Part shown: one piece after another, positions 1 to 64,000 of the stretch
Numbering within the stretch: position 1 is the stretch's first letter
Layout: each line of letters starts with the position of its first letter
DNA from: Actinomycetota bacterium
Lineage (GTDB): Bacteria; Actinomycetota; Acidimicrobiia; Acidimicrobiales; Ilumatobacteraceae
Length of the DNA stretch: 64,000 nucleotides
Direction of reading: 5' to 3'
Assembly: GCA_009702045.1 (NCBI GenBank)
Contig: WLIV01000003.1
Location: forward strand, 1 to 64,000
Made by a program: the position numbers and the translations under genes
The notes under the pieces: generated by a model
Told to the model about the DNA's origin: nothing
Seen by the model: the letters and a program-made list of their open reading frames with translations, nothing else
Database searches by the model: none

Positions 1-1
1 C

Positions 2-103
2 GCCGCGTCCGAAGGGGCCGCCGCGCTGGTAGGCGAGCCGTATGAAGACTTCGATTCCAGTCGGGCGATCTGGTCGTTTCTCAATCAGCATGCGCGCGAT
101 TGA
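2..103 (+). CDS. C-terminal fragment of a protein, possibly an esterase
   Basis: An open frame runs from the window edge to TGA at 101-103 and gives 33 residues ending in ...IWSFLNQHARD. The rest of the gene lies outside the window. An acidic stretch with Tyr and Phe followed by an IW-x-F-x3-H tail resembles the C-terminus of PHB-depolymerase/LpqC-type alpha/beta-hydrolase esterases. That identification rests on about 20 residues and is tentative. Confidence 0.4.
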   Translation, partial: AASEGAAALVGEPYEDFDSSRAIWSFLNQHARD

Positions 104-135
104 TCGCACACCAGCGCTGCGCCAAAACTCGCCAA

Positions 136-161
136 GTGTTGGCGGCAAAACCCGCCAACAC
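136..161 (-). terminator. Hairpin downstream of tRNA-Ala
   Basis: GTGTTGGCGG (136-145) and CCGCCAACAC (152-161) form a perfect 10-bp stem with a 6-base loop, just past the 3' end of the minus-strand tRNA-Ala. Only a weak T-run (GTTTT) follows several bases later in the minus direction. It is probably the tRNA terminator or processing end. Confidence 0.5.
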
Positions 162-168
162 CCCGGAG

Positions 169-241
169 TGGAGACGAGGGGAATCGAACCCCTGACATCT
201 ACCTTGCAAAGGTAGCGCTCTGCCAACTGAGCTACGTCCCC
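169..241 (-). tRNA. tRNA-Ala (anticodon TGC)
   Basis: The minus strand folds as a complete cloverleaf. The 7-bp acceptor stem is GGGGACG with CGTCTCC (one G-T pair), followed by a D arm starting AGCTCAGTTGG. The anticodon loop is CTTTGCAAG with anticodon TGC, and the T arm is GGGGTTCGATTCCCC. The gene is 73 nt with discriminator A and no encoded CCA. tRNA-Ala usually lies next to tRNA-Ile beyond gyrA in actinobacteria; here tRNA-Ile is about 11 kb away on the same strand. Confidence 0.97.
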
Positions 242-251
242 GTGGCGGCGG

Positions 252-1190
252 TCAGGATATCGGCTCGGCCACGACCTCGTACCCCCCGGTGGCCAGCAGT
301 CTGTGCAACGCATCCAGACCGGTGTCGAAGGCCACGCGCTCATCACGCACGGCCACATCAGGTGCCAACGTGTCACCCACGAGGTATCGCTGCGGGTCGT
401 CGAACTCGAAGCACGGCGTGTGCGGCAACTCGTCAAGCGGGCACTGCACCGGGGCCGTGTAGCTCCACACATTCTCGTAGCAGAAGCGGCGAACGCCGGC
501 CGCGTAGAGGCGGTCGGTGGTCTCGCCCAATGGCAGGCGGCCACTGCCGAACGGCACACCTTGCACCACGGGCCCATCGGGTCCGTGGAGCAGCACATGA
601 TCCTTGGCGTGGACGCGAGTGATGAACGGGGCCATCGCCGCGAGCGCGTCCAGTGGGTCTTCGCCCACCATCTGACTGTTGCCGTAGTCGTACAGCGCGC
701 GCACCCACGGGTGATCCACCGCTCCCAGAATCCGAGCGAGTACCGGCCCGGTGAAGTCCTCGTGGTTTTCCAGCACGACGCTGACACCCAGTTGTTGCGC
801 CAACGGGGCGATCGCGCGCAGGTCGCGGATCGTCCACTCGATCACATCGGCCAGCGGCGCTCGGTACTTCGTGTACGTGCGCAACGTGTCCGCACCGCAC
901 TCGGCCGCCACGTGCAGCATCCGGGTCATGTTCTCGGTGCGGGTGTCGGAGGTGTCCAACTCCAGACGCAGGCCGTGGTCGCGGGCGGCAGCACGCACGT
1001 TGCGGAAATGGTCAGGCGATGTGCCGCACAGATCGCGAAAGCCCTCGCCGTTGGCCGACACGTTCACGCCGGTGAACCCTCGCCCAGCCATGTCGGCGAG
1101 GAACGCGAACACGTCGTACCCGGTGGTGGCACGGTGGCGCAGGTGATAGCGCAACGAGTAGCTGTGCACGTGCAACGAGATCGGTTTCAT
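252..1190 (-). CDS. Sugar phosphate isomerase/epimerase family TIM barrel
   Basis: The 312-residue product belongs to the xylose-isomerase-like TIM-barrel superfamily (AP endonuclease 2 family). Typical barrel motifs are visible: LHVHSYS at the N-terminus, a GFTGVNVS strand, VVLENHED, ALYDYGNSQMVGEDP, RVHAKDH and a late FCYENVW segment, which together supply the metal-binding Glu, Asp and His residues. The substrate cannot be read from sequence. The ATG at 1190 overlaps the TGA of the upstream phosphotransferase gene by 4 bases (ATGA), so the two are translationally coupled. A longer frame extends upstream, but only inside the neighbouring gene. This is the last gene of a four-gene minus-strand operon beginning near 3032. 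Confidence 0.85.
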   Translation of the reverse strand: MKPISLHVHSYSLRYHLRHRATTGYDVFAFLADMAGRGFTGVNVSANGEGFRDLCGTSPDHFRNVRAAARDHGLRLELDTSDTRTENMTRMLHVAAECGADTLRTYTKYRAPLADVIEWTIRDLRAIAPLAQQLGVSVVLENHEDFTGPVLARILGAVDHPWVRALYDYGNSQMVGEDPLDALAAMAPFITRVHAKDHVLLHGPDGPVVQGVPFGSGRLPLGETTDRLYAAGVRRFCYENVWSYTAPVQCPLDELPHTPCFEFDDPQRYLVGDTLAPDVAVRDERVAFDTGLDALHRLLATGGYEVVAEPIS

Positions 1191-2029
1191 CGGCGGCCCC
1201 ACTTGCTCAACAGCTGGATTTCCGCGGCCAGTGCCCGGTGGTACAGCGCCGCGAGTGTCGGCTGCGACTCCGCCAATCGGTGCGCACGCCACAGGCAGTA
1301 GGCGGCGATGCGGTAGTGCCAGCACGCACCGTCGCGCAGGTAACGGGCCACGATCGCTCGGCTCGCGTAGGCCTGCAGGAACGCGTCCGTCGCGTCGCGG
1401 GTGTGTGGCGGACGACCGTAGAGGATCATCATCGCCGGCGACAGGAAGCAGGTCACATCCTCGGTGGCGTCACCGACGCCGGGGCATTGCCAATCGATCA
1501 ACACCAGTCCGTGTCGGGAGCGCAGCAGGTTGCCGGGCCCACAGTCGGTGTGCACGAGCGATCGACGGCGCGGTGGCTGCTCGGACGCCGCCACTGGTCG
1601 CACGGCCACCAGTGGGACAGCCACCGACGCCGGAACTCCGGCCACCATCTCGTCGCCGTGACGGCGCGCCTCGGCGGCGCATCCGTGCAACGTGCGGACA
1701 CCCTGCGGAGTTGGGCCGTGGTGCACTTCGTGCAACACGCGGGCCACGTCCGCCACACCTCTGCGCCACATCGTGCCGGGCACGTACTCGTACACCAGTT
1801 GCGCCCCATGGCCGGCGCCGGGCGGGGTGTACGACACGAACTGCGGCGCGCTACCAGTGCTCGCCAAGTGCACCAGAACCGCCGCCTCACTGTCGGGCAG
1901 GTTGGGGTACATCGGGTTGGGGTCGCCCGGGTCTTCCGCGTAACGCTTCTCCACCACCCAGCGCTGCCCGGCGCGAACCTTCCACACCTCGTTGCGGTAA
2001 CCACCGGCGAGCAACATCGGCGCGGTCAC
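1187..2029 (-). CDS. Aminoglycoside phosphotransferase/choline kinase-like protein
   Basis: The 280-residue protein has the APH-type kinase fold. VVEKRY near residue 25 supplies the ATP-lobe lysine, the Brenner motif HTDCGPGN lies at residues 160-167 (catalytic Asp 162), and LIDWQ near 178-181 supplies the metal-binding Asp. Members phosphorylate small hydroxylated metabolites, sugars or antibiotics. Nothing in the operon shows a resistance role, so a small-molecule kinase is the safer call. It starts with GTG 12 bases after the zinc-ribbon gene and overlaps the downstream isomerase gene by 4 bases. Confidence 0.8.
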   Translation of the reverse strand: MTAPMLLAGGYRNEVWKVRAGQRWVVEKRYAEDPGDPNPMYPNLPDSEAAVLVHLASTGSAPQFVSYTPPGAGHGAQLVYEYVPGTMWRRGVADVARVLHEVHHGPTPQGVRTLHGCAAEARRHGDEMVAGVPASVAVPLVAVRPVAASEQPPRRRSLVHTDCGPGNLLRSRHGLVLIDWQCPGVGDATEDVTCFLSPAMMILYGRPPHTRDATDAFLQAYASRAIVARYLRDGACWHYRIAAYCLWRAHRLAESQPTLAALYHRALAAEIQLLSKWGRR

Positions 2030-2041
2030 GTGCTGCGTGCC

Positions 2042-2242
2042 TCAGTCGTCCTTGAGCGCGACGGCGTTGGGCGTGACGTTCATCTTCGGCACGTACTCGG
2101 CGACCTCCACCACACGGCCCTCGCTGAGGTACTTCACGCGTAGTTCGATGCGACACCCAGTGCACGGGCCGTAGAAGCGCTCAGTGACCCCCGCACCGCA
2201 GCGCGGGCAGGTGAGGGTCTGGGTCTCGGGTACGTCGATCAT
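2042..2242 (-). CDS. Small zinc-ribbon protein
   Basis: This 66-residue protein has two cysteine pairs, CPRCG near residue 12 and CTGC near residue 27, which form a treble-clef or zinc-ribbon knuckle. The rest is a short beta-rich domain. Small conserved proteins of this kind are common in actinobacteria and have no assigned role. It begins 7 bases after the upstream gene's stop, which places it firmly in the operon. Confidence 0.75.
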   Translation of the reverse strand: MIDVPETQTLTCPRCGAGVTERFYGPCTGCRIELRVKYLSEGRVVEVAEYVPKMNVTPNAVALKDD

Positions 2243-2249
2243 GACGGAC

Positions 2250-3032
2250 TCAGATGATGTTCAGCGCGTCGAGCGTTGCTGCCGCTGCTTCGTCGGTGAG
2301 TTGCGTGTGGGCACGCCAGTCGGCGCGCTTGGTGGCCCAACCGATGAACTCGTGCGCCGAGGTGACGGCCACCGGATGATGGCTGTCGGTTCCTTGGTGC
2401 ATTTCCCACGGCCCGTCACCAGGTGCCCGCACCAACCGGTAGGAGATGTGCTGCACGTCGGTGAACACGAAGTTCACGCCCACGCGGCACGGTGCGAGTG
2501 CGTCGGCACACATCTGCGGCGCACCGGCCATCATCCACTCGATGGCCACCTCCAGCGCCAGTGGATCGTGCGGTAGGTCGGCAGCGCGGCGGATGGCCGC
2601 GCCGATGTCGTGGCGGAGGTGGCAGTAATGGTCGAACACGATCGCGTTCATCAGCAAGTGCAGTGGGTGGCTGCCCAGATCGTTCAGCGGTACCACCATC
2701 TCGGCCAATGGCGGTTCCTGCATCGCCGTCAACGTGGCGATGCCCTTGTCGGCCCATTCGCGGTACTCGGCCTTCACCTGCTCGGTGGTCCAGTGGCGAC
2801 GCGCCTGCACGGGCACCTCAGCATTCGCCTCGGAGACGCCACTGCTGCCGGTCTCGATCGAGGCCGCGTCGGCGATCATGTGGAACGTGCTGGCCATGTG
2901 CTGCGCCACGTCCTGCACGCTCCAACCAGCGCACCCGCTGGGCAGGGCCCACTCCTCGGCGGTCAGCGAGTCGAACAACTCCAGCGCATGCGAGTGCTCG
3001 GCGGTCAGCGCGTCGATAGCTGCCTTCGTCAT
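2250..3032 (-). CDS. Maleylpyruvate isomerase-like (MDMPI/DinB) family protein
   Basis: The 260-residue protein resembles the TIGR03083/MDMPI_N family of mycothiol-dependent, DinB-like metalloenzymes. The helical-bundle metal ligands appear as His in GWSVQDVAQHMAS near residue 48 and as FDHYCHLRHDI in the third helix. The ATG at 3032 is preceded by GGAG at suitable spacing, and upstream frame extensions carry no comparable signal. It is the first gene of the operon that continues through the zinc ribbon, phosphotransferase and isomerase. Its substrate is unknown, and mycothiol use is a family-level inference. Confidence 0.8.
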   Translation of the reverse strand: MTKAAIDALTAEHSHALELFDSLTAEEWALPSGCAGWSVQDVAQHMASTFHMIADAASIETGSSGVSEANAEVPVQARRHWTTEQVKAEYREWADKGIATLTAMQEPPLAEMVVPLNDLGSHPLHLLMNAIVFDHYCHLRHDIGAAIRRAADLPHDPLALEVAIEWMMAGAPQMCADALAPCRVGVNFVFTDVQHISYRLVRAPGDGPWEMHQGTDSHHPVAVTSAHEFIGWATKRADWRAHTQLTDEAAAATLDALNII

Positions 3033-3117
3033 TTCGGCTCCGTTCTTCTGGGGTGCAGTTCCTCTCTCACCGTAGCGCTCACCGCATGCCCATCGTTCTG
3101 ACGTAACGTCGTCTCCC
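3033..3117. promoter_or_regulatory. Divergent promoter region
   Basis: This 85-base gap separates a leftward operon from the rightward oxidoreductase gene. TAACGT at 3104-3109 lies 8 bases before the ATG at 3118 and fits a leaderless -10. It sits within the perfect inverted repeat GACGT-A-ACGTC (3100-3110), a possible operator. Confidence 0.5.
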
Positions 3118-4098
3118 ATGACGAACCCCAACATTCGCGTCGGCCTGCAGATCCCCTCGTTCACCTTCCCTGGCGTCGGCGCCGAGGGTCTGTTCGAGGT
3201 CGTCGGCACTGCTGCCGTCACCGCCGAGGCCAGTGGCTTCGACAGCGTGTTCGTGATGGACCACTTCTACCAGCTGCCGATGTTGGGCAACCCGGACCAG
3301 AACATGTTCGAGGCCTACTCGTTGCTCACCGCCATCGCTGCCCGCACCGAGAAGGTACGCCTGGGCTGCATGGTCGGCGGTATGACCTACCGCAACCCGG
3401 CGTTCCTGGCGAAGACGGTCACGTGTCTCGACGTGATCTCCAAGGGACGTGCCATCTGGGGTATCGGCGCCGGCTGGTTCGAGCAGGAACACAACGACTA
3501 CAACTTCGAGTTCGGCACGTTCACCGACCGTTTCGAGAAGCTCGAAGAGGGTCTGCAGATCGCCAAGAGCATGTTCGTGAACCACACCACCACGTTCGAC
3601 GGTAAGTGGTTCAAGGTCACCGACGCGTTCAACCAGCCCGCACCCGTGCAGGCCGGCGGCCCCCCGATCCTCATCGGTGGTAGCGGCCCGAAGAAGACGC
3701 TGCGGATGGTGGCTCAGTACGGCGACGCGTGCAACGTGTTCGGCGATGCGGGCGTGGTGCGCCACCTGATGGGCGTGCTCGACGAGCACTGCGACCGTCT
3801 CGGCCGTACGCGCACCGACATCTGCCGCACACGCTTGGGCAGCATCGTCGTCGGCCGCACGATGGAAGACGCACGGGCCACGCTGAAGAAGCGCTTCGGC
3901 GACATCGATGCGATGCCCGCCGAGTTCCAGGATCGCTTGCGCAACATGTTCATCGTCGGCGATGTCGACAGCGTCGGCGAGCAGTTGCAGGCGTTCAAGG
4001 ATGCCGGCCTCGACGGCATGGTCACCAGCCTGATCGACCCCACCGACCTCGATGCGATCGCCCTCACCGGCGAGACCCTCGGACGCGTCTTTCGCTGA
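3118..4098 (+). CDS. LLM-class (F420-dependent) oxidoreductase
   Basis: The 326-residue TIM-barrel protein belongs to the luciferase-like monooxygenase family. An N-terminal NIRVGLQIPSF strand is followed by FVMDHFYQ, a VRLGCMVGGMTYRNPAFLAK segment, GIGAGWFEQEH and PILIGGSGPKKTLRM, which are the hallmarks of actinobacterial F420-dependent members. The product likely reduces or oxidises an unknown substrate with F420 or FMN in the cytoplasm. No Shine-Dalgarno sequence precedes the ATG; a -10-like TAACGT lies 8 bases upstream. The length is normal for the family. Confidence 0.88.
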   Translation: MTNPNIRVGLQIPSFTFPGVGAEGLFEVVGTAAVTAEASGFDSVFVMDHFYQLPMLGNPDQNMFEAYSLLTAIAARTEKVRLGCMVGGMTYRNPAFLAKTVTCLDVISKGRAIWGIGAGWFEQEHNDYNFEFGTFTDRFEKLEEGLQIAKSMFVNHTTTFDGKWFKVTDAFNQPAPVQAGGPPILIGGSGPKKTLRMVAQYGDACNVFGDAGVVRHLMGVLDEHCDRLGRTRTDICRTRLGSIVVGRTMEDARATLKKRFGDIDAMPAEFQDRLRNMFIVGDVDSVGEQLQAFKDAGLDGMVTSLIDPTDLDAIALTGETLGRVFR

Positions 4099-4138
4099 CG
4101 CTGCTGAAACTCGCCGAGAACCACGGCGCGTTCACCCC

Positions 4139-4144
4139 TAACAT
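4139..4144 (+). promoter_or_regulatory. -10-like TAACAT, 6 bases before ATG 4151
   Basis: This element would place the transcript start at or next to the start codon of the molybdopterin oxidoreductase gene, which has no Shine-Dalgarno sequence. Confidence 0.45.
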
Positions 4145-4150
4145 CGCGGC

Positions 4151-6178
4151 ATGAACGCGCCCACCGTCGTGCACGGCACCTGTCACCACGACTGTCCCGA
4201 CAGTTGTGGCTGGCAGGTCACGGTGGAGGATTCCGTCGCCGTACAGCTGCGCGGTAACCCGGCGCACCCGTTCAGCAAGGGCGAGTTGTGTCCGAAGGTG
4301 AACCGCCTGCTCGACCGTGTGTACAGCCCTGAGCGGGTGCTGTACCCGCTGCGCCGCGTCGGGGCCAAGGGCGAGGGCCGCTTCGAACGGATCTCGTGGG
4401 ACGACGCGCTCGCCGAGATCGCCAGCCGTTGGCACGCCGTCATCGACACCGATGGGGCGGGTGCCGTGTTGCCGTACATCAGCGCCGGCAACCAGGGTCT
4501 GTTGTCGATCATGTTCGGCGAGCGTTTCTGGCACCACATGGGTGCCACCCGTGTGCTCGGCGCGCTGTGCGGTGCCGTCGCCGGGGCGGGTGCCACCACC
4601 ACTAATGGCTCGGGGAAAGGCATCGACCCCAGCGACATGGTGCACAGCAAGCTGATCATCCTGTGGGGCACCAACACCCGGCTCACCAACCGTCACCTAT
4701 GGCCATTCATCGAGCAGGCCCGCGCCGATGGCGCACAGGTCGTCGTCATCGATCCGCTGCGCACCATCACCGCCGACTCGGCCGACTGGTTCCTGCAACC
4801 GCTGCCCGGCACCGACGTCGCGTTGATGCTGGCCATGATGCATGTGCTGATCCGCGACGGTCTCACCGACCGTGAATGGATCGAGGCCCACACCGAGGGC
4901 TACGCCGACCTCGAGGCGCACGTCGCTGAGTGGACACCCGAGCGCGCGGCAGCCGTCACCGGTCTGGCCGTTGACGACATCGAGCGATTGGCGACGCTGT
5001 ACGGCACCATCCGTCCCGCGGTGCTGCGCACGCTCATCGGCGCCGAGCACCACGAGCACGGTGCGATGTTCTTCCGCACACTCGCCTGCCTGCCGGCGCT
5101 CGTCGGCGCATGGCGCGATCAGGGTGGTGGCATGTCGCGCAGTGTCGGCACCTGGAGCAACGCAGTGCTCGACCACGCGGCGCTCACGCGGCCCGACCTA
5201 CTGGCCGGTCGCGACACGCGCACGATGTGGATGCCGCACCTGGGACGCACACTCACCGACAGCGAGCACCCTGTCCGCGCGGTGTTCCTCGCATCCGTCA
5301 ACCCGATGGTGTCAGTGCCCAACACCGAACTCGTGCGCGAGGGGTTGCTGCGCGACGACCTGTTCACCGTGGTGCATGACCAGTTCCTCACCGACACCGC
5401 TCGCTACGCCGACATCGTGCTGCCGGCCACCACGCACATCGAAGCCACCGACGTCGTCACCTCCTGGGGCCACCTGTACCTGGGGTGGAACGAAGCGGCG
5501 ATCGCCCCGCTCGGCGAGGCAGTCAGCAACAGCGAACTGCACCGTCGGCTTGCACGAGCGATGGGCTACACCGAGCCGGCCCTGTTCGACGACGACCTCA
5601 CGGTGCTGCGCGACTCGCTCCCCACCGTCGACATCGATCGCCTGCGCATCGATGGCTTCCAACGGGTGCCGTACCCCGAGGACGGGCGACCGTTCGCGGA
5701 GGGCGGGTTCGCCACACCGTCGGGCAAGGTGTTGCTGCGTTGCGACGCGCTCGCCGCCGAAGGTCAGCCGGTGCTGCCCACCTATCTCACCCCGGCGGAG
5801 GCACCGAACGAGCAGTACCCGTTCGCGCTGCTCACGCCGAAGCACCACACGCGCTTTCTCAACTCCAGTTACTCGCAACTGCCGGGTCATGGCGACCGTG
5901 AAGGGGGCCCGTTCGTCGAGGTCGCAGCTGCAGACGCCGATCGCTTGGGCTTGCAGGAGGGCGGCACCGCACGGGTGTGGAACGACCGCGCCTCGCTGGA
6001 GTTGCCGGTACGCATCAGCAACCGAGTGCGCGACGGCCTGGTGGCCATCCCGTGGGGTTGGTGGGGCACACAGCACGCCGACGGCAAGGTGGCCAACTCG
6101 CTCACCAACGACGCGCTCACCGACTGGGGTGGTGGTGTGGCCTACTGCGACACCGCCGTCGCTGTCGCCGCTGTCTGA
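4151..6178 (+). CDS. Molybdopterin-dependent oxidoreductase (formate dehydrogenase/DMSO reductase superfamily)
   Basis: The 675-residue protein starts with a four-cysteine iron-sulfur site: Cys 11, 15 and 19 in HGTCHHDCPDSC, plus a fourth in GELCPK. The Mo-bisMGD catalytic domain (about 60-520) follows, with SAGNQGLLS, LWGTNTRLTNRH and DIVLPATTHIEATD segments. A C-terminal molydopterin-dinucleotide-binding domain begins near LLTPKHHTRFLNSSYSQL and ends with GWWGTQHADG. There is no Tat signal, so the enzyme is probably cytoplasmic. It resembles the stand-alone anaerobic-dehydrogenase-type proteins common in actinobacteria. No partner subunit is encoded nearby and the substrate is unknown. Confidence 0.88.
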   Translation: MNAPTVVHGTCHHDCPDSCGWQVTVEDSVAVQLRGNPAHPFSKGELCPKVNRLLDRVYSPERVLYPLRRVGAKGEGRFERISWDDALAEIASRWHAVIDTDGAGAVLPYISAGNQGLLSIMFGERFWHHMGATRVLGALCGAVAGAGATTTNGSGKGIDPSDMVHSKLIILWGTNTRLTNRHLWPFIEQARADGAQVVVIDPLRTITADSADWFLQPLPGTDVALMLAMMHVLIRDGLTDREWIEAHTEGYADLEAHVAEWTPERAAAVTGLAVDDIERLATLYGTIRPAVLRTLIGAEHHEHGAMFFRTLACLPALVGAWRDQGGGMSRSVGTWSNAVLDHAALTRPDLLAGRDTRTMWMPHLGRTLTDSEHPVRAVFLASVNPMVSVPNTELVREGLLRDDLFTVVHDQFLTDTARYADIVLPATTHIEATDVVTSWGHLYLGWNEAAIAPLGEAVSNSELHRRLARAMGYTEPALFDDDLTVLRDSLPTVDIDRLRIDGFQRVPYPEDGRPFAEGGFATPSGKVLLRCDALAAEGQPVLPTYLTPAEAPNEQYPFALLTPKHHTRFLNSSYSQLPGHGDREGGPFVEVAAADADRLGLQEGGTARVWNDRASLELPVRISNRVRDGLVAIPWGWWGTQHADGKVANSLTNDALTDWGGGVAYCDTAVAVAAV

Positions 6179-6189
6179 CCCGAGGGCTG

Positions 6190-6212
6190 CTCGAGGGCTG
6201 CTCGAGAATTTC
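6190..6212 (+). terminator. Possible terminator formed by an 11-bp tandem repeat
   Basis: The unit CGAGGGCTGCT occurs twice in tandem (6181-6191 and 6192-6202) and restarts at 6203. The repeat creates CTCGAG-ggctg-CTCGAG (6190-6206), which can fold as a 6-bp hairpin followed by AATTTCTT. It lies just after the molybdopterin oxidoreductase stop. Confidence 0.4.
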
Positions 6213-6235
6213 TTCGGAACGTTCGTGGATTCCCG

Positions 6236-6264
6236 TTGACTTGGTGAGCGAACGTGTGTACTGT
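6236..6264 (+). promoter_or_regulatory. Near-consensus promoter of the DUF222-HNH gene
   Basis: TTGACT (6236-6241), a 17-base spacer and TACTGT (6259-6264) form the best -35/-10 pair noted in the window. The ATG at 6272 is only 7 bases past the -10, which predicts a leaderless transcript. Confidence 0.75.
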
Positions 6265-6271
6265 ATGTTAC

Positions 6272-7438
6272 ATGAGTTCGCTGCTCGAGTCAGCTGAACA
6301 GATCCTCCTCACACCGGCCCAGTTCATCACGGCTGTGCGCGAACATGAACAACAGGCAGCAGTGTTGGCCCTCGCCCTACGCCGCTTGGAAACCTCCGGC
6401 GAATACGCGGCCGAAGGTGCGGTGTCGATCGGTTCCTGGCTACGCGACCAGTGCCGCATGACCAGCCGACAAGCCGCCGCGATCATCAGCCACGGGCGTT
6501 TCCTCGATCGCTACTCGGCCGTCGCCGAAGCCGAGCTCTCCGGTGTGTTGTCGCAAGGTCAAGTCGCTGTGCTGCGCCGACGCTGCCCCTCCACGCTGCG
6601 GCCAATCCTCGACGAGCAACAACACGAGATGGTCGCCAACCTGTCCGTGCGCACCATCACCGAGACCGAACTGTTCTGCCACCTGTGGCAACTACGCGCC
6701 GAAGCCGAAGTTGCCGAGACCGCACCGCCGGCCGAACCCAACCGGGCGTTGATCATGGACCGTGCCGACGACGGTGCCTTCGTCGGCAGGTTCGTGCTCG
6801 ACGAAGCCGGCGGCATCCAACTGGAACAAGCATTGACCACCGCCGACACCTGGGAAGGCGCCGACGACACCCGTACCCGTCCCCAACGCATGGCCGACGC
6901 ATTGCACGACATCGCCGCGTTCTTCAACCTCAACCACGACCGCAACGAAACACCGCGCCGCCGCCCACACCTCGACCTGTCGATGGACCTGTCCACGTTG
7001 AACGGCTACATGGAAGCCGTCACCGGCGCCGGCCGACTCCTCCACCACTGCACCACCGAAACCCTGTTGTGCGACTGCATCCTGCACAAGGTCATCCGCG
7101 ACGGCGAAACCCTGCCCACCAGCTACGGCCGCGCCACCTACACCGTGCCCGCCAACCTGTTTCGCCACATGGCCGCCCGCGACGGCGGCTGCCGCTACCC
7201 CGGCTGCGAACGCCCCGTCACCTACACCGAAGGCCACCACATCCACTACTGGGAAAACGGCGGCCCTACCGATCTCGACAATCTGATGTTGTTCTGCAAC
7301 CGCCACCACCACCTCGTCCACCGCCAGGACATCCAGGTGAAGCTGCTGCCGAACGCCGATGCCCACTTCACCTGGCCCGACGGCAGCGAACGCACCACCC
7401 ACCCCCGCGGCGCACCGCCCCGACGATCCGGGCCCTAA
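6272..7438 (+). CDS. DUF222 domain-containing HNH endonuclease-like protein
   Basis: The 388-residue protein has an N-terminal helical DUF222 (13E12-repeat) domain over roughly residues 1-290. A C-terminal HNH nuclease motif follows: CRYPGC near residue 307, then TEGHHIHYWENGGPTDLDNLMLFCNRHHHLVH, which carries the conserved His, Asn and His and the zinc cysteines. Such proteins occur in multiple copies in actinobacteria; their role is unproven, with DNA cleavage or mobility proposed. The start at 6272 fits the promoter at 6236-6264. A GTG at 6254 would lie inside the -10 and is rejected. The gene is isolated between unrelated units. Confidence 0.85.
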   Translation: MSSLLESAEQILLTPAQFITAVREHEQQAAVLALALRRLETSGEYAAEGAVSIGSWLRDQCRMTSRQAAAIISHGRFLDRYSAVAEAELSGVLSQGQVAVLRRRCPSTLRPILDEQQHEMVANLSVRTITETELFCHLWQLRAEAEVAETAPPAEPNRALIMDRADDGAFVGRFVLDEAGGIQLEQALTTADTWEGADDTRTRPQRMADALHDIAAFFNLNHDRNETPRRRPHLDLSMDLSTLNGYMEAVTGAGRLLHHCTTETLLCDCILHKVIRDGETLPTSYGRATYTVPANLFRHMAARDGGCRYPGCERPVTYTEGHHIHYWENGGPTDLDNLMLFCNRHHHLVHRQDIQVKLLPNADAHFTWPDGSERTTHPRGAPPRRSGP

Positions 7439-7509
7439 CGGGCCCTCCCCTCTCCTGATGAGTGCAGCGACCTGCACATAGTCACCACCCTTGCACTGCA
7501 GGTGAGGGG

Positions 7510-7515
7510 TAGCCT
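7510..7515 (+). promoter_or_regulatory. -10-like TAGCCT, 7 bases before ATG 7523
   Basis: TAGCCT followed by 7 bases and ATG supports the 7523 start rather than the upstream GTG at 7502. No convincing -35 lies 17 bases upstream. Confidence 0.5.
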
Positions 7516-7522
7516 GGCCCGC

Positions 7523-8764
7523 ATGGCAGGGGAGCTGATTTACGCATTTCGCATCATGCGCCTCCCACTGCTCGACGCGGGCGGCGCGCCCATCGGGCGC
7601 CTCGACGACATCGTGCTGATTCCTGGAGCTCGCGGAGGCACACCGCGCGTGCTCGGCTTCGCCGCCACCAGCCAGCGTCGGCGGATTTTCGTCAACGCCG
7701 GCCGCATCGCCACGCTTGACGGCGATGGTGCTCGGCTACGCAGCTGGGATATCGACCTCAACCCGTTCAAGCCTCGCCCCGGCGAGATCTTGATCGGCCG
7801 CGACCTGATCGACAAGAAGGTCGGCGACGAGACCGTCAGCGACATCGCCCTGCGCCCCGCCACCGATGGCAAGCAGAACTGGTGGGAGCCCGCGAAAGTG
7901 CGGCTCACCCAGCGCAGCGCGTTGCGGCGGCGCCCCAGCTACCGCCTCCTCGACGTCGACGACCTGCCCGGCCTGTTCCACACGGTCGACGGCACCGAGA
8001 TGGCCGCCGAGGCCGCCCGCCTGCGCGATATGCACCCCAGCGACGTGGCTGGCGTGGTGCGAGCCCTGCCGCTCACGCAGCGCAAACTCCTCGCCGAGGC
8101 GATGGACGACGAACGCCTGGCCGACCTGCTGGAAGAGTTGCCCGAGGCCGAACAGTTGCGCATCATCGAGGGCCTCGACATCGACCGCATGGTGTCGGTG
8201 CTCGAGGAGATGGAGTACGACGACCTCGCCGACCTGTTGGCCGAGATGCCCGGCGAGCAGCGCACCCGAGTGCTCGACGCGATGGATGAGGAGGACGCCG
8301 ATGTCATGCGGCGCCTGCTCTCCTACGAAGAGGGCACCGCCGGTGCGTTGATGACCCCCGACATCATCATCCTCGGCGCCAACTCCACAGTCGCCGAAGC
8401 GCTCGCTCAGATCCGCGACCCCGAGTGGTTGGTCAGCATCGCCGCCCAGGTGTTCGTGGTGCAACCGCCATTCAAGTCGCCAACGGGTCAGTACCTCGGC
8501 GTCGTGCACTTCCAACGTCTGCTGCGCGAGCCGCCGGCCATGGAACTCGGTCGCTGCGTGGAGCAAGAGCCCACCATCACGCCCGACATCCTCGAGCGGG
8601 AAGTTGCCGAGCGGTTGGCCAGCTACAACCTGTTGTCGCTCGGCGTGTGCGACGAAGCCGGGCGGTTGCTCGGAGCCATCACGGTTGACGACGTGCTCGA
8701 CCGCACATTGCCCACCGGTTGGCGTCAGCGCAGGCGGGTGAACACCGGGACGGTGTCGCGATGA
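7523..8764 (+). CDS. PRC-barrel/MgtE N-terminal/CBS domain protein without a transporter domain
   Basis: The 413-residue protein begins with a PRC-barrel-like segment (RLPLLDAGGAPIGRLDDIV). The MgtE N-terminal superhelix follows at about 150-280, with acidic repeats such as LADLLEELPEAEQLRIIEGL and LADLLAEMPGEQ. Next come TAGALMTPD and a CBS domain pair (about 280-395). The membrane pore domain of MgtE magnesium transporters is absent, so this is likely a soluble Mg2+- or nucleotide-sensing protein, as in mycobacteria. It is coupled by an ATGA overlap to a DUF1003 membrane protein gene, which suggests the two act together at the membrane. Confidence 0.8.
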   Translation: MAGELIYAFRIMRLPLLDAGGAPIGRLDDIVLIPGARGGTPRVLGFAATSQRRRIFVNAGRIATLDGDGARLRSWDIDLNPFKPRPGEILIGRDLIDKKVGDETVSDIALRPATDGKQNWWEPAKVRLTQRSALRRRPSYRLLDVDDLPGLFHTVDGTEMAAEAARLRDMHPSDVAGVVRALPLTQRKLLAEAMDDERLADLLEELPEAEQLRIIEGLDIDRMVSVLEEMEYDDLADLLAEMPGEQRTRVLDAMDEEDADVMRRLLSYEEGTAGALMTPDIIILGANSTVAEALAQIRDPEWLVSIAAQVFVVQPPFKSPTGQYLGVVHFQRLLREPPAMELGRCVEQEPTITPDILEREVAERLASYNLLSLGVCDEAGRLLGAITVDDVLDRTLPTGWRQRRRVNTGTVSR

Positions 8765-9273
8765 AGCGGCTCGATCTCTCCACGCCCCGGCGGCGGCGCC
8801 GACTCGGCGTCCACTACGACCCCGAGGCCTTCGGCCAGTTCAGCGAGAGCATCGCCCGCTACCTGGGCACCGCCCGCTTTCTGGTGTGGCAAAGTTTCGT
8901 CATTGCCGTCTGGGTGGGCTGGAACTACGTCGCTCCGGCCTCGGTCCAGTTCGACCCCAACAAGCGCGGTCTGGTGCTGCTCACCTTGGTGCTCAGCCTT
9001 CAGGCCAGTTACGCCGCGCCGCTGATCCTGCTTGCGCAGAACCGTCAGGAGGAGCGCGACCGCAACACCACCGACAACGATCGGCGCACCGCCGAACGCA
9101 CTCAGGCAGATACCGAGTTCCTCGCTCGCGAGATCGCGAGCGTGCGATTGTCATTGGCCGACGTGCCCACGAGCAGTGAGCTGCAGGATCACCTCGACCG
9201 TTTGTCCGAGGCGATCGAGCGGATGACCTCGCGCCTAGATGAGATGGAAGCTGCGCGCCAGAAAGAACAGTGA
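8761..9273 (+). CDS. DUF1003 family membrane protein
   Basis: The 170-residue protein has two hydrophobic segments, near residues 38-57 (LVWQSFVIAVWVGWNYVAP) and 70-92 (LVLLTLVLSLQASYAAPLILL). A charged coiled-coil-like tail follows (QEERDRNTTDNDRR onward to the C-terminus), which is the DUF1003 pattern. The function is unknown. Its start overlaps the stop of the MgtE_N/CBS gene by 4 bases, a pairing also found in other actinobacteria. The gene ends 12 bases from a convergent hydrolase gene. Confidence 0.82.
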   Translation: MKRLDLSTPRRRRRLGVHYDPEAFGQFSESIARYLGTARFLVWQSFVIAVWVGWNYVAPASVQFDPNKRGLVLLTLVLSLQASYAAPLILLAQNRQEERDRNTTDNDRRTAERTQADTEFLAREIASVRLSLADVPTSSELQDHLDRLSEAIERMTSRLDEMEAARQKEQ

Positions 9274-9285
9274 GTCGCAGCCGCG

Positions 9286-10146
9286 TCAGCGGTCGACGTG
9301 CTGTACGAGTGCGAGCGTCGCGGCGGCGAACTCCTGCGCAGATGTCCATGACGCGAGGTGATCGTCAGCCAGTTCGATCACGAACGCGTCCAGGGCAGCG
9401 GCGAGCGCGCGTTGTTTACGTGGCCGCACCAAGCGATCGCGGGTGGTGATCAGGCTGGCCGCAGGCTTTCCCAAGGTGGGAGCGAAGACTCGGGCGTCGT
9501 AACGGCCGAGCGACTGACCGGCTTGCACGATGTGGAACGAATCGTTGCGGCGCACTTCCGCCGAGATCCACGGCACATACTGAGTGAGGTCGTCGCCCCG
9601 CCCCAGCAGACGGCGGATCCCCCAGCGCATCGCGCGCGGGTACGCGCGGGTGCGCAAGATGAAGCCCATCAGGTGCACAGTCTTCCACTGCCAACGCTCG
9701 TACCAGGTGGCCCGCCATTCCAGTGCCGTGGCCTGCACCACCATGCCGTGCACCAGTTCGGGGTGGCGGTAGGCCAAGAGACAGCTGATCGGCCCGCCCA
9801 TCGAGTAGCCGACGGTGATCACCGACTGGACACCCAACGCACGCACCAGCAGTGCGGCATCGTCCGCTGCGTCGGCGAGTTCGAAGTGGTCGGGGGTGCG
9901 CAGGCCGCGACCGTGGCCACGATGGTCGATGGCGACGAACGAGTAGTGCTCGGCCAATGTCTCGTAGGCGGTGAAGAACTGCAGATCCGCGCTCGCGGTC
10001 CAACCGTGCAGCAACAGCACGGTGGGCACCGCCGGATCGGGGTGCACATGGTGGCGGTAGAAGACCTCGCCGCGACCCTCCAGCACCATCGTGTGCCCGG
10101 GAGGGAGCCACGGCATCTGCAGCGGGGTACCCGCGGCGACGCTCAT
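9286..10146 (-). CDS. Alpha/beta-hydrolase
   Basis: The 286-residue protein has LLLHGWTASADLQ (oxyanion region), AIDHRGHG, the nucleophile elbow GYSMGG (Ser near 113) and a late DDHLAS supplying the catalytic His. The substrate is not predictable. There is no signal peptide. TAACTT (10153-10158) lies 6 bases before the ATG and overlaps the stop codon of the gene upstream, so this gene may have its own leaderless promoter inside the neighbour's end. Confidence 0.83.
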   Translation of the reverse strand: MSVAAGTPLQMPWLPPGHTMVLEGRGEVFYRHHVHPDPAVPTVLLLHGWTASADLQFFTAYETLAEHYSFVAIDHRGHGRGLRTPDHFELADAADDAALLVRALGVQSVITVGYSMGGPISCLLAYRHPELVHGMVVQATALEWRATWYERWQWKTVHLMGFILRTRAYPRAMRWGIRRLLGRGDDLTQYVPWISAEVRRNDSFHIVQAGQSLGRYDARVFAPTLGKPAASLITTRDRLVRPRKQRALAAALDAFVIELADDHLASWTSAQEFAAATLALVQHVDR

Positions 10147-10152
10147 CGCGTC

Positions 10153-10158
10153 AAGTTA
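10153..10158 (-). promoter_or_regulatory. -10-like TAACTT overlapping a stop codon
   Basis: TAACTT on the minus strand is 6 bases from the hydrolase ATG at 10146. Its TAA is also the stop codon of the upstream Rossmann-protein gene. Confidence 0.45.
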
Positions 10159-11139
10159 CCAGCTGGTAGGTCGGGCGACGCCGGTGAACTGCTGCACGTG
10201 CACACCCAAGCGGGTCGCGTGGTGCAACACGTCGAGCGCATCGAGGGCACGACACCCGAGTGCGAACACGCCAGCGGGCAGACCCACCTGCACCACTTGC
10301 AGCGCAGTCGCAGCACACACCGCTGCAGCCAGATCAGCGGTTGGTCCGGCTGCGCCGGCGATGACCGTCACCCGCTCGCCACGCTCGTTCGCGCCGCGAG
10401 CCTCCACCCTCACGGACCCGAGGTCGCCCGTCGGGTGCGGTGGAGTGAGCATCGGTAGCCGAGCGGTCAAGCGGTCGCGGCGAGTCGCCGACACCCTGGC
10501 CGAGATGCGCCCAGCCTGCGGAAACGAACGGTGCAGCAGCAAGGGATCACCCAGTGCCGCGCGGTAGCAGTCGTGCGCTCCGATGGGCTCCGGGAACCAC
10601 ACCAGATCGCGGCCGCTGCCGCCGGGCACCTCGATCCACTCCCCATCGTGCCAACCGAGGGCCGCGTCGCCGAGCGCATCGTGGTGCTGGCGGGCGCAGG
10701 CTGGGCCAGCGGTGCCATGCAAGGCAACGTGCAGCTCGTCGAGTGTGTGCACCTGTTCGGCCAGTGAGGCCGCCAACAAGCCCGAGAGGCCCGGGCTCAT
10801 CCCGGCACCCACCACGAGTGCGGCATCGTGTCGTTCGGCGGTTCCCTGCATTGCCAGCATCGCTCTCAGGTCGGTGAGGTCGTCGCCGAGCGACACGACT
10901 GCGGTGCCGTCACTCAGCAACCGTTCGGCCAGCGCGCGGTGCGGGGTGGGGTGACACAGCACCACCACATCGCACTGGGAGAGATCTGCTGCGTCATCGA
11001 CCCGCACAAGGCTGCTGCGCACGCCGACCGACGGTGCCGGGTCGTAGACCGCAACGCGGAGACCCTCAGCCACCAAATGTGCTGCCACCCGGCTGCCAGT
11101 GACGCCGTGCCCCACCAGGCCGATGATCGGCGCATTCAT
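10156..11139 (-). CDS. NAD(P)-binding Rossmann/saccharopine-dehydrogenase-like protein
   Basis: The 327-residue protein opens with the dinucleotide-binding motif GLVGHGVTGSRVAAHLVAEG followed by a VYDPAP acidic strand end. DVVVLCHPT and LVVGAGMSPGLSGLLA match the saccharopine-dehydrogenase-like fold. No catalytic residues can be assigned. It starts at ATG 11139, overlapping by 4 bases the stop of a 44-residue membrane-anchored peptide gene, so both are probably expressed from the promoter ahead of that small gene. Confidence 0.72.
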   Translation of the reverse strand: MNAPIIGLVGHGVTGSRVAAHLVAEGLRVAVYDPAPSVGVRSSLVRVDDAADLSQCDVVVLCHPTPHRALAERLLSDGTAVVSLGDDLTDLRAMLAMQGTAERHDAALVVGAGMSPGLSGLLAASLAEQVHTLDELHVALHGTAGPACARQHHDALGDAALGWHDGEWIEVPGGSGRDLVWFPEPIGAHDCYRAALGDPLLLHRSFPQAGRISARVSATRRDRLTARLPMLTPPHPTGDLGSVRVEARGANERGERVTVIAGAAGPTADLAAAVCAATALQVVQVGLPAGVFALGCRALDALDVLHHATRLGVHVQQFTGVARPTSW

Positions 11140-11270
11140 CGCGGCGGCACGTCGACTTCGCGCCAACCACCCACCTGCGGAGGTACACCGCCCTTGCCAC
11201 GCATGCGCAGGGTGGCGAAAATTGCGCCCGCCATGCTGAGGGCAACGATTGCGCGGCGCAACATCTTCAT
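11136..11270 (-). CDS. 44-residue membrane-anchored small protein
   Basis: The short gene encodes a basic start (MKMLRR), a single hydrophobic helix (AIVALSMAGAIFATL) and a Gly/Pro-rich tail ending GGWREVDVPPR. Similar tiny proteins with one helix and a GGWREV-like tail occur in actinobacteria, with no known function. TACGCT (11278-11283) lies 7 bases before the ATG. The ATGA overlap with the following Rossmann-protein gene supports its reality. Confidence 0.65.
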   Translation of the reverse strand: MKMLRRAIVALSMAGAIFATLRMRGKGGVPPQVGGWREVDVPPR

Positions 11271-11277
11271 GGTTCGG

Positions 11278-11283
11278 AGCGTA
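11278..11283 (-). promoter_or_regulatory. -10-like TACGCT, 7 bases before ATG 11270
   Basis: This is the likely promoter of the two-gene unit (44-residue protein and Rossmann protein). The 11284-11395 stretch upstream of it shows no gene or clear signal. Confidence 0.45.
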
Positions 11284-11397
11284 CCAAGGCCCGTGAACTC
11301 GCCGACCAACCACGGAGCCGCCACCACCACAGCGTGTTCGACCGGACGGGCGTGAAGGTGGTGTTCCTCCAGTCGGTCGGCGCGCCGCTGAAGGCTG

Positions 11398-11433
11398 AAA
11401 AAACACGCACCCCGGGCCAATGACCCGGGGTGC
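11398..11433 (-). terminator. Intrinsic terminator of tRNA-Ile
   Basis: GCACCCCGGG (11407-11416) and CCCGGGGTGC (11424-11433) form a perfect 10-bp stem with a 7-base loop. In the minus direction it is followed by GTG and six T residues (11398-11403 on the plus strand), the textbook form. Confidence 0.9.
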
Positions 11434-11439
11434 AACGTG

Positions 11440-11513
11440 TGGGGCTACACAGAATCGAACTGTGGACCTCATCCTTATCAGGGATGCGCTCTAACCGACT
11501 GAGCTATAGCCCC
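11440..11513 (-). tRNA. tRNA-Ile (anticodon GAT)
   Basis: The minus strand gives a 74-nt cloverleaf. The acceptor stem is GGGGCTA paired with TAGCCCC, the anticodon loop carries GAT between complementary stems (ATCCCTGATAAGGAT), and the T arm is CACAGTTCGATTCTGTG. No CCA is encoded. It lies downstream of gyrA and the DUF3566 gene, the usual actinobacterial place for tRNA-Ile. Confidence 0.97.
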
Positions 11514-11553
11514 ACTAGCGGTAGGAAAGGCTAGCGGCCGCTGCCCAAAACCC

Positions 11554-12591
11554 TCAATCGGGTTGCGGGTGGTCGAACCGACGGTCGGGAATCCGCAGGG
11601 CGCGGCGCCAACCCACACCCCGATCATCCGTGGCCACCACCTCTTCCTCCAGCACGCTCACCCTGATACCGCCGACCAGATCAGTGATCAGGTTGAACAG
11701 CGTGGCCATCAGTACGGCCACACCGGTGAGCCCGATGACTGCGAACAGACCGGCCACCCACGCATTGTGGAAGATTTCGCCGCCGTGCAGCGTGAACTGC
11801 TTCCAACCGAAACTCTCGAAGAACCGTTGCACGTTGTCGACCGTGCCGGTGTTCTGCGCCACCTGCCACAACAACACACCCGACGTGAGGACTACGACGT
11901 AGAGGAACAGGTTGAACACCAGGGCCACCTTGCACACCGACCAGGCATCAACATGGCGCACGACCCGGGTGACTCGACGCACCCGCGGATGTGCTCGCGC
12001 CACGTTGACGCTTGCCAACGGCCGGGGCGCACGCACCGGGCGTTGGGTCAGATTGGTGGTGGCGTCGGGGAGTTCGCCGAGCGGGATGGCACGGGTGGCC
12101 GACGATTCGAACCTGTCTACGGACTGTGCTGCGCCGGGAGGAGGCGGCGGGATCACCCGCGGCCGCACTGGCGGCGGAATGGGCGGGTAGTCGGACTCGG
12201 CAGGAACGATCACCGGCACCGACACCCGCTCCACCGGAGCAGGGCGGTCGAGTGCGCCCGAGGATGAACCCAACTCCCTCGCCGGGTCGTCACGGATCGT
12301 CAGTGGCTGAGCACCAGTCGCGTCACGCGCATCGGGAGCCACTGGAGCGCGTGTGGCTCGCGGACGCGGTGTGGCCGGCGTCGCAATGGTCTCACCGCGA
12401 CTGGCCGCTACCAGGGGGTCGATGACTGGCCGGGGAGCTCGCTGCGGTGGGCGACGGGCGGTGCCAGCGGTGGCCGAACGTGATGGAGGCTGTTTGTGTG
12501 GCTCGGCCGGCTGACCGGCACGTGACCGCGGCCCCGCGGCAGGCGAACGAGGTGTTGGCCGCTCGTCGGAAGGGGGCACGCCGTCATCCAC
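11554..12591 (-). CDS. DUF3566 membrane protein with Pro/Ala-rich cytoplasmic region
   Basis: The 345-residue protein has a disordered Pro/Arg/Ala-rich N-terminal region (about 1-220). A C-terminal DUF3566 domain with two membrane helices (VALVFNLFLYVVVLTSGVLL and a second in VAGLFAVIGLTGVAVLMATLF) follows. The family normally sits directly after gyrA in actinobacteria, and its role is unknown, possibly linked to septum or envelope. The GTG at 12591 is chosen because TACACT lies 6 bases upstream. An alternative upstream in-frame start at 12639 overlaps the next gene. Confidence 0.82.
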   Translation of the reverse strand: MDDGVPPSDERPTPRSPAAGPRSRAGQPAEPHKQPPSRSATAGTARRPPQRAPRPVIDPLVAASRGETIATPATPRPRATRAPVAPDARDATGAQPLTIRDDPARELGSSSGALDRPAPVERVSVPVIVPAESDYPPIPPPVRPRVIPPPPPGAAQSVDRFESSATRAIPLGELPDATTNLTQRPVRAPRPLASVNVARAHPRVRRVTRVVRHVDAWSVCKVALVFNLFLYVVVLTSGVLLWQVAQNTGTVDNVQRFFESFGWKQFTLHGGEIFHNAWVAGLFAVIGLTGVAVLMATLFNLITDLVGGIRVSVLEEEVVATDDRGVGWRRALRIPDRRFDHPQPD

Positions 12592-12597
12592 ACCGTG

Positions 12598-12603
12598 AGT
12601 GTA
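12598..12603 (-). promoter_or_regulatory. -10-like TACACT, 6 bases before GTG 12591
   Basis: This strong -10-like hexamer implies a leaderless transcript for the DUF3566 gene, separate from gyrA. Confidence 0.5.
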
Positions 12604-12619
12604 GGCAACCCCTGTTGCT

Positions 12620-12961
12620 CTATGGGGCGCGCGCTGCACGGGCCACCGCGACCGACCCGTTCAACTCCACCGTCACCTCCACCGTGCCATCGCCGACATC
12701 GAGAACCACGAAGCTCCGCAGACTGGCACCGTTCACCCCGGCAATTCGCTCAGCCGCAGCACGGCCTTGTGCGGCTCCGGCCAGAGCAGCCGCGTCAGCC
12801 GCAGCCTGGGCACGTTCGTGGCGCACCACACTGGCGCCAAGTTGCGCGAGGCCCACCGCACACAGCACCGCCAACACCACCACCGCCAACAGCAACGCAG
12901 TGGCCTGACCCTTCTCGCCAGCGTCGCCAGTATCGCCAACTGGACGCGCACATCGAACCAT
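12620..12961 (-). CDS. TadG/Rv3654c-like single-helix pilus-associated protein
   Basis: The 113-residue protein has a short basic N-terminus and a GQATALLLAVVVLAVLCAVG helix, then an Ala-rich amphipathic stretch with RHERAQAAADAAALAGA. This is the N-terminal signature of TadE/TadG-like Flp-pilus or secretion proteins. Such genes usually lie beside tad ATPase and pilin genes, but none are near, so this is an orphan between DUF3566 and gyrA. GGGGG lies 7 bases before the ATG at 12961; an in-frame GTG lies one codon earlier. Confidence 0.7.
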   Translation of the reverse strand: MVRCARPVGDTGDAGEKGQATALLLAVVVLAVLCAVGLAQLGASVVRHERAQAAADAAALAGAAQGRAAAERIAGVNGASLRSFVVLDVGDGTVEVTVELNGSVAVARAARAP

Positions 12962-13044
12962 CACTGCACCCCCTGAGGAAGCACTTTCGAGTTCGGCGGT
13001 GGAGACCGCAATGTGGCGCCCTACGGCGCGAGTCAGAACGGGAT

Positions 13045-15531
13045 CTAGTCCTCGTCGTCGCTGGCCAGGATGGGTGCGACCGATGCGACCGTCTGACCCT
13101 CATCGAGGCTCATCACGCGCACACCGGTGGCATCGCGCCCCTGCGAGCTGATCTCGCGGACACTCATGCGGATCATCACGCCACCACTGGACACGGCGAC
13201 GATGTCGTCGTCGAGGCCGACCATGAACGCCGCGACCACGAAACCCTTGCGGCCCGTGAGACGGATTCCGATGACACCCTGACCACCGCGGCCCTGGACG
13301 TTGAACTTGTCGAGTTGGGTGCGCTTGCCGTACCCGCCATCGGTAAGCATCAGGATCGCCGCGTCGTCACGGCCTGGGTCGACCGACACGAGTTCGTCGC
13401 CCGGCTTCAACTTGATGCCGCGCACACCGGAAGCGGCACGGCCCATCGGCCGCACCTCGCTCTCGTTGAAGCGGATCGTGATGCCCTTGCGGGTGACGAT
13501 GAAGATGTCGTCAGTGCCGGTGGTTTCGATCACCTTCACCAGTTCGTCGCCGTCGCGCAGGTTGATCGCGATCAGGCCGTCGCGGCGACCGTTGTCGTAC
13601 TCGTTGAACGCGGTCTTCTTCACCACACCCAAACGGGTGGCGAAGAACAGGTTGCGCTCGCCCGCGAAATCGCGGGTGTCGATGATCGCCTGGATCTGTT
13701 CGCCGGCCTGCAACGGCAGCAGGTTGACGATGGGCATGCCCTTCGCCGTGCGCTCACGCTCGGGCAGGTCGAGGGCCCGCAGGCGGTAGACCTTGCCGCG
13801 GTTGCTGAAGAACAGCAAGAACGCGTGCGCCGTGGTGAAGATCACGTGACGCACGATGTCGTCGCTCTTCAGCTTGGCGCCACTGACGCCGCGGCCGCCG
13901 CGGCCTTGGGTCTTGAACGAGGCGGCCGGCACAGCCTTGATGTACTGCGCCTCGGTCATCACGATGACGAGTTCCTTGTCGTCGACGAGGTCTTCGATGC
14001 TCATGTCGCCGGAGTCGAAGGTGATCGGGCACACGCGAGGTGTGGCGAACTCTTCGCGAATCGCGAGCATCTCGGACTTGATCACACCACGGAGCTTCTC
14101 GGGCGAGTCGAGGATGCTTTGCAACTCGATGATCCGTGCCTGGACGTCGCCCAGTTCGGTCTCGAGGTCGATACGGCTGAGGCGGGTGAGTTGCGACAGA
14201 CGCATCTCGAGGATGTCGGTGGCCTGGATCTCGCTGAACTCGTACGGCACCGTCATCAGGCCGGCTTTCGCCGCCGCCGGATCGTCGCTGGAACGGATCA
14301 GGGCGATGATCGCGTCGATGACGTTGAGCGCCTTGATGCGACCCTCGAGCACGTGCTCGCGGCGCTTGGCCTTGGCCAGGCGGAACTCGGTACGACGGGT
14401 GATGACATCCACTTGGTGGCGGACGTAACCCTCAAGCGCCTGCGCCAAGTTCAGTGTGCGCGGCACGCCGTCGACCAGGGCCACCATGTTCACCGGGAAG
14501 CTGGTCTGCAGCGAGGTGAGCTTGAACAGATTGTTCATCACCACGTTCGCGTTGGCGTCGCGCTTCAGTGTGATGATCAGGCTGGTCTTGGCCGCCGCCG
14601 AGGCATCGTTGACGTCGGCAATGCCGTCGAGATCGCCGGCGTCGACGAGTTCCTGGATGCGGCTGGCAATCGAGTTACAACTGGTCTGGTACGGCAGTTC
14701 GGTGACCCGAATGTGCATCGTGCCGCGCTTACCTTCTTCGATCTCCGCCTTGGCGCGCATCTTGATGCTGCCACGACCAGTGCGGTAGGCATCCATGATG
14801 CCGGCGCGGCCCAGGATGGTGCCGCCGGTGGGGAAGTCGGGACCCTTCACGAACTGCATCAGGTCGTCGGGAGTGGCTTCGGGGTGGTCGATCAGGTGGA
14901 TCGCAGCGTCGATGACCTCGCCGAGGTTGTGCGGCGGAATGCTGGTGGCCATACCGACTGCGATGCCCTGGCTGCCGTTGACCAACAGGTTCGGGAAGCG
15001 GGCCGGGAGCACCGACGGTTCTTCCGTGGTGTTGTCGTAGTTGGCCTGCATGTCGACGGTCTCTTCGTCGATATCGGCCAGCATCTGCATCGCCAACGGG
15101 TGCAGACGGCACTCCGTGTAGCGCTCGGCGGCAGCACCGAAGTCGGGGCTGCCGTAGTTGCCGTGGAAGTCGATGAGTGGGTGACGCAGGCTGAACGGCT
15201 GGGCCATGCGCACCAGTGCGTCGTAGATCGCCGAGTTGCCGTGCGGGTGGTACTTGGCCATCGTGTCGCCGGTGACGCGGGCTGATTTCACATGCGGACG
15301 GTTGGGCCGGAAGCCTTGCTGATCCATGTCCCAGATGATGCGGCGGTGCACCGGCTTGAGGCCGTCGCGCACATCGGGCAAGGCGCGCGACATGATGACC
15401 GACATCGCGTAGTCGAGGAAGCTGCGCTCCATCTCGTCCTGCAACTGAATCGGCTCGATCAGATCGTGACCGTTCTCGTCGCCGGTGGGTCCGGTGGGCG
15501 GGGTGGGCGGGGTGTCGGGTGTGTCGCTCAT
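13045..15531 (-). CDS. gyrA: DNA gyrase subunit A
   Basis: The 828-residue protein supplies the DNA-cleavage and wrapping subunit of gyrase. The winged-helix/tower domain contains [17 protein letters not shown] and the active-site Tyr in AERYTECRL. The QRDR reads [10 protein letters not shown], with Asn where most gyrases have Asp (HPHGD). The C-terminal beta-pinwheel carries the GyrA box QGRGGRG, which separates it from ParC. The start codon is one base past the gyrB stop, so the two form an operon. A Pro/Thr-rich N-terminal tail of about 25 residues precedes the conserved domain. Confidence 0.98.
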
Positions 15532-15532
15532 C

Positions 15533-17491
15533 TCAGAAGTCCAGGTTTCGTACGTCGCGTGCGTTGGTGGTGATGAACTGCTTGCGCAGATCGACGTCGT
15601 CGCCCATCAGCACACTGGTGATCTCGTCGGCGATCGCGGCCTCCTCGACCGTGATCTGCAACAGGGTGCGAGTGGTGACGTCCATGGTGGTGGGCTTCAA
15701 CTCCTGCCAGTCCATTTCGCCGAGACCCTTCAACCGGTTGAAGTCGTTCTTGTGGTTGGGGTGCGACTCGAGGAAGCGGTTCTTCGCGTGCTCATCCTTC
15801 AGGTAGATCTTCTCCTTGCCGACCAGCGTGGAGAACAACGGCGGTTGTGCGATGTACACATACCCCCGCTCGACGAGTGCCCGCATCTGGCGGAAGAAGA
15901 ACGTGAGCAACAGCGTGCGGATGTGGCTGCCGTCGACATCGGCATCGCACAGGATGATGACCTTGTGGTAGCGAGCCTTCCCGCCATCGAACTCCTCGCC
16001 CACGCCGCCGCCGATGGCGGTGATGAGTGCCTGGATCTCGGTGTTCTTCAGCATCTTGTCGAGACGGGCACGCTCGACGTTGAGGATCTTGCCGCGGATA
16101 GGGAGCAACGCCTGTGTGCGCGGATCGCGAGCGTTGAGCGCCGAGCCACCGGCCGAGTCGCCCTCGACGATGAACAACTCTGATTCCTCAGGGTTGCCGC
16201 TGCTGCAGTCCTTCAACTTGTCGGGCATGCCGGCGCCGGCGAGTGCGGTCTTGCGGCGGATGGCGTTGCGGGCGTTCTTCGCGGCCAGACGGGCTTGCGC
16301 GGCGGAGAGTGCCTTTTTCACCAACTTGTTGGCCTCGGTGGGGTTCTCTTCCAGCCACTCGGCAAGGCGTTCGTTGGTGGCCTTCTGCACGAAACTGCGC
16401 ATCGGCACGTTGCCCAGCTTGGCCTTGGTCTGACCCTCGAACTGCGGTTCGCGCAACTTCACCGAGACGATGGCGGTGATGCCTTCGCGGATGTCTTCGC
16501 CGAGCAGGTTGTCTTCTTTTTCCTTCAGCAGGTTCTTCGACCGGGCGTACTTGTTGACCACGCTGGTGAGCGCCGTCTTGAAACCCTCCACGTGCATACC
16601 ACCCTCGATGGTGGAGATGCCGTTGGCGTAGCCGTGGATGCCCTCGTAGTAGCCGGTGTTCCACTGGATTGCGATGTCGAGTGTCTGGCCACCCTCGGTG
16701 TCTTCGTCCTCGAAGTGAGCGACCTTCAAGAACAAGGCTTCCTTCGACGCGTTGAGGTGCTTGACGAAGTCGACGATGCCGCCCTTGTACTGGAACGTGA
16801 CATCTTGTTCCTTGCCCTCGCGCTCGTCGCGAAAGACGATCTCGAGGCCCTTGTTGAGGAACGCCATCGTCTGCAAACGCTCGAGCACGGTGCGCGACAC
16901 GAACTCGGTGCCCTCGGCGATGAACACCGTGGGATCCGGCCAGAACGTGACCGTGGTGCCGCTTTGGCGACCGCGCGCCGGGGTGGCGCCGATCTCTTGG
17001 ATCTTGCCCTGCGGCTTGCCGCCCTGGGCGTACTCCTGCTGGTAGCGCTTGCCCAGCTTGTCGATCTCGATGAGCAGACGCTCGGACAGCGCGTTGACCA
17101 CGCTGACGCCCACGCCGTGGAGGCCACCGGAGACCTTGTAGCCCTCGCCGCCGAACTTGCCGCCGGCATGCAACACGGTGAGCACGACCTCGGCTGCACT
17201 CTTACCCTTGTGCGGACCGGAGGGGTACGGATCGACCGGGATGCCACGGCCGTTGTCGTCGACGCGGCAGCCGCCGCCCTCCAACAACGTGACCCCGATG
17301 CGGGTGCAGAAACCCGCCATCGCCTCGTCGACCGAGTTGTCGACGACCTCCCAGATCAGGTGGTGAAGACCCGCCAGACCCGTGGAGCCGATGTACATGC
17401 CAGGGCGTTTTCTGACCGGGTCGAGACCCTCCAGCACCTGAATATCTTTGGCACCGTAATCGGCACTCGGTTGTTTGGTGTCAGACGACAC
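15533..17491 (-). CDS. gyrB: DNA gyrase subunit B
   Basis: The protein (652 residues from GTG 17491) has the GHKL ATPase domain with VLEGLDPVRKRPGMYIG and EVVDNSVDEAMAGF. The TOPRIM domain follows, with EGDSAGGSA and LCDADVDGSHIRTLLL, then the GyrA-interaction C-terminus. The frame is open to GTG 17551. The 17491 start has GAGG at 5-base spacing, and a -10-like TAAAAT lies between the two candidates, which favours the shorter form. The gene is followed immediately by gyrA. Confidence 0.97.
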   Translation of the reverse strand: MSSDTKQPSADYGAKDIQVLEGLDPVRKRPGMYIGSTGLAGLHHLIWEVVDNSVDEAMAGFCTRIGVTLLEGGGCRVDDNGRGIPVDPYPSGPHKGKSAAEVVLTVLHAGGKFGGEGYKVSGGLHGVGVSVVNALSERLLIEIDKLGKRYQQEYAQGGKPQGKIQEIGATPARGRQSGTTVTFWPDPTVFIAEGTEFVSRTVLERLQTMAFLNKGLEIVFRDEREGKEQDVTFQYKGGIVDFVKHLNASKEALFLKVAHFEDEDTEGGQTLDIAIQWNTGYYEGIHGYANGISTIEGGMHVEGFKTALTSVVNKYARSKNLLKEKEDNLLGEDIREGITAIVSVKLREPQFEGQTKAKLGNVPMRSFVQKATNERLAEWLEENPTEANKLVKKALSAAQARLAAKNARNAIRRKTALAGAGMPDKLKDCSSGNPEESELFIVEGDSAGGSALNARDPRTQALLPIRGKILNVERARLDKMLKNTEIQALITAIGGGVGEEFDGGKARYHKVIILCDADVDGSHIRTLLLTFFFRQMRALVERGYVYIAQPPLFSTLVGKEKIYLKDEHAKNRFLESHPNHKNDFNRLKGLGEMDWQELKPTTMDVTTRTLLQITVEEAAIADEITSVLMGDDVDLRKQFITTNARDVRNLDF

Positions 17492-17534
17492 GCGCACCTC
17501 GATCGTTTCGGGGGAAAACAGGAGTTGACCTGGG

Positions 17535-17540
17535 ATTTTA
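17535..17540 (-). promoter_or_regulatory. -10-like TAAAAT of gyrBA
   Basis: TAAAAT on the minus strand would start transcription near 17528 and leave a leader of about 37 bases before the GAGG/GTG of gyrB. The -35 is not recognisable. The remainder of the 17492-17686 gap shows no gene. Confidence 0.5.
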
Positions 17541-17686
17541 CGGGGCGACACGTGGACTGGACCCGTGCTGGCCCAAGGCCCGGCAGCTGTCGTCGCAAGT
17601 ACCTGACAGCCTACCCGAGGGGTGTCACAAAGAGGTGGAGGGGCGAGGGACGGAGCAGAGGTGGGCGATGGGCTAGAACTGCCGGA

Positions 17687-18781
17687 ATGAAGGTCGCCGT
17701 GTATGCCATCGCATTGAACGAGGAGGCCTTCGTCGCGCGCTTCATGGCCACCGCCAGCGAAGCCGATCTAGTACTCGTCGCCGACACTGGCAGCACCGAC
17801 GCAACGGTGGCCGCGTTACAGCGCGCGGGGGCCGTCGTGCACCACATCACCGTCTCGCCATGGCGCTTCGACGATGCCCGCAATGCCTCGCTCGCGCTCA
17901 TCCCGGCCGACGTCGACGTGTGCGTCACGGTCGACCTCGACGAGGTGCTGTCCCCTGGTTGGCGCGCCCTGCTGGAGGCAGAATGGGGCGACGCCACACG
18001 CGGTCGCTACCTGTACACCTGGAGCCACCACAGCGACGGCACACCGGCCGTGTCCTTCATGACGGACCGCATCCACGCCCGGCGCGGGTACCGCTGGCGC
18101 AACCCGTGCCACGAGACGCTGTACGCCGATCGCATCGATGAGCGGTACTGCGAACTCAGCCTGGAGTTGCATCACTGGCCCGACCCCGACAAGCCGCGCA
18201 GCCAGTATCTGCCACTGTTACGCGTCGCTGCCGAGGAACAACCCCACGACAGCCGCGCGGCGCACTACCTTGGCCGCGAGTTGATGTTCTACGGCCACTG
18301 GCAAGCAGCGATCGACGAGTTGCGCCGCCATCTCGAGTTGCCCTCCAGCGTGTGGGCACCCGAGCGGGCCGCCTCCATGCGGTTCATCGGCCGCTGTCAC
18401 CGTCGCCTCGGCCTCGATGACGACGCATTGACCTGGTTCCGTGCCGCCACCGAGACATCGCCCGACACGCGCGAGCCGTGGATCGAGTTGGCGCAGATCT
18501 GCCACGACCAACAGCGCTGGCACGAGTGCTACGACGCAGCGCAGCAAGCGCTGGGCATCACCGAACGGCCCACGATCTACATCAACGACCCGGTGGCGTG
18601 GAGCGAACGCGGCCACGATCTCGCCAGTGTCGCTGCGTGGCGTCTCGGTCTGGCGGACGAAGCACTGCTCCATGCGCTTGCGGCGCAGGAGATGGCACCA
18701 GACGATGCCCGCATCGCCGAGAACATCACCTTCTATCGTTCAGCCACAGCATCTATCGACACGCCGGAACAGCACGACTAG
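17687..18781 (+). CDS. Family 2 glycosyltransferase with C-terminal TPR-like repeats
   Basis: The 364-residue protein starts with a GT-A fold: VYAIALNEEAFVARF, LVLVADTGSTDATV and the DXD-like VTVDLDEVL near residue 86. A helical tail from about 200 contains TPR-like units (AAHYLGRELMFYGHWQAAIDEL; DDALTWFRAATETSPDTREPWIELAQ). Proteins of this pattern are often annotated as SPBc2-type or TPR-glycosyltransferases; the acceptor is unknown. It diverges from gyrB and precedes the collagen-like protein gene by 44 bases. That protein would be a plausible target, but this is only inference. Confidence 0.8.
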   Translation: MKVAVYAIALNEEAFVARFMATASEADLVLVADTGSTDATVAALQRAGAVVHHITVSPWRFDDARNASLALIPADVDVCVTVDLDEVLSPGWRALLEAEWGDATRGRYLYTWSHHSDGTPAVSFMTDRIHARRGYRWRNPCHETLYADRIDERYCELSLELHHWPDPDKPRSQYLPLLRVAAEEQPHDSRAAHYLGRELMFYGHWQAAIDELRRHLELPSSVWAPERAASMRFIGRCHRRLGLDDDALTWFRAATETSPDTREPWIELAQICHDQQRWHECYDAAQQALGITERPTIYINDPVAWSERGHDLASVAAWRLGLADEALLHALAAQEMAPDDARIAENITFYRSATASIDTPEQHD

Positions 18782-18825
18782 GGTTCTGCTGATTCGGGCA
18801 CGGGAGCCCAGGAACGGAGCAGGAC

Positions 18826-19647
18826 ATGCGTCATCGTCGTCACCTCGTCGCCATGGGCGCGACCGGACTAGTCACACTCATTGCCCCCGCAGTGGGTGCC
18901 CACGCTGGTGCACCGCGCCCGGCGGTCACGGGTACCACCACATGCCGCACCTCCTGGGCCGAGGCCGGCCCGCAAGGTCCGCAGGGCGATCTCGGCCCCC
19001 AGGGCCCGCAGGGACCCACCGGACCCACCGGACCCACCGGCGCCGCGGGCCCGGTCGCGCCCCTCGGACCAAGTCGAGTTGCCCATCGAGTTCACGGCAC
19101 CATCGCTGATCTTCCGGCCTGCGCCGATCTGCCGGGTGTCTGCGTGGTCAACCAGGGTGGGCCCACCGGGCCCCAGGGTGACGCCGGCCCCACCGGCCCC
19201 GTTGGCCCCACCGGGTCCGCTGGCCCCACCGGCCCCACCGGACCCACCGGCGGCATCGGCGGCCCGTCCCGCAGCGCCCACCGCATCACCGCGGTCAGTT
19301 GCGCTGGCATCGCCGAAGAATGCGTCACGGTCAACACCGGCCCCACCGGGCCTTTGGGCGAGATTGGGCCCACCGGGCCCCAGGGCGACGCCGGCCCCAC
19401 CGGCCCCACCGGCCCCACCGGGCCTGTGGGCATCCTCCTCGGGTCGTCGCGCGCTACGCACCGTCCCGGCCTCCCCAGTCAAGTGACGGTCGAGGTGTCC
19501 ACGAAGTGCGTCGACGAAGCGTCGCTGGCGTTGCTGCCCGTCTCCGGCAACAACAACCAACCGTTGCTCTACGCCGCTGGTCTGGCCGTGGTGGCCGGCA
19601 GCGCCGCAACCTGGACCAGTCGGCTCCGCCGCCGCCGGGCGCGCTGA
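18826..19647 (+). CDS. Collagen-like repeat protein with a probable sortase anchor
   Basis: The 273-residue protein has a signal peptide ([21 protein letters not shown]...AHA). Three runs of Gly-X-Y triplets rich in GPT, GPQ and GDAGPTGP follow, at about 48-80, 111-147 and 171-203. Each run is followed by a short module starting with an SR-x-(A/T)HR motif and usually carrying two cysteines. The end reads LPVSG, a hydrophobic helix and an RLRRRRAR tail, the layout of an LPXTG-type sorting signal with Ser for Thr. It is therefore probably a wall-anchored surface fibre. GGAG and AGGA stretches precede the ATG. No sortase gene is in the window. Confidence 0.8.
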
Positions 19648-19651
19648 CCGC

Positions 19652-19975
19652 TCAGCGGCCGACGCGCACTTCCAACTTCTCAACGGTGGCTCCGGCCACC
19701 TCCAGCAGTCGCTGCTTCAACGTTCCTTCGAGGAACTTCAACTGCGTCGCCCAGGCCGGGTCGTCGACCTTGACCACCAAGGTCGTGCCGTCGAGCTTCA
19801 CCGGTTGTACGTGAGCGGCGACCGCCGCGCCGACGACTTCCTCCCAGCGGCCGAACACGCCGCCCATCGCTGCCGACGACGCACCACGGGAGGCGACTTC
19901 GGGCCGCAACGAACGGACCACCTCGTGCAGGCTGTCACCCAGCCGGATCGGTTCGTCACGTGCCACGAACACCAC
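19652..19975 (-). CDS. DciA-like (DUF721) protein
   Basis: The 107-residue protein is a DUF721/DciA-type domain: an N-terminal helix LGDSLHEVVRSL, FGRWEEVVG, a LDGTTLVVKVDDPAWATQLKFLE strand-helix core and a short LEVRVGR end. DciA is the ancestral loader of the DnaB helicase in bacteria that lack DnaC. The gene follows recF by 12 bases, the standard actinobacterial position (between recF and gyrB), although gyrB is separated here by two plus-strand genes. GTG is the start; nearby in-frame GTGs are alternatives. Confidence 0.88.
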   Translation of the reverse strand: MVFVARDEPIRLGDSLHEVVRSLRPEVASRGASSAAMGGVFGRWEEVVGAAVAAHVQPVKLDGTTLVVKVDDPAWATQLKFLEGTLKQRLLEVAGATVEKLEVRVGR

Positions 19976-19987
19976 TCTCGCAGCGAA

Positions 19988-21070
19988 TCAGGTGGAAACG
20001 ACCGCACCCTCGGCGATGCGCACGATCGCGTCGGGACGAGCTGCATCCGGGAGGACTCCGGCAGTGGTGAGCACCACCTGACCAGGGGGCAGGTGGTGAA
20101 GCAGTGCCGCGGAGCGGCGCGGGTCGAGTTCGCTCAACACATCGTCGAGCACCAGCACCGGTGAACTCCCCGCTTTGTCGGCGACCATCCGGTGCGCCGC
20201 CAGGCGAAGCGCCAACGCGAACGTGCGCTGTTCACCCTGTGACGCGTGGGTGCGCGCCGGCAGGCCGCCGATGAACAACTCGACGTCGTCGCGATGCGGA
20301 CCGATCGTGCTCACACCGCGGCGCACGTCGTCGCGTCGCGACTCGGCGAGCGCATGCACGAGACCGCGCTGGCGCCACTGTGGTTCGTAGCGCAACTCGA
20401 CGACGCTCGGTCGGTCAGCGAGTTGCTCGTAGGCCTCGGCCACCATCGGGGTCAAGCGAGCGATCAACACCGCACGCGCGTGGCCGAACTGGTCGCCCAC
20501 CTCGGCCAACTTCGCGTCCCACACATCGAGGGTCACTTCGGTCTCGTCGCTGAGCCGACCGTTGGCCTGCTTGAGCAGCACGTTGCGCTGCTTCACGATG
20601 CGATCGAGCTCCAACCGCAGCGCGTCGTACTTCAGTGCCAACGACACCAACGTGTCGTCCATGAACCGACGCCGTTCGTTGGGGCCACCCTTCACCAGCG
20701 CCAGGTCGTCCGGTGAAAACACCGTGACGCGCATCACCCCGAGCAGTTCTCGCGACCGTCCGAGCTTCTGCTTGTTGACCTGCACGCGGTTGCGACCGTG
20801 GCGGCTGAGCTCCAGTTCCACCAGTACTTCGCGCCCGTCCGGATGCAGCACGGTGGCGCGCACCACTGCGGTCTGCGCACCGACGCGAATCAGTGCTTCA
20901 GTGGGTGCGCCGCGAAAGCTGTCCAGCGATGCCAGGTAGGCCAGCGCCTCAGCCAGGTTGGTCTTACCCTGGCCGTTGAGGCCGACGATGGCCGTGATGC
21001 CGTGGTGGAAGTCGAACGATGCCGCGTGGTAGTTGCGGAAGTCGACGAGCTCCAGCCGAGTGACGATCAT
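19988..21070 (-). CDS. recF: DNA replication and repair protein RecF
   Basis: The 360-residue SMC-like ATPase loads RecA at ssDNA gaps. It shows Walker A GLNGQGKTNL near residue 33, a THASQGEQRTFALAL signature and Walker B VLVLDDVLSELD. The length is normal. It starts 3 bases after the dnaN stop and precedes the DciA-like gene, so dnaN-recF-dciA behave as one unit. Confidence 0.97.
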   Translation of the reverse strand: MIVTRLELVDFRNYHAASFDFHHGITAIVGLNGQGKTNLAEALAYLASLDSFRGAPTEALIRVGAQTAVVRATVLHPDGREVLVELELSRHGRNRVQVNKQKLGRSRELLGVMRVTVFSPDDLALVKGGPNERRRFMDDTLVSLALKYDALRLELDRIVKQRNVLLKQANGRLSDETEVTLDVWDAKLAEVGDQFGHARAVLIARLTPMVAEAYEQLADRPSVVELRYEPQWRQRGLVHALAESRRDDVRRGVSTIGPHRDDVELFIGGLPARTHASQGEQRTFALALRLAAHRMVADKAGSSPVLVLDDVLSELDPRRSAALLHHLPPGQVVLTTAGVLPDAARPDAIVRIAEGAVVST

Positions 21071-21073
21071 GCG

Positions 21074-22168
21074 TTACGGAACGCGGACCGGCATCAGCAA
21101 ATACAGGTAGTCGGTGTTGCCGCTGCCGCGGAGCACGGCGGGCTTGAGTGCGTCGATGGTGGACAGGGTGACCGAGTCGCCCTGACAGGCCTCGACACCG
21201 GCCGCGAAGTAGTCCGGGTTGAAGGCCACGGTGAGGTCAGTGCCGACGAACAGCGCGTCGAGTTCTTCCGATGCGTTACCGACGTCCTGGGTGATGGCGG
21301 TCAGCTTCAGCGTGTCGCCACCCATCTGCAGCTTCACGGGCGTGGCGTCCTTGGCGAGGATCTTCACGCGCCGGATCGCCTCGAGGAGCGGTTCGCGCTC
21401 CACGGTGAGCGTGTTCGGGTGGCTCGGCGGAATCAACTGGCGGTAGTTCGGGAACTCGCCCTCGATCAGGCGGGTGGTGAGACGGGTGGACCCGACCTCG
21501 AACGTGGCGTCGCGATCACCGAGACGCATCGTCACCTCGTCGCCGTTGCCCACCAGGCGCTGCAGTTCGTTGAGTGCGCGTCCGGGAATGAGCACCTTTT
21601 GATCGGCCGACAGCACCTGCTGGCCCGCCAGATCGCGGACCGCGAGGCGATACGAATCGGTGGCCACCATCCGCAGACCGTCACCCTCGGCGGCCATCAT
21701 CACGCCAGTGAGAATCGGACGGGCCTCATCCGTGCTTGCCGCGCGGACGACTTGGCGCAGTGCGTCTCCGAACTGGGCGGCCGGCAAGGTGACGGAACTG
21801 CTGACGGACGACGTGAGTTTCGGATAGTCGTCAAAGCTCAGCGGGCGCACCGTGAAGTGTGAACGTCCGTTGCTGATGCTGACGTCGTCAGCTTCGGCGA
21901 CGACGTCGACCGCTCCCGAACCGAGTGAGCGCACGATGTCGGCGACCAGCCGAGCCGGCACCACGATTCCACCGTCGACTTCGCCACCGACCTCGAGTGA
22001 CAGCTGGATCGTGAGATCGAGATCGGTACCGGTGACCGACAGGGTGCTGCCGCGCAGCTCGAGGCGCAGACCAGACAGGACCGGCAGGGCCCCGGATCGA
22101 CCAGTAGCAGCACGACCGGCAGTGGCGAGGGCCTCGGCCAGCGCTTCACGTTCACAACGGAACTTCAC
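21074..22168 (-). CDS. dnaN: DNA polymerase III beta clamp
   Basis: The 364-residue sliding clamp shows LPVLSGLRLELRG, the RPILTGVMMAAEGDGLRMVATDSYRLAVRD segment and the C-terminal YLYLLMPVRVP tail typical of DnaN. It starts with GTG, with an AAGGGA Shine-Dalgarno sequence, on the left flank of the dnaA-dnaN intergenic origin, and is followed by recF. Confidence 0.98.
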   Translation of the reverse strand: MKFRCEREALAEALATAGRAATGRSGALPVLSGLRLELRGSTLSVTGTDLDLTIQLSLEVGGEVDGGIVVPARLVADIVRSLGSGAVDVVAEADDVSISNGRSHFTVRPLSFDDYPKLTSSVSSSVTLPAAQFGDALRQVVRAASTDEARPILTGVMMAAEGDGLRMVATDSYRLAVRDLAGQQVLSADQKVLIPGRALNELQRLVGNGDEVTMRLGDRDATFEVGSTRLTTRLIEGEFPNYRQLIPPSHPNTLTVEREPLLEAIRRVKILAKDATPVKLQMGGDTLKLTAITQDVGNASEELDALFVGTDLTVAFNPDYFAAGVEACQGDSVTLSTIDALKPAVLRGSGNTDYLYLLMPVRVP

Positions 22169-22404
22169 AGCGTTCCCTTTCGCGTCATGGGGGTGTCTAA
22201 AAAGCTATTAATGGTAATAAGGGCTGTGGATTGTGTACAACCCTGTATCGCCCCAGCGTAGGTGGCCGATGGGTGCACACACCGGTTTCCCCACGCGCGC
22301 ACAGGGGAAAAACCACCGTCGTGTAGTTCGGGGGACAACTCCGCGTTGTCCCCTGTTCGTGAGCGTGTCATCCACAGTGCGCCCACAGGGCTCGCGCGCA
22401 TGGT
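22169..22404. other. Probable oriC (dnaA-dnaN intergenic region)
   Basis: The 236-bp gap holds an unusually AT-rich stretch at 22198-22220 (19 of 23 bases A/T) in otherwise GC-rich DNA, a good DNA-unwinding element. DnaA-box-like 9-mers follow: TGTGGATTG (22225-22233), TGTGTACAA (22232-22240) and TCATCCACA (22368-22376, one mismatch from TTATCCACA). A perfect inverted repeat of TTGTCCCC-type half-sites lies at 22331-22353. Actinobacterial oriC maps to this gap. The box density is low, and boxes also lie upstream of dnaA. Confidence 0.75.
22331..22353. repeat. Inverted repeat inside oriC
   Basis: GGGGACAAC (22331-22339) and GTTGTCCCC (22345-22353) are exact inverted copies around a 5-base spacer. 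It may be a back-to-back weak DnaA-box pair, or the end of the dnaA transcript; no T-run follows in either direction. Confidence 0.6.
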
Positions 22405-23805
22405 TCAGGCCTTCTTTAACCGCTGAGTGAGGTCGGTGACCTGATCGTAGACGTCCTTACGTTCCTTCATCAGCCGTTGGATCTTGTCCACGGCGTGGAT
22501 CACGGTGGTGTGGTCGCGCCCGCCGAACACCCGGGCGATGGCCGGGTAGGAGAGGTCGGTGAGTTCGCGGAACACGTACATCGCCACCTGCCTGGCGGTG
22601 ACGAGTGGCCGTTGCCGGCTCTTACCGCGGAGGGAATCGACGCTGTAACCGAGGATCACGGCGATCTCGTTCAGCAGCTCGTCGTCCGTGCGCGGCTTGA
22701 CATACGTGTCCGACAGCAGGTCGCCGAGGAGTTGTTCGGCCAGGTGGGTACTGATCGGCACCTGATTGAGGCTGGCGTAGGCCGTCACTCGAATGAGGGC
22801 ACCTTCGAGTGCACGGATGTTGGTGGTGATCCGTGAGGCAATCAGCTCGAGGGTGTCGGCCGGAACAGGGCTGTGATCACGCTCGGCCTTGTTGCGCAAG
22901 ATCGCCAAGCGGGTTTCCAGGTCTGGCGGCTGGATGTCGGTGATCAGACCCCATTTGAAGCGACCGCGCAGTCGTTCTTCCAGCGTGGGGATCGCGTCGG
23001 GCATGCGGTCGCTGGAGATGATGATCTGCTTGTTTGCGCCATGCAGCGAGTTGAAGGTGTGGAAGAACTCCTCCTGGAGCCCTTCCTTACCCTCCATGAA
23101 CTGGATGTCGTCGATCAGCAGGACGTCGATGTCGCGGTACCGCCGCTTGAAGTTGGCGGTGGTGTTCGTGCGGATCGCGTCGACGTACTCGTTGAGGAAG
23201 GTCTCGGTGCTGACGTAGCGAACAACGTCGTGCTGGTAGTGATGGTGCACGTAGTGGCCGATGGCGTGCAACAGGTGGGTCTTGCCGAGACCGGCCGATC
23301 CGTAGATGAACAACGGGTTGTAGCTGCGACCAGGGGTTTCGGCGACTCGCAGCGCGGCGGCCAGCGCGAACTGGTTGGACGCTCCTTTGACGAAGGTCTC
23401 GAACGTGTACCGCGGGTTCATCCCGCTGGGATCCGAGCTGCCCGAGCTGGATGAGCGACCCTCGCTCATCGTGGCTCCGGCGCCGTCGGCCGGGCCGTGA
23501 GTCTGGCCGGAATGGCTGGTGGAGTCGGGAGACCACTCGGCGCTTGGTTCGTTGTCGGCAACCTGCACCTCGACGACGAAGTTGAGGCTGGCAGCACCGA
23601 TTTCCTCGAGTGCATCCCTCACCAGTGGGAGGTAGCGCGAGAGAATTCGATCTCGGGCGTGGGCGTTCGGCGCACTCACCCGCACCATCGAGGTATCGCT
23701 GTCGAGGGCGATGACATCCTGGAACGTGGAGAACCACACGGCCTCTGAGACCTGCGCGCGGAGGAGTTGCGCAACGGCTGTCCACAACTGTTCGTGGTCG
23801 CTCAC
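22405..23805 (-). CDS. dnaA: Chromosomal replication initiator DnaA
   Basis: The 466-residue protein has N-terminal domain I (HEQLWTAVAQLL) and a Ser/Gly-rich linker. The AAA+ domain has Walker A GSAGLGKTHLLHA and the Asp motif LLIDDIQF, and domain IV carries the DnaA signature FGGRDHTTVIHA for box binding. The GTG at 23805 is chosen because GGGAGGAG lies 6 bases upstream. The ATG at 23811 sits directly against that Shine-Dalgarno sequence, and the frame stays open to 23865. Three DnaA boxes just upstream point to autoregulation. Confidence 0.97.
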   Translation of the reverse strand: MSDHEQLWTAVAQLLRAQVSEAVWFSTFQDVIALDSDTSMVRVSAPNAHARDRILSRYLPLVRDALEEIGAASLNFVVEVQVADNEPSAEWSPDSTSHSGQTHGPADGAGATMSEGRSSSSGSSDPSGMNPRYTFETFVKGASNQFALAAALRVAETPGRSYNPLFIYGSAGLGKTHLLHAIGHYVHHHYQHDVVRYVSTETFLNEYVDAIRTNTTANFKRRYRDIDVLLIDDIQFMEGKEGLQEEFFHTFNSLHGANKQIIISSDRMPDAIPTLEERLRGRFKWGLITDIQPPDLETRLAILRNKAERDHSPVPADTLELIASRITTNIRALEGALIRVTAYASLNQVPISTHLAEQLLGDLLSDTYVKPRTDDELLNEIAVILGYSVDSLRGKSRQRPLVTARQVAMYVFRELTDLSYPAIARVFGGRDHTTVIHAVDKIQRLMKERKDVYDQVTDLTQRLKKA

Positions 23806-23832
23806 CTGCATCTCCTCCCTTTTGTCGGTCAT

Positions 23833-23865
23833 ATGTCCACATGTTTGTCCACACGATGTGGACAA
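23833..23865. promoter_or_regulatory. Three DnaA boxes upstream of dnaA
   Basis: ATGTCCACA (23833-23841), TTGTCCACA (23845-23853, perfect) and the inverted TGTGGACAA (23857-23865, perfect) are packed within 33 bp, about 30-60 bases ahead of the dnaA start. They are suited to autoregulation or an auxiliary origin role. Confidence 0.85.
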
Positions 23866-23936
23866 CTATGGAGATCGAACGGCGAACGCTATCAGGCGCG
23901 GACACCGACCCGAACCGGCGCCTGACAGGAGTGCGG

Positions 23937-23958
23937 TCATGTCGCGTAAATGACATGA
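23937..23958. repeat. Inverted repeat between dnaA and rpmH
   Basis: TCATGTC and GACATGA (7 bp, exact) flank the 8-base core gcgtaaat. The element lies 15 bases before the rpmH -35 and could be an operator. Confidence 0.4.
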
Positions 23959-23972
23959 GTCGGCCCGTGCGG

Positions 23973-24001
23973 TTGCCTCTGGACGCTCGTCACCGTAGCC
24001 T
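23973..24001 (+). promoter_or_regulatory. Promoter of the rpmH operon
   Basis: TTGCCT (23973-23978), a 17-base spacer and TAGCCT (23996-24001) predict transcription from about 24008, giving a leader of roughly 88 bases before rpmH. Confidence 0.65.
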
Positions 24002-24095
24002 TGGCGACTGGCCCACGACCAGCCGGTGTTTTGCGGCGCGCCGTGAGTGATGTCGATCTGCGAGCAGCCATCATGTATGGCTCGAGGAGGGCTGC

Positions 24096-24230
24096 GTGAA
24101 GCGCACATTCCAACCGAACAACCGTCGTCGTGCGAAGAAGCACGGCTTCCGCAACCGCATGAGCACCCGCGCCGGGCGAGCCGTACTGAAGGCTCGTCGC
24201 GACAAGGGTCGCCACCGTCTGTCGGCTTGA
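24096..24230 (+). CDS. rpmH: 50S ribosomal protein L34
   Basis: The 44-residue protein begins [18 protein letters not shown] and ends [10 protein letters not shown], the invariant L34 pattern. GTG at 24096 is the start, with GAGGAGG (24084-24090) 5 bases upstream. The last four bases (TTGA, 24227-24230) also form the start of rnpA. It is the first gene of the rpmH-rnpA-yidD-yidC-jag-rsmG string. Confidence 0.98.
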
Positions 24231-24562
24231 TCTGGCGTATCCGAGAGCGCAGCGCGTTCGCTGGTCTCTCTCACGAGGGGCGGCGCGCTCGGGCCGGAGT
24301 GCTGTGGTGCACGTTCATACTCGACCCTCCCGGCACCGTCACACCTCCGCGTGTGGCGTTCGCTCTGGGTCGCGCGCTCGGACCCGCCGTCGTACGCAAC
24401 CGTGTGCGTCGCCGGCTCCGGGACATGTTGCGGCAGGAATCATCCGTTTCCGGTCTGCCTCCGGGCACGTACCTGTTCGGGGCAACTCCAGCCGCCGCAG
24501 CACGGTCGTTCATCGAACTCCAGTTCGATCTCGACCAGTTGCTGACACGCGTTCGTGGATAA
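24227..24562 (+). CDS. rnpA: Ribonuclease P protein component
   Basis: The 111-residue basic protein assists the RNase P RNA in tRNA 5' maturation. It starts [12 protein letters not shown] and carries the family signature [13 protein letters not shown] near residue 57. The start is taken as TTG 24227, which overlaps the rpmH stop as TTGA; no ATG or GTG fits the conserved N-terminus. Its stop at 24560-24562 overlaps the likely start of yidD. Confidence 0.93.
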
Positions 24563-24813
24563 CGCGCCTGGTCATTGCCTATCAACGGGCGATGGAGGGC
24601 CGTCCCTCTCCGTGTCGGTTCACCCCCACGTGTAGTAGCTATGCCGTCGAGGCGCTGGAGGTGTACGGCACTGGCCGCGGCCTGTGGCTCACCGTGCGGC
24701 GCTTGCTGCGTTGCCGGCCGTTTGGGCCGTCGGGTTTCGACCCGGTACCGCTTCCCCAGTCTTCCCTCGACCGCACGTCTCGGTCGTCTCACCGTAAGGG
24801 ACTTGTCTCATGA
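24559..24813 (+). CDS. yidD: Membrane protein insertion efficiency factor YidD, non-standard start
   Basis: The conserved YidD core is plain: [30 protein letters not shown] and [16 protein letters not shown]. YidD is a small membrane-associated factor that helps YidC. No ATG, GTG or TTG lies in frame between the preceding in-frame region and the conserved core. The candidates are ATA 24559 (a 4-base ATAA overlap with the rnpA stop), CTG 24568 and ATT 24574. The coordinate given assumes ATA; the product would be about 80-84 residues, normal for the family. The stop overlaps the yidC ATG (ATGA). Confidence 0.85.
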
Positions 24814-25892
24814 TCGCACTCGAGTTGTTCGAGTACCCCGCCAAGCTGCTGGCCTGGTTCTACAGCTTCACCCACAACTACATCATCGCCATCTCGATGA
24901 TCGCGCTCGTCGTGATGTTGGTGACTGCACCGCTGGTGTTGAAGAGCACCAAGGGCATGCTGGAGATGCAGAAGCTGCAGCCGGAGATGAAGCGGCTGCA
25001 AAACCAGCACCGCGGCGATCGCCAGAAGCTCAACGAAGAGATGATGAAGCTCTACCAAGAGCACAAGGTCAACCCGTTGGCGTCATGCCTGCCGCTGCTG
25101 CTGCAGATGCCCGTGTTCATCATCATGTTCCGAGTGCTGCACGGCCTGACCAACAAGGTCACCTGTGTGGCCGGGAACGCCCTGGATGCCTGTAACGGCG
25201 CCGGCGGGATCCGCCTGGTCGGTGGCGAGAAGGTGTTCAGCCCGAAGTACCTCGATCACGGCTCCAAGCTGTACACCGACGTGCTCGGCAAGAAGGAGAT
25301 GCTTTCCTTCGGTCTCGATCTGGCCAGCCGCCCCTACCAGGTGATCTCCGAGTCCTTCGGTAAGGGAATCATCTACGCACTGCTCGTGGTGGCCCTCGGC
25401 GTGTTGTACTTCGTGCAGCAACGAATGATCGCGTCGCGGGCGGCAGTGTCGCCCTCTGTGTCGCCTGCTCAGCAGAAGCTGATGCAGTACCTGCCCGTGG
25501 TCTTCGCAGTGTTCCTGGTGTTCTACCTCACGGCACTGGTGGTGTACTACATGGCTCAGGCCGTGTTCCGCATTGGGCTGAACTACTACATCACCCACCG
25601 TTTCTACAAGGGTGACGAGTCCTTGGGCCGTCAGGCCCAGCGTGCGGGCGATAGTGCCCGGGAGATGGCCAAGAAAGACGGCGGAGGCGGCGGGATGTTC
25701 GCCAACGCCAAGCGCGAGTTGGCCACCGCCAAGGATCAAGCCAAGAAGGGCGCTCCCGCTGCCCCGGTGTCAAGTAAGCGGGTCACCGCTCCGAAGAACA
25801 AGCCGACGCCAACCTCCGGAAAGGCGGCGGGACGCCCCGCCCCTACCGGCAAGGCGTCCCGAGTCGACGGTCGTCCGTCGAAGAAGAAGTGA
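24810..25892 (+). CDS. yidC: Membrane protein insertase YidC
   Basis: The 360-residue protein has the Oxa1/YidC core. A first helix lies near 20-45, followed by the cytoplasmic coiled hairpin [25 protein letters not shown] and then [23 protein letters not shown]. Further helices lie near 188-205 and 228-262, and the C-terminal tail is long and Lys/Gly/Pro-rich. It inserts membrane proteins with or without SecYEG. Its ATG overlaps the yidD stop, and its TGA overlaps the GTG of jag. Confidence 0.96.
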
Positions 25893-26791
25893 GCAGGACC
25901 ATCACGATGGAATGGGTCGAAACAACAGGGAAGACGATCGCCGAAGCCAAAGAGCGGGCGCTCGATCAGTTGGGTGTGCACGAGGAGGACGCCGAGTTCG
26001 AGTTGCTCGATGAGCCCAAGCAGGGTTTGTTCGGCCGCGTGCGTGGCGAAGCCCGAGTGCGGGCGCGAGTGCGCCCGACGCAGGCACGTCAGAAGGTCGA
26101 TCGTCGCGATCGCCGGCGAGAGAAGGGCGACCGTGCCGAAAAGGCCGAGTCGACTCCGAAAACCGACAAGGTGGAGCGCACTGAGCGGGCGAGTCGCCCG
26201 GCAGCCACCACGAGTCAACGTGCAACCGGTGAGCGCCAGCGTGCCCCCCGACCGCCACGTTCGGACTCCCCCGCCCCGAAGAAGAATACCAACCCGTCTG
26301 CGGACGGCCAATCCAAGGAGCAACTGGTGGACGCACGTCAGGTCGGCGAGGAAGCACAGCGGTTTATGAATGCCCTGGTCAGCGCATTCGGCCTGGCCGG
26401 CACCAGTGAACTGGTGGAGGACGGCGACGATCTCGAGGTGCGCGTGCACGGTGCCGAACTCGGGCTGCTCGTCGGTCCCCGCGGCACTACCCTGCAGGCG
26501 GTGCAGGATCTGGCTCGGGTCGCATCGCAGCGCCGTCTGGGTGACCACGACACTCGTCTGCGGGTCGACGTTGGCGGGTACCGCGAACGCCGCCGCGGCG
26601 CGCTCGGCAAGTTCGCCGTGCAAATGGCTGATGAAGTGAAGGAATCGGGTGTTGCCCGAGTGCTCGAGCCGATGTCGTCGGCAGACCGCAAGATCATTCA
26701 CGACACGTTGTCCACGACCGAGGGGATCGCCACCCGTTCCGAGGGCGACGATCCGTTCCGTCGGGTGGTCATCGCTCCGGCGAATGACTGA
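25889..26791 (+). CDS. jag: Jag/KhpB-type RNA-binding protein (Jag_N-KH-R3H)
   Basis: The 300-residue protein has an N-terminal Jag_N domain (EWVETTGKTIAEAKERALDQLG...GLFGRVRGEA). A basic low-complexity linker of about 100 residues follows, then a KH domain with GLLVGPRGTTLQAVQDLAR and a C-terminal R3H domain with the RKIIH motif. KhpB homologues bind RNA and affect cell elongation. The GTG at 25889 gives a GTGA overlap with yidC; ATG 25907 is an alternative start. Its end overlaps rsmG by 8 bases. Confidence 0.92.
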   Translation: MSRTITMEWVETTGKTIAEAKERALDQLGVHEEDAEFELLDEPKQGLFGRVRGEARVRARVRPTQARQKVDRRDRRREKGDRAEKAESTPKTDKVERTERASRPAATTSQRATGERQRAPRPPRSDSPAPKKNTNPSADGQSKEQLVDARQVGEEAQRFMNALVSAFGLAGTSELVEDGDDLEVRVHGAELGLLVGPRGTTLQAVQDLARVASQRRLGDHDTRLRVDVGGYRERRRGALGKFAVQMADEVKESGVARVLEPMSSADRKIIHDTLSTTEGIATRSEGDDPFRRVVIAPAND

Positions 26792-27323
26792 CGACACTGC
26801 ACTTGAGGCGGCCTTGGCCGCTATCGCAGAACGGGGAGCGATCGGTGAACGATCGCTCCCCGTTGCAATTGCGCACGCGGATCAGTTTGCCGCTGCAGTG
26901 CCGAACGCAGCCCGACGATTGGTGGATCTCGGTTCCGGCGGCGGACTTCCTGGACTGGTGGTGGCGGTGCGTTGCCCCTGGGTGCAGGTCACGTTGGTGG
27001 AGCGCCGCACTCGGCGCGCCGACCTCCTTCTGCGTGCCGCGCGCTCCCTGGTGCTGACGGAGCGGGTCACGGTGGTGAGTGACGATGTGCGGGTGGTGGC
27101 TGAGGCTCAGCCGAACTCGTTCGACGTGGTCACCGCCCGCAGCTTCGCCGCGCCGGCCATCACCGCCCAGTGGGCCGGTGCGCTCCTCGTCTCGGGCGGT
27201 GTGCTGATCGTCAGTGAACCGCCGACCGATGCAGTGGATCGATGGTTGCCCACCGTGCTGGATCTCGCCGGACTCAGAGATCTTGGTCGTGAGCAGGGGA
27301 TACGTCGTTTCGAACGACGCTGA
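26784..27323 (+). CDS. rsmG: 16S rRNA (guanine-N7) methyltransferase RsmG
   Basis: The 179-residue SAM-dependent enzyme methylates G527 of 16S rRNA. It shows the SAM-binding loop VDLGSGGGLPGLV, the LVERRTRRADLL segment and VVTARSFAAPA. It is somewhat shorter than many RsmG proteins at the N-terminus. The ATG at 26784 is 8 bases inside the end of jag. It closes the rpmH operon just before the parS sites. Confidence 0.94.
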   Translation: MTDDTALEAALAAIAERGAIGERSLPVAIAHADQFAAAVPNAARRLVDLGSGGGLPGLVVAVRCPWVQVTLVERRTRRADLLLRAARSLVLTERVTVVSDDVRVVAEAQPNSFDVVTARSFAAPAITAQWAGALLVSGGVLIVSEPPTDAVDRWLPTVLDLAGLRDLGREQGIRRFERR

Positions 27324-27339
27324 TGTTCCACGTGAAACA
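27324..27339. other. parS site 1
   Basis: TGTTCCACGTGAAACA matches the 16-bp bacterial parS consensus (TGTTTCACGTGAAACA) at 15 positions. It begins one base after the rsmG stop and would be a ParB nucleation site. Confidence 0.95.
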
Positions 27340-27380
27340 TCCTCACGCTCGTCCGTGGGGTGAATGAGTCGGCTCCTCAG

Positions 27381-27396
27381 TGTTTCACGTGGAACA
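27381..27396. other. parS site 2
   Basis: TGTTTCACGTGGAACA is the exact reverse complement of site 1, lies 41 bp further on, and also matches 15 of 16 consensus positions. It sits upstream of a TATCCT (27431-27436) that may be the parA -10. Confidence 0.95.
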
Positions 27397-27479
27397 TTCC
27401 AGGATCCCCGCCACCGGTGCCAACGTCAGCTATCCTGCCGTTGTTCGCCTGCACTGTGCGGGCGTGCAGGAGCTCCTGA

Positions 27480-28286
27480 ATGACTGCAGATGCCTCTGGT
27501 CGTCGTCCTCTCCCCCGTGTGATCGCAATTGCGAACCAAAAGGGCGGGGTCGGCAAGACCACCACCACTGTCAACCTGGGTGCATGCCTCGCTGAGCTGG
27601 GCTACCGCACGCTGGTCATCGACCTCGACCCCCAGGGGAATGCCTCCACCGGTCTCGGAATCGAGAACCGCGGCATCGAGACTTCCATGTACCACGTGAT
27701 CATGCATGAAGCTCCGTTGGAGAACTGTATTGAGCCGACGGCGGTCAAGAACCTGTTCGTCGCCCCCGCCAGTCTTGATCTTGCGGGCGCGGAGATCGAG
27801 TTGGTGCCAGCGTTCAGTCGCGAAAATCGACTGCGCCGCGCGATCGATGCGGTACTCGACGATTACGACTACGTGTTGATCGACTGTCCGCCCTCGCTCG
27901 GCCTACTGACCGTGAATGGTCTCAATGCCGCCCGTGAGGTGTTGGTGCCGATTCAATGCGAGTACTACGCACTGGAAGGCCTTGGTCAGTTGTTGCGCAA
28001 CGTCGACCTCGTCAAGCGCAATCTCAACCCGACGCTGGAGGTCAGCACGATCGTGTGCGTCATGTACGACGCACGTACGAAGCTGGCCGATGCTGTGGTG
28101 AAGGAAGTACGCGAGCACTTTGGTGACAAAGTCTGCAGGACCGTGGTGCCACGAACGGTTCGTCTGTCGGAGGCGCCCTCGTTCGGTCAGTCGATCATCA
28201 CATTCGATTCCGGTTCGAAAGGTGCCACCGCCTACCGCGGTGTTGCCAAGGAGGTGAGCGGTGGCCCGGCAGAGCGGACTCGGTAA
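27480..28286 (+). CDS. parA: Chromosome partitioning ATPase ParA
   Basis: The 268-residue deviant-Walker ATPase has ANQKGGVGKTTTTVNLG near residue 18 (both Walker lysines), LVIDLDPQGNAS, and YVLIDCPPSLGLLT as Walker B. It segregates origins together with ParB and parS. The Shine-Dalgarno sequence AGGAG lies inside the 12-bp palindrome CAGGAGCTCCTG (27467-27478) just before the ATG, so ribosome access may be structured. The 3' end overlaps parB by 26 bases. Confidence 0.97.
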   Translation: MTADASGRRPLPRVIAIANQKGGVGKTTTTVNLGACLAELGYRTLVIDLDPQGNASTGLGIENRGIETSMYHVIMHEAPLENCIEPTAVKNLFVAPASLDLAGAEIELVPAFSRENRLRRAIDAVLDDYDYVLIDCPPSLGLLTVNGLNAAREVLVPIQCEYYALEGLGQLLRNVDLVKRNLNPTLEVSTIVCVMYDARTKLADAVVKEVREHFGDKVCRTVVPRTVRLSEAPSFGQSIITFDSGSKGATAYRGVAKEVSGGPAERTR

Positions 28287-29181
28287 AGGTTTGGGGGCAC
28301 TGATCCCCTCGGATATCAGTGGTGGCGCGGCGAGCGATCAGCCGCGGTTGGAGGAAATCCCGGTCGGGAGTGTCGTTCCCAACCCCCATCAACCCCGTGT
28401 GCACTTCGACGAGGAGTCGTTGTCGGAGTTGGCTGCCTCAGTGGGCGAGATCGGTGTGTTGCAACCGATTCTGGTACGTCCGTTGGAGAACGGTCAGTAC
28501 GAGCTAGTGGCCGGCGAGCGCCGCTGGCGGGCGGCGCGGCGTGCCGGGTTGGCAGTCGTGCCGGCGATCATCCGCACCACCGACGAGCTGGGCTCCGTCG
28601 AGCGGGCGTTGGTGGAGAACCTCCATCGGCAAGACCTCACACCGCTGGAGGAGGCCTCGGCCTACCAACAGTTGGTCGAGGACTTCTCGCTGACGCACGA
28701 GCAGATTGCCTCGCGTATTGGCAAGAGCCGCTCGGCAGTCACCAACACACTGCGCTTGTTGTCGCTGCCAGCGGCCATTCAGGCGCTGCTGGCCGACGGT
28801 CGGCTCACTGCCGGGCATGCCCGTGCACTGCTCGGCTCGCCTGATCGTGCGTTCCAGGAGCAGTTGGCCCGTCGTGCTGCCGCCGAGAGTTGGTCGGTGC
28901 GCATGCTGGAAGATGCCGTGCGTGATCGTGGGGGAGCGGCTGCCGAGGCAGCAACTCCGGCGGCGACCCGTGAAGTACCGGACGGGGCTGGACTGACTCC
29001 GGCCACCCGACTCCGGCCCCCCGGTCTGTTGGAACTCGAAGAGTTACTGGCCGATTATCTGTCCACACGTGTGAGCGTGAGCATGGGGACGAGTAAGGGC
29101 AAGGTCGTGATCGAGTTTGCCGACCTTGAGGACCTTGAGCGAATCTATCACCAGATGACCACGCACAGTGAGATTGAGTAG
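28261..29181 (+). CDS. parB: Chromosome partitioning protein ParB
   Basis: The 306-residue protein begins GLGKGLGALIP and contains the CTP-binding boxes PNPHQPR and LVAGERRWRAA. The helix-turn-helix (LTHEQIASRIGKSRSAVTNTLRLL) recognises parS, and a C-terminal dimerisation domain ends the protein (GKVVIEFADLEDLERIYHQM). It overlaps parA and is probably translated with it. Confidence 0.97.
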   Translation: MARQSGLGKGLGALIPSDISGGAASDQPRLEEIPVGSVVPNPHQPRVHFDEESLSELAASVGEIGVLQPILVRPLENGQYELVAGERRWRAARRAGLAVVPAIIRTTDELGSVERALVENLHRQDLTPLEEASAYQQLVEDFSLTHEQIASRIGKSRSAVTNTLRLLSLPAAIQALLADGRLTAGHARALLGSPDRAFQEQLARRAAAESWSVRMLEDAVRDRGGAAAEAATPAATREVPDGAGLTPATRLRPPGLLELEELLADYLSTRVSVSMGTSKGKVVIEFADLEDLERIYHQMTTHSEIE

Positions 29182-29242
29182 CAAAGCAACTACGCAGCGT
29201 CGAGAGGTGTCGAATACACTGCACGTGAGGGTTACACACAAC

Positions 29243-29290
29243 TGTGGATAGCCCTGTGGATAAATACTCAACCTGCGCGTAAGATCCACA
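29243..29290. other. DnaA-box cluster at the parB/CwlM-like gene junction
   Basis: TGTGGATAG (29243-29251, one mismatch), TGTGGATAA (29255-29263, perfect) and AGATCCACA (29282-29290, two mismatches) lie within 48 bp. They are between the convergent ends of parB and the CwlM-like gene and run into the latter's last codons. Confidence 0.75.
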
Positions 29291-30236
29291 GGTCGAGGGC
29301 TCGCAACACTGCGCTGGTGAGCGGCGCCGTGGCATCTGCCGCCAGCCGTGCAGGTCCAATGGTCAACAGCACCGCTGGCATGCGTGTCTCGCGCAGCACT
29401 GGCAGACGCATTCCGCATGCCGAGGGCGGCAAGTGTCCGATCGCCGGCACGAAGGCCAACTCGCTGACGAGTGCCTCTGCCAAGGCGCGCCCGCCCACGG
29501 ACTCGAAGGTTGGCACCTTGTAGTAGTACGCAGTGGCGATCGGGTCGGGGTGACTCTGGAAACCAACGTAGGCGTGGGCACCGAAGTGGTTCGCGGCCAA
29601 TGCCTGGGCGACCGGATCTGGTTCGTCGAGTGGCATCACTGTGGCCCCCAACAGGCGGAGTTCACGCGACAGCGTGCGGGTGAGGGTGCTGAGCCCTCCG
29701 AACTGACCAATCACCACACGGCAGTGGGCAACTGAGCCGAACCCTGCGCGGAGCCGCTCGCGTTCGCGCACGGTGGCGACGCCGGGCCCGTCCCCGGTCT
29801 GGCTACTCACACGCTCGATAGTGCGGACGGTATCGGGTCCGCAGACACCGTCGGCGATCAACCCGCAGTTGGACTGGAAGTCGGCCAACGCCTGGGCGGT
29901 GCGTGGCCCGAGGATTCCGTCGACGCGTCCGCAATCGAATCCGAGGCGCGCCAGTCTGGACTGGAGTTCGGCCACATCATCGCCGCGCAGGTTGGGCAGG
30001 GTGAGCACCAGGAGTCGGTCGCCGAATCGCCATGATGCCTCCACCAACGCGGTCCAGGTGGTCTCGTCGCAGACACCATCCGCATGCAAGCCGCGGGCGG
30101 CCTGGAACGAGCGCACCGCAGCTTCCGTGGGCGCGCTGTAGCTCCCCGCCTCGGCACCCGCGGCGGGGATGTGCCCGGCGGCGCTGAGGCGGCGTTGTAG
30201 GTCGCGAATTGCCTCGCCGCGCTGACCGGGAGTCAG
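29268..30236 (-). CDS. CwlM-like protein: two peptidoglycan-binding domains plus a degenerate amidase domain
   Basis: The 322-residue protein has two PG_binding_1 domains (about 6-62 and 75-130, with AVRSFQAARGLHADGVCDETTW and ALADFQSNCGLIADGVCGPDT). An amidase_3-like fold follows. The zinc-site motifs of active amidases (DPGHGG, SIHxNA) are replaced by VIGQFGG and VGFQSHPD, so it is probably not catalytic, as in mycobacterial CwlM, a regulator of peptidoglycan synthesis encoded at the same place. The first domain is in frame only if translation starts at CTG 30236, which overlaps the trxA stop (CTGA). A GTG at 30116 would cut that domain. Confidence 0.8.
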   Translation of the reverse strand: MTPGQRGEAIRDLQRRLSAAGHIPAAGAEAGSYSAPTEAAVRSFQAARGLHADGVCDETTWTALVEASWRFGDRLLVLTLPNLRGDDVAELQSRLARLGFDCGRVDGILGPRTAQALADFQSNCGLIADGVCGPDTVRTIERVSSQTGDGPGVATVRERERLRAGFGSVAHCRVVIGQFGGLSTLTRTLSRELRLLGATVMPLDEPDPVAQALAANHFGAHAYVGFQSHPDPIATAYYYKVPTFESVGGRALAEALVSELAFVPAIGHLPPSACGMRLPVLRETRMPAVLLTIGPARLAADATAPLTSAVLRALDLWILRAG

Positions 30237-30568
30237 CGGGAAGTAGGCAGGAATTCGTTCAGCTCCTGAAGCAGTTGTCCTTTGCCCTTGGCGCCGACGA
30301 GGCGCTTGCGGACATCGCCCTTGTCGAATACGAGGAGCGTGGGGATACTCATCACGTTGTAGCGCATCGCGATGTCGGGGTTCTCGTCGACGTTCACCTT
30401 GGCGATGGTGATACCGGGCTGCTCGGCCGCAATCTCACCCAGGATGGGGGCGATCAGCTTGCACGGGCCACACCACTCGGCCCAGAAGTCGACCACGATC
30501 GGCTGCTCGCTGCTGGCGACGGTCTCGTCGAAGGTGGACGTGGTGAGTATGACAATGCCGTCGGCCAT
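30233..30568 (-). CDS. trxA: Thioredoxin
   Basis: The 111-residue protein has the redox site WCGPCK near residue 31, preceded by VVDFWAE, and the cis-Pro segment SIPTLLVFDKG. It is the cytosolic dithiol reductant recycled by the neighbouring trxB product. AAAGGA lies before the ATG. The 88-base gap to trxB holds no gene. Confidence 0.97.
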   Translation of the reverse strand: MADGIVILTTSTFDETVASSEQPIVVDFWAEWCGPCKLIAPILGEIAAEQPGITIAKVNVDENPDIAMRYNVMSIPTLLVFDKGDVRKRLVGAKGKGQLLQELNEFLPTSR

Positions 30569-30656
30569 GGCAGGTCCTTTCGCTTCGGAACCGTGATGCT
30601 ATCGCTCTCACATGCAGAGGGTGAGGTGCAGACCGATGCCGGGGTAACGACCCTGC

Positions 30657-31607
30657 TCAGTGCGTATGCCCGACGGCTTCCAGCCAGCGTTCGGTGTCGA
30701 TCGCAGCCATGCATCCAGAACCGGCGGCGGTGATCGCCTGGCGATAGGTGTGGTCCTGCACATCGCCACAGGCGAACACGCCCTCGATGTTGGTGTAGGA
30801 CGAACCAGGCTTGGTGATCAGATACCCGTTGTCCTCCATGTCGAGGATGCCCTTGAACAGATCGGTGTTCGGCCGATGGCCGATGGCCACGAACAGTCCG
30901 GTGACCGCAAGGGTCTCGACGGCACCCGTGAGCACGTTGCGCACGACAGCGCCCTCGAGTTTGTCGGTGCCCAGCAGATCATCGACTACCGAGTGCCAGC
31001 GGATCTCGATCTTCGGGTTGTCGTTCGCCCGATCTTGCATCACCTTCGAGGCGCGCAGCGCGTCGCGGCGCACCAACAGGGTGACCTTGGACGCGAACTT
31101 GGTGAGGAACGTCGCTTCTTCGATCGCGCTGTCGCCACCGCCGACGACGGCAATCTCGTGACCACGGAAGAAGAACCCATCGCAGGTGGCGCACGTAGAG
31201 AGACCGTGGCCCAGCAGCCGTTGCTCGGCCTCGAGGCCCAGCATCAGGCTTTGCGCACCGGTGGACACGATGATCGCATCGGCGGTGTGCAGTTCGTCGC
31301 GTACCCACACCTTGAACGGACGAACACTGAAGTCAACGGCCGTTGCCTTGGCGGTGAGGAACTCGGCACCGAACCGAGCAGCCTGTTCGCGACAACGCAT
31401 CATCAGGTCGGGGCCCATGATGCCCTCGGGGAAGCCGGGGAAGTTCTCTACTTCGGTGGTGAGCATCAACTGGCCGCCGGGCTGATCGCTGGTGCTGCTG
31501 GGCTCGCCTTCGATGACGAACGGTACGAGGTTGGCGCGGGCGGTGTAGATCGCTGCGGTGAGGCCGGCCGGACCCGAGCCGATGATGAGGACCGGATGGT
31601 GGCTCAT
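30657..31607 (-). CDS. trxB: Thioredoxin reductase
   Basis: The 316-residue FAD/NADPH enzyme shows LIIGSGPAGLTAAIY, the redox pair CATC near residue 138, the NADPH motif VVGGGDSAIEEA and the FAD-binding end FACGDVQD. It reduces the thioredoxin encoded downstream. Its ATG overlaps by 4 bases the stop of the upstream 111-residue membrane protein gene. Confidence 0.97.
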   Translation of the reverse strand: MSHHPVLIIGSGPAGLTAAIYTARANLVPFVIEGEPSSTSDQPGGQLMLTTEVENFPGFPEGIMGPDLMMRCREQAARFGAEFLTAKATAVDFSVRPFKVWVRDELHTADAIIVSTGAQSLMLGLEAEQRLLGHGLSTCATCDGFFFRGHEIAVVGGGDSAIEEATFLTKFASKVTLLVRRDALRASKVMQDRANDNPKIEIRWHSVVDDLLGTDKLEGAVVRNVLTGAVETLAVTGLFVAIGHRPNTDLFKGILDMEDNGYLITKPGSSYTNIEGVFACGDVQDHTYRQAITAAGSGCMAAIDTERWLEAVGHTH

Positions 31608-31939
31608 GCCGCCGCACCCTTGGAGCGGCGCAGGCGCAGCATGATGAAGCCGGTAATCATCATCAGGCCACCAGTGATGAGGTACGACAACCACACCGTT
31701 GTGGGATGGTCGGTGCGCGTCATGCGGCTGAGTACCACCTGGGCGAAGCGAACGAACAGGATGGTGGCGAGGGGAGCGGCCACCAACACGCAGATGATCA
31801 CGAGCACGCCGAAGACGATGGCTCGTGAGACCTTGACAGCATTGTCGGTAGTGACGCTGCGCACTTTGACCACCGTGCGCTCGATCGTGTCGGCGAGGTG
31901 GGGTGCCCAGTTGGGATCGGTGAACGGATTGCCCGGCAT
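31604..31939 (-). CDS. Small two-helix membrane protein
   Basis: The 111-residue protein has two predicted membrane helices (AIVFGVLVIICVLVAAPLAT and YLITGGLMMITGFIMLRL) and a charged end. No family is recognised with confidence; similar short proteins accompany trxB in related actinobacteria. TAGGCT (31947-31952) lies 7 bases before the ATG, so trxB may be transcribed from here. Confidence 0.6.
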   Translation of the reverse strand: MPGNPFTDPNWAPHLADTIERTVVKVRSVTTDNAVKVSRAIVFGVLVIICVLVAAPLATILFVRFAQVVLSRMTRTDHPTTVWLSYLITGGLMMITGFIMLRLRRSKGAAA

Positions 31940-31946
31940 GCGCTGG

Positions 31947-31952
31947 AGCCTA
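31947..31952 (-). promoter_or_regulatory. -10-like TAGGCT, 7 bases before ATG 31939
   Basis: This is a candidate leaderless promoter for the small membrane protein-trxB pair, located in the short gap after the YhhN-family gene. Confidence 0.45.
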
Positions 31953-31962
31953 CCCCGAGCGG

Positions 31963-32592
31963 CTACCAGAGGCTGATGGCGAGCGAGGCGATGGCGCCGT
32001 GGTAGGTGACCATGATGGCCACTGCCATCCATGGGCGTGTGCGCACGAACTGACGCCATCCGAGGATCGAGTCGCTGATGACGAACAGCGTGACACCGAC
32101 GATGACCCACGGCTTCCCGGTGGCCCATCCGAACGCCGTCATCGTCGAGATCACCAGCAGATAGGCGGTGACGGGAGCCTTCAGCGCTGCTTCCTGCGTC
32201 GCGGCACCGCGGACGATGATGTTGCCGATCGACATCACCAGCACGGCAGCCAGCAGGATGGCAATACCCGCCAACCGTGGCTGGTCGAGGCCGTACTGCA
32301 CGAAGAGCACGATGAACACGAGGTGACCGAAGAGAAACGAGGCAAGCCCGACCACGAACTTGTCGACCACCGGCATCAGCGCGATATCGCCGGCGAGGCA
32401 GAGCGCGAGGGCGACCACCGCCACGGCAATCCGACTACCGGGTGCGCCACTCACCAACGCCAGGCCGATCACGAGCAGCGTGGTGGCCGGTTTGGTCCAC
32501 GACTCCAGGCGTTGGCGGTCCGACAGTCGAGACCACCAATCGGCGGCGGCGGTGAGCGCGGTGATGATCAGCAGGGCGACCTGCATGGTCAT
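31963..32592 (-). CDS. YhhN/TMEM86-family membrane protein (lysoplasmalogenase-like)
   Basis: The 209-residue protein is almost entirely membrane helices, about seven or eight. It has the YhhN-family features WTKPATTLLVIG, LCLAGDIALM, FLFGHLVFIVLF and FVISDSILGW, with conserved Asp residues in the helices. Animal TMEM86 proteins hydrolyse lysoplasmalogens; the bacterial substrate is uncertain. It starts 4 bases after the anti-sigma gene. Confidence 0.82.
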   Translation of the reverse strand: MTMQVALLIITALTAAADWWSRLSDRQRLESWTKPATTLLVIGLALVSGAPGSRIAVAVVALALCLAGDIALMPVVDKFVVGLASFLFGHLVFIVLFVQYGLDQPRLAGIAILLAAVLVMSIGNIIVRGAATQEAALKAPVTAYLLVISTMTAFGWATGKPWVIVGVTLFVISDSILGWRQFVRTRPWMAVAIMVTYHGAIASLAISLW

Positions 32593-32596
32593 CCGC

Positions 32597-33370
32597 CTAC
32601 GGGGCGACTTCGACGAGCACTCTGCACTGCTCGTCGATCGCCTGTGTCACGCCGGTGACGGTATCGCGTACAGCGATCGCCGGTGAACCCTGGTAGTCGA
32701 TGCCAGCGAGGAACACCTGGGTGGCGCTGAGGCACTGGCTACCAGGTGTGCTGTACTTCGCATCGACCGGTGCCGACGGTGCACTGCCCCCGGTGGTACC
32801 GACCGTAGAGGTTGCGGCAGGGGGCGTGGGTAGGTCGCGCAGTTGCTGCGGCGAGTCGATGACGGTGGCGTAGTCGGCCGAACCGTTGATGGCACCGATC
32901 GTGGACGGTGCTGCCTGGCCAGCGACGTCCTGTGCTTCGGCGGCGGCAGTGTTGCCCGAGCGGGACGCGGTGTTGTTCTGCGAGTTGCGAGCGTTGTCGC
33001 CGAAGATGACCACACCGGCGACACCGAGCACGGCAACGGCGGCAGCTGCAGTGAGTATTCGTGCGGTCCACTGGCGGCGGGTGGCGAGCTGCACCACCGT
33101 GGTTGCAGTGGCAGCGGCGGGAATCGCAGCGAGTGCGTCGAACTCGGCGAGCGCCGCGTTGATGGCCAGATCCTGAGCAGCCGTGTCGCTGGTTCCGGTA
33201 TCAGCCAACTCGGCGCGGAGCGTGAGATAGGACAACGCCATGGCCTGGATGAGTGGCGTCGCCTGCACCAACACCGCTTCCTCAGGGGTGACCTGAGCGT
33301 CAACAAATGCACTCGCGAGCGTTTCCTCGCTGGTGGGTTCGGTGTCGGGGTGCAGGTGGTCAGTCATCAT
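32597..33370 (-). CDS. Membrane-anchored anti-sigma factor-like protein
   Basis: The 257-residue protein has a helical cytoplasmic N-terminal part (about 1-100), one membrane helix (ILTAAAAVAVLGVAGVVIFG, about 105-125) and an extracytoplasmic part with two cysteines near the C-terminus. It lies 7 bases after the ECF sigma gene, the usual place for the cognate anti-sigma factor. No zinc-binding HxxxCxxC motif is present, so it is not a ZAS-type anti-sigma. The assignment rests on architecture and position. Confidence 0.72.
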   Translation of the reverse strand: MMTDHLHPDTEPTSEETLASAFVDAQVTPEEAVLVQATPLIQAMALSYLTLRAELADTGTSDTAAQDLAINAALAEFDALAAIPAAATATTVVQLATRRQWTARILTAAAAVAVLGVAGVVIFGDNARNSQNNTASRSGNTAAAEAQDVAGQAAPSTIGAINGSADYATVIDSPQQLRDLPTPPAATSTVGTTGGSAPSAPVDAKYSTPGSQCLSATQVFLAGIDYQGSPAIAVRDTVTGVTQAIDEQCRVLVEVAP

Positions 33371-33377
33371 CAGCTCG

Positions 33378-33983
33378 TCAGGGAGTGCGCGTTGGACGGT
33401 CGCTTGGGGCGGTCTGGTTCCCGGTGCCTCGGGAAATCTGGGTGGCGAGCATGGATCGGCCGCGGGCGATGCGACTCTTCACCGTGCCGATGGGCACCTC
33501 GAGGATGCCAGCGATCTCTGCATAGTCGAGGTCGCCCACGTCGCGCAGCACCACCGGAACACGGAAGTCCTCGGGGAGTGCCAGCAGCGCGCTGTCGATC
33601 GCGAGACGGTCGGCGATGCGATCAGGGTGTTGGTGCGCGTGGAGGTCGACTGGTTCGGTCGGGACGCGGTGATCTGGCTCTCGGTCTCGCCCGGCGAGCA
33701 TCGGGCGGCGGCGGCGGCGACGCAGTTCGTCGAGGCTGGCGTTGGTGGCAATCCGGTACACCCAGGTTCCGAACGACGAGCGGCCATCGAACGAACCCAG
33801 ATTGCGCACGACCAGTATCAATGCCTCCTGTGTGGCGTCGGCAGCGTCGGCATCGTTGCCGGTGATCCGGCGGCACACGGCTCGGATGCGGTCGTGGTGC
33901 CGACGCAGCAACTGCTCGAGCGCATCGCGATCTCCACCCTGGGCGGCGGTGACGAGCGCTCGGTCATCGATCGGCGCGGGCAT
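33378..33983 (-). CDS. ECF RNA polymerase sigma factor (SigM-position)
   Basis: The 201-residue protein has sigma region 2 (ADATQEALILVVRNLGSF...SSFGTWVYRIATNASLDELRRR) and region 4 (LPEDFRVPVVLRDVGDLDYAEIAGILEVPIGTVKSRIARGR). Its place ahead of an anti-sigma gene, trxB and trxA matches mycobacterial sigM. It is likely released under envelope or redox stress. No target promoter can be inferred. Confidence 0.9.
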   Translation of the reverse strand: MPAPIDDRALVTAAQGGDRDALEQLLRRHHDRIRAVCRRITGNDADAADATQEALILVVRNLGSFDGRSSFGTWVYRIATNASLDELRRRRRRPMLAGRDREPDHRVPTEPVDLHAHQHPDRIADRLAIDSALLALPEDFRVPVVLRDVGDLDYAEIAGILEVPIGTVKSRIARGRSMLATQISRGTGNQTAPSDRPTRTP

Positions 33984-34033
33984 GTCGTGAGGTTAGTTCC
34001 CGAACTGGCTCATGCGTGAGCGGACACCACCGG

Positions 34034-35803
34034 TCAGCTACTGAAGCTGATCTCCTGGATCGAGCCGCGATAGGGGTTCTTGGTGCACCCTGCGTCACGC
34101 GCGATCTCCTGGAACGAGACCAGCACGTACCGCACCGGCGTGCTGAACGTGTACGACAGCGTCGCGGCGTCCTGACCGCTGAACTTCTTGGCGACGGAAC
34201 CCCACTGGCTGAACGTGGAGGGTTGGCTGCCGTCGGGGGCGCCGAAGATCTGCACCTGGTAGGGGGCGCTGCCGATTGCTGCGGTGAACGTGCCCGTTCG
34301 TGCTGCGCCGAGGTCCATCACCAGGCCGACGCCGCGTTTGCCATTGAGGTACTGCGAGTCGTAGCAGAGCGTGGTCCAGGCCGTGGCGAGGTCTTGGTCG
34401 GTGGCAAGGCCGACGCGATCGTCGTTCTCTTCCTTGTTGCCGTCGGGGTCGAACGTGTGCACGATCGTCGCGGCCACTGCCGGCAGGGTGGACGCCGGCT
34501 GCGGGAGCGCATCGGCAATCGGCGACGCAGTGATGATCGGCTGCAGACCGTCGGAGTTGTCGTTACTCATCGTCACCCACAGCACGAGGCCGACAACGAA
34601 CGCGACGAGTAACAGTCCGCCGATCACCACCATCGAAGGTGTGTTGCTGTGCTCGAACTTGCGGTTCGGCTGTTGCCGTGGGCGCGCCGTCGCTGGTGGG
34701 GTGCGGTCGGCACGAACCGGTGCACCGGCTGGCCGCCCAGCGCGCACCGGTTGGTAACCGCTGACGGGCGTGGGTTGGCGGCTGGGGGCCGGTGAACCGT
34801 TGCCCGACGAACCGTTGAGCGGTCCGGTCACCGGCATCGTGCGGCCGCGCGAGGGCGTCTGCTGGCGGGTGACGTCGGTGGCGATTCCACCGCTGGTGCT
34901 GCGGCCGGTCTCGTCGAGGTCTCGGCGCGGTTGGGCCTGGATGCGTTGCAGTTCGTTGCGCACGTCGGCACCGTTGGCGTAGCGGTCGTCCGGCTTGCGC
35001 GACAGCAACCGATGGATGAGCGGCGCCAGCCCATTTGGCATGGTGGGGCGCAGGCGGGTGAGGTCGGTCGGGTCGCGGTTCAGGCGGGCCAATGCCGTGT
35101 CGGCATCGGTCTCGCCGAGGAACGGCACCCGGCCGGCCAGGCACTCGTACAGCACGAGACCCAACGAGTACAGGTCTGCGCGACCGTCGAGTTTGCGGCC
35201 CCGCACCTGCTCGGGTGACAGATACTTTGCCGTGCCCATCATCACGTTGGGACTGGTGAGGTCGTCGTCGTTGCCGCCGTGCAGACCTTTGGCGATCCCG
35301 AAGTCGGTGAGGAGAACTCGACCATCGGGAGTGATCATGATGTTGCCCGGCTTCACATCGCGGTGCACCAGGTTGGCGTGGTGGGCACAGTCGAGGGCCG
35401 CGGCCACGCAGGCGCCGATGTGCATCGTCAGGTCGGGGCTGAGTCGCTTCTGCTCGTCGAGCAGTTGGCGCAGACTCTTGCCGTTGACCAACTGCATCAC
35501 CACGGCCTGACGTCGCTCACCGCTGATCGTGTCATCGATGGCGTCATAGACGGCAACGATGTTCGGGTGGCTCAACTGCGCGACGGCAATGGCCTCACGA
35601 CGGAAACGTTCGACGACGATCGGGTCGGCAGCCAACGCCGGCTTCAGCAGTTTGACGGCCACCTGGCGACTGAGCGAGAGGTCGGTTCCCAGCCATACTT
35701 CGGCCATGCCTCCTTGGGCGAGCCGTCGTTCCAGGCGGTAACGCTGGGCGAGGATCGCGGGAGGTAATGACGCGGTGCTCGCGCCTGGTAGTGAGGCAGA
35801 CAT
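34034..35803 (-). CDS. Membrane Ser/Thr protein kinase with extracytoplasmic discoidin-like domain
   Basis: The 589-residue protein has a complete Hanks-type kinase domain (about 18-285): GGMAEVW, the VAVKLL lysine, HRDVKPGN, DFGIAK and GTAKYLSPEQ. A Pro/Arg-rich linker, one membrane helix (VVIGGLLLVAFVVGLVLW, about 405-425) and an external beta-rich domain from about 460 follow (TAWTTLCYDS, GVGLVMDLG). All catalytic residues are present. In mycobacteria this locus encodes MviN/MurJ fused to a pseudokinase and an external domain; here the kinase stands alone. Start 35803 has GGGGAG; a frame to 35860 is less likely. Confidence 0.9.
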   Translation of the reverse strand: MSASLPGASTASLPPAILAQRYRLERRLAQGGMAEVWLGTDLSLSRQVAVKLLKPALAADPIVVERFRREAIAVAQLSHPNIVAVYDAIDDTISGERRQAVVMQLVNGKSLRQLLDEQKRLSPDLTMHIGACVAAALDCAHHANLVHRDVKPGNIMITPDGRVLLTDFGIAKGLHGGNDDDLTSPNVMMGTAKYLSPEQVRGRKLDGRADLYSLGLVLYECLAGRVPFLGETDADTALARLNRDPTDLTRLRPTMPNGLAPLIHRLLSRKPDDRYANGADVRNELQRIQAQPRRDLDETGRSTSGGIATDVTRQQTPSRGRTMPVTGPLNGSSGNGSPAPSRQPTPVSGYQPVRAGRPAGAPVRADRTPPATARPRQQPNRKFEHSNTPSMVVIGGLLLVAFVVGLVLWVTMSNDNSDGLQPIITASPIADALPQPASTLPAVAATIVHTFDPDGNKEENDDRVGLATDQDLATAWTTLCYDSQYLNGKRGVGLVMDLGAARTGTFTAAIGSAPYQVQIFGAPDGSQPSTFSQWGSVAKKFSGQDAATLSYTFSTPVRYVLVSFQEIARDAGCTKNPYRGSIQEISFSS

Positions 35804-35860
35804 GTCCGCTCCCCGACGATAGTGGGGCAATGGTTCGAGAGTTCGGCAATCGGTCGGCAA

Positions 35861-36706
35861 TCAGCGAGCGATTGCGTAGGCGATGCCCATGGTGCCCCTG
35901 CCGGTGTGGCTGCCGACCACCGGTCCGATGTCGCCGATCATGATCTCGCCCGAGTAGTGGGGGCGCAGCATGGCGACGAACGCGTCGACGTCGGAGCAGT
36001 CTGCCTGGAGCACACTGAGGTGTTCCACGGGTCCGGCGGCGACGAGCGTGTCGACCAGGAACGCCAAGGCCTTGCTGCGAGTGCGTTGCTTGCCACCCTG
36101 CTCGACCTTGCCGTCGCGCACCTCGATGATCGGCTTGATCGCAAGGGCCGAGGCGAGCAGTGCCTTGGCGCCGCCGATGCGACCACCCTTCTTCAGGTTC
36201 TCGAGCGTGTCGAGTGCGCCCCACACCTTCGTGCGGCCAGCGAGGTCGTTGGCGCGGGCGACGATGGTGGCGTGGTCGGCGCCTTCCTTGGCCAGGCGTG
36301 CGCAGTCGAGCACGATGAGACCTTGGCCGAGCGTGACCTGCTGGCTATCGATGACGGTGACCTGCATGTCGCCGGCCACTGCACGCGAGGCGAGTTCGGC
36401 CGACTGCATCGTGGCCGACAGGCCGGCACTGAGGTTGATCGCGACCACGCTGGTGGCCCCCTCGGCGGCGAGTTTGCGGTAGGTCACTTCGAACTGACCC
36501 GGCGACGGTGCGGCGGTCTCGGGCAGTGCGGGCGAGGTGCCGCACTTGGCCCAGAACTCTGCCGTGCTGAGGTCGGCACGGTCGACGTACTCGTGACCAT
36601 CGATGCGGATGGTGAGGGGGACGATCTCGATCCCGAGTTCGTCGGCGACGGCCTGGGGGAGGTCGCACGCCGAGTCGGTGACAATGCGGACGCGATTGGT
36701 GCTCAC
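35861..36706 (-). CDS. DegV family fatty-acid-binding protein
   Basis: The 281-residue protein starts RIVTDSACDLPQAVADELGI, contains TSPALPETAAPSPGQF and VVAINLSAGLSATMQSA, and has LENLKKGGRIGGAKALLASALAIKPI. This is the two-domain DegV/FakB fold that binds a single fatty acid for phosphorylation by FakA. No FakA is in the window. The GTG start overlaps the stop of the DUF6049 gene (GTGA). Confidence 0.9.
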   Translation of the reverse strand: MSTNRVRIVTDSACDLPQAVADELGIEIVPLTIRIDGHEYVDRADLSTAEFWAKCGTSPALPETAAPSPGQFEVTYRKLAAEGATSVVAINLSAGLSATMQSAELASRAVAGDMQVTVIDSQQVTLGQGLIVLDCARLAKEGADHATIVARANDLAGRTKVWGALDTLENLKKGGRIGGAKALLASALAIKPIIEVRDGKVEQGGKQRTRSKALAFLVDTLVAAGPVEHLSVLQADCSDVDAFVAMLRPHYSGEIMIGDIGPVVGSHTGRGTMGIAYAIAR

Positions 36707-38862
36707 GAAGGTGGCAGAGTACTCGCTTGAGCATCAGGCGAGAGCGCCGGAGTCTCCGTGGTGACATCGGAGTCGGTGGTGAGGTTCTCCGGTGCGCGTC
36801 CAGCACCCACCGGGTGACGCAGTGCAGCCTGCGCTCGTCGGTGCTGCCGCAGGTGCCGCGCCCACCATGTCAGCAGCACGAGCAGAAGTGCGCCGGTGAC
36901 GAGGTTGCCGAGCCCACTCAGCGCCTTGACGCTGGCGGTCAGGGGGACGGCAGGACCCAGGCGGATGTTGCCGTCGGGGGTGAAGATCTCCAGCGTGGCG
37001 GGGATGTCGCCATTCGAACGGGCGACGATTCTCAGCTTGATCTCGTTGTATTCGCCGGGCTCCAGCGTCACCACCTGCGGAGCTTGGGGAACAAGTTTCG
37101 GTGAACTGATACGGATCTGCACGCTGAGTGGGGAGTTGCTGTCGTTGAGCACCTTGACGCGTACCATCCCACTGCGACTGGTGAGGTTGAACGAAAACCC
37201 GGTGGGCATCTCGACGGCGTTGCGGATACTGGCAAAGTCGGCGCGCAGGCTGGCCGAGAGCATGTCGACCTGAGCATCAGTGATCGCGCTGGTGGGGAGT
37301 AGTCCGATCACCCGGTTCCAGTCGGCGGTGCGTCCGGCACCGTCCGCCAGCATGCCCCCGGTGCTGTTGGCCTCACGCTGCAACGACGACATCGTGCTGG
37401 TGCGGGTACTGATCGATCCGGTGATGCTGTCGGGCAGGCTGACGGTGACGGGACCGCCCTTGTCCGACTGAGTGGCGGTGTGTACTCCGAGTTCGTCGAG
37501 TGTGACCGGCTGGAGCCCGTGCGTCGTGTCGAGGAGCCCTGCCAGCGCGGCGAAGGTAGCAGTGTCCGGCAGGCCGAGATCGGTGGTGGCGATGGTGACG
37601 CCATGGCGGCTGGGATCGCCGCCGCCATCGACGATCTGCTGACGAACGGCGAGCAGGTGCGTGACCGTGTAGATCGCGATCAGGGCGGGCTCGGCCGACG
37701 TGCTGGCCAGTTCTTCGGCCACCACCCGGTCGACCACCGTCGCCGGCAGCGTGATGTTCGGCCCGACCGCCACCTGTACCAGCTGCGACGGGTCGGTGAG
37801 CGCGCCGGCCCCTCCGGTGAGTGCGTCGTAGCGATCGGGCGGCAGCACCATCAATCGGGCACCGAGGTCGCGTTCAAGCGCGCCACCGGTGGTGCTGATC
37901 GGCTGGTCACCGAGCACCACCGTGCGGACGGGCGGGACGCCGGCCACGCCGGTGAGCACGTCCTCACCGTCGCGGAGCCACTGGGTGTAGAGCGACTGTT
38001 GGCTGTCGGCAGCGGCAGCAGAAGGGTCGAGCGGCACCGACGGCGCAGAGATGAGGGTTCTGTCGGCCAGCGCGGTGGACAGCCGCAGTGCAAGGGCGGC
38101 ACCATCGTTTCCGTTGGCGGCAACCGCAGTGAGTAGAGCCGGTGGGATACGTAGTGTCACCGGGAGCGGGGTGCTCTCGAGCAGGTCGGCGAGTTGTGTG
38201 AACTCGGCTGTGGTTTCCGGGTCGATCACGACGTCGGTGTTGTCGTCAAGAACGACCGGCGAACGCGTCGCCATTGCGATGGCCACTGGCAGCGCAGCAT
38301 CGTTGGTGGCAGTGGAACTGGGCAGCATGTGTACGAACGTGAGCAGGTCGGCGAGGACGTTGCCGTCCACCGTCAACTCGACGACCACCGGATACAGGCC
38401 GGGTCGCGGGAACTGCAGCGCGGCGGTGGTGCGCGTGACGCTCTCGAGCGGGACGGCGAACTCCAGGCGACCAGCTGCGGGTTGGCCGAGGCCGACCACC
38501 GCCAGATCGACGCTGTCGATCGCCCGAGGGAGTTCACCCTCAAGTGCCGCGGACACCGCAGCGGGTGTGGACACGCGGTTGTAGGCGGTGACCACGAGCG
38601 TGGCGCGCACGACGGTGGCAGCATCGATCTCGGTGGGAACGCCGACGACAGCGGAGAACGTGCCAGCAGGATCGAGGTCGAAGACCTGTGAGATGAGTTG
38701 TAGCGGAGAGTCGGATGCCCACGTCGGTCTGGCCGGCCCGACGGCGCTCGTGTGGGCGATGGGAGCAACAGCCATCCAACCGAGCGCGAGCGCGAACACA
38801 GCCGCTGCGCGGCGATGAGCGGACCGAGTGGAGCGTGAACCAAGCATTCGGGCGTGGATCAT
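36703..38862 (-). CDS. DUF6049-like large secreted/membrane protein
   Basis: The 719-residue protein has a signal peptide (basic start, then AAAVFALALGWMAVAPIAHTSA). A long extracytoplasmic region with alpha/beta and Ig-like sections follows, including a VRVKVLNDSNSPLSVQIRI segment near 570. A C-terminal membrane helix (LVTGALLLVLLTWWA) and a short cytoplasmic tail end the protein. Its place between pcnA and the sigM-like gene matches mycobacterial Rv3909-type proteins, proposed to act with MurJ. It is coupled at both ends by 4-base overlaps. Confidence 0.75.
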   Translation of the reverse strand: MIHARMLGSRSTRSAHRRAAAVFALALGWMAVAPIAHTSAVGPARPTWASDSPLQLISQVFDLDPAGTFSAVVGVPTEIDAATVVRATLVVTAYNRVSTPAAVSAALEGELPRAIDSVDLAVVGLGQPAAGRLEFAVPLESVTRTTAALQFPRPGLYPVVVELTVDGNVLADLLTFVHMLPSSTATNDAALPVAIAMATRSPVVLDDNTDVVIDPETTAEFTQLADLLESTPLPVTLRIPPALLTAVAANGNDGAALALRLSTALADRTLISAPSVPLDPSAAAADSQQSLYTQWLRDGEDVLTGVAGVPPVRTVVLGDQPISTTGGALERDLGARLMVLPPDRYDALTGGAGALTDPSQLVQVAVGPNITLPATVVDRVVAEELASTSAEPALIAIYTVTHLLAVRQQIVDGGGDPSRHGVTIATTDLGLPDTATFAALAGLLDTTHGLQPVTLDELGVHTATQSDKGGPVTVSLPDSITGSISTRTSTMSSLQREANSTGGMLADGAGRTADWNRVIGLLPTSAITDAQVDMLSASLRADFASIRNAVEMPTGFSFNLTSRSGMVRVKVLNDSNSPLSVQIRISSPKLVPQAPQVVTLEPGEYNEIKLRIVARSNGDIPATLEIFTPDGNIRLGPAVPLTASVKALSGLGNLVTGALLLVLLTWWARHLRQHRRAQAALRHPVGAGRAPENLTTDSDVTTETPALSPDAQASTLPPS

Positions 38863-39611
38863 GTCAGATCCCGTTCATACACCCGCAGGCGCTCGGCGAG
38901 CGGTCGGAAGCCGACCCGCTCGTAGAGCGCCAACGCACCGTCGTTGTCGACGGGGGTGTTCACCAGCGTGCGGGTGACTCGCCAGCGCGAAAGGTATGCC
39001 AACGAGTCGAGCACGAGGGCGAGGCCCAGTCCTTGGCGGTGCATGCTCGGTTCCACGGCGAGCCGTTGCAAGAAACCCTGTTTCCCGTCCCGTCCGGTGA
39101 TCGCGTAGGCGCTGAGCGGGTCGCCGATGGCGCGCGCTCGATGGCGAGGTGTTGCGGTGCAGACGTCGTGAATCGCAATGTCGTCGAGCGACCACTCACG
39201 GCCGAAAGCAGCCTGGTCGGTCAGGCTGGCCTGACGGCGTTCGGCGATCAGCAGACGGCGACTCGGAATGCCCGGGTCGACCACTCGGCGCTGCGCGCCA
39301 CGGGTCGTGTGGTGCTCGAGCAGCATCAACTCCTGCAACACCGTGAAACCAACTGACTCCAGCCGGGGGATCGCGCCGCCGGTGACTGCGGTGGTGCGAA
39401 CTCGTGTGAAACCGATCCCGGCCAACTCCATCGACCAGCGTTGCAGGTCGTCAGTGGACGGCAGGCTGCGCTGTTGGTACATCACCAACTGCGCCGTGGT
39501 GGGCTGGAACGACCACTGCTGCACGCGGCAGGAAACATCATCTCCGCGTAGGACGAACGGTGCTCGTCGTCTGCTGGGGGGTGTGTTGCGCTCGTCGGCC
39601 ACGTAGCTCAC
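38859..39611 (-). CDS. GNAT family N-acetyltransferase
   Basis: The 250-residue protein has a C-terminal GNAT fold. LQRLAVEPSMHRQGLGLALVLDSL is the acetyl-CoA pyrophosphate loop, and NDGALALYERVGFRPLAERLRVYERDL is the final motif. The first 90 residues form a second, weakly GNAT-like half. The acceptor is unknown. GTG 39611 is chosen because TACGGT lies 7 bases upstream. It leads the minus-strand GNAT-DUF6049-DegV chain. Confidence 0.8.
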   Translation of the reverse strand: MSYVADERNTPPSRRRAPFVLRGDDVSCRVQQWSFQPTTAQLVMYQQRSLPSTDDLQRWSMELAGIGFTRVRTTAVTGGAIPRLESVGFTVLQELMLLEHHTTRGAQRRVVDPGIPSRRLLIAERRQASLTDQAAFGREWSLDDIAIHDVCTATPRHRARAIGDPLSAYAITGRDGKQGFLQRLAVEPSMHRQGLGLALVLDSLAYLSRWRVTRTLVNTPVDNDGALALYERVGFRPLAERLRVYERDLT

Positions 39612-39618
39612 CGCGGAG

Positions 39619-39624
39619 ACCGTA
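39619..39624 (-). promoter_or_regulatory. -10-like TACGGT, 7 bases before GTG 39611
   Basis: This is the leftward promoter candidate in the 73-base divergent gap; the rightward one is TAGCGT at 39671-39676. Confidence 0.5.
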
Positions 39625-39670
39625 GTGGCTGTCGCCCGCTGCCGGGAGGCCCGCTGCCGGTACCGCCCGA

Positions 39671-39676
39671 TAGCGT
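39671..39676 (+). promoter_or_regulatory. -10-like TAGCGT, 8 bases before GTG 39685
   Basis: This is the candidate promoter of the deacetylase-pcnA pair. Confidence 0.45.
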
Positions 39677-39684
39677 CGCGTGCC

Positions 39685-40701
39685 GTGACCGTGCTGTTCG
39701 CCACCCACGCCGCGTACCTCGAGCACCTCGCTGGTCCGCGGCACCCCGAGCGGCCCGAGCGGCTGAACGCGGTGTGGGAGGGCGTCCAGTTGGCCGACCT
39801 GACCGACGCGATGGAGATGCTCGACCCGCAGGGCGCTACTCGGACGGAGCTCGAGCGGGTGCACCCGATGCACTACCTCGACCGGATCGAGGGTATTTGC
39901 GCAGCAGGCGGCGGTCGACTCGACGCCGACACCTACGCCAGCGAAGGTTCGTGGCGAGCGGCCGCGTTGTCTGCGGGTGCCGGCCTCACGGCGGTGCGCG
40001 CGATGCAGGAGGGTCGCGGCGATGCAGCGTTCTGTGCGGTCCGCCCGCCCGGTCATCACGCCACCAGCAACGAGTCGATGGGCTTCTGCTTTGTCAACAA
40101 TGTCGCTGTCGTAGCTGCGGCGCTGGCCGAGCAGGGTGAGCGAGTCATGATCTTCGACTTCGACGCGCACCACGGCAACGGCACGCAGGCGATCTTCTAC
40201 CACGACCCGCGGGTGCTGTTCGTCAGCCTGCACCAGTGGCCGCTGTACCCGGGCACCGGCCGACACAGCGAGGTCGGCGAGGGTGCCGCCCGCGGCACCA
40301 CGGTGAACATTCCGCTGCCCCCCGGCGCCACTGGCGACGCGTACCTCTACGCCTTCGATGAGTTGGTGGCGCCGATCGCAGCGAAGTTCGCACCCACCTG
40401 GGTACTGATCTCGGCCGGCTTCGATGCCCATCGCAACGATCCCATCACCGAGATGGCGCTGGCCGCCGGCGACTACGGGCCACTCACTCGACGGGTGCTG
40501 TCGTTGGTGCCGCCCGGCCACCGCCTGGTGATGTTGGAGGGCGGCTACGACCTCCATGCGCTCACTCAGTCGTCGGCGACGGTGATGCGTGTGCTGGCCG
40601 ACGTGGAGGGTGAACCGTTCGAAGCCGCCACGTCAGGTGGCCCCGGCCACGGTGCGGTGCGCAAGGCGCGCGACTTCTGGGAACTCGAAGGGCTGCTGTG
40701 A
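39685..40701 (+). CDS. Histone-deacetylase superfamily (AcuC/HDAC-like) hydrolase
   Basis: The 338-residue zinc amidohydrolase shows HPERPERL near the N-terminus, the catalytic pair in RPPGHHAT (about 122-128), and zinc ligands in FDFDAHHGNGTQ and SAGFDAHRNDP. MLEGGYDL is near the end. Bacterial members deacetylate proteins, polyamines or other acetylated amines. It may oppose the divergently encoded GNAT enzyme, but that is inference. Its stop overlaps the GTG of pcnA. Confidence 0.9.
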   Translation: MTVLFATHAAYLEHLAGPRHPERPERLNAVWEGVQLADLTDAMEMLDPQGATRTELERVHPMHYLDRIEGICAAGGGRLDADTYASEGSWRAAALSAGAGLTAVRAMQEGRGDAAFCAVRPPGHHATSNESMGFCFVNNVAVVAAALAEQGERVMIFDFDAHHGNGTQAIFYHDPRVLFVSLHQWPLYPGTGRHSEVGEGAARGTTVNIPLPPGATGDAYLYAFDELVAPIAAKFAPTWVLISAGFDAHRNDPITEMALAAGDYGPLTRRVLSLVPPGHRLVMLEGGYDLHALTQSSATVMRVLADVEGEPFEAATSGGPGHGAVRKARDFWELEGLL

Positions 40702-42134
40702 TTCCGGCTCGATTCCAACCGGTGCTGGAGGAACTGGCACCACTCAGCGAGCGTTTCCGCGCGGCGGGTTATCGGCTGTACCTCGTTGGGGGCACGGTGC
40801 GCGACCTGCTGGCCGATGCCGGCTCGCACGAGATCGACTTCGACGCCACGACGGACGCTCGCCCCGAGCAGGTGAAGCAGTTGCTCCGTGGGTGGGCGGA
40901 TGCAATCTGGACCCAAGGTGAGCGGTTCGGCACGATCGGAGCCAAGAAGAAGGGTCCGCACGGAGACCGCACGTACGAGATCACCACCCATCGCGCAGAG
41001 GCGTACCACGAGGACTCACGCAAGCCCGATGTCGAGTTCAGCGATGAGATCGAGGCCGACCTCTCGCGTCGCGACTTCACGATCAACGCGATGGCACTGG
41101 AACTCACCGCTGATTCACCGACGCTGGTCGACCCGTTTGGCGGGGCGGTCGACCTGCTGACCCGTACGTTGCGTACGCCACTGGCCCCCGAGATCAGTTT
41201 CAGTGACGACCCACTGCGTATGTTGCGCGCGGCGCGGTTCATTGCCCGCCTCCAGGCGACCCCGGTGCCCGAGTTGGTGGCGGCAGTGAAGGAGATGAGC
41301 GGGCGACTAGAGATCGTGTCGGCCGAGCGCATCCGCGACGAACTCGACAAGCTGATGACGCTGCCGCACCCCTCGGCCGGACTGTGGTTCGCGATCGAGA
41401 CCGGGTTGGCCGATCAGTTCCTGCCCGAGTTGCCGTCGATGCGCCTGGAACAGGATCCGCTGCACCGGCACAAGGACGTCTTGACCCACACCCTGGCCGT
41501 GATGGAGAACGTGCGCCCGCCCAGTGAGCAGCCGTCGGGCCGACCTGAGTTCGACTTCCGGCGCACACGGCTGGCGGCCCTGTTCCACGACGTCGGTAAA
41601 CCACGGACGCGCGGGTATCAGAAGGGCAAGGGCGTCACGTTCCATCATCACGACGCGGTGGGCGCTCGAATGACCCGCAAGCGACTGGAAGCCTTGCGCT
41701 ACAGCAACGACGATGTACATGCGATCACCGAGTTGGTGGCACTGCATCTGCGCTTCCACACCTACGCGATGGGTTGGACGGACTCGGCCGTGCGCCGCTA
41801 TGTCCGCGACGCCGGGCCGTTACTGCGGGAACTGAATGTGCTCACCCGTTGCGACTGCACCACCCGCAACGAGAAGAAAGCGCTGGTGTTGTCGCGGCGG
41901 ATGGACGACCTCGAGGCGCGAATCGAAGACTTGGCCTCGAGGGAAGAGATCGCGGCGATCCGGCCGGAACTGCACGGTGGCCAAGTGATGGAGCAGTTGC
42001 AGGTCGGGCCGGGACCGGTGGTCGGCAAGGCGCTGGCCTTCCTGTTGGAGATCCGACTGGAAGAGGGCATGCTCGGCGAGGACGAGATTCGCAAGCGTCT
42101 TGACGTTTGGTGGCAATCCGAACACGGTCAGTGA
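40698..42134 (+). CDS. pcnA: CCA tRNA nucleotidyltransferase
   Basis: The 478-residue class II nucleotidyltransferase has LVGGTVRDLL and the catalytic DFDATTDARP near residue 50. RRDFTINAMAL, the head domain and a C-terminal HD domain (LFHDVGKPRTR) follow. It adds or repairs CCA on tRNA, which is required here because both tRNA genes in the window lack CCA. GTG 40698 overlaps the upstream stop (GTGA). Its position beside the DUF6049 locus matches mycobacteria. Confidence 0.95.
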   Translation: MIPARFQPVLEELAPLSERFRAAGYRLYLVGGTVRDLLADAGSHEIDFDATTDARPEQVKQLLRGWADAIWTQGERFGTIGAKKKGPHGDRTYEITTHRAEAYHEDSRKPDVEFSDEIEADLSRRDFTINAMALELTADSPTLVDPFGGAVDLLTRTLRTPLAPEISFSDDPLRMLRAARFIARLQATPVPELVAAVKEMSGRLEIVSAERIRDELDKLMTLPHPSAGLWFAIETGLADQFLPELPSMRLEQDPLHRHKDVLTHTLAVMENVRPPSEQPSGRPEFDFRRTRLAALFHDVGKPRTRGYQKGKGVTFHHHDAVGARMTRKRLEALRYSNDDVHAITELVALHLRFHTYAMGWTDSAVRRYVRDAGPLLRELNVLTRCDCTTRNEKKALVLSRRMDDLEARIEDLASREEIAAIRPELHGGQVMEQLQVGPGPVVGKALAFLLEIRLEEGMLGEDEIRKRLDVWWQSEHGQ

Positions 42135-42206
42135 TACATTGCGTTCGGTCCGTGCTGCGTTTTGGTTGCGTGTGGACCACGGGAGTCGTGGCAGGTGGAG
42201 CCGGGC

Positions 42207-45200
42207 ATGAGTGAGGAGCAACGTCGTTGGACGTGGCAGCCCGGTATGCCAGTGGCCGCCCGCACCGTGGCTCTGGCCGCCAGTTGGGCTGCACTGGTGA
42301 TGTTGGGGGCACTGGCGATCGGCACCTCCGAACTTCACCACTGGGAGCAAGCGATCGCGCTCGCCCTGTTGGGCGTGTCGCTGGCCGGCGTGTTCGTGGC
42401 TCGATCGCGAGCAGACGCCGAGGCGCAGGATCACTGGAACCTGTTGGCCGTCGCGTTCGCCGCATCGGGGATCGCGCAGTTGTTCGTCATCGTCGGGCAG
42501 TCGCGGATCAACGAGCACCAGTTGCCCTCGATCACCGACGTCGCGTTCTTGCTCTTTCAGGTGTTGGTGGCTGGGTTCTTCCTTCGGTACGTCAACACCG
42601 GCAATCGGGTCCATCTCGCCACACATCTCTTCGATGCCCTGCTGCTCGCTACGGCGCTTACGTTCTTGCTGTGGGAGCTCGTGCTGCGCCATGACCTCGG
42701 CGAACTCTCGCGGCTCTCGGGCACCACACAGGTGCTGGTGGTGCTCGACCCGTTCCTCGATTTCCTCGTGTTCAGCCTCGTGGTGTTGCTGTTGTTGGTG
42801 GATCGCTCCCCAGTGCGCGTGATGTCGCTACTGGGCGCCACGGCGCTTGCTGCGGGTGATGTCGTCACCGGTGGAGGCGTCAACGTCGAGCGTGGCCGTT
42901 TGGTGATCGGCGGGCTGTGCTGGATCTTGGGTGTGCTGGCGTTGGTGATCGCGGTGGCGTTGCCGGCCGGGCGTCGGGTCGAGCCACTGCGTCCGACACT
43001 CACCCGATTGGCCGTGGTGCACGGCACAGTGACCGTCGGGCTGTGGGTGGCCACTTGGAAGTACGTGCTGCACGACCAGCCGCCCACCGTGGTCACCGTG
43101 GTCATCGGTCTGCTCACCGGTCTGTTCTGGACCTCGACGCAGATCGCCTGGCATCGCGTGTCCAGCGACTGGGCCAACCGCCTCAATGGCTCGATCGTCG
43201 AACTGCAACAGACACAGGACGAACTACGCGAACTCCTCGACGATCTGCCGGCAGCCGTGGTGGTGCTGGCCCGGGACGGTCGTATCCGTGAAGTCAACGC
43301 GCAGGCGTCGGGGTTGACCGGTCTACGCGCCGGCGACATGGTCGGTCGCTACTTCACCGACTTGTTCTCCGCTGATGACCGAGTGGCGTTGGTGCACATG
43401 TGGAATGAGGTGCATTCGGGCAAGGCGATGGAGAACCCGACGCTCACCTTCACTCGCCCAGATGGCAGCACGGTGCTGCTGGAAGGCGACTCCAACTTGC
43501 CATTGCGCAATCCCGACCGAGTGGTGATTGCCCTGCGCGACGTCACCCAACGGGTGATGGAGGCCAATCGTCTCGAGCGTGCCCGTGAGCGATTCCGTCT
43601 CGCGTTCCACGGCGCCCCCACGGGCATGGCGCTTTCGTCGGACGCGGGAGGCACGATCCTCGATGTGAACGAGTCGTTGGTGCGCATGCTCGGCCGCGAC
43701 CGCGACGACCTCATCGGTCGCACGGTCGAGGAGATCAGCCACCCGGACGACTGGCAACGCACGATCACCATGTTGCATCGAGGGGGCACCCAGGACCTCG
43801 AGAACTACCGCGTCGAACGGCGCTACCTGCGCGGTGACGGCGGTGTGGTGTGGGCGCGCACATGGGTATCAGTGATGGACGATGGGGATGGCGGCTCACT
43901 CGCGATCTCGCACATCGAGGACGTCACCGAACAGCGACACAACGAGGAACGGCTCGAGTGGGCTGCCACGCACGACGGTCTCACCGGACTACCGAACCGG
44001 TTCCGTTTCCTCGAACGTCTCGGCCTGTATCTGGAGACTGCCGAACCGGGTTCGATCGCTGTGTTGTTCATCGACCTCGACAACTTCAAGGTGATCAACG
44101 ACAGCATGGGCCACGCGGCCGGTGATCAACTGCTGCAGACGATGAGTGAGCGCCTCCGGTCGGTCGTGCGTGATCGCGACATGCTGGGCCGCTTCGGTGG
44201 CGACGAATTCATCGTGCTGCTACGCGACATCGGCAATGGCCATAATCCGCAGGATGTCGCCGAGCGGTTGCGCCAGGAGATTGCCCGTCCGATGGAGATC
44301 GACGGTGCCGAGTTGTCCGTGACGGCCAGCATCGGCATCATCTTGTCCGACCGACCGGGCATCACCACTTCGGAGATGCTGCGCGATGCCGACGCCGCCA
44401 TGTACCGCGCCAAGGCACGTGGCCGCGACTGCGTCGAGGTCTTCTCGCCCGGTAGCCACGACGCCACGGTGCTCACGCTGCGCACTACGAACGAACTTCG
44501 CCGCGGTCTCGAACGCGGCGAGATCGTGCCCTACTACCAACCGATCGTCCAACTAGACGACGGGCACCTGGTGGGCTTCGAGGTGCTGGCGCGGTGGCGA
44601 CACCCGGATCGCGGTCTGCTCGCCCCCGAGCAGTTCTTGCCGATGGCCGAGGAGACCGGTCTCATCGGCGACGTTGGCGCCGAGATACTGCGTGCCTCGC
44701 TGGTGCAGTTGGGCCGCTGGCGAGACGGCGACCCACGCTTCGAGGATCTCACGGTGTCGGTGAATGTGAGCGTGCGGCAGTTGATGAGCAGTCAGTTCGT
44801 CGACATCGTGGCGCGTGCGCTCGCGGAAGGTGGCGTGCCGTCGGGTGCGTTGTGGCTGGAGATCACCGAGTCAGCGCTGATGTCCGATGTGAAGGCAGCC
44901 ATCGCTGCGTTGCGTGAACTGCGCGGCCTCGGTCTGCACCTCGCAGTCGACGACTTCGGCACGGGCTACTCCTCGCTCACCTATCTGAAGCGATTCCCGG
45001 TGGAGGCGATCAAGGTCGACCGAGGTTTCGTCAACGGACTCGGCATCGACGTGGAGGACTCGATGATCGTCGAGGCGGTCATCAACCTGGGTCACTCGTT
45101 GGGGCTCTCGGTGGTGGCCGAGGGTGTGGAGACACCGCTACAACTCTCGCGTTTGCGTGAACTCAACTGCGATCGCGGGCAGGGCTACTTGTTCGGGCGT

Positions 45201-45245
45201 CCGCGTCCGGCCGAACTCGTCGAGGCCGAGTACTCGCTGGGCTAA
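42207..45245 (+). CDS. Membrane PAS-PAS-GGDEF-EAL cyclic-di-GMP protein
   Basis: The 1012-residue protein has eight or nine membrane helices (about 15-320). PAS domains follow at about 340-455 and 458-576, then GGDEF at about 588-745 with intact GGDEF and an inhibitory RxxD five residues before it (RDRDMLGRF). The EAL domain is at about 760-1005 with EVL, EITES, DDFGTGYSS, KVDRGF and AEGVET. Both cyclase and phosphodiesterase residues look intact, so it may be bifunctional. GGTGGAG precedes ATG 42207; an upstream in-frame ATG lacks this. Confidence 0.92.
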   Translation: MSEEQRRWTWQPGMPVAARTVALAASWAALVMLGALAIGTSELHHWEQAIALALLGVSLAGVFVARSRADAEAQDHWNLLAVAFAASGIAQLFVIVGQSRINEHQLPSITDVAFLLFQVLVAGFFLRYVNTGNRVHLATHLFDALLLATALTFLLWELVLRHDLGELSRLSGTTQVLVVLDPFLDFLVFSLVVLLLLVDRSPVRVMSLLGATALAAGDVVTGGGVNVERGRLVIGGLCWILGVLALVIAVALPAGRRVEPLRPTLTRLAVVHGTVTVGLWVATWKYVLHDQPPTVVTVVIGLLTGLFWTSTQIAWHRVSSDWANRLNGSIVELQQTQDELRELLDDLPAAVVVLARDGRIREVNAQASGLTGLRAGDMVGRYFTDLFSADDRVALVHMWNEVHSGKAMENPTLTFTRPDGSTVLLEGDSNLPLRNPDRVVIALRDVTQRVMEANRLERARERFRLAFHGAPTGMALSSDAGGTILDVNESLVRMLGRDRDDLIGRTVEEISHPDDWQRTITMLHRGGTQDLENYRVERRYLRGDGGVVWARTWVSVMDDGDGGSLAISHIEDVTEQRHNEERLEWAATHDGLTGLPNRFRFLERLGLYLETAEPGSIAVLFIDLDNFKVINDSMGHAAGDQLLQTMSERLRSVVRDRDMLGRFGGDEFIVLLRDIGNGHNPQDVAERLRQEIARPMEIDGAELSVTASIGIILSDRPGITTSEMLRDADAAMYRAKARGRDCVEVFSPGSHDATVLTLRTTNELRRGLERGEIVPYYQPIVQLDDGHLVGFEVLARWRHPDRGLLAPEQFLPMAEETGLIGDVGAEILRASLVQLGRWRDGDPRFEDLTVSVNVSVRQLMSSQFVDIVARALAEGGVPSGALWLEITESALMSDVKAAIAALRELRGLGLHLAVDDFGTGYSSLTYLKRFPVEAIKVDRGFVNGLGIDVEDSMIVEAVINLGHSLGLSVVAEGVETPLQLSRLRELNCDRGQGYLFGRPRPAELVEAEYSLG

Positions 45246-45262
45246 CTGCCTGAGGTCCGCTC

Positions 45263-45844
45263 TTAGACACCTTGTTTGCGAGCACGCACCACGAGCACCG
45301 AGGGGCACAGTGGTTCGCGCACGCGATGGTCGGGCAGCTCGTTCACCATGTCGAGGTGGAAGTTCGAACGCTCAAACGCCATGTACAACTCGCCGAAGCT
45401 GTGCACACCGTGAGCGTAGACATGATGGGCGGTGCGCTCCTGAGCGAACATCACGGCGACCGGATGGGTGGTTGCGACCACGAACGACGCGCCAGGTTTC
45501 AGCACACGGTGCACCTGGCGCAGCAGCCGGGGCAGGTCGTCTGCTGCGTTCAGCGAGTGCGAGGCAACGACGAGATCGACCGACGCGCTGGTGGCGAACC
45601 CGAGGTCGGCGAGCTCACCCTGGTGACACTCGACCTTGACCTCGGCGCGTTCAGCCGAGGCGCGCAAGCCGGCGATCGCGCGCGGGTCGGGGTCGAGTGC
45701 AATCGCCTTCGCGCCCATCAGCGCCATGGCGATGGAGTTTGGCGGGGACGACACGCCCAGTTCGATGACACGTTTGCCCACCAGGTCGCCGCAGAGACGC
45801 AACTCGGCGTCGTCGGCAACGTTGGCGCCGTACGAGATGTTCAT
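45263..45844 (-). CDS. Class I SAM-dependent methyltransferase
   Basis: The 193-residue protein shows VIELGVSSPPNSIAMA (motif I with an unusual Ser-Ser-Pro in place of the Gly-rich loop), IALDPDPRAI (acidic loop), VDLVVASHSLNAADDLPRLL and HRVLKPGASFVVATTHP. It is a Methyltransf_11-type enzyme of unknown substrate. GACACT lies 6 bases before the ATG, and the only Shine-Dalgarno-like AAGGAG abuts the start codon. It converges on the GGDEF-EAL gene. Confidence 0.82.
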   Translation of the reverse strand: MNISYGANVADDAELRLCGDLVGKRVIELGVSSPPNSIAMALMGAKAIALDPDPRAIAGLRASAERAEVKVECHQGELADLGFATSASVDLVVASHSLNAADDLPRLLRQVHRVLKPGASFVVATTHPVAVMFAQERTAHHVYAHGVHSFGELYMAFERSNFHLDMVNELPDHRVREPLCPSVLVVRARKQGV

Positions 45845-45917
45845 CTCCTTAGTGTCGCGTGCACGTGAGAGCTGTTGGGGGATGACGGGCGCGGGGCTTG
45901 CAGCCGGTCTGCAGCGC

Positions 45918-45923
45918 TAGCCT
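45918..45923 (+). promoter_or_regulatory. -10-like TAGCCT, 8 bases before ATG 45932
   Basis: This is the candidate leaderless promoter of the DUF5318-like gene in the 87-base divergent gap from the methyltransferase gene. Confidence 0.45.
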
Positions 45924-45931
45924 CTCGGGCC

Positions 45932-46339
45932 ATGACGTTCGGTATGGGCGCACTGCGCGGCACCCCAGGGGTGGTCGATCATCGACTGTCACGCCGACAC
46001 CTGATCAATGAGTACAAGCGCGGTCGCCTTCGTCAGGATCAGGTCTGCGACGCCCATCCGGAACTCATCCGGGCAGCGCGCAATCTGGGGTCGCCGGCGT
46101 CCATCTCCTGCCCCATCTGTGGCGACGAGGAACTGCGTCTGGTCACCTACGTGTTCGGGGCTCGGTTGCCGTCGCACGGCCGGTGCATCAGCAACGCCGA
46201 GGAGCTACGGAAGCTCAACACGCGTCCCGATGAACTCACCGCCTACGTGGTCGAGGCATGTGTGGGCTGCAAGTGGCACCACTTGTTGCGGGTCCTGCCC
46301 GTGGGAAGCAGTACCGCCAAGGTGCGGCGTACTTCGTGA
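45932..46339 (+). CDS. DUF5318-like zinc-ribbon protein
   Basis: The 135-residue protein has a basic N-terminal helix region (VDHRLSRRHLINEYKRGRL). A four-cysteine zinc-ribbon follows, with CPICG near residue 56 and CVGCKWHH near 107. The pattern matches the DUF5318 family, which lies near rpsF in several actinobacteria. The function is unknown. Confidence 0.75.
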   Translation: MTFGMGALRGTPGVVDHRLSRRHLINEYKRGRLRQDQVCDAHPELIRAARNLGSPASISCPICGDEELRLVTYVFGARLPSHGRCISNAEELRKLNTRPDELTAYVVEACVGCKWHHLLRVLPVGSSTAKVRRTS

Positions 46340-46363
46340 GTCGGGCCGACCAGAACGGGCCGG

Positions 46364-46936
46364 TCAGAACGGGCTGAGGCCCATTCGGTTACGGATGCTG
46401 ATGGCCTCGCCGACGTGAGCGTGACCGTGGGCAATCACCGGCCATTGCACCAGCCACCACAACTGCTTGCCTTCCCACATGCTGTACAGCCAAGGAAGTT
46501 CGTCGCGGTCGAGGCCAGCGTGAGAGGAGAGCCGCAACTCGGTGTGTGGCTCGATGTCGAGCACGAGATCACCCAAGTGCGCCAGCCATTCTGCGGTCTG
46601 GTCGAACACGGCGGTGACGTACTCGACGAGCGCTCTTGCGTCGATACTTGCTGTGGCCTGGCGATCCTCACTCTCGGACAGACCCACCGAGAGCGGTGCA
46701 GCGCTGAGACCGAGCGGTTCGCGGTTGATGAGAAACAGGGCAGGGCGATTCCGGATGACTGCATTCACTGCCAGGTCTTGGTGGCGGGTGATGTGCAGCA
46801 GCAGGCCGGCCAAGGTGGCGCCGCCACCGTCGACCTGTTCGTGCCAACGGTCGTGGGGCACCAGCCGAATCACGGTGTCGAACAGTTTCGACCGCACCGC
46901 AGTGAAGTCGGCCATCATCCAGGCGTGCAGGTTCAC
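46364..46936 (-). CDS. DinB-like helical-bundle protein
   Basis: The 190-residue protein fits the DinB/mycothiol-dependent S-transferase fold. Metal ligand candidates are His in LAGLLLHITRHQDLAV near residue 50 and in the late IAHGHAHVGEA. GTG 46936 is selected because TACGGT (46944-46949) lies 7 bases upstream; a longer frame extends to 47386 without support. It converges with the DUF5318-like gene. Confidence 0.72.
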   Translation of the reverse strand: MNLHAWMMADFTAVRSKLFDTVIRLVPHDRWHEQVDGGGATLAGLLLHITRHQDLAVNAVIRNRPALFLINREPLGLSAAPLSVGLSESEDRQATASIDARALVEYVTAVFDQTAEWLAHLGDLVLDIEPHTELRLSSHAGLDRDELPWLYSMWEGKQLWWLVQWPVIAHGHAHVGEAISIRNRMGLSPF

Positions 46937-46943
46937 GTCGCTC

Positions 46944-46949
46944 ACCGTA
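46944..46949 (-). promoter_or_regulatory. -10-like TACGGT, 7 bases before GTG 46936
   Basis: This is the same hexamer and spacing as ahead of the GNAT gene at 39611. Confidence 0.45.
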
Positions 46950-47036
46950 CCGCACCGGCCTGCGGCGGAATGCTGTGAGACCCGTGCGTCACACTGTCCA
47001 CAGATGTCGCCCGTCCTGGTCTGCCGTAAAGCCCGA

Positions 47037-47116
47037 TACACTTCGCGGGTCATATTGGCCCTGCCCCATGAAGGGGCCCCGGGAAACCCCCGGGTCCGAA
47101 GGGAGGTAACACGCGA
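47037..47116 (+). promoter_or_regulatory. Promoter and structured leader of rpsF operon
   Basis: TACACT (47037-47042) is the likely -10, giving a leader of about 68 bases. The leader can form a CCCC/GGGG hairpin near 47068-47080 and a CCCGGG self-pairing hairpin near 47083-47099. GTCCGAAGG and a strong GGGAGGT Shine-Dalgarno sequence follow. Many rpsF leaders carry an S6:S18-binding element with a conserved CCG; this could be one, but I could not confirm the fold. Confidence 0.45.
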
Positions 47117-47446
47117 ATGATGCGTGCGTACGAGTTCATGATCATCCTCAATGGTGATCTCGAAGAGCCTGCTGCCCAGGCGTGGGTGAAGTCGGTCACC
47201 GACTCCATCACCAAAGCTGGCGGCAGTGTTCACGGCAAGCCCGAGTGGTGGGGTCGGCGACAGTTCGCCTATCTCATCAACAAGAAGGAATACGGCTACT
47301 ACGCCGTGATGAACGTCGTGGCCCCCGGTGGCGCCCTCGACGACTTCGAGCGCTCGCTCCGTATCGCCGACGACGTCGTGCGCCACAAGCTGCTGCGTCT
47401 TCCCGACGCCGAGGCAGCTCGTCGCGGCATGATGGCCCCGGCCTGA
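47117..47446 (+). CDS. rpsF: 30S ribosomal protein S6
   Basis: The 109-residue protein begins MMRAYEFMIILNGD and contains GRRQFAYLINKKEYGYY and LRIADDVVRHKLLRLP, the S6 ferredoxin-like fold. In the 30S subunit it pairs with S18, encoded two genes on. GGGAGGT lies 9 bases before the first of two adjacent ATGs. Confidence 0.97.
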   Translation: MMRAYEFMIILNGDLEEPAAQAWVKSVTDSITKAGGSVHGKPEWWGRRQFAYLINKKEYGYYAVMNVVAPGGALDDFERSLRIADDVVRHKLLRLPDAEAARRGMMAPA

Positions 47447-47489
47447 TCCTTCCCGGCATCACGCCGACATTCCGTAAGGAGCTTCCACC

Positions 47490-47960
47490 ATGGCCGACAG
47501 CAACATCACCCTCGTGGGCAATCTCACACGCGATCCCGAACTCCGCTTCACCACCGGTGGTCGCGGCACGGCGAGCTTCGGGCTCGCCGTCAGCCGCCGC
47601 TATCAGGTGAACAACGAGTGGCAGGAACAGACGTCGTTCTTCAACGTCGTCGCCTGGGGAACGCTTGCCGAGAACGTTGCCGCATCCCTCAACAAGGGTC
47701 ACCGCGTCATCGTCACTGGTCGACTCGAGCAGCGCTCGTACGACACCAAAGAGGGCGAGAAGAAGTCGATCGTCGAGATCGTTGCCGACGAGATCGGACC
47801 CTCACTGCGGTGGGCGCGTACCGAGATCGAGCGCATCGCTCGTGACGGCGGCGGCGCTGGCGGCGCTGGCGGTGCCGGAGGTTCCGGTGGCGGCAGTGGA
47901 GCAAGCAGCGGCGGTAGCCGCGTTCCTGATCCTGTGTACGGCGACGAAGAGCCGTTCTGA
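47490..47960 (+). CDS. ssb: Single-stranded DNA-binding protein
   Basis: The 156-residue protein has the OB fold (ITLVGNLTRDPELRFT, FFNVVAWGTLAENVAASLNKGHRVIVTGRLEQRSY). A Gly/Ser-rich linker and the acidic tip YGDEEPF follow, a variant of the DDDIPF tail that recruits partner proteins. It lies between rpsF and rpsR, the conserved bacterial arrangement. Confidence 0.97.
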   Translation: MADSNITLVGNLTRDPELRFTTGGRGTASFGLAVSRRYQVNNEWQEQTSFFNVVAWGTLAENVAASLNKGHRVIVTGRLEQRSYDTKEGEKKSIVEIVADEIGPSLRWARTEIERIARDGGGAGGAGGAGGSGGGSGASSGGSRVPDPVYGDEEPF

Positions 47961-47993
47961 ACCAGTTCCAGATTTTCGAGAAAGCATTGACCG

Positions 47994-48419
47994 ATGGCGA
48001 ATAACCAAAACAGCAAGAAGTCCAAGCCGAGGGCGCCCAAAGATGGGGCCAACCCGAAGAAGTTCAAGAAGAAGACCAGCGTCCTCATCACCGACAAGAT
48101 CGAGTACATCGATTACAAGGACGTCAACCTTCTCACCCGCTTCGTGAGTGACCGCTCCAAGATCCGCAACCGTCGGGTCACGGGCAACACGGTGCAGCAG
48201 CAGCGCGAGATCGCCAACGCGATCAAGAACTCGCGAGAGATGGCACTGCTGCCGTACACCAAGCGCGTCTCGCAGACCCGCACCTCGCGCCCGCCGCGTG
48301 ATGGCGACAACCGTCGCGAGCGTGGTGGCGAAGATCAGGTTCGCGAGAGCCAGGTCGAGGCCACTGAGGTTGAGTCCGCAGAGATCGACGAAGTCGCTGG
48401 CGACGAGGTGGAGGTCTGA
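47994..48419 (+). CDS. rpsR: 30S ribosomal protein S18 with long C-terminal extension
   Basis: The S18 core (about 20-95) is clear: [30 protein letters not shown] and [19 protein letters not shown]. The protein is 141 residues, whereas S18 is usually 75-90. After YTKRV come about 48 extra residues, first Arg-rich ([14 protein letters not shown]) then strongly acidic ([21 protein letters not shown]). The N-terminal 20 residues are Lys-rich. rplI starts one base after the stop. Confidence 0.95.
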
Positions 48420-48420
48420 T

Positions 48421-48864
48421 ATGAAACTCATCCTTCGTTCCGATCGCAAGGGCCTCGGCAAGCGCGGCGACATCGTCGAAGTTGCCGATGGCTACGGCCG
48501 CAACTTCCTGCTTCCCAAGGGGCATGCATTCACCGCCACCGACGGTGCAGTGGACCAGGCAGCCTCGATGCGTCGTGCCCGCGACCTGCGTGATTCGCAG
48601 GACCGCGAAAGCGCCCAGACCGTTGCCAAGGCACTCGTCGCCAAGACCTTCACCATCAAGGTGAAGGCCGGCGCTGAGGGTCGCTTGTTTGGTTCGGTCA
48701 CTTCCGCTGATGTCGCCGCTGCCGTCGAGGCACAGGCCCACGTGGCCCTCGACAAGCGTCAACTTCACGTCGACCACATCAAGACCACCGGCACCTACCA
48801 GGTCTCGGCCAAGTTGCACCACGACGTCGAGTTCCCGATCACCATCGAGGTCGTTGCCAAGTAA
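48421..48864 (+). CDS. rplI: 50S ribosomal protein L9
   Basis: The 147-residue protein starts MKLILRSDRKGLGKRGDIVEVADGYGRNFLLPKG, the L9 N-domain. A connecting helix and a C-domain follow (RLFGSVTSADVAAAVEAQ, VDHIKTTGTYQVSAKLHHDVEFPITIEV). It is the last gene of the rpsF operon. Confidence 0.97.
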   Translation: MKLILRSDRKGLGKRGDIVEVADGYGRNFLLPKGHAFTATDGAVDQAASMRRARDLRDSQDRESAQTVAKALVAKTFTIKVKAGAEGRLFGSVTSADVAAAVEAQAHVALDKRQLHVDHIKTTGTYQVSAKLHHDVEFPITIEVVAK

Positions 48865-48887
48865 TCACGGAGTCACACTCCAGATCG

Positions 48888-48999
48888 TTGTCCACAGCCC
48901 CGGTAAACCTTCACGGTGATTACCGGGGCTGTGCTGTCTGCCCACAGATTTCCTTTGTCCACAGGTCATCCACAGGGTTGACCCCCCTAGCGATCCACA
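48888..48999. other. DnaA-box cluster upstream of dnaB
   Basis: TTGTCCACA occurs twice perfectly (48888-48896 and 48955-48963). TCATCCACA (48966-48974) and CGATCCACA (48991-48999) are one and two mismatches from TTATCCACA. All four point the same way, and the last lies 28 bases before the dnaB ATG. Confidence 0.8.
48893..48933 (+). terminator. Large hairpin after rplI
   Basis: CACAGCCCCGGTAA (48893-48906) and TTACCGGGGCTGTG (48920-48933) form a perfect 14-bp stem with a 13-base loop. It probably ends the rpsF-rplI transcript, although no T-run follows. Its left arm overlaps the first DnaA box. Confidence 0.65.
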
Positions 49000-49026
49000 G
49001 GCCCGACAAGGCAAGGTAGGTCCACC

Positions 49027-50418
49027 ATGAGTGACTTCCGACGTGAGGCCAGTAATCAGCGAGACTCGAGTCGTTCCGCGCCTCGGCGCACCGACGGCCG
49101 GGTGCCCCCGCACAACCTGTCTGCCGAGGAGAGCCTGCTCGGCGCGTTGCTGTTGTCGCGCGATGTTGTCGGTCAGGTGGCCGAGCTCGGCCTGCATGTC
49201 GAGCACTTCTACAAGCCATCGCACCAACACATTTACTCGGCCATCCGGGGGTTGATGGCCAACGGCAATGCCGTCGACATCATCACCGTCGCTGACGAGC
49301 TGCGCCGCAACGGTCTGCTCGACGAGGTCGGCGGGGCGCAGATCCTCAACGAGTTGCAGAACGCCACGCCGGCGATCTCCAACGCCAGTCGCTACGCCAA
49401 GATCGTGCAGGACACGGCGATGTTGCGTCGCCTGATCAGCGTGGCCGGCGAGATCACCGAACTCGCCTACATGGAACCCGACGACGTCACCAAGGCGCTC
49501 GACGAGGCAGAGTCCAAGGTGTTCGAAGTTGCCGAGGACCGAGTGGTCGACAGCACTCGCCAACTCGGCGATCTGCTGCCGCTGGCGATGGATCAACTGC
49601 AAGCCACGTTCGAGCGCGGCGACACCATCACCGGCACCGCCACTGGCTACAACGACCTCGACGAACTGCTCTCCGGACTGCAGCCCAGCACGCTGAACAT
49701 CATCGGTGCCCGACCCGCAATGGGAAAGACAGCCCTGGGGTTGGGCATCGCCACACACGTCGCGAAGACCACTCAGAAGCCGGTGCTGGTGTTCTCCCTG
49801 GAAATGGGCCACGCCGAACTCACACAGCGCATCCTGTCCAGCGAGGCCGAGGTCGAGTCGCAGAAGTTGCGGTCAGGCCGATTGGCGGAGACCGACTGGA
49901 CCAAGATCGGCAAGGCGATCAACCGCCTCGATAGCGCGCCGTTGTTCCTGGATGACAACCCGCGCGTCACCGTCATGGAGATCCGCGCCAAGGCGCGGCG
50001 ATTGAAGTCTCGCCACGGTGGCCTGGCGCTGATCATGATCGACTACCTGCAACTGATGAGTGGTGGGTCGAACTCCGAGAACCGCCAACTCGAGGTCAGT
50101 GAAATCAGTCGTGGTCTCAAAATCCTGGCCCGTGAACTCGAAGTGCCGATCATCGCGCTCAGTCAGCTCAGCCGAACGCTGGAGTCGCGCGCCGACAAGC
50201 GTCCGATGCTGGCCGACTTGCGCGAATCCGGCTCGCTGGAACAGGACGCCGACGTGGTCATGTTCCTGTACCGCGATGAGGTCTACAACCGGGATTCACC
50301 CGACAAGGCCAGTGCAGAGCTGATCATCTCCAAGCACCGTTCCGGCCCCACCGGCGTGGCGCGCCTGGTGTTCCGCGGTCAGTACACCAAGTTCGGAAAC
50401 GCCGCCCGCAACGTGTGA
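49027..50418 (+). CDS. dnaB: Replicative DNA helicase DnaB
   Basis: The 463-residue hexameric helicase has the N-terminal DnaB domain (PHNLSAEESLLGALLLSRDVVGQV). The RecA-like motor has Walker A GARPAMGKTALGLG, MGHAELTQRIL, LIMIDYLQLMSG and the DLRESGSLEQDADVVMFLYRDE segment. No intein interrupts it. It sits after rplI, as in many bacteria. Confidence 0.97.
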   Translation: MSDFRREASNQRDSSRSAPRRTDGRVPPHNLSAEESLLGALLLSRDVVGQVAELGLHVEHFYKPSHQHIYSAIRGLMANGNAVDIITVADELRRNGLLDEVGGAQILNELQNATPAISNASRYAKIVQDTAMLRRLISVAGEITELAYMEPDDVTKALDEAESKVFEVAEDRVVDSTRQLGDLLPLAMDQLQATFERGDTITGTATGYNDLDELLSGLQPSTLNIIGARPAMGKTALGLGIATHVAKTTQKPVLVFSLEMGHAELTQRILSSEAEVESQKLRSGRLAETDWTKIGKAINRLDSAPLFLDDNPRVTVMEIRAKARRLKSRHGGLALIMIDYLQLMSGGSNSENRQLEVSEISRGLKILARELEVPIIALSQLSRTLESRADKRPMLADLRESGSLEQDADVVMFLYRDEVYNRDSPDKASAELIISKHRSGPTGVARLVFRGQYTKFGNAARNV

Positions 50419-50467
50419 CGCTGCACCCGATCTTCGCCACCTCGGCGTGGTCGGGCAGACTGTGGGC

Positions 50468-50680
50468 ATGTTCCTCGGGAAGAACCTCATCGTGTGGTTG
50501 CTGCTGGCGCTCGGCGGCGCGCTGTTCGCCGGCAACGTGATGGCGCTGGTGCGCCCACCCAACGCCCCACGCAAGGACGGCGACCTGGAGATGGCGCCGC
50601 GTCGTCGCAGCATGATGATGGCTGCGTTGGGTTTGGTGGTGGCCATCGCAGCCGTCGGCGCGCTGATCGCCCGCAGATGA
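50468..50680 (+). CDS. 70-residue two-helix membrane protein
   Basis: The small protein has helix one (LIVWLLLALGGALFAGNVMAL), a charged loop with RPPNAPRKDGDLEMAPRRR and helix two (MMMAALGLVVAIAAVGALIA). No family role is known. CAGACT (50456-50461) lies 6 bases before the ATG. Its stop overlaps the acyl-CoA synthetase start (ATGA), so the two are co-translated. Confidence 0.68.
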   Translation: MFLGKNLIVWLLLALGGALFAGNVMALVRPPNAPRKDGDLEMAPRRRSMMMAALGLVVAIAAVGALIARR

Positions 50681-52194
50681 CGGCCGTGGACTGGGCACCG
50701 GGCACGGACTGGTGGGAACTGGTGGTGGCACGGGCCGAGGCGACTCCCGATGCCCGGATGCTGATCGACGAGCATGATCGCACGATGACGTTCGGGGAGT
50801 ACCGCCGGCGTGCAGAGGAGGTTGCCGCCGGGCTCGCCGCACTGGGGATGTCCCGCGGCCAGATGGTGAGTTGGCAACTGCCGACGTGCCTCGAGTCGGC
50901 AGTCTTGATGGCGGCACTCGGACGCCTGGGAGTGGTGCAGAACCCGATCATCCCCATGCTGCGCACCGCTGAGATCAATGTGATCATCGGGCAACTGCAC
51001 AGCGACTGGTACGTCGCGCCGGATGTGTGGCGCAACTTCGACTACGCCGCGATGGCGCACGCCGCCGCCGCCGAGTTCGGGTGCCGGGTGTTGCAGGTGA
51101 CGCCGGGCGAGTTGGCCAGCCTGCCGCGTGGCGACATCGCGGCACTGGCGCCGTACGAACCCAGTAGTGATGTCCGCTGGATCTATTACACGTCGGGCAC
51201 CACGGCACTGCCCAAGGGGATCCGCCACACGGATGCATCTGCGCTGTCGGTGTCGAACGTGGCAGTCGACGCGTGGAAGATCGAGTTCGGTGATGTGTTC
51301 CCGATCGCGATCCCCGTCACCCACGTCGGCGGGATCATGCTGATCGCCGGTCAGTTGCGGCTGGGCTTCGTGCTCGGGCTGTTCGAAGGATTCGACCCGG
51401 TGCACACACCCGCAGCGATGGCCCGCATGGGCGCAACGCACCTCGGGTCGGCCGTGCCGTTCTTCATCGCCTATCTCGCCGCCCAACGGGCGAATCCCGA
51501 CGAGCGACTGTTCCCGAAGCTCAAGGTCTGTATCGCCGGTGGTGCGCCACTCCCGCCGGAACTCCATGAACAGGTCAAGGCCGAGTTGGGTGGTGGTGGC
51601 ATCATCAACGCGTACGGCCTCACCGAATGCCCGTCACCGTGCTCGGTGCGCGCCACCGATCCTGAGATCGCATTCCAAGGGTCGGTCGGTCGACCCATCC
51701 ACGGTGTGGAGGTGCGCGTTGCTGCCGACGGTGAACTTCGGTTTCGTGGCCCGCAACTGTTCCTCGGCTACGTCGATGCTGCACTCGACGCAGATGCGTT
51801 CGACAGCGACGGCTTCTTCCGTACGGGCGATCTGGGCGAGGTCGACGAGCACGGCTATGTGCACATCACCGGCCGGATCAAGGACATCATCATTCGCAAT
51901 GCCGAGAACATTTCGGCTGTCGAAGTAGAGAACGTGCTGCATGAGCACCGGTCCATCCAGGACGTCGCCGTGGTGGGCGTGCCCGACCCGAAGACCGGTG
52001 AGCACGCCGTCGCCGTGATCGTGCTCGCGCCCGGTGCCGCGCCGCTGACGCTGCAGGAGATCGGTGAGCACTGCACTGCGCGTGGGTTGGCTCGGCAGAA
52101 GACGCCGGAGCAACTTGACTTTGTGGATGTGCTGCCACGCAACTCGATGGGCAAGATTCTCAAACACGAACTACGCGCGCGGCTGGTCGGCTGA
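50677..52194 (+). CDS. Acyl-CoA synthetase / AMP-dependent ligase
   Basis: The 505-residue adenylate-forming enzyme has the P-loop-like YYTSGTTALPKGIRH near 170 and NAYGLTECPSP near 310. FRTGDLGEVDEHGYVHITGRIKDIIIRNAENISAVEVE follows near 395, and the catalytic lysine is in RNSMGKILKHELR at the end. It activates a carboxylic acid with ATP and CoA. The acyl substrate is not predictable, but a medium- or long-chain fatty acid is likely. Confidence 0.9.
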   Translation: MTAVDWAPGTDWWELVVARAEATPDARMLIDEHDRTMTFGEYRRRAEEVAAGLAALGMSRGQMVSWQLPTCLESAVLMAALGRLGVVQNPIIPMLRTAEINVIIGQLHSDWYVAPDVWRNFDYAAMAHAAAAEFGCRVLQVTPGELASLPRGDIAALAPYEPSSDVRWIYYTSGTTALPKGIRHTDASALSVSNVAVDAWKIEFGDVFPIAIPVTHVGGIMLIAGQLRLGFVLGLFEGFDPVHTPAAMARMGATHLGSAVPFFIAYLAAQRANPDERLFPKLKVCIAGGAPLPPELHEQVKAELGGGGIINAYGLTECPSPCSVRATDPEIAFQGSVGRPIHGVEVRVAADGELRFRGPQLFLGYVDAALDADAFDSDGFFRTGDLGEVDEHGYVHITGRIKDIIIRNAENISAVEVENVLHEHRSIQDVAVVGVPDPKTGEHAVAVIVLAPGAAPLTLQEIGEHCTARGLARQKTPEQLDFVDVLPRNSMGKILKHELRARLVG

Positions 52195-52210
52195 CGACAC
52201 GTCAGCTCGC

Positions 52211-52789
52211 TCAGCTGTCGAATGCCACGCGGTGCAGCAACGGAATGAAGTGCTCGAAGTCTGGGTCGTTGCGGCCCACGACCTTGGCGCTGTCGTCCCA
52301 CTCGCGAAGTTGTACCGCTGCGTGAAATTGAGGGTGCGCCTCGAAGCGGACCCGCTCTTCGGGACTCATCCGGCCGCCCTGTAGCACCAGGCTGCGCATC
52401 GAGGCGTCGCTCAGCGTCATCAGGTAGCCGGCATCGACGGCGCAGCGCCACCGCTTGGCATCCACATGGAGGGCGATCGGGGCAGTGACGAGCGCAGGGA
52501 AGAGCAGCGCCAGCATGCGCACCCCGGCGGCCTCATGGCGCAGGTCGGTGTCGAATGCCTCGGGTCGCGGCCCGTGCTCAGCGAGGTCGACGAGGTGGCC
52601 GACATCGTGCAGCAACGCGGCTGCGGCCAACTCGTCGCTCGCGCCCGCAGCAATCGCCAACTCGGCTGCCTGCACCGCATGCACCGTCTGGGTGACAGCC
52701 TCGCTGTAGTACTCGCCACCCCAACGGTGGTAGAGATCGACAATCTCATCGATGTCGACGAACTGCGGGAACTTCGTCGTCTGGTTCAT
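52211..52789 (-). CDS. phnZ: PhnZ-like HD-domain phosphonate oxygenase
   Basis: The 192-residue HD protein matches the PhnZ/TmpB group. GGEYYSEAVTQTVHAVQAAEL supplies the substrate-side Tyr and first His, LLHDVGHL the HD pair, RHEAAGVRML and ALHVDAKRW two further His ligands, and TLSDAS the final Asp. PhnZ is a mixed-valent di-iron oxygenase that cleaves (R)-2-amino-1-hydroxyethylphosphonate to glycine and phosphate. Its ATG overlaps the stop of a PhnY-like dioxygenase gene by 4 bases. The exact substrate could be another alpha-hydroxyphosphonate, or not a phosphonate at all. Confidence 0.7.
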   Translation of the reverse strand: MNQTTKFPQFVDIDEIVDLYHRWGGEYYSEAVTQTVHAVQAAELAIAAGASDELAAAALLHDVGHLVDLAEHGPRPEAFDTDLRHEAAGVRMLALLFPALVTAPIALHVDAKRWRCAVDAGYLMTLSDASMRSLVLQGGRMSPEERVRFEAHPQFHAAVQLREWDDSAKVVGRNDPDFEHFIPLLHRVAFDS

Positions 52790-53535
52790 ACGGGTCTCCC
52801 TTCGAAGTCGTTGATCAAGCTCACCTGGACAGTGCCGGTGGTGTGGGGGGTTTCGCGGAACTCACGCAGCTTCTGCGCGTAGTACGCAGCACGCAGGTCG
52901 CCTTCTGCGGCCGCGTTGTACGTCGGGTAGACGGCACGTCGGTCGCGGGCCGTGCGGTTCGGGCCACTGCGGTGCGGGGTACGGCTGTGGAACCACAGCA
53001 CTTGCCCTGCGCGCACTTCCACCGGCGTCCAGTTCAGCGTGGCAACGACGTCCTCTGCGATACAACCACGCGCGTTCATCGCAAGTACGTCGGCGAAGCA
53101 GTCAGCGACCACTTCCAGACAGCCGTTCTCGAGCAGCGCGTCGTCGATGGCAATCATGCAGGACACGTGGGTGTCGACGAAGCGGTAGGCAGGTGCGTCC
53201 TGGTGCGGCGAATAGCCTGCGCCGCCGGCGAGCTTGTAGTTGATCTTCTCTTTGTAGAGCACAGCCGGCTCACCAAGGAGGGCGCCGGCGGTCTCGAGCA
53301 GTACGCCACTGGTGAGCATCGTGCCCAATGGTGCGTGAAAGGGTACGAAGTTCTCGGTGCGGCACAGACGCGGGCCGAGGTCGGTGAGCTCTCGATAGTG
53401 CAGCCACTCACCCTCGTCGGGCCAGTGCTGCACTTCGTCCACCCATGTTCGCAGGCGCTCCACCACTGGGGCTGAGAAGGGGGTCGTCAACACCCAGCCG
53501 TGGCGGCGGAAGTGGTCGACGGTCTGGGAGTCCAT
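52786..53535 (-). CDS. phnY: PhnY-like Fe(II)/2-oxoglutarate dioxygenase (PhyH family)
   Basis: The 249-residue protein has the phytanoyl-CoA-dioxygenase-family iron site, HQD in [10 protein letters not shown] and the distal His and Arg in [14 protein letters not shown]. With a PhnZ-like partner in a 4-base overlap, it fits PhnY, which hydroxylates 2-aminoethylphosphonate at C1. Start ATG 53535 has CAGACT 8 bases upstream; a TTG at 53553 is possible. No phosphonate transporter is nearby, so uptake would depend on genes elsewhere. Confidence 0.68.
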
Positions 53536-53680
53536 TGTCTGCCAGTCTGCCAATAGGCCTCACTGGGTGCGTGGCAATCGTGACGAGCACGCGCATCGTT
53601 CCACCGGTGGCCATGTTGCGTTCACCGCCCTGTGGCCTGGCATCACCTACCGTTCAGTTGCAACGAGCTGGAGGTGTGCG

Positions 53681-54106
53681 ATGACCACGACACGACGGAG
53701 CCGTCACCGGATCGCCTTGGTGGCCCACGACCACAAGAAGGCCGACCTGATCGAGTGGGCCGAGTTCAACCGTGGCACACTCGTCTGTCACGACCTGGTG
53801 GCCACCGGCACCACGGGTCTGCTGCTGCAGGAGAAGGTCGGCCTCGATGTGAAGCGGTTGCACAGTGGCCCGCTCGGCGGCGATATGCAGCTCGGCGCGC
53901 TCATCACCGAAGGGGATATCGACCTGCTCGTGTTCTTCTGGGACCCGTTGGAGCCCCAGCCCCACGACCCCGATGTCCGCGCGTTGTTGCGGATCGCCGT
54001 GGTCTACAACACGCCGACGGCGTGTAACCGGGCGACGGCCGACTACCTGATCTCGTCGCCACTGTTTGCCTCAGCCGATTACCCGCGATCATCCCAGAAG
54101 GAATGA
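53681..54106 (+). CDS. mgsA: Methylglyoxal synthase
   Basis: The 141-residue protein matches Mgs[44 protein letters not shown] (catalytic Asp), [15 protein letters not shown] and [18 protein letters not shown]. It converts dihydroxyacetone phosphate to methylglyoxal and phosphate, a bypass when phosphate is limiting. GGAGGT precedes the ATG, and TACCGT at 53648-53653 is a possible -10. It is divergent from the PhnY-like gene. Confidence 0.95.
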
Positions 54107-54133
54107 CCGCGGGCAGGAGCAGGGTGCGCTGCG

Positions 54134-54685
54134 TCAGCCGACGCGGTGCAGCGTGTTCGCGTCGGTGTGCGCGAACGTCTCGCCGAATTCCTTCATCTTC
54201 AGCCCGGTGTTCTCGGCGTAGCTCCAGGTGCCGTCACCGATGGTGATGGTGACCTCGTAGGTGACGCTGCTGGCGTTGGCCGTGAGGTACTGGTTCTCGG
54301 CGATCTTGTACTGCGGGTGGTCGATGGCGGCCTTCATCGTGAAGCTGGTGGCGTCGGCCGAGGCCACGCCGCCGGCGAGCACGGTGATGCCGCGGGGCAC
54401 CACAAAGCCACGCAGCACTTCACCGGTGGCGCTGTCCCACAGCCAGTACCCGACCTCGGTGTGGAACGGGTTGTCTTCGCTCTCGCGCCACATCGCGGTC
54501 TTGTAGTCGAGGCCGTAGAGGTGCTGGCGGCCGTTGTCGACCGGACCGAACGGCTTGAGCGTGACCTTCTCCTTGTAGGGGGTGCCGAGCACCTTGCCCT
54601 GGGAGTGCGAGTAGGCAGTGTCGAGACCACCGGTCCCTTCCCACTCACCGATCAGACCTGCGAGGGGGCCCCATTCGTTCGCCAT
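54134..54685 (-). CDS. Nitrobindin/THAP4-like heme-binding beta-barrel protein
   Basis: The 183-residue protein has the FABP-like signature GEWEGTG near residue 13, alternating beta strands (GLDYKTAMWRE, EVGYWLWDSATGEVLRGFVVPRGITVLAGG) and a His four residues from the C-terminus. The family (DUF1794) includes bacterial nitrobindins that bind heme and NO. Heme ligation is not certain from sequence. GAGGAG precedes the ATG. Confidence 0.78.
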   Translation of the reverse strand: MANEWGPLAGLIGEWEGTGGLDTAYSHSQGKVLGTPYKEKVTLKPFGPVDNGRQHLYGLDYKTAMWRESEDNPFHTEVGYWLWDSATGEVLRGFVVPRGITVLAGGVASADATSFTMKAAIDHPQYKIAENQYLTANASSVTYEVTITIGDGTWSYAENTGLKMKEFGETFAHTDANTLHRVG

Positions 54686-54728
54686 GTGTGTCTCCTCTTT
54701 CGTCGCTGCGTGAACTGCGGAGGTGATC

Positions 54729-55460
54729 CTACGGTTGCAGCCGAGCGAGACGGGCGAGGATTGCAGCAGTCTCCGGCACCTTGGTGATCAGCGGCGAATG
54801 GTCGGCATCGAGCGTGATCACGTGGGTGCAGCGAGCGGCCAACAGGTCTTGATGGTTGATCGCGATCGCACGGTCGCGCAGGCAGCGCACGAACGTGCTG
54901 GGCACTCTCTTCCAGCCAGCACCCGTGGCCGACTGTACGAACGTGGCGATCGGTTGCTCGTTCAATCGCGCCACCGCGGCCTGGGCGACTGCCGGTGCTG
55001 CGTCGCCGTAGATCGCGGGGATCGCGGCCTGCGGGTCGAGTACGAGCGTTCCGTGATCGCTGCGACTGCGGGCCGCACCCAACAACGTCGGTGGTTCTTC
55101 GGGCACGCCGTTCAACACGCCGATCTTCACCACGGACTCGCCCTCGTCGAGCACGAACGCCGAGACGTACACGAGATGTGCGACGTGGTCGGTGTGTAGG
55201 GCGGCCTCACCGATCACTGCGCCGCCGTAGCTGTGGCCGACCAACACCACGTCAGTGCCCAGGCGGTCGATCGCCTCAGCCACGCAGGCTGCGTCACCGT
55301 GTAGGTCTCCCGGCGGCAACGGCGACAGACCGTGACCGGGGAGGTCGATCGCGTACGACGGCACGCCGAGCTGGTCGAGTTCGGCCTGTAGTGCGCTCCA
55401 GCACCAGGCACCATGCCAGGCACCGTGCACCAGGACCACGGGCAACACGGGATCACTCAT
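54729..55460 (-). CDS. Alpha/beta-hydrolase, salicylate-esterase-like
   Basis: The 243-residue protein has VVLVHGAWHGAWCWSALQAEL, AIDLPGHGLS, nucleophile LVGHSYGGAV (Ser near 76) and the terminal ITLDADHSPLITKVPE with the catalytic His. This subgroup resembles plant methylesterases/hydroxynitrile lyases and bacterial EstC-like enzymes. CAGACT (55467-55472) lies 6 bases before the ATG. Confidence 0.85.
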   Translation of the reverse strand: MSDPVLPVVLVHGAWHGAWCWSALQAELDQLGVPSYAIDLPGHGLSPLPPGDLHGDAACVAEAIDRLGTDVVLVGHSYGGAVIGEAALHTDHVAHLVYVSAFVLDEGESVVKIGVLNGVPEEPPTLLGAARSRSDHGTLVLDPQAAIPAIYGDAAPAVAQAAVARLNEQPIATFVQSATGAGWKRVPSTFVRCLRDRAIAINHQDLLAARCTHVITLDADHSPLITKVPETAAILARLARLQP

Positions 55461-55466
55461 CGCGCC

Positions 55467-55472
55467 AGTCTG
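55467..55472 (-). promoter_or_regulatory. -10-like CAGACT, 6 bases before ATG 55460
   Basis: The same hexamer precedes the genes starting at 50468 and 53535, which suggests a C-initial variant of the local -10. Confidence 0.4.
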
Positions 55473-55482
55473 GCACCGGTAC

Positions 55483-57009
55483 CTAGCCCATGTAGATGGC
55501 GTGGCGCTTCTCGACCGCGCTGCGGTCCACCGGGTCGGCGAGCGCGAAGCGGTTGATCAGCTCGGAGCGCAGGGCTTCGAACGGGATCACCGAGTCGATT
55601 ACCAACTCGCTGGCCAGGCGATACAGATCCACATCGACCTCGTATTGCTCGCGCAACTGCGCCACATACGCAGCGCGTTCATCGAGATCGACGATGGCCT
55701 GGATCTTGTTCGCGTACACCGCGTTCACGGCAGGTTCTGGGCCCATCACTGCGATCTTCGCGGTGGGCAACGCGATGACGGCGATGGGGTCGAACGCCGG
55801 ACCGCACATTGCATAGAGGCCGGCGCCGTAGGCCTTGCGCACGATGACGCTGATCTTCGGCACTGTGGCTTCAGTGACGGCCGTGATCATCTTCGCCCCG
55901 TGACGGATGATGCCCTGACGTTCCACCTGGCTGCCGATCATGAACCCGGGCACGTCGGCCAGGAACACGAGCGGGATGTTGTAGGCGTCGCACATCCACA
56001 CGAAGCGGGCGGCCTTGTCGGCCGAGTCGCCGAACAACACACCGCCTTTGTGCATCGGGTTATTGGCGACGATGCCCACGACGTGGCCGTCGAGGCGGCC
56101 GAAGCCGGTGGTGAGTTCGGGTGCGAACAGCGGCTTCAGCTCGAAGAAGCTGTCCGCGTCAACGAGGCACTCGATGACCTTGTGCATGTCGTAACCGGCA
56201 GCTTCGGTTGCGGGCAGCTCCTTGCGGGTGAATTCGCGCACGGGCAGCTCTGGCTGCACCTGCGCGGGGCGGTCGCGCCAACGCTCGGGCAGGTAGCTGA
56301 ACAGGTGCTTGGCCTGCTCGATCGCGTGTGGGTCGTCGACGGCCAGGTTGTCGCCGCAACCCGAGACGGTGGCGTGCATGCGCGCGCCACCCATCTCTTC
56401 GAGGGTCACCTTCTCGCCGATCACCTCTTCGGCCATGCGCGGCGAGCCGAGGTACATGCTGGCGTTGCCCTCGACCATGATCACCACGTCGCAGAATGCG
56501 GGGATGTAGGCGCCACCGGCAGCCGATGGGCCGAACAGGCAGCAGATCTGGGGCACCTTGCCGGAGAGCTTGACCTGGTTGGCGAAGATGCGCCCGGCAC
56601 CGCGACGACCCGGGAACAGATCAACCTGGTCGGTGATGCGCGCGCCCGCGCTGTCGATGAACCAGAAGATCGGCAGTTCGTGGCGCAGCGCGTACTCGGT
56701 GACGCGCACGATCTTCTCCACCGTGCGCGCCCCCCACGAACCGGCCTTCACGGTCGGGTCGTTTGCCACCACGAGCGCCGGGCGCCCGTCGACTCGGCCC
56801 TGACCCGTGACCACGCCGTCGGCCGGCAAATCCTCGGCCATCGTGTTCGCCAGCAGGCCGTCTTCCACGAACGTGCCGGCGTCGAACAGCAGCGCAAGCC
56901 GGTCGCGAACGAACAACTTGTTCTGGCGGGCGAGCTTGTCGGCCTCCTTGTGCAGGTTGCCCAGACGGGCGCGGTCCTCGCGGACCACCAGGTCTTCGTG
57001 TTCGTTCAT
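55483..57009 (-). CDS. Acyl-CoA carboxylase beta (carboxyltransferase) subunit
   Basis: The 508-residue crotonase-fold protein has ARERLDKL-like VRDRLALLFDAGTFVEDG, the N-lobe oxyanion region GPSAAGGAYIPAFCDVVIMVEG, FLADVPGFMIGSQVE and KAYGAGLYAMCGPAFDP, then PTAKIAVMGPEPAVNAVY. It transfers carboxyl from biotin to an acyl-CoA (propionyl-, methylcrotonyl- or similar). The biotin carboxylase/carrier subunit is not in the window. It follows the acyl-CoA dehydrogenase by 7 bases, which favours a methylcrotonyl-type role. Confidence 0.88.
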   Translation of the reverse strand: MNEHEDLVVREDRARLGNLHKEADKLARQNKLFVRDRLALLFDAGTFVEDGLLANTMAEDLPADGVVTGQGRVDGRPALVVANDPTVKAGSWGARTVEKIVRVTEYALRHELPIFWFIDSAGARITDQVDLFPGRRGAGRIFANQVKLSGKVPQICCLFGPSAAGGAYIPAFCDVVIMVEGNASMYLGSPRMAEEVIGEKVTLEEMGGARMHATVSGCGDNLAVDDPHAIEQAKHLFSYLPERWRDRPAQVQPELPVREFTRKELPATEAAGYDMHKVIECLVDADSFFELKPLFAPELTTGFGRLDGHVVGIVANNPMHKGGVLFGDSADKAARFVWMCDAYNIPLVFLADVPGFMIGSQVERQGIIRHGAKMITAVTEATVPKISVIVRKAYGAGLYAMCGPAFDPIAVIALPTAKIAVMGPEPAVNAVYANKIQAIVDLDERAAYVAQLREQYEVDVDLYRLASELVIDSVIPFEALRSELINRFALADPVDRSAVEKRHAIYMG

Positions 57010-57016
57010 GGTGTGA

Positions 57017-58159
57017 TCATCCCACCGGTAGGCCGAGGCCACGCGAAATCACGAGGCGTTGGATCTCGCTGGTGCCTTCGCCGACCTCGAGGATTTTCGC
57101 GTCGCGGTAGAAGCGGGCGGCTGGTCCTTCAATGAAGCCCGACCCGCCGAGTACCTGTGTGGCGACCCGGGCAGCGGTCATCGCCGTTTCGGTGCTGTAC
57201 AGCTTGGCCATCGCGGCTTCTTGCTTGAACGGCTTGCCCTGGTCCTTCAACCTGGCCGCGCCATAGGTGAGGTTGCGACTGTTCTGCACGGCGACGGCGA
57301 GGTCGGCAATCTGGAACGCCAGACCCTGGAAGCGGCCGATCGGGCCACCGAATGCCTGGCGTTCCTTGGCGTACTCGACGCTCAGGTCGAGGCAGGCCTG
57401 TGCGCTGCCGAGGGCGAGGGCGCTGATCGCGATGCGACCGTCGTCGAGAATCTTGAGGAAGTTGCGAAAGCCCGTGCCGCGGGCACCCAGCATGTTGGCG
57501 GCGGGCACGCGACAATCGACGAGGGTGATGCCATGTGTGTCGCTGGCGTGCCACCCGAGCTTGTTGTACGCCGGCTCGATGATCAGGCCGGGGGTGCCCG
57601 CCGGGACCACGAAGGAACTGATCTCACCCGGACCGGTGAGTGCGGTGACGGTGACGATGGAGGTGATTGGTGTGCCGCTGTTGGTAATGAACGCCTTACT
57701 GCCGTTGATCACCCATTCACCGCTGGCCTCGTCGAGGGTGGCCTTCGTGCGCGTGCCACCGGCATCGCTGCCGGCATCGGGTTCGGTGAGGCCGAACGCA
57801 CCCAGGCGACGACCGGCGATGAGGTCGGGCAGCCACTCTGTTTGTTGATCTGGCGTGCCGAAAGAATGGATCGGGTTGGCACCCAGACCCACACCGGCGG
57901 ACAACGTGATACCGAGGCTCTGGTTGACCTGACCGATCTCCTCGATCGCAATGCACAGTGAGGTGAAGTCGCCGCCGCCGCCACCCAGGTCTTCGGGAAA
58001 GGCGATGCCGAACAGTCCGAGGTCGGCCATCTTGGTGACGGCTTCCAGCGGCAGTTCACCGGCGGCTTCCCAGCGATCGACGTGGGGCAGCAACTCGCGA
58101 CGGGCGAAGTCGCGAACGACGGCGCGGAAGGCGTCGTGTTCCTCGGTGCGCTCGATCAT
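57017..58159 (-). CDS. Acyl-CoA dehydrogenase
   Basis: The 380-residue flavoenzyme has FGIAFPEDLGG, FGLTEPDAGSDAGGTRTKA, the ITNSGTPITSIVTVTA flavin region and the late QVLGGSGFIEGPAARFYRDAKILEVGEGTSEIQR with the catalytic Glu. The length is exactly that of short/branched-chain acyl-CoA dehydrogenases. It forms an operon with the carboxylase beta gene; isovaleryl-CoA is a plausible substrate. Two AACGAGCGTT operators lie upstream. Confidence 0.92.
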   Translation of the reverse strand: MIERTEEHDAFRAVVRDFARRELLPHVDRWEAAGELPLEAVTKMADLGLFGIAFPEDLGGGGGDFTSLCIAIEEIGQVNQSLGITLSAGVGLGANPIHSFGTPDQQTEWLPDLIAGRRLGAFGLTEPDAGSDAGGTRTKATLDEASGEWVINGSKAFITNSGTPITSIVTVTALTGPGEISSFVVPAGTPGLIIEPAYNKLGWHASDTHGITLVDCRVPAANMLGARGTGFRNFLKILDDGRIAISALALGSAQACLDLSVEYAKERQAFGGPIGRFQGLAFQIADLAVAVQNSRNLTYGAARLKDQGKPFKQEAAMAKLYSTETAMTAARVATQVLGGSGFIEGPAARFYRDAKILEVGEGTSEIQRLVISRGLGLPVG

Positions 58160-58176
58160 TTTGGGTCTCTTTTCGA

Positions 58177-58222
58177 CAACTAAACGAGCGTTCAACATAT
58201 CACGCGCGATTGAACGAGCGTT
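58177..58222 (-). promoter_or_regulatory. Twin palindromic operators at the acyl-CoA dehydrogenase promoter
   Basis: AACGAGCGTT occurs at 58183-58192 and 58213-58222, 30 bp centre to centre (about three helical turns). AACG/CGTT are inverted arms around AG, typical of TetR-family sites. A TAGTTG (minus strand, 58177-58182) abuts the first copy and may be the -10, so binding would block transcription. The TetR gene at 60027 is the obvious candidate. Confidence 0.65.
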
Positions 58223-58259
58223 AGGGAAACTTTGGCCGGCCCGACCTGGGTGGGTCGGA

Positions 58260-58265
58260 TACCGT
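58260..58265 (+). promoter_or_regulatory. -10-like TACCGT, 6 bases before ATG 58272
   Basis: This is the candidate leaderless promoter of the DUF2207 gene in the divergent gap. Confidence 0.45.
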
Positions 58266-58271
58266 GCGGGC

Positions 58272-60005
58272 ATGCTCAATCCAGTTCGTAGATGGCGGCA
58301 CGCGCTGGTGGGGGCGACCGTGCTGGTGACCCCAGTGCTGGCCGTCACGGGTGCCATCGGTGCTGGCACACACGCGGAGCGTTTCGACGCCAAGCAGGTG
58401 CTGGTGACGCCCGACGGCACAGATGGTGTGCGCATCCGGGAAGTCGTCGATGAGGACTTCGGTACCCACGACAAACACGGCTACGAGCGCACCATCCCCA
58501 ACGACTTCGGTGTCCCCACCGCGGTGGAGGCCGCGTCACCCGACGCGCCGGATCAGTTCTCGGTGACCGAGCTGACGGGCTGGACCCGCATACGCATCGG
58601 CGACCCCGACACGACTATCGACGGCCAGCATCGCTACGTGTTGCGCTACACCTTGCCGGCGGCGCGACTCAGCGCAGGCACGCTTGCGCTCGACATCATT
58701 GGCACCGACGACTCATTGGAGACGGGCCGTTTCGAGGTGGTGTTGGCCGGTTTCGAACTGACGGATCCCACGTGCAACGTTGGCAGGTACGGCGCTGTCG
58801 GTGGCTGCTCACTCACGCGCGACGGCGACGTGTATCGGGTGGTGTTCGAGCCACTGCATCAGTACGACGGCATCACCGTCGGCGGCACGATCGTGGCGCT
58901 CGGCGAACCCGCTGACGTACCGATCCCGCCCATCCCCCCTCGTCGCAACGACAGTCGAGTGCCGCTCACGCTGGCCACCTTGGGGATCGGGGCCGTGGTC
59001 GGCCTCGGTGGCTACCGCCTGGCCAAGCGCCTCGGCCGTAACGAGGTGGGTGGCACCGGCGCCGCCGACGCGGCCTTCGCCGCGCCCGGCACTCCCACCC
59101 GTCTCGTCGCCGACGCCGACCTCGAGGCGATGGCCACCACCGAGTTCGTGCCACCCACCGGGCTACGGCCCTGGCAAGGCGCGATGCTGCTCAACGAACA
59201 GGTCGACACCACCTCGGTGTCGGCGTGGTTCTCCGACCAGATCGCGCAGGAGTACATCGTGCTCGAAGGGACGTCGCCGCAGGTGCTGAAAAGCGGCCCG
59301 AAGCTGGCCAGTGCCCCGCCCGACGTGCACGCGCGGATCGGTTCGCTGATCGGCGGTGACGGCGAGATGACGCTGGGAACGTACCACCCGTCGTTGGCCA
59401 CGCTGTGGGCGGAACTCTCCGACGAGCAGCGGGAGGCTGCGCAAGCGTCGGGTTGGTGGGCGAAGTACCCGCCCGGTACCGCGGCTCACTTCCCGATTGC
59501 ACTGTCGATCGGTGTCGTGTTGGCTGCTGCGGCCACCGTCATCGCGTTGTGGAGGGGTTTCGCCACCTCGTGGTGGGTCGCGATCGGCATGGCCATCACC
59601 ATCACCGGGTTGACCGCGGCGGCGGCCTATCGCAGCCTGTTGCCCGTGCGTTCGGCGGCAGGCACCGCCGTGGCGCTGCGCGTCGAGTCGTTCCGCCGCT
59701 TCCTGGAAGCAAGCGAAGGAACGCATGTCGACTGGGCGTGGTCGCACGGTCTGCTGCGTGAGTACTCGGCGTGGGCCGTTGCGCTCGGTGCTGCCGATGC
59801 CTGGGGCCGCGCTGTCGGCCAGAGCGCAGTGCCCCCCGCCGAGCTCACGATGAGCACGATGCCGCTGCTGATGTACACCAGCATGGGCAGCTGGTCGCAG
59901 ACCCGCACCCAGCCCTCCCAGTCGGGTGGCTCCGGTGGTGGCGGCGGCTTCTCCAGCGGTTTCTCCGGTGGCGGTGGTGGCGGCGGCAGCTCCGGCAGTT
60001 GGTGA
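58272..60005 (+). CDS. DUF2207 membrane protein with Gly-rich tail
   Basis: The 577-residue protein has a hydrophobic N-terminal segment (ALVGATVLVTPVLAVTGAIG). An extracytoplasmic DUF2207 domain follows to about 215 (KHGYERTIPNDFGVP, RYVLRYTLPAARL). A helix lies at about 232-250, a cytoplasmic part next, and two helices near 410-455. The C-terminus is Gly/Ser-rich (GGGGGFSSGFSGGGGGGG), as usual in DUF2207 proteins. The function is unknown; envelope association is likely. Confidence 0.85.
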   Translation: MLNPVRRWRHALVGATVLVTPVLAVTGAIGAGTHAERFDAKQVLVTPDGTDGVRIREVVDEDFGTHDKHGYERTIPNDFGVPTAVEAASPDAPDQFSVTELTGWTRIRIGDPDTTIDGQHRYVLRYTLPAARLSAGTLALDIIGTDDSLETGRFEVVLAGFELTDPTCNVGRYGAVGGCSLTRDGDVYRVVFEPLHQYDGITVGGTIVALGEPADVPIPPIPPRRNDSRVPLTLATLGIGAVVGLGGYRLAKRLGRNEVGGTGAADAAFAAPGTPTRLVADADLEAMATTEFVPPTGLRPWQGAMLLNEQVDTTSVSAWFSDQIAQEYIVLEGTSPQVLKSGPKLASAPPDVHARIGSLIGGDGEMTLGTYHPSLATLWAELSDEQREAAQASGWWAKYPPGTAAHFPIALSIGVVLAAAATVIALWRGFATSWWVAIGMAITITGLTAAAAYRSLLPVRSAAGTAVALRVESFRRFLEASEGTHVDWAWSHGLLREYSAWAVALGAADAWGRAVGQSAVPPAELTMSTMPLLMYTSMGSWSQTRTQPSQSGGSGGGGGFSSGFSGGGGGGGSSGSW

Positions 60006-60012
60006 CCGTCGG

Positions 60013-60018
60013 TAGGGT
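60013..60018 (+). promoter_or_regulatory. -10-like TAGGGT, 8 bases before GTG 60027
   Basis: This is the candidate promoter of the TetR gene, located directly after the DUF2207 stop codon. Confidence 0.4.
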
Positions 60019-60026
60019 GACGCATC

Positions 60027-60578
60027 GTGGCGTCGCGATCCGATCAAATCCTCCAGGCCGCAGCGCGCCTGTTCGCCGAGCGTGGTTATGGCGCGACCGG
60101 CATCGACGACATCGGTGCCGAGGTGGGTGTCAGTGGTCCGGCGATCTACTGGTACTTCCCCGGCAAGCAAGCGCTGCTCGCGGCCATGCTCGCCGATGTC
60201 AGCGAGCGCCTGCTGGCGGGTGGACGTGAATGTGTCGCCCAGTCGAAGGATGACGAGGCCGCGCTGGCTGCCTTGGTGGCGATGCAGGTGGAGTTCGCAC
60301 TGGAGGAACCCGACCTGATCGTGGTGCACGGGCGCGAACTACACCACCTCGATACGGCACAGGCGCACGCCGTGCGATCGCTGCAGCGTCAGTACGTCGA
60401 CGTGTGGGTGGATGTTGTCGAGCGGCTGCATCCCGGTGTGCCCCGCCAACGTCTGGCCGCCGCCGTGCAAGCCGCAATCGGGTTGGTCAACAGCACGCCC
60501 TATGTCGGCAAGTTGCCGCGCAAGGCACTGGCGCCATTGCTGCACGACATGGCGCTCGCCGCGCTGAACGCCGTCTAA
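60027..60578 (+). CDS. TetR family transcriptional regulator
   Basis: The 183-residue protein has an N-terminal TetR helix-turn-helix (ILQAAARLFAERGYGATGIDDIGAEVGVSGPAIYWYFPGKQALL) and a helical ligand domain. It resembles regulators of fatty-acid and branched-chain acyl-CoA catabolism. It probably binds the twin palindromes upstream of the acyl-CoA dehydrogenase gene 1.8 kb away (inference). Its stop codon overlaps that of the convergent decarboxylase gene. Confidence 0.9.
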   Translation: MASRSDQILQAAARLFAERGYGATGIDDIGAEVGVSGPAIYWYFPGKQALLAAMLADVSERLLAGGRECVAQSKDDEAALAALVAMQVEFALEEPDLIVVHGRELHHLDTAQAHAVRSLQRQYVDVWVDVVERLHPGVPRQRLAAAVQAAIGLVNSTPYVGKLPRKALAPLLHDMALAALNAV

Positions 60579-61999
60579 GCCAGCTCGTCGAGGATCAACT
60601 GCACGTCGTCGCTGGTGGTGAGCGGGTTGACGAAGCAGAAACGCAGCACGGTCTCGCCGTTGTAGACGGTGGGCACCACGAACGCCAGGCCGGAGGCGAG
60701 CAGTTCGTCGCTCCACGTCTGGTACTGCTCGGGCGTCCAACCGACCTTGCGGAACAGCACCACCGACAACTCTGGCTCCATCAGCAGTTCCAAGCCGGCC
60801 GTGGCCTCGATCATCCGGGCCGCCTCCTTGGCGAGCAGGATGCTGTGGCTGATGGCTCGGTCGTAGGCGTCGGTGCCGTGCGAGGCGAGCGAGAACCACA
60901 GCGGCAGACCGCGCACTCGGCGGGTCATGTGCACTGCGAAGTCGCTGGGGTTCCACTCGTAGTTGGTTTCGAGTGTCTCCAGGTACTCAGCGTGCTGGGT
61001 GAGTGCCCCGCGGGCGATACCCGGCTGGCGGTACACGAGTGCTGCGCAGTCGAACGGTGAGAACAGCCACTTGTGCGGGTCGACCACGAACGAGTCGGCA
61101 CCTTCGATGCCGGCGAACAACGGTCGCCCGATCGATGAGGCGAGGGCAGCCCCGCCGTAGGCCGCATCCACGTGCAGCCAGAGGTCGCGGTCGGTACAGA
61201 TGTGAGCCGCGCCGGTGAGGTCGTCGACGATGCCGGCGTTGGTGGCGCCACCCGAAGCGACTACAGCGAACACTTGTCGATCAGTGACGGCATCGAGTGC
61301 TGCAAGCAGCGCAGGGCCGGTGAGGCGACCGCGTTCGTCGCCTGCGACCGTGATCACGTCCACGTCGAGCACCATCGCCGCCAGCCGTACGGAGGAGTGT
61401 GCGCTCGGGGCGGCGGCGATCGCCAGTGGAAGTCCGCGGCCGTGGTGGGTGCGCCAGTGCTGGCGGGCGGTGGTGAGTGCGGCGAGGTTGCCGAGTGTGC
61501 CGCCGCTGATGAACGTACCGCCGGCGCCTTCGGGGAATCCCGCCAGCCCGGCCAACCAGCGCAGCGTCTCATTCTCGGCGTGGATGGCTCCGGCGCCTTC
61601 CACCCACCAGTCGCCGTAGATCGATGACGCCGACACCACGAGGTCGAACAGCGTCGCTGCCTCGCTGGGTGCGGTGGGCACGAACGACAAGTACCGGGGG
61701 TGGTCGCTGGAGATACACGCCGGGGCGAGCACGTCCTTGAACAAGCGGAACGTTTCGTCGTAGCCCAGGCCGTACGACGTGATCATCTTGCCCGTCGCGG
61801 CGGTGAGTTCAGCCGGTGTTCGCGGACCGTCCAGCGGTGCTGGCGACATCCGGATGCGATCGAGCACGTACTCGAAAATCCGGTGGGCCAACAGTTCGGT
61901 GCGGTCGTCGAACTTGTGCAGGGAAGGGTCTTTGATCACCGGCGGCAACACTACGGCCTGTGGGGCGACATGGTCCGGCAGACCTAACCTTCTGTACAT
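60575..61999 (-). CDS. PLP-dependent group II decarboxylase
   Basis: The 474-residue protein resembles aromatic-amino-acid/glutamate decarboxylases. It has LSFVPTAPSEAATLFDLVVSASSIYGDWW, ISGGTLGNLAAL, AHSSV, VDAAYGGAAL and the PLP lysine in VDPHKWLFSPFDCA. The substrate is not certain. ATG 61999 overlaps head-to-head with the start codon of the divergent lyase gene. ATG 62020 would extend it by 7 residues, but a GATAAT -10-like element directly upstream of 62020 favours 61999. Confidence 0.88.
   Translation of the reverse strand: MYRRLGLPDHVAPQAVVLPPVIKDPSLHKFDDRTELLAHRIFEYVLDRIRMSPAPLDGPRTPAELTAATGKMITSYGLGYDETFRLFKDVLAPACISSDHPRYLSFVPTAPSEAATLFDLVVSASSIYGDWWVEGAGAIHAENETLRWLAGLAGFPEGAGGTFISGGTLGNLAALTTARQHWRTHHGRGLPLAIAAAPSAHSSVRLAAMVLDVDVITVAGDERGRLTGPALLAALDAVTDRQVFAVVASGGATNAGIVDDLTGAAHICTDRDLWLHVDAAYGGAALASSIGRPLFAGIEGADSFVVDPHKWLFSPFDCAALVYRQPGIARGALTQHAEYLETLETNYEWNPSDFAVHMTRRVRGLPLWFSLASHGTDAYDRAISHSILLAKEAARMIEATAGLELLMEPELSVVLFRKVGWTPEQYQTWSDELLASGLAFVVPTVYNGETVLRFCFVNPLTTSDDVQLILDELA
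61985..61990 (+). promoter_or_regulatory. -10-like TAACCT, 7 bases before ATG 61998
   Basis: This is the candidate leaderless promoter of the lyase gene, located inside the 5' coding end of the divergent decarboxylase gene. Confidence 0.45.
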
Positions 62000-62888
62000 G
62001 TCACTGCCGGCCCGAATCATTATCCGTGAAGTGGGGGCCCGTGACGGTCTGCAGGCCGAGCAGCCGATCTCGGTGGATCAGCGGCTGGAACTGCTCGATG
62101 CGCTGCTGATTGCTGGAGTCACGCACCTCGAGGTCGCCAGCTTCGTCAGCCCGAAGGCGGTGCCGTCGATGGCCGGTGCCGCCGATGTGGTGGCCGGTCT
62201 GGGTGCACCCGAGGGTGTGGTGCGCACGGCACTGGTGCCGAACGTGCGTGGTGCGGAGATGGCGTTGGCCGCCGGGCTCGACGAACTCACGGTCACCGTG
62301 TCTGCTTCTGCGGTCTACAACGAGCGCAACGTGAAGATGACGATCGACGAGTCGGTCGAGTCGGTCGAGGCGATCTGTGCACTTGCCTCGGCTGCAGGCG
62401 TTCCCGTCGACGCAGTCATCTCGTGTGCGTTCGGTTCGCCCTACGAGGGCGATATCAAACCGGCGGCCATCGCGCTGTTGGCCGAACGACTCCGTGCCTC
62501 CGGGGCATCCGCGATCACGCTGGCCGACACCACCGGTATGGCCACACCGCGTCGCATCCAGGACGTGCTCGCGCTCACCGGCACCGACGTTGGACTGCAC
62601 CTGCACGAGACACGCGGCACCGGGCTGCTGAACGCCTATGCAGGGCTGCTCGCAGGTGTGCGTCGGTTCGACACGTCGGTCGGTGGGCTCGGTGGCTCAC
62701 CGTTTGCCGCTGGTGCCGCAGGCAACGTGGCCACCGAGGAACTGGTGGCGCTGTGCGACGACCTCGGCGTGTCCACCGGTATCGGCATCGACGCGCTCAT
62801 CGAGGCCGCGCTGCTGGTCGAGGGCTTCGTCGGCCACTCCATACCCAGCCGCGTGGCGAAAGCCGGCCCGCGGTCGCGCCGCGCCTGA
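61998..62888 (+). CDS. HMG-CoA-lyase-like DRE-TIM protein with altered active-site loop
   Basis: The 296-residue TIM barrel has IIREVGARDGLQAEQ (the catalytic Arg-Asp motif), EVASFVSPKAVPSMAG, VSASAVYNERNVKMT, LADTTGMATP and HLHETRGTGLLN. In HMG-CoA lyases the C-terminal loop reads GGCP(Y/F)A; here it is GGLGGSPFAAGAAGN, with Ser in place of the catalytic Cys. It could be a slow lyase or an enzyme for a related substrate. With the acyl-CoA dehydrogenase, carboxylase and acetoacetyl-CoA synthetase nearby, a leucine-type pathway is suggested. Confidence 0.85.
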   Translation: MSLPARIIIREVGARDGLQAEQPISVDQRLELLDALLIAGVTHLEVASFVSPKAVPSMAGAADVVAGLGAPEGVVRTALVPNVRGAEMALAAGLDELTVTVSASAVYNERNVKMTIDESVESVEAICALASAAGVPVDAVISCAFGSPYEGDIKPAAIALLAERLRASGASAITLADTTGMATPRRIQDVLALTGTDVGLHLHETRGTGLLNAYAGLLAGVRRFDTSVGGLGGSPFAAGAAGNVATEELVALCDDLGVSTGIGIDALIEAALLVEGFVGHSIPSRVAKAGPRSRRA

Positions 62889-62947
62889 GCCTGGGGGCCA
62901 GCGAGTCGGCTTCCGGGTAGCGGTGGTTCCGCATTCCGGGACTGGAG

Positions 62948-62971
62948 CTTCCCAGAGACTCGAATGGGAAG
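62948..62971. terminator. Possible hairpin between convergent genes
   Basis: CTTCCCA (62948-62954) and TGGGAAG (62965-62971) can pair across 10 bases between the lyase and SDR gene ends. There is no T-run. The rest of the 105-base gap shows nothing else. Confidence 0.35.
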
Positions 62972-62993
62972 AATCCTGCCCAGAATCCGACGG

Positions 62994-63743
62994 CTACTGG
63001 AGGCCTTTGCCAGCGCCACCGTCGACGGGGATCGACGTGCCGGTGAGGAACTTGGCAGCGTCGCTGCACAAGAACGCGGCGATGCGACCGAAGTCGGCAG
63101 GGTCGCCCAGCGTGTGCGTAGGGATGGTGGCGGCCAGACCGGCGGGGTCGTCGTACAGCCCGGCGAGCCGGTCGGTGAGGTGCAACCCGGGCTGCAGCGT
63201 GTTGACCGTGACGCCATCGGCAGCCACTTCGGTGGCCACGGTTTTCAAGAACCCGGTGAGACCTGCTCGCGCGGTGTTCGACAGGATCAGGTGGGCAATC
63301 GGCTCGCGCACCGACATCGAGGTGATCGCGATCACCCGCCCCCAGCCCCGTGCGCGCATCGCCGGGATCGTGGCCTGGCACATCGCGACGGTGGACAGCA
63401 GGTTCAGCCGTAGCGCCGGTTCGTAGTGCTCGAATGGCGTCGTGGCGAACGTGCCGGGCGGCGGACCGCCGGCGTTGGCGACGAGGATGTCGATGCCACC
63501 CATCAGCGCCTCGGCAGCCGCGACCAACTCGGGCACCGACTCGAGATCGGACACGTCGCCGACCAACGTGTGCACAGCGCCCGGTCCGTGCATCGTGGCT
63601 GTTGCCGCAGCCAGCTTCTCCGCGTTGCGAGCAACGATGGTGACGGTCGCGCCCTCGGCGACCAACGCCTGTGCGCAGCCGAGGCCCAGTCCGCTGGACG
63701 CGCCGGTGACGAGTGCCCGACGCCCTGTGAGTGCGAGATCCAT
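62994..63743 (-). CDS. Short-chain dehydrogenase/reductase with non-canonical catalytic residues
   Basis: The 249-residue SDR has VTGASSGLGLG (NAD(P)-binding), GDVSD, VANAGGPPP and the end SDAAKFLTGTSIPVDGGAGKG. The usual Tyr-x3-Lys is replaced: the segment reads ITSMSVREPIAHLILSNTARAGL, so the Lys equivalent is Arg and no Tyr is present. This matches a group often annotated as 3-oxoacyl-ACP reductase. The reaction is uncertain. Confidence 0.85.
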   Translation of the reverse strand: MDLALTGRRALVTGASSGLGLGCAQALVAEGATVTIVARNAEKLAAATATMHGPGAVHTLVGDVSDLESVPELVAAAEALMGGIDILVANAGGPPPGTFATTPFEHYEPALRLNLLSTVAMCQATIPAMRARGWGRVIAITSMSVREPIAHLILSNTARAGLTGFLKTVATEVAADGVTVNTLQPGLHLTDRLAGLYDDPAGLAATIPTHTLGDPADFGRIAAFLCSDAAKFLTGTSIPVDGGAGKGLQ

Positions 63744-63749
63744 GACTCG

Positions 63750-63755
63750 TAGGAT
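63750..63755 (+). promoter_or_regulatory. -10-like TAGGAT, 7 bases before ATG 63763
   Basis: This is the candidate leaderless promoter for the acetoacetyl-CoA synthetase gene, lying in the 19-base gap between the two divergent start codons. Confidence 0.45.
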
Positions 63756-63762
63756 GCCAGAC

Positions 63763-64000
63763 ATGCAGCCGTTGTGGACGCCGAGCCCGGAGCGTGTGGC
63801 CGCCACACGCATGGACCAGTTCCGGCGCTCCGTCGGCCAGGCCGACGCGGCAGGGTTGCACGAGTGGTCGGTGCGGCAACCGGGTGAGTTCTGGCAGGAG
63901 TTGTGGAGCGCTGGTGGCATCATCGGCGAACAGGGCGACGTCGCCTTCGATCCGGGCGACGGCACAGTGCTCGGTGGTCGGTTCTTCCCACACGGCTCGG
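63763..64000 (+). CDS. Acetoacetyl-CoA synthetase (N-terminal part)
   Basis: The first 79 residues read MQPLWTPSPERVAATRM..., then LHEWSVRQPGEFWQELW and GGRFFPHGS, the typical N-terminus of acetoacetate-CoA ligase (an acyl-CoA synthetase that activates acetoacetate). The gene runs off the window. It would consume acetoacetate made by an HMG-CoA-lyase-type step. Confidence 0.82.
   Translation, partial: MQPLWTPSPERVAATRMDQFRRSVGQADAAGLHEWSVRQPGEFWQELWSAGGIIGEQGDVAFDPGDGTVLGGRFFPHGS

Follow-up and report, generated by a model that had tools for sequence, protein, structure and literature searches.

In the window, the whole stretch of 64,000 nucleotides analysed here, an open reading frame of 273 aa with an ATG start and a GGAG-type ribosome-binding site upstream encodes a collagen-like protein with a repeated Cys/Arg/His module and a candidate wall anchor (Table 1). 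The gene is on the other strand from a dnaA-dnaN-recF-dciA-gyrB-gyrA cluster and forms a pair with a glycosyltransferase (GT) gene, the pair being flanked by dciA and gyrB; dciA was named by Pfam, and dnaA, dnaN, recF, gyrB, and gyrA were named by eye from their translations. The orthologous locus of a sister species, in the metagenome-assembled genome (MAG) contig L001, has an identical gene order and a collagen-like protein that is 66-73% identical. In L112:2385-3464 (G204:C230), recF is opposite in strand to dnaA, dnaN, and dciA, as either a single-gene inversion or an assembly artefact.

Table 1. Positions of the collagen-like gene, its parts, its neighbours, and the collagen-free paralogues
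Feature	Position	Strand	Remark
gyrB	15533-17551	−	flank of the gene pair
Glycosyltransferase	17687-18781	+	GT2-type N-terminal part + TPR; phage family phrog_13126; 44 bp upstream of the collagen-like gene
Collagen-like, module-bearing wall protein	18826-19647	+	273 aa; stop included
Signal peptide, about residues 1-28, ...AHAG	18826-18909	+	by reading the sequence
Cys40, invariant, start of unit 1	18943-18945	+	family alignment
Gly-X-Y run 1, residues 48-77, 10 triplets	18967-19056	+	Pfam and triplet count
Module 1, G-P-S-R-V-A-H ... C99-x6-C106	19066-19149	+	motif reading
Gly-X-Y run 2, residues 112-144, 11 triplets	19159-19257	+	Pfam and triplet count
Module 2, G-P-S-R-S-A-H ... C159-x6-C166	19261-19329	+	motif reading
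Gly-X-Y run 3, residues 172-204, 11 triplets	19339-19437	+	Pfam and triplet count
Module 3, G-S-S-R-A-T-H ... V-x-V-x3-C228	19441-19509	+	alignment and motif reading
LPVSG, sortase-motif position	19534-19548	+	variants of relatives in text
Hydrophobic segment and Arg-rich tail (RLRRRRAR)	19561-19644	+	sequence reading; Gram_pos_anchor sub-threshold
dciA	19652-19975	−	flank of the gene pair
Collagen-free paralogues, window genome (C4:26.2-27.5 kb)	L232:6209-6799 and 6945-7535
Collagen-free paralogues, two relatives	L233:4143-4724; L125:7791-9642

The coding is real, since the comparison with the L001 orthologue gives a Ka/Ks of about 0.19/0.85 and changes of 55/42/119 by codon position. An open reading frame on the minus strand (18868-19683) was ruled out as a true gene because these changes concentrate at the third positions of the plus frame. 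The N-terminus is hydrophobic in all relatives, and each of the three Gly-X-Y runs is followed by one module. Pfam Collagen (PF01391) matches above its cut-off (49.2 bits vs 27.2, E 4.6e-13); X is Pro in 77% of the triplets of the window protein, and GPT makes up 45% of them.

The preliminary description, made from the sequence before this analysis, had reported Gly-X-Y runs and repeated Arg/His modules with Cys, which the open reading frame, the Pfam match, and motif reading all bear out. The modules are real; however, the motif SR-x-(A/T)HR given for them is too narrow. Module 1 opens with GPSRVAHR and the last module closes with KC, the wider motif is G-x-x-R-x-x-H, and a sixth Cys, Cys40, which precedes run 1, had been overlooked. 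Among 20000 composition shuffles of the window protein, three G..R..H were found in 1 and two C-x6-C in 84; the pattern is more than chance.

The family and its repeated module

In 222 genomes of the taxonomic family to which the window genome belongs, a search and subsequent motif reading gave thirteen members in eight genomes: one each in the window genome, G201 (on the same contig as L001), G207, G210, and G214, two in tandem in G204, two in G212, and four in G211, one of which is cut by a contig end. The members keep three runs, three R-x-x-H, six Cys, and an LPxTG-type tail. In the twelve aligned full proteins, Cys40, C99/C106/C159/C166, and the three Arg and three His of G-x-x-R-x-x-H are invariant, while the last Cys keeps its position in a loose alignment; the C-x6-C spacing is exact bar one case (C-x5-C). 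In L118:8853-10802 (G211:C56), at least three short-run members stand in tandem behind a Peptidase_M15_4 protein. In the order beyond the family, a search with the full profile led to loci that, where read, encode collagens of other kinds lacking the three-fold R-x-x-H module, and these were rejected.

LPVSG, a hydrophobic stretch, and RLRRRRAR occur here in a genome with four PF04203 sortase matches, which is the combination of a sortase-anchored (LPXTG) protein. Of these sortases, the best exceeds the class E cut-off; the second resembles class E but scores below the cut-off. Gram_pos_anchor falls below its cut-off in the window copy (12.4 bits vs 20). At the position of LPVSG the sister species has LPTAG, and the canonical LPETG, LPTTG, LPATG, and LPVTG are found in other relatives; therefore, the sortase reading is supported. 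The preliminary description had proposed a collagen-like protein of modular build, anchored to the wall by a sortase, and had let this depend on a sortase in the genome and on homologues that share the module; both were found, and the proposal is supported. The class E sortase gene (L158:6352-7452, C53 of the window genome) lies a few genes from a cluster that by eye resembles one for cytochrome c maturation (ccm), and in G204 (L161) the sortase neighbourhood is the same as in C53.

The profile of the module was built from 24 rows. Outside the collagen members it gave weak matches in the window genome itself (at C4), in G201, and in G204, so that the profile search suggested in the preliminary description did find collagen-free paralogues; three genomes of the genus have them. 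Each is a short LPxTG-type protein, and the genes stand singly or in tandem (Table 1), adjoining a dnaK-like gene wherever the contig extends that far. Their order is Cys, R-x-x-H, C-x6-C, R-x-x-H, C-x6-C, R-x-x-H, Cys, without collagen; in one copy Arg replaces the third His. In place of collagen, the paralogues have a Thr-rich linker, TTTTTTTIPPT, in unit 3.

Since the collagen-free paralogues share this plan, the unit that repeats can be written Cys-[linker]-G-x-x-R-x-x-H-x(n)-Cys, with collagen filling the linker in one branch. The term 'repeated spacer' used earlier is thus right as to repetition but understates the module, which is the conserved core rather than a spacer and is present without collagen. 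The module appears to be undescribed among wall proteins, as the paralogues matched no Pfam family and no PDB chain, and NCBIfam gave weak, sub-cut-off entries. There was no convincing module match in 396 genomes of the phylum outside the family; matches of the profile there, most at about 20 bits or weaker, were treated as chance, and, the window genome aside, one short outside match reaches 25 bits (G721, E 2e-4). With collagen-containing and collagen-free three-unit scaffolds in one genome, the gain or loss of collagen is open to study.

The linked glycosyltransferase

The GT matches phrog_13126 over its full length (residues 1-354, E 5.1e-109), and its Ka/Ks against the L001 orthologue is 0.07/0.52. 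Among solved structures its catalytic part matches GmaR alone, weakly, and the stronger matches are TPR proteins. At E <= 1e-30, the GT was found in four of the 222 family genomes (G000, G201, G204, and G207), always beside the collagen gene, from which it is 44, 46, 108, and 46 bp away. Both gene orders occur, the GT being first in three genomes and second in G207. The GT frame of G207 is broken (L115:7529-8524; G207:C91), by frameshifts or MAG errors. Family members in other genera occur without the GT. The GPT share of triplets is 0.27-0.45 in the five GT-linked proteins vs 0-0.14 in the seven others (Mann-Whitney p 0.006, in a comparison that is not phylogenetically independent).

Thirty viral contigs carry relatives of the GT, nearly all of full length, with 36-53% identity. 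A GPT-rich collagen-like ORF lies <=3 kb from the GT in nine of these 30 viral loci vs none of 80 RecA-anchored controls, a comparison qualified by close kinship among many of the control loci and by near-duplicates among the GT loci. Actinomycetia phage DSL-LC01 carries two collagen genes, which lie upstream of its GT at a distance of a few kb. In the viral contig L168:3001-4636, a GT relative is followed at once by a GPT-rich collagen-like ORF, a pairing that resembles that of the window.

In Clostridioides difficile, the gene directly upstream of bclA3 is sgtA, whose product transfers beta-O-GlcNAc to Thr within the GPT-repeat collagen region (PMC7157674). The window has a pair of the same type, a GPT-rich collagen gene adjoining a glycosyltransferase gene, and by analogy the GT probably decorates the collagen rods. 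One proposed role of freshwater actinophage glycosyltransferases is the protection of phage DNA (PMC10202952). The link between phrog_13126 GT and GPT-rich collagen appears in cellular genomes and, separately, in viral contigs. It points to a possible substrate of such enzymes; GTs of either origin could have other targets.

In G214, the collagen gene is followed after about 110 bp by a gene for a 2OG-Fe(II) oxygenase (PF13640, PiuC/PKHD-like; L116:2078-2719, G214:C450), which in this one genome is possibly a collagen hydroxylase. Prolyl hydroxylation as a general feature was rejected because the oxygenase adjoins the gene in G214 alone; in G128, no collagen gene lies near the relative of this oxygenase in the 14 kb that were read.

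Run lengths and alternative explanations

The window protein has 10/11/11 triplets per run and that of L001 has 13/13/13, all three runs differing in one direction; other proteins have 15/16/13, 19/20/20, 19/18/19, 9/9/9, 12/11/11, 7/7/8, and 6/5/5, and the main exception to equal runs is 15/22/23. Between proteins, run size varies from 5 to 23 triplets. The mean within-protein CV of run length is 0.059 vs 0.328 when shuffled (p 5e-5, which is optimistic because the rows are related). In unrelated three-run collagens (n=6; L138, the seventh row of that comparison, is a family member), the CV is 0.07-0.44. This equal-length rule, which together with the linked glycosyltransferase and the module as core goes beyond the preliminary description, imposes a strong structural constraint that can be tested. 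Nothing in a plain homotrimer calls for equal run lengths; they could come from even spacing of the joints along a rod, from packing that is lateral, opposed, or within one chain, or from concerted evolution at an earlier time.

Concerted evolution, that is, recombination among the three units with no structural reason behind it, is a serious if unlikely candidate for the sole cause. Runs 2 and 3 of the window protein share a stretch of 67 nt with 88% DNA identity (p 0.012), and L090 likewise has run-to-run similarity. However, DNA similarity between runs is above the shuffled level in 5 of 36 pairs, and the remaining 31 are no more alike than triplet-shuffled runs (p >= 0.05), yet their lengths match; modules 1 and 2 also stay distinct. 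Recent gene conversion thus does not account for the pattern by itself.

It is less probable that the runs arose by simple-repeat expansion and have no specific fold, forming flexible, Thr-rich, glycosylated stalks, in which case the modules alone would matter and the GT would decorate any Thr. The Thr-rich linker of the collagen-free paralogues is consistent with such stalks, and so are the runs of 5-6 triplets in some relatives, which, unmodified, would be marginal triple helices; but a Gly at strictly every third position in all collagen members, high Pro at X in many, and matched rather than random run lengths all argue for a specific fold.

We give about the same small weight to the idea that length matching reflects contact among the three runs of a chain. 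The result would be either a single-chain polyproline-II (PPII) bundle or staggered chains in which run 1, run 2, and run 3 from different molecules share one triple helix. If true, this would be an architecture not known among bacterial collagen-like proteins; a wall protein of three Cys/Arg-His units, of which collagen-free versions exist, would carry it, and a glycosyltransferase that phages also possess would modify it. In its bundle form, three equal runs of one chain would lie side by side as PPII strands, closed by Cys-rich turns, with no trimer. Run lengths that match within a protein and vary several-fold between proteins, the one-directional difference between the window protein and L001, and gene conversion detectable in few run pairs favour such a bundle, and Gly-rich PPII bundles are a known fold (PMC8409303). 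However, the share of Pro at X and of GPT in the window protein is typical of triple-helical collagen. Collagen strands must moreover be parallel, and linkers of about 30 residues are too short for a return over 20-23 triplets, which rules out a parallel intramolecular triple helix, while an up-down-up layout would put odd Cys numbers at each end. The AlphaFold model of the monomer, for the window protein with L001, gives no confident residue (pLDDT 31) and favours neither the bundle nor the triple helix. Overall, the bundle appears improbable.

The preliminary description had suggested that the module may keep triple helices in register by disulfides or may bind a ligand. VKOR, a known oxidant, and DsbA-type Thioredoxin_4 were not detected in the window genome, which makes enzyme-catalysed disulfides less likely and disulfides the least certain of the features predicted here. 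The six Cys might instead be unbonded and, with R-x-x-H, bind metal, a trimer offering three His at each level; the joints would then be metal clamps, or the protein would be a surface metal collector. While this agrees with the missing oxidants and with His and Cys that are invariant in collagen members and near-invariant in collagen-free ones, no known metal-binding family was matched in Pfam or PDB, exported Cys pairs at a fixed C-x6-C spacing are more commonly disulfides, and metal binding seems as improbable as the bundle.

A proposed jointed collagen rod and its relation to known systems

From the conserved anatomy, the coding, the anchor motif of the family, the sortases of the genome, the GT linkage, and the GPT correlation, we judge it moderately probable that the protein is a sortase-anchored, O-glycosylated, jointed collagen rod, of which the trimer, the disulfides, and the glycosylation are predicted. 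The protein would be exported, cut at LPVSG, and joined to the cell wall by a sortase. Its core is three repeats of Cys-[linker]-G-x-x-R-x-x-H-(roughly 7-20 residues)-Cys, and in the collagen branch every linker holds a Gly-Pro-Thr-rich Gly-X-Y run. Three chains may wind to a triple helix in each run, and the result would be a short rod with three equal segments, two inner joints, and its base at the wall. At the joints, the C-x6-C pairs and R-x-x-H may cap the helices, fix the chain register, and/or make lateral contacts. The adjacent phage-type GT may add sugar to Thr of the GPT triplets, as SgtA does on BclA3 (PMC7157674), and such sugars would stiffen and hydrate the rod. A likely role is that of a glycosylated surface fibre for adhesion or a wall coat.

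In the one library searched, no paper joins such features for Acidimicrobiia or Actinobacteria, and the family is a genuine and apparently undescribed branch among collagen-like proteins anchored by sortase, marked by its novel module, its length rule, and a glycosyltransferase that is likely dedicated to it. With the LPXTG-anchored streptococcal adhesins Scl1/Scl2 (SclA/SclB) it shares a signal peptide, a collagen-like region, and a sortase anchor, whereas here there are three runs with Cys/R-x-x-H modules and a GT partner; the NCBIfam Scl/Lcl matches are far below their cut-offs (SclB 42.6 bits vs 325, SclA 36.1 vs 400) and are owed to the collagen part alone. FACIT collagens are animal proteins in which COL and NC regions alternate, with Cys pairs at the junctions. 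The layout of collagen runs alternating with short non-collagen Cys-pair joints is common to both, with C-x4-C in FACIT and C-x6-C in the window protein, and no homology is claimed. Snow-flea antifreeze protein and the PPII bundle of Obg also have Gly-X-X strands in one chain with loops between them, but Pro and Thr are far higher in the window protein. Interrupted collagen with LPXTG is shared with the system in PMC8968730, where such a Cys module is not described. BclA3 and SgtA of C. difficile have in common with the window pair the GPT-rich collagen and the glycosyltransferase gene directly upstream; however, BclA3 is an exosporium protein with membrane segments, whereas the window protein is a wall-anchored Cys-module protein whose partner GT is a phrog_13126 GT2-TPR.
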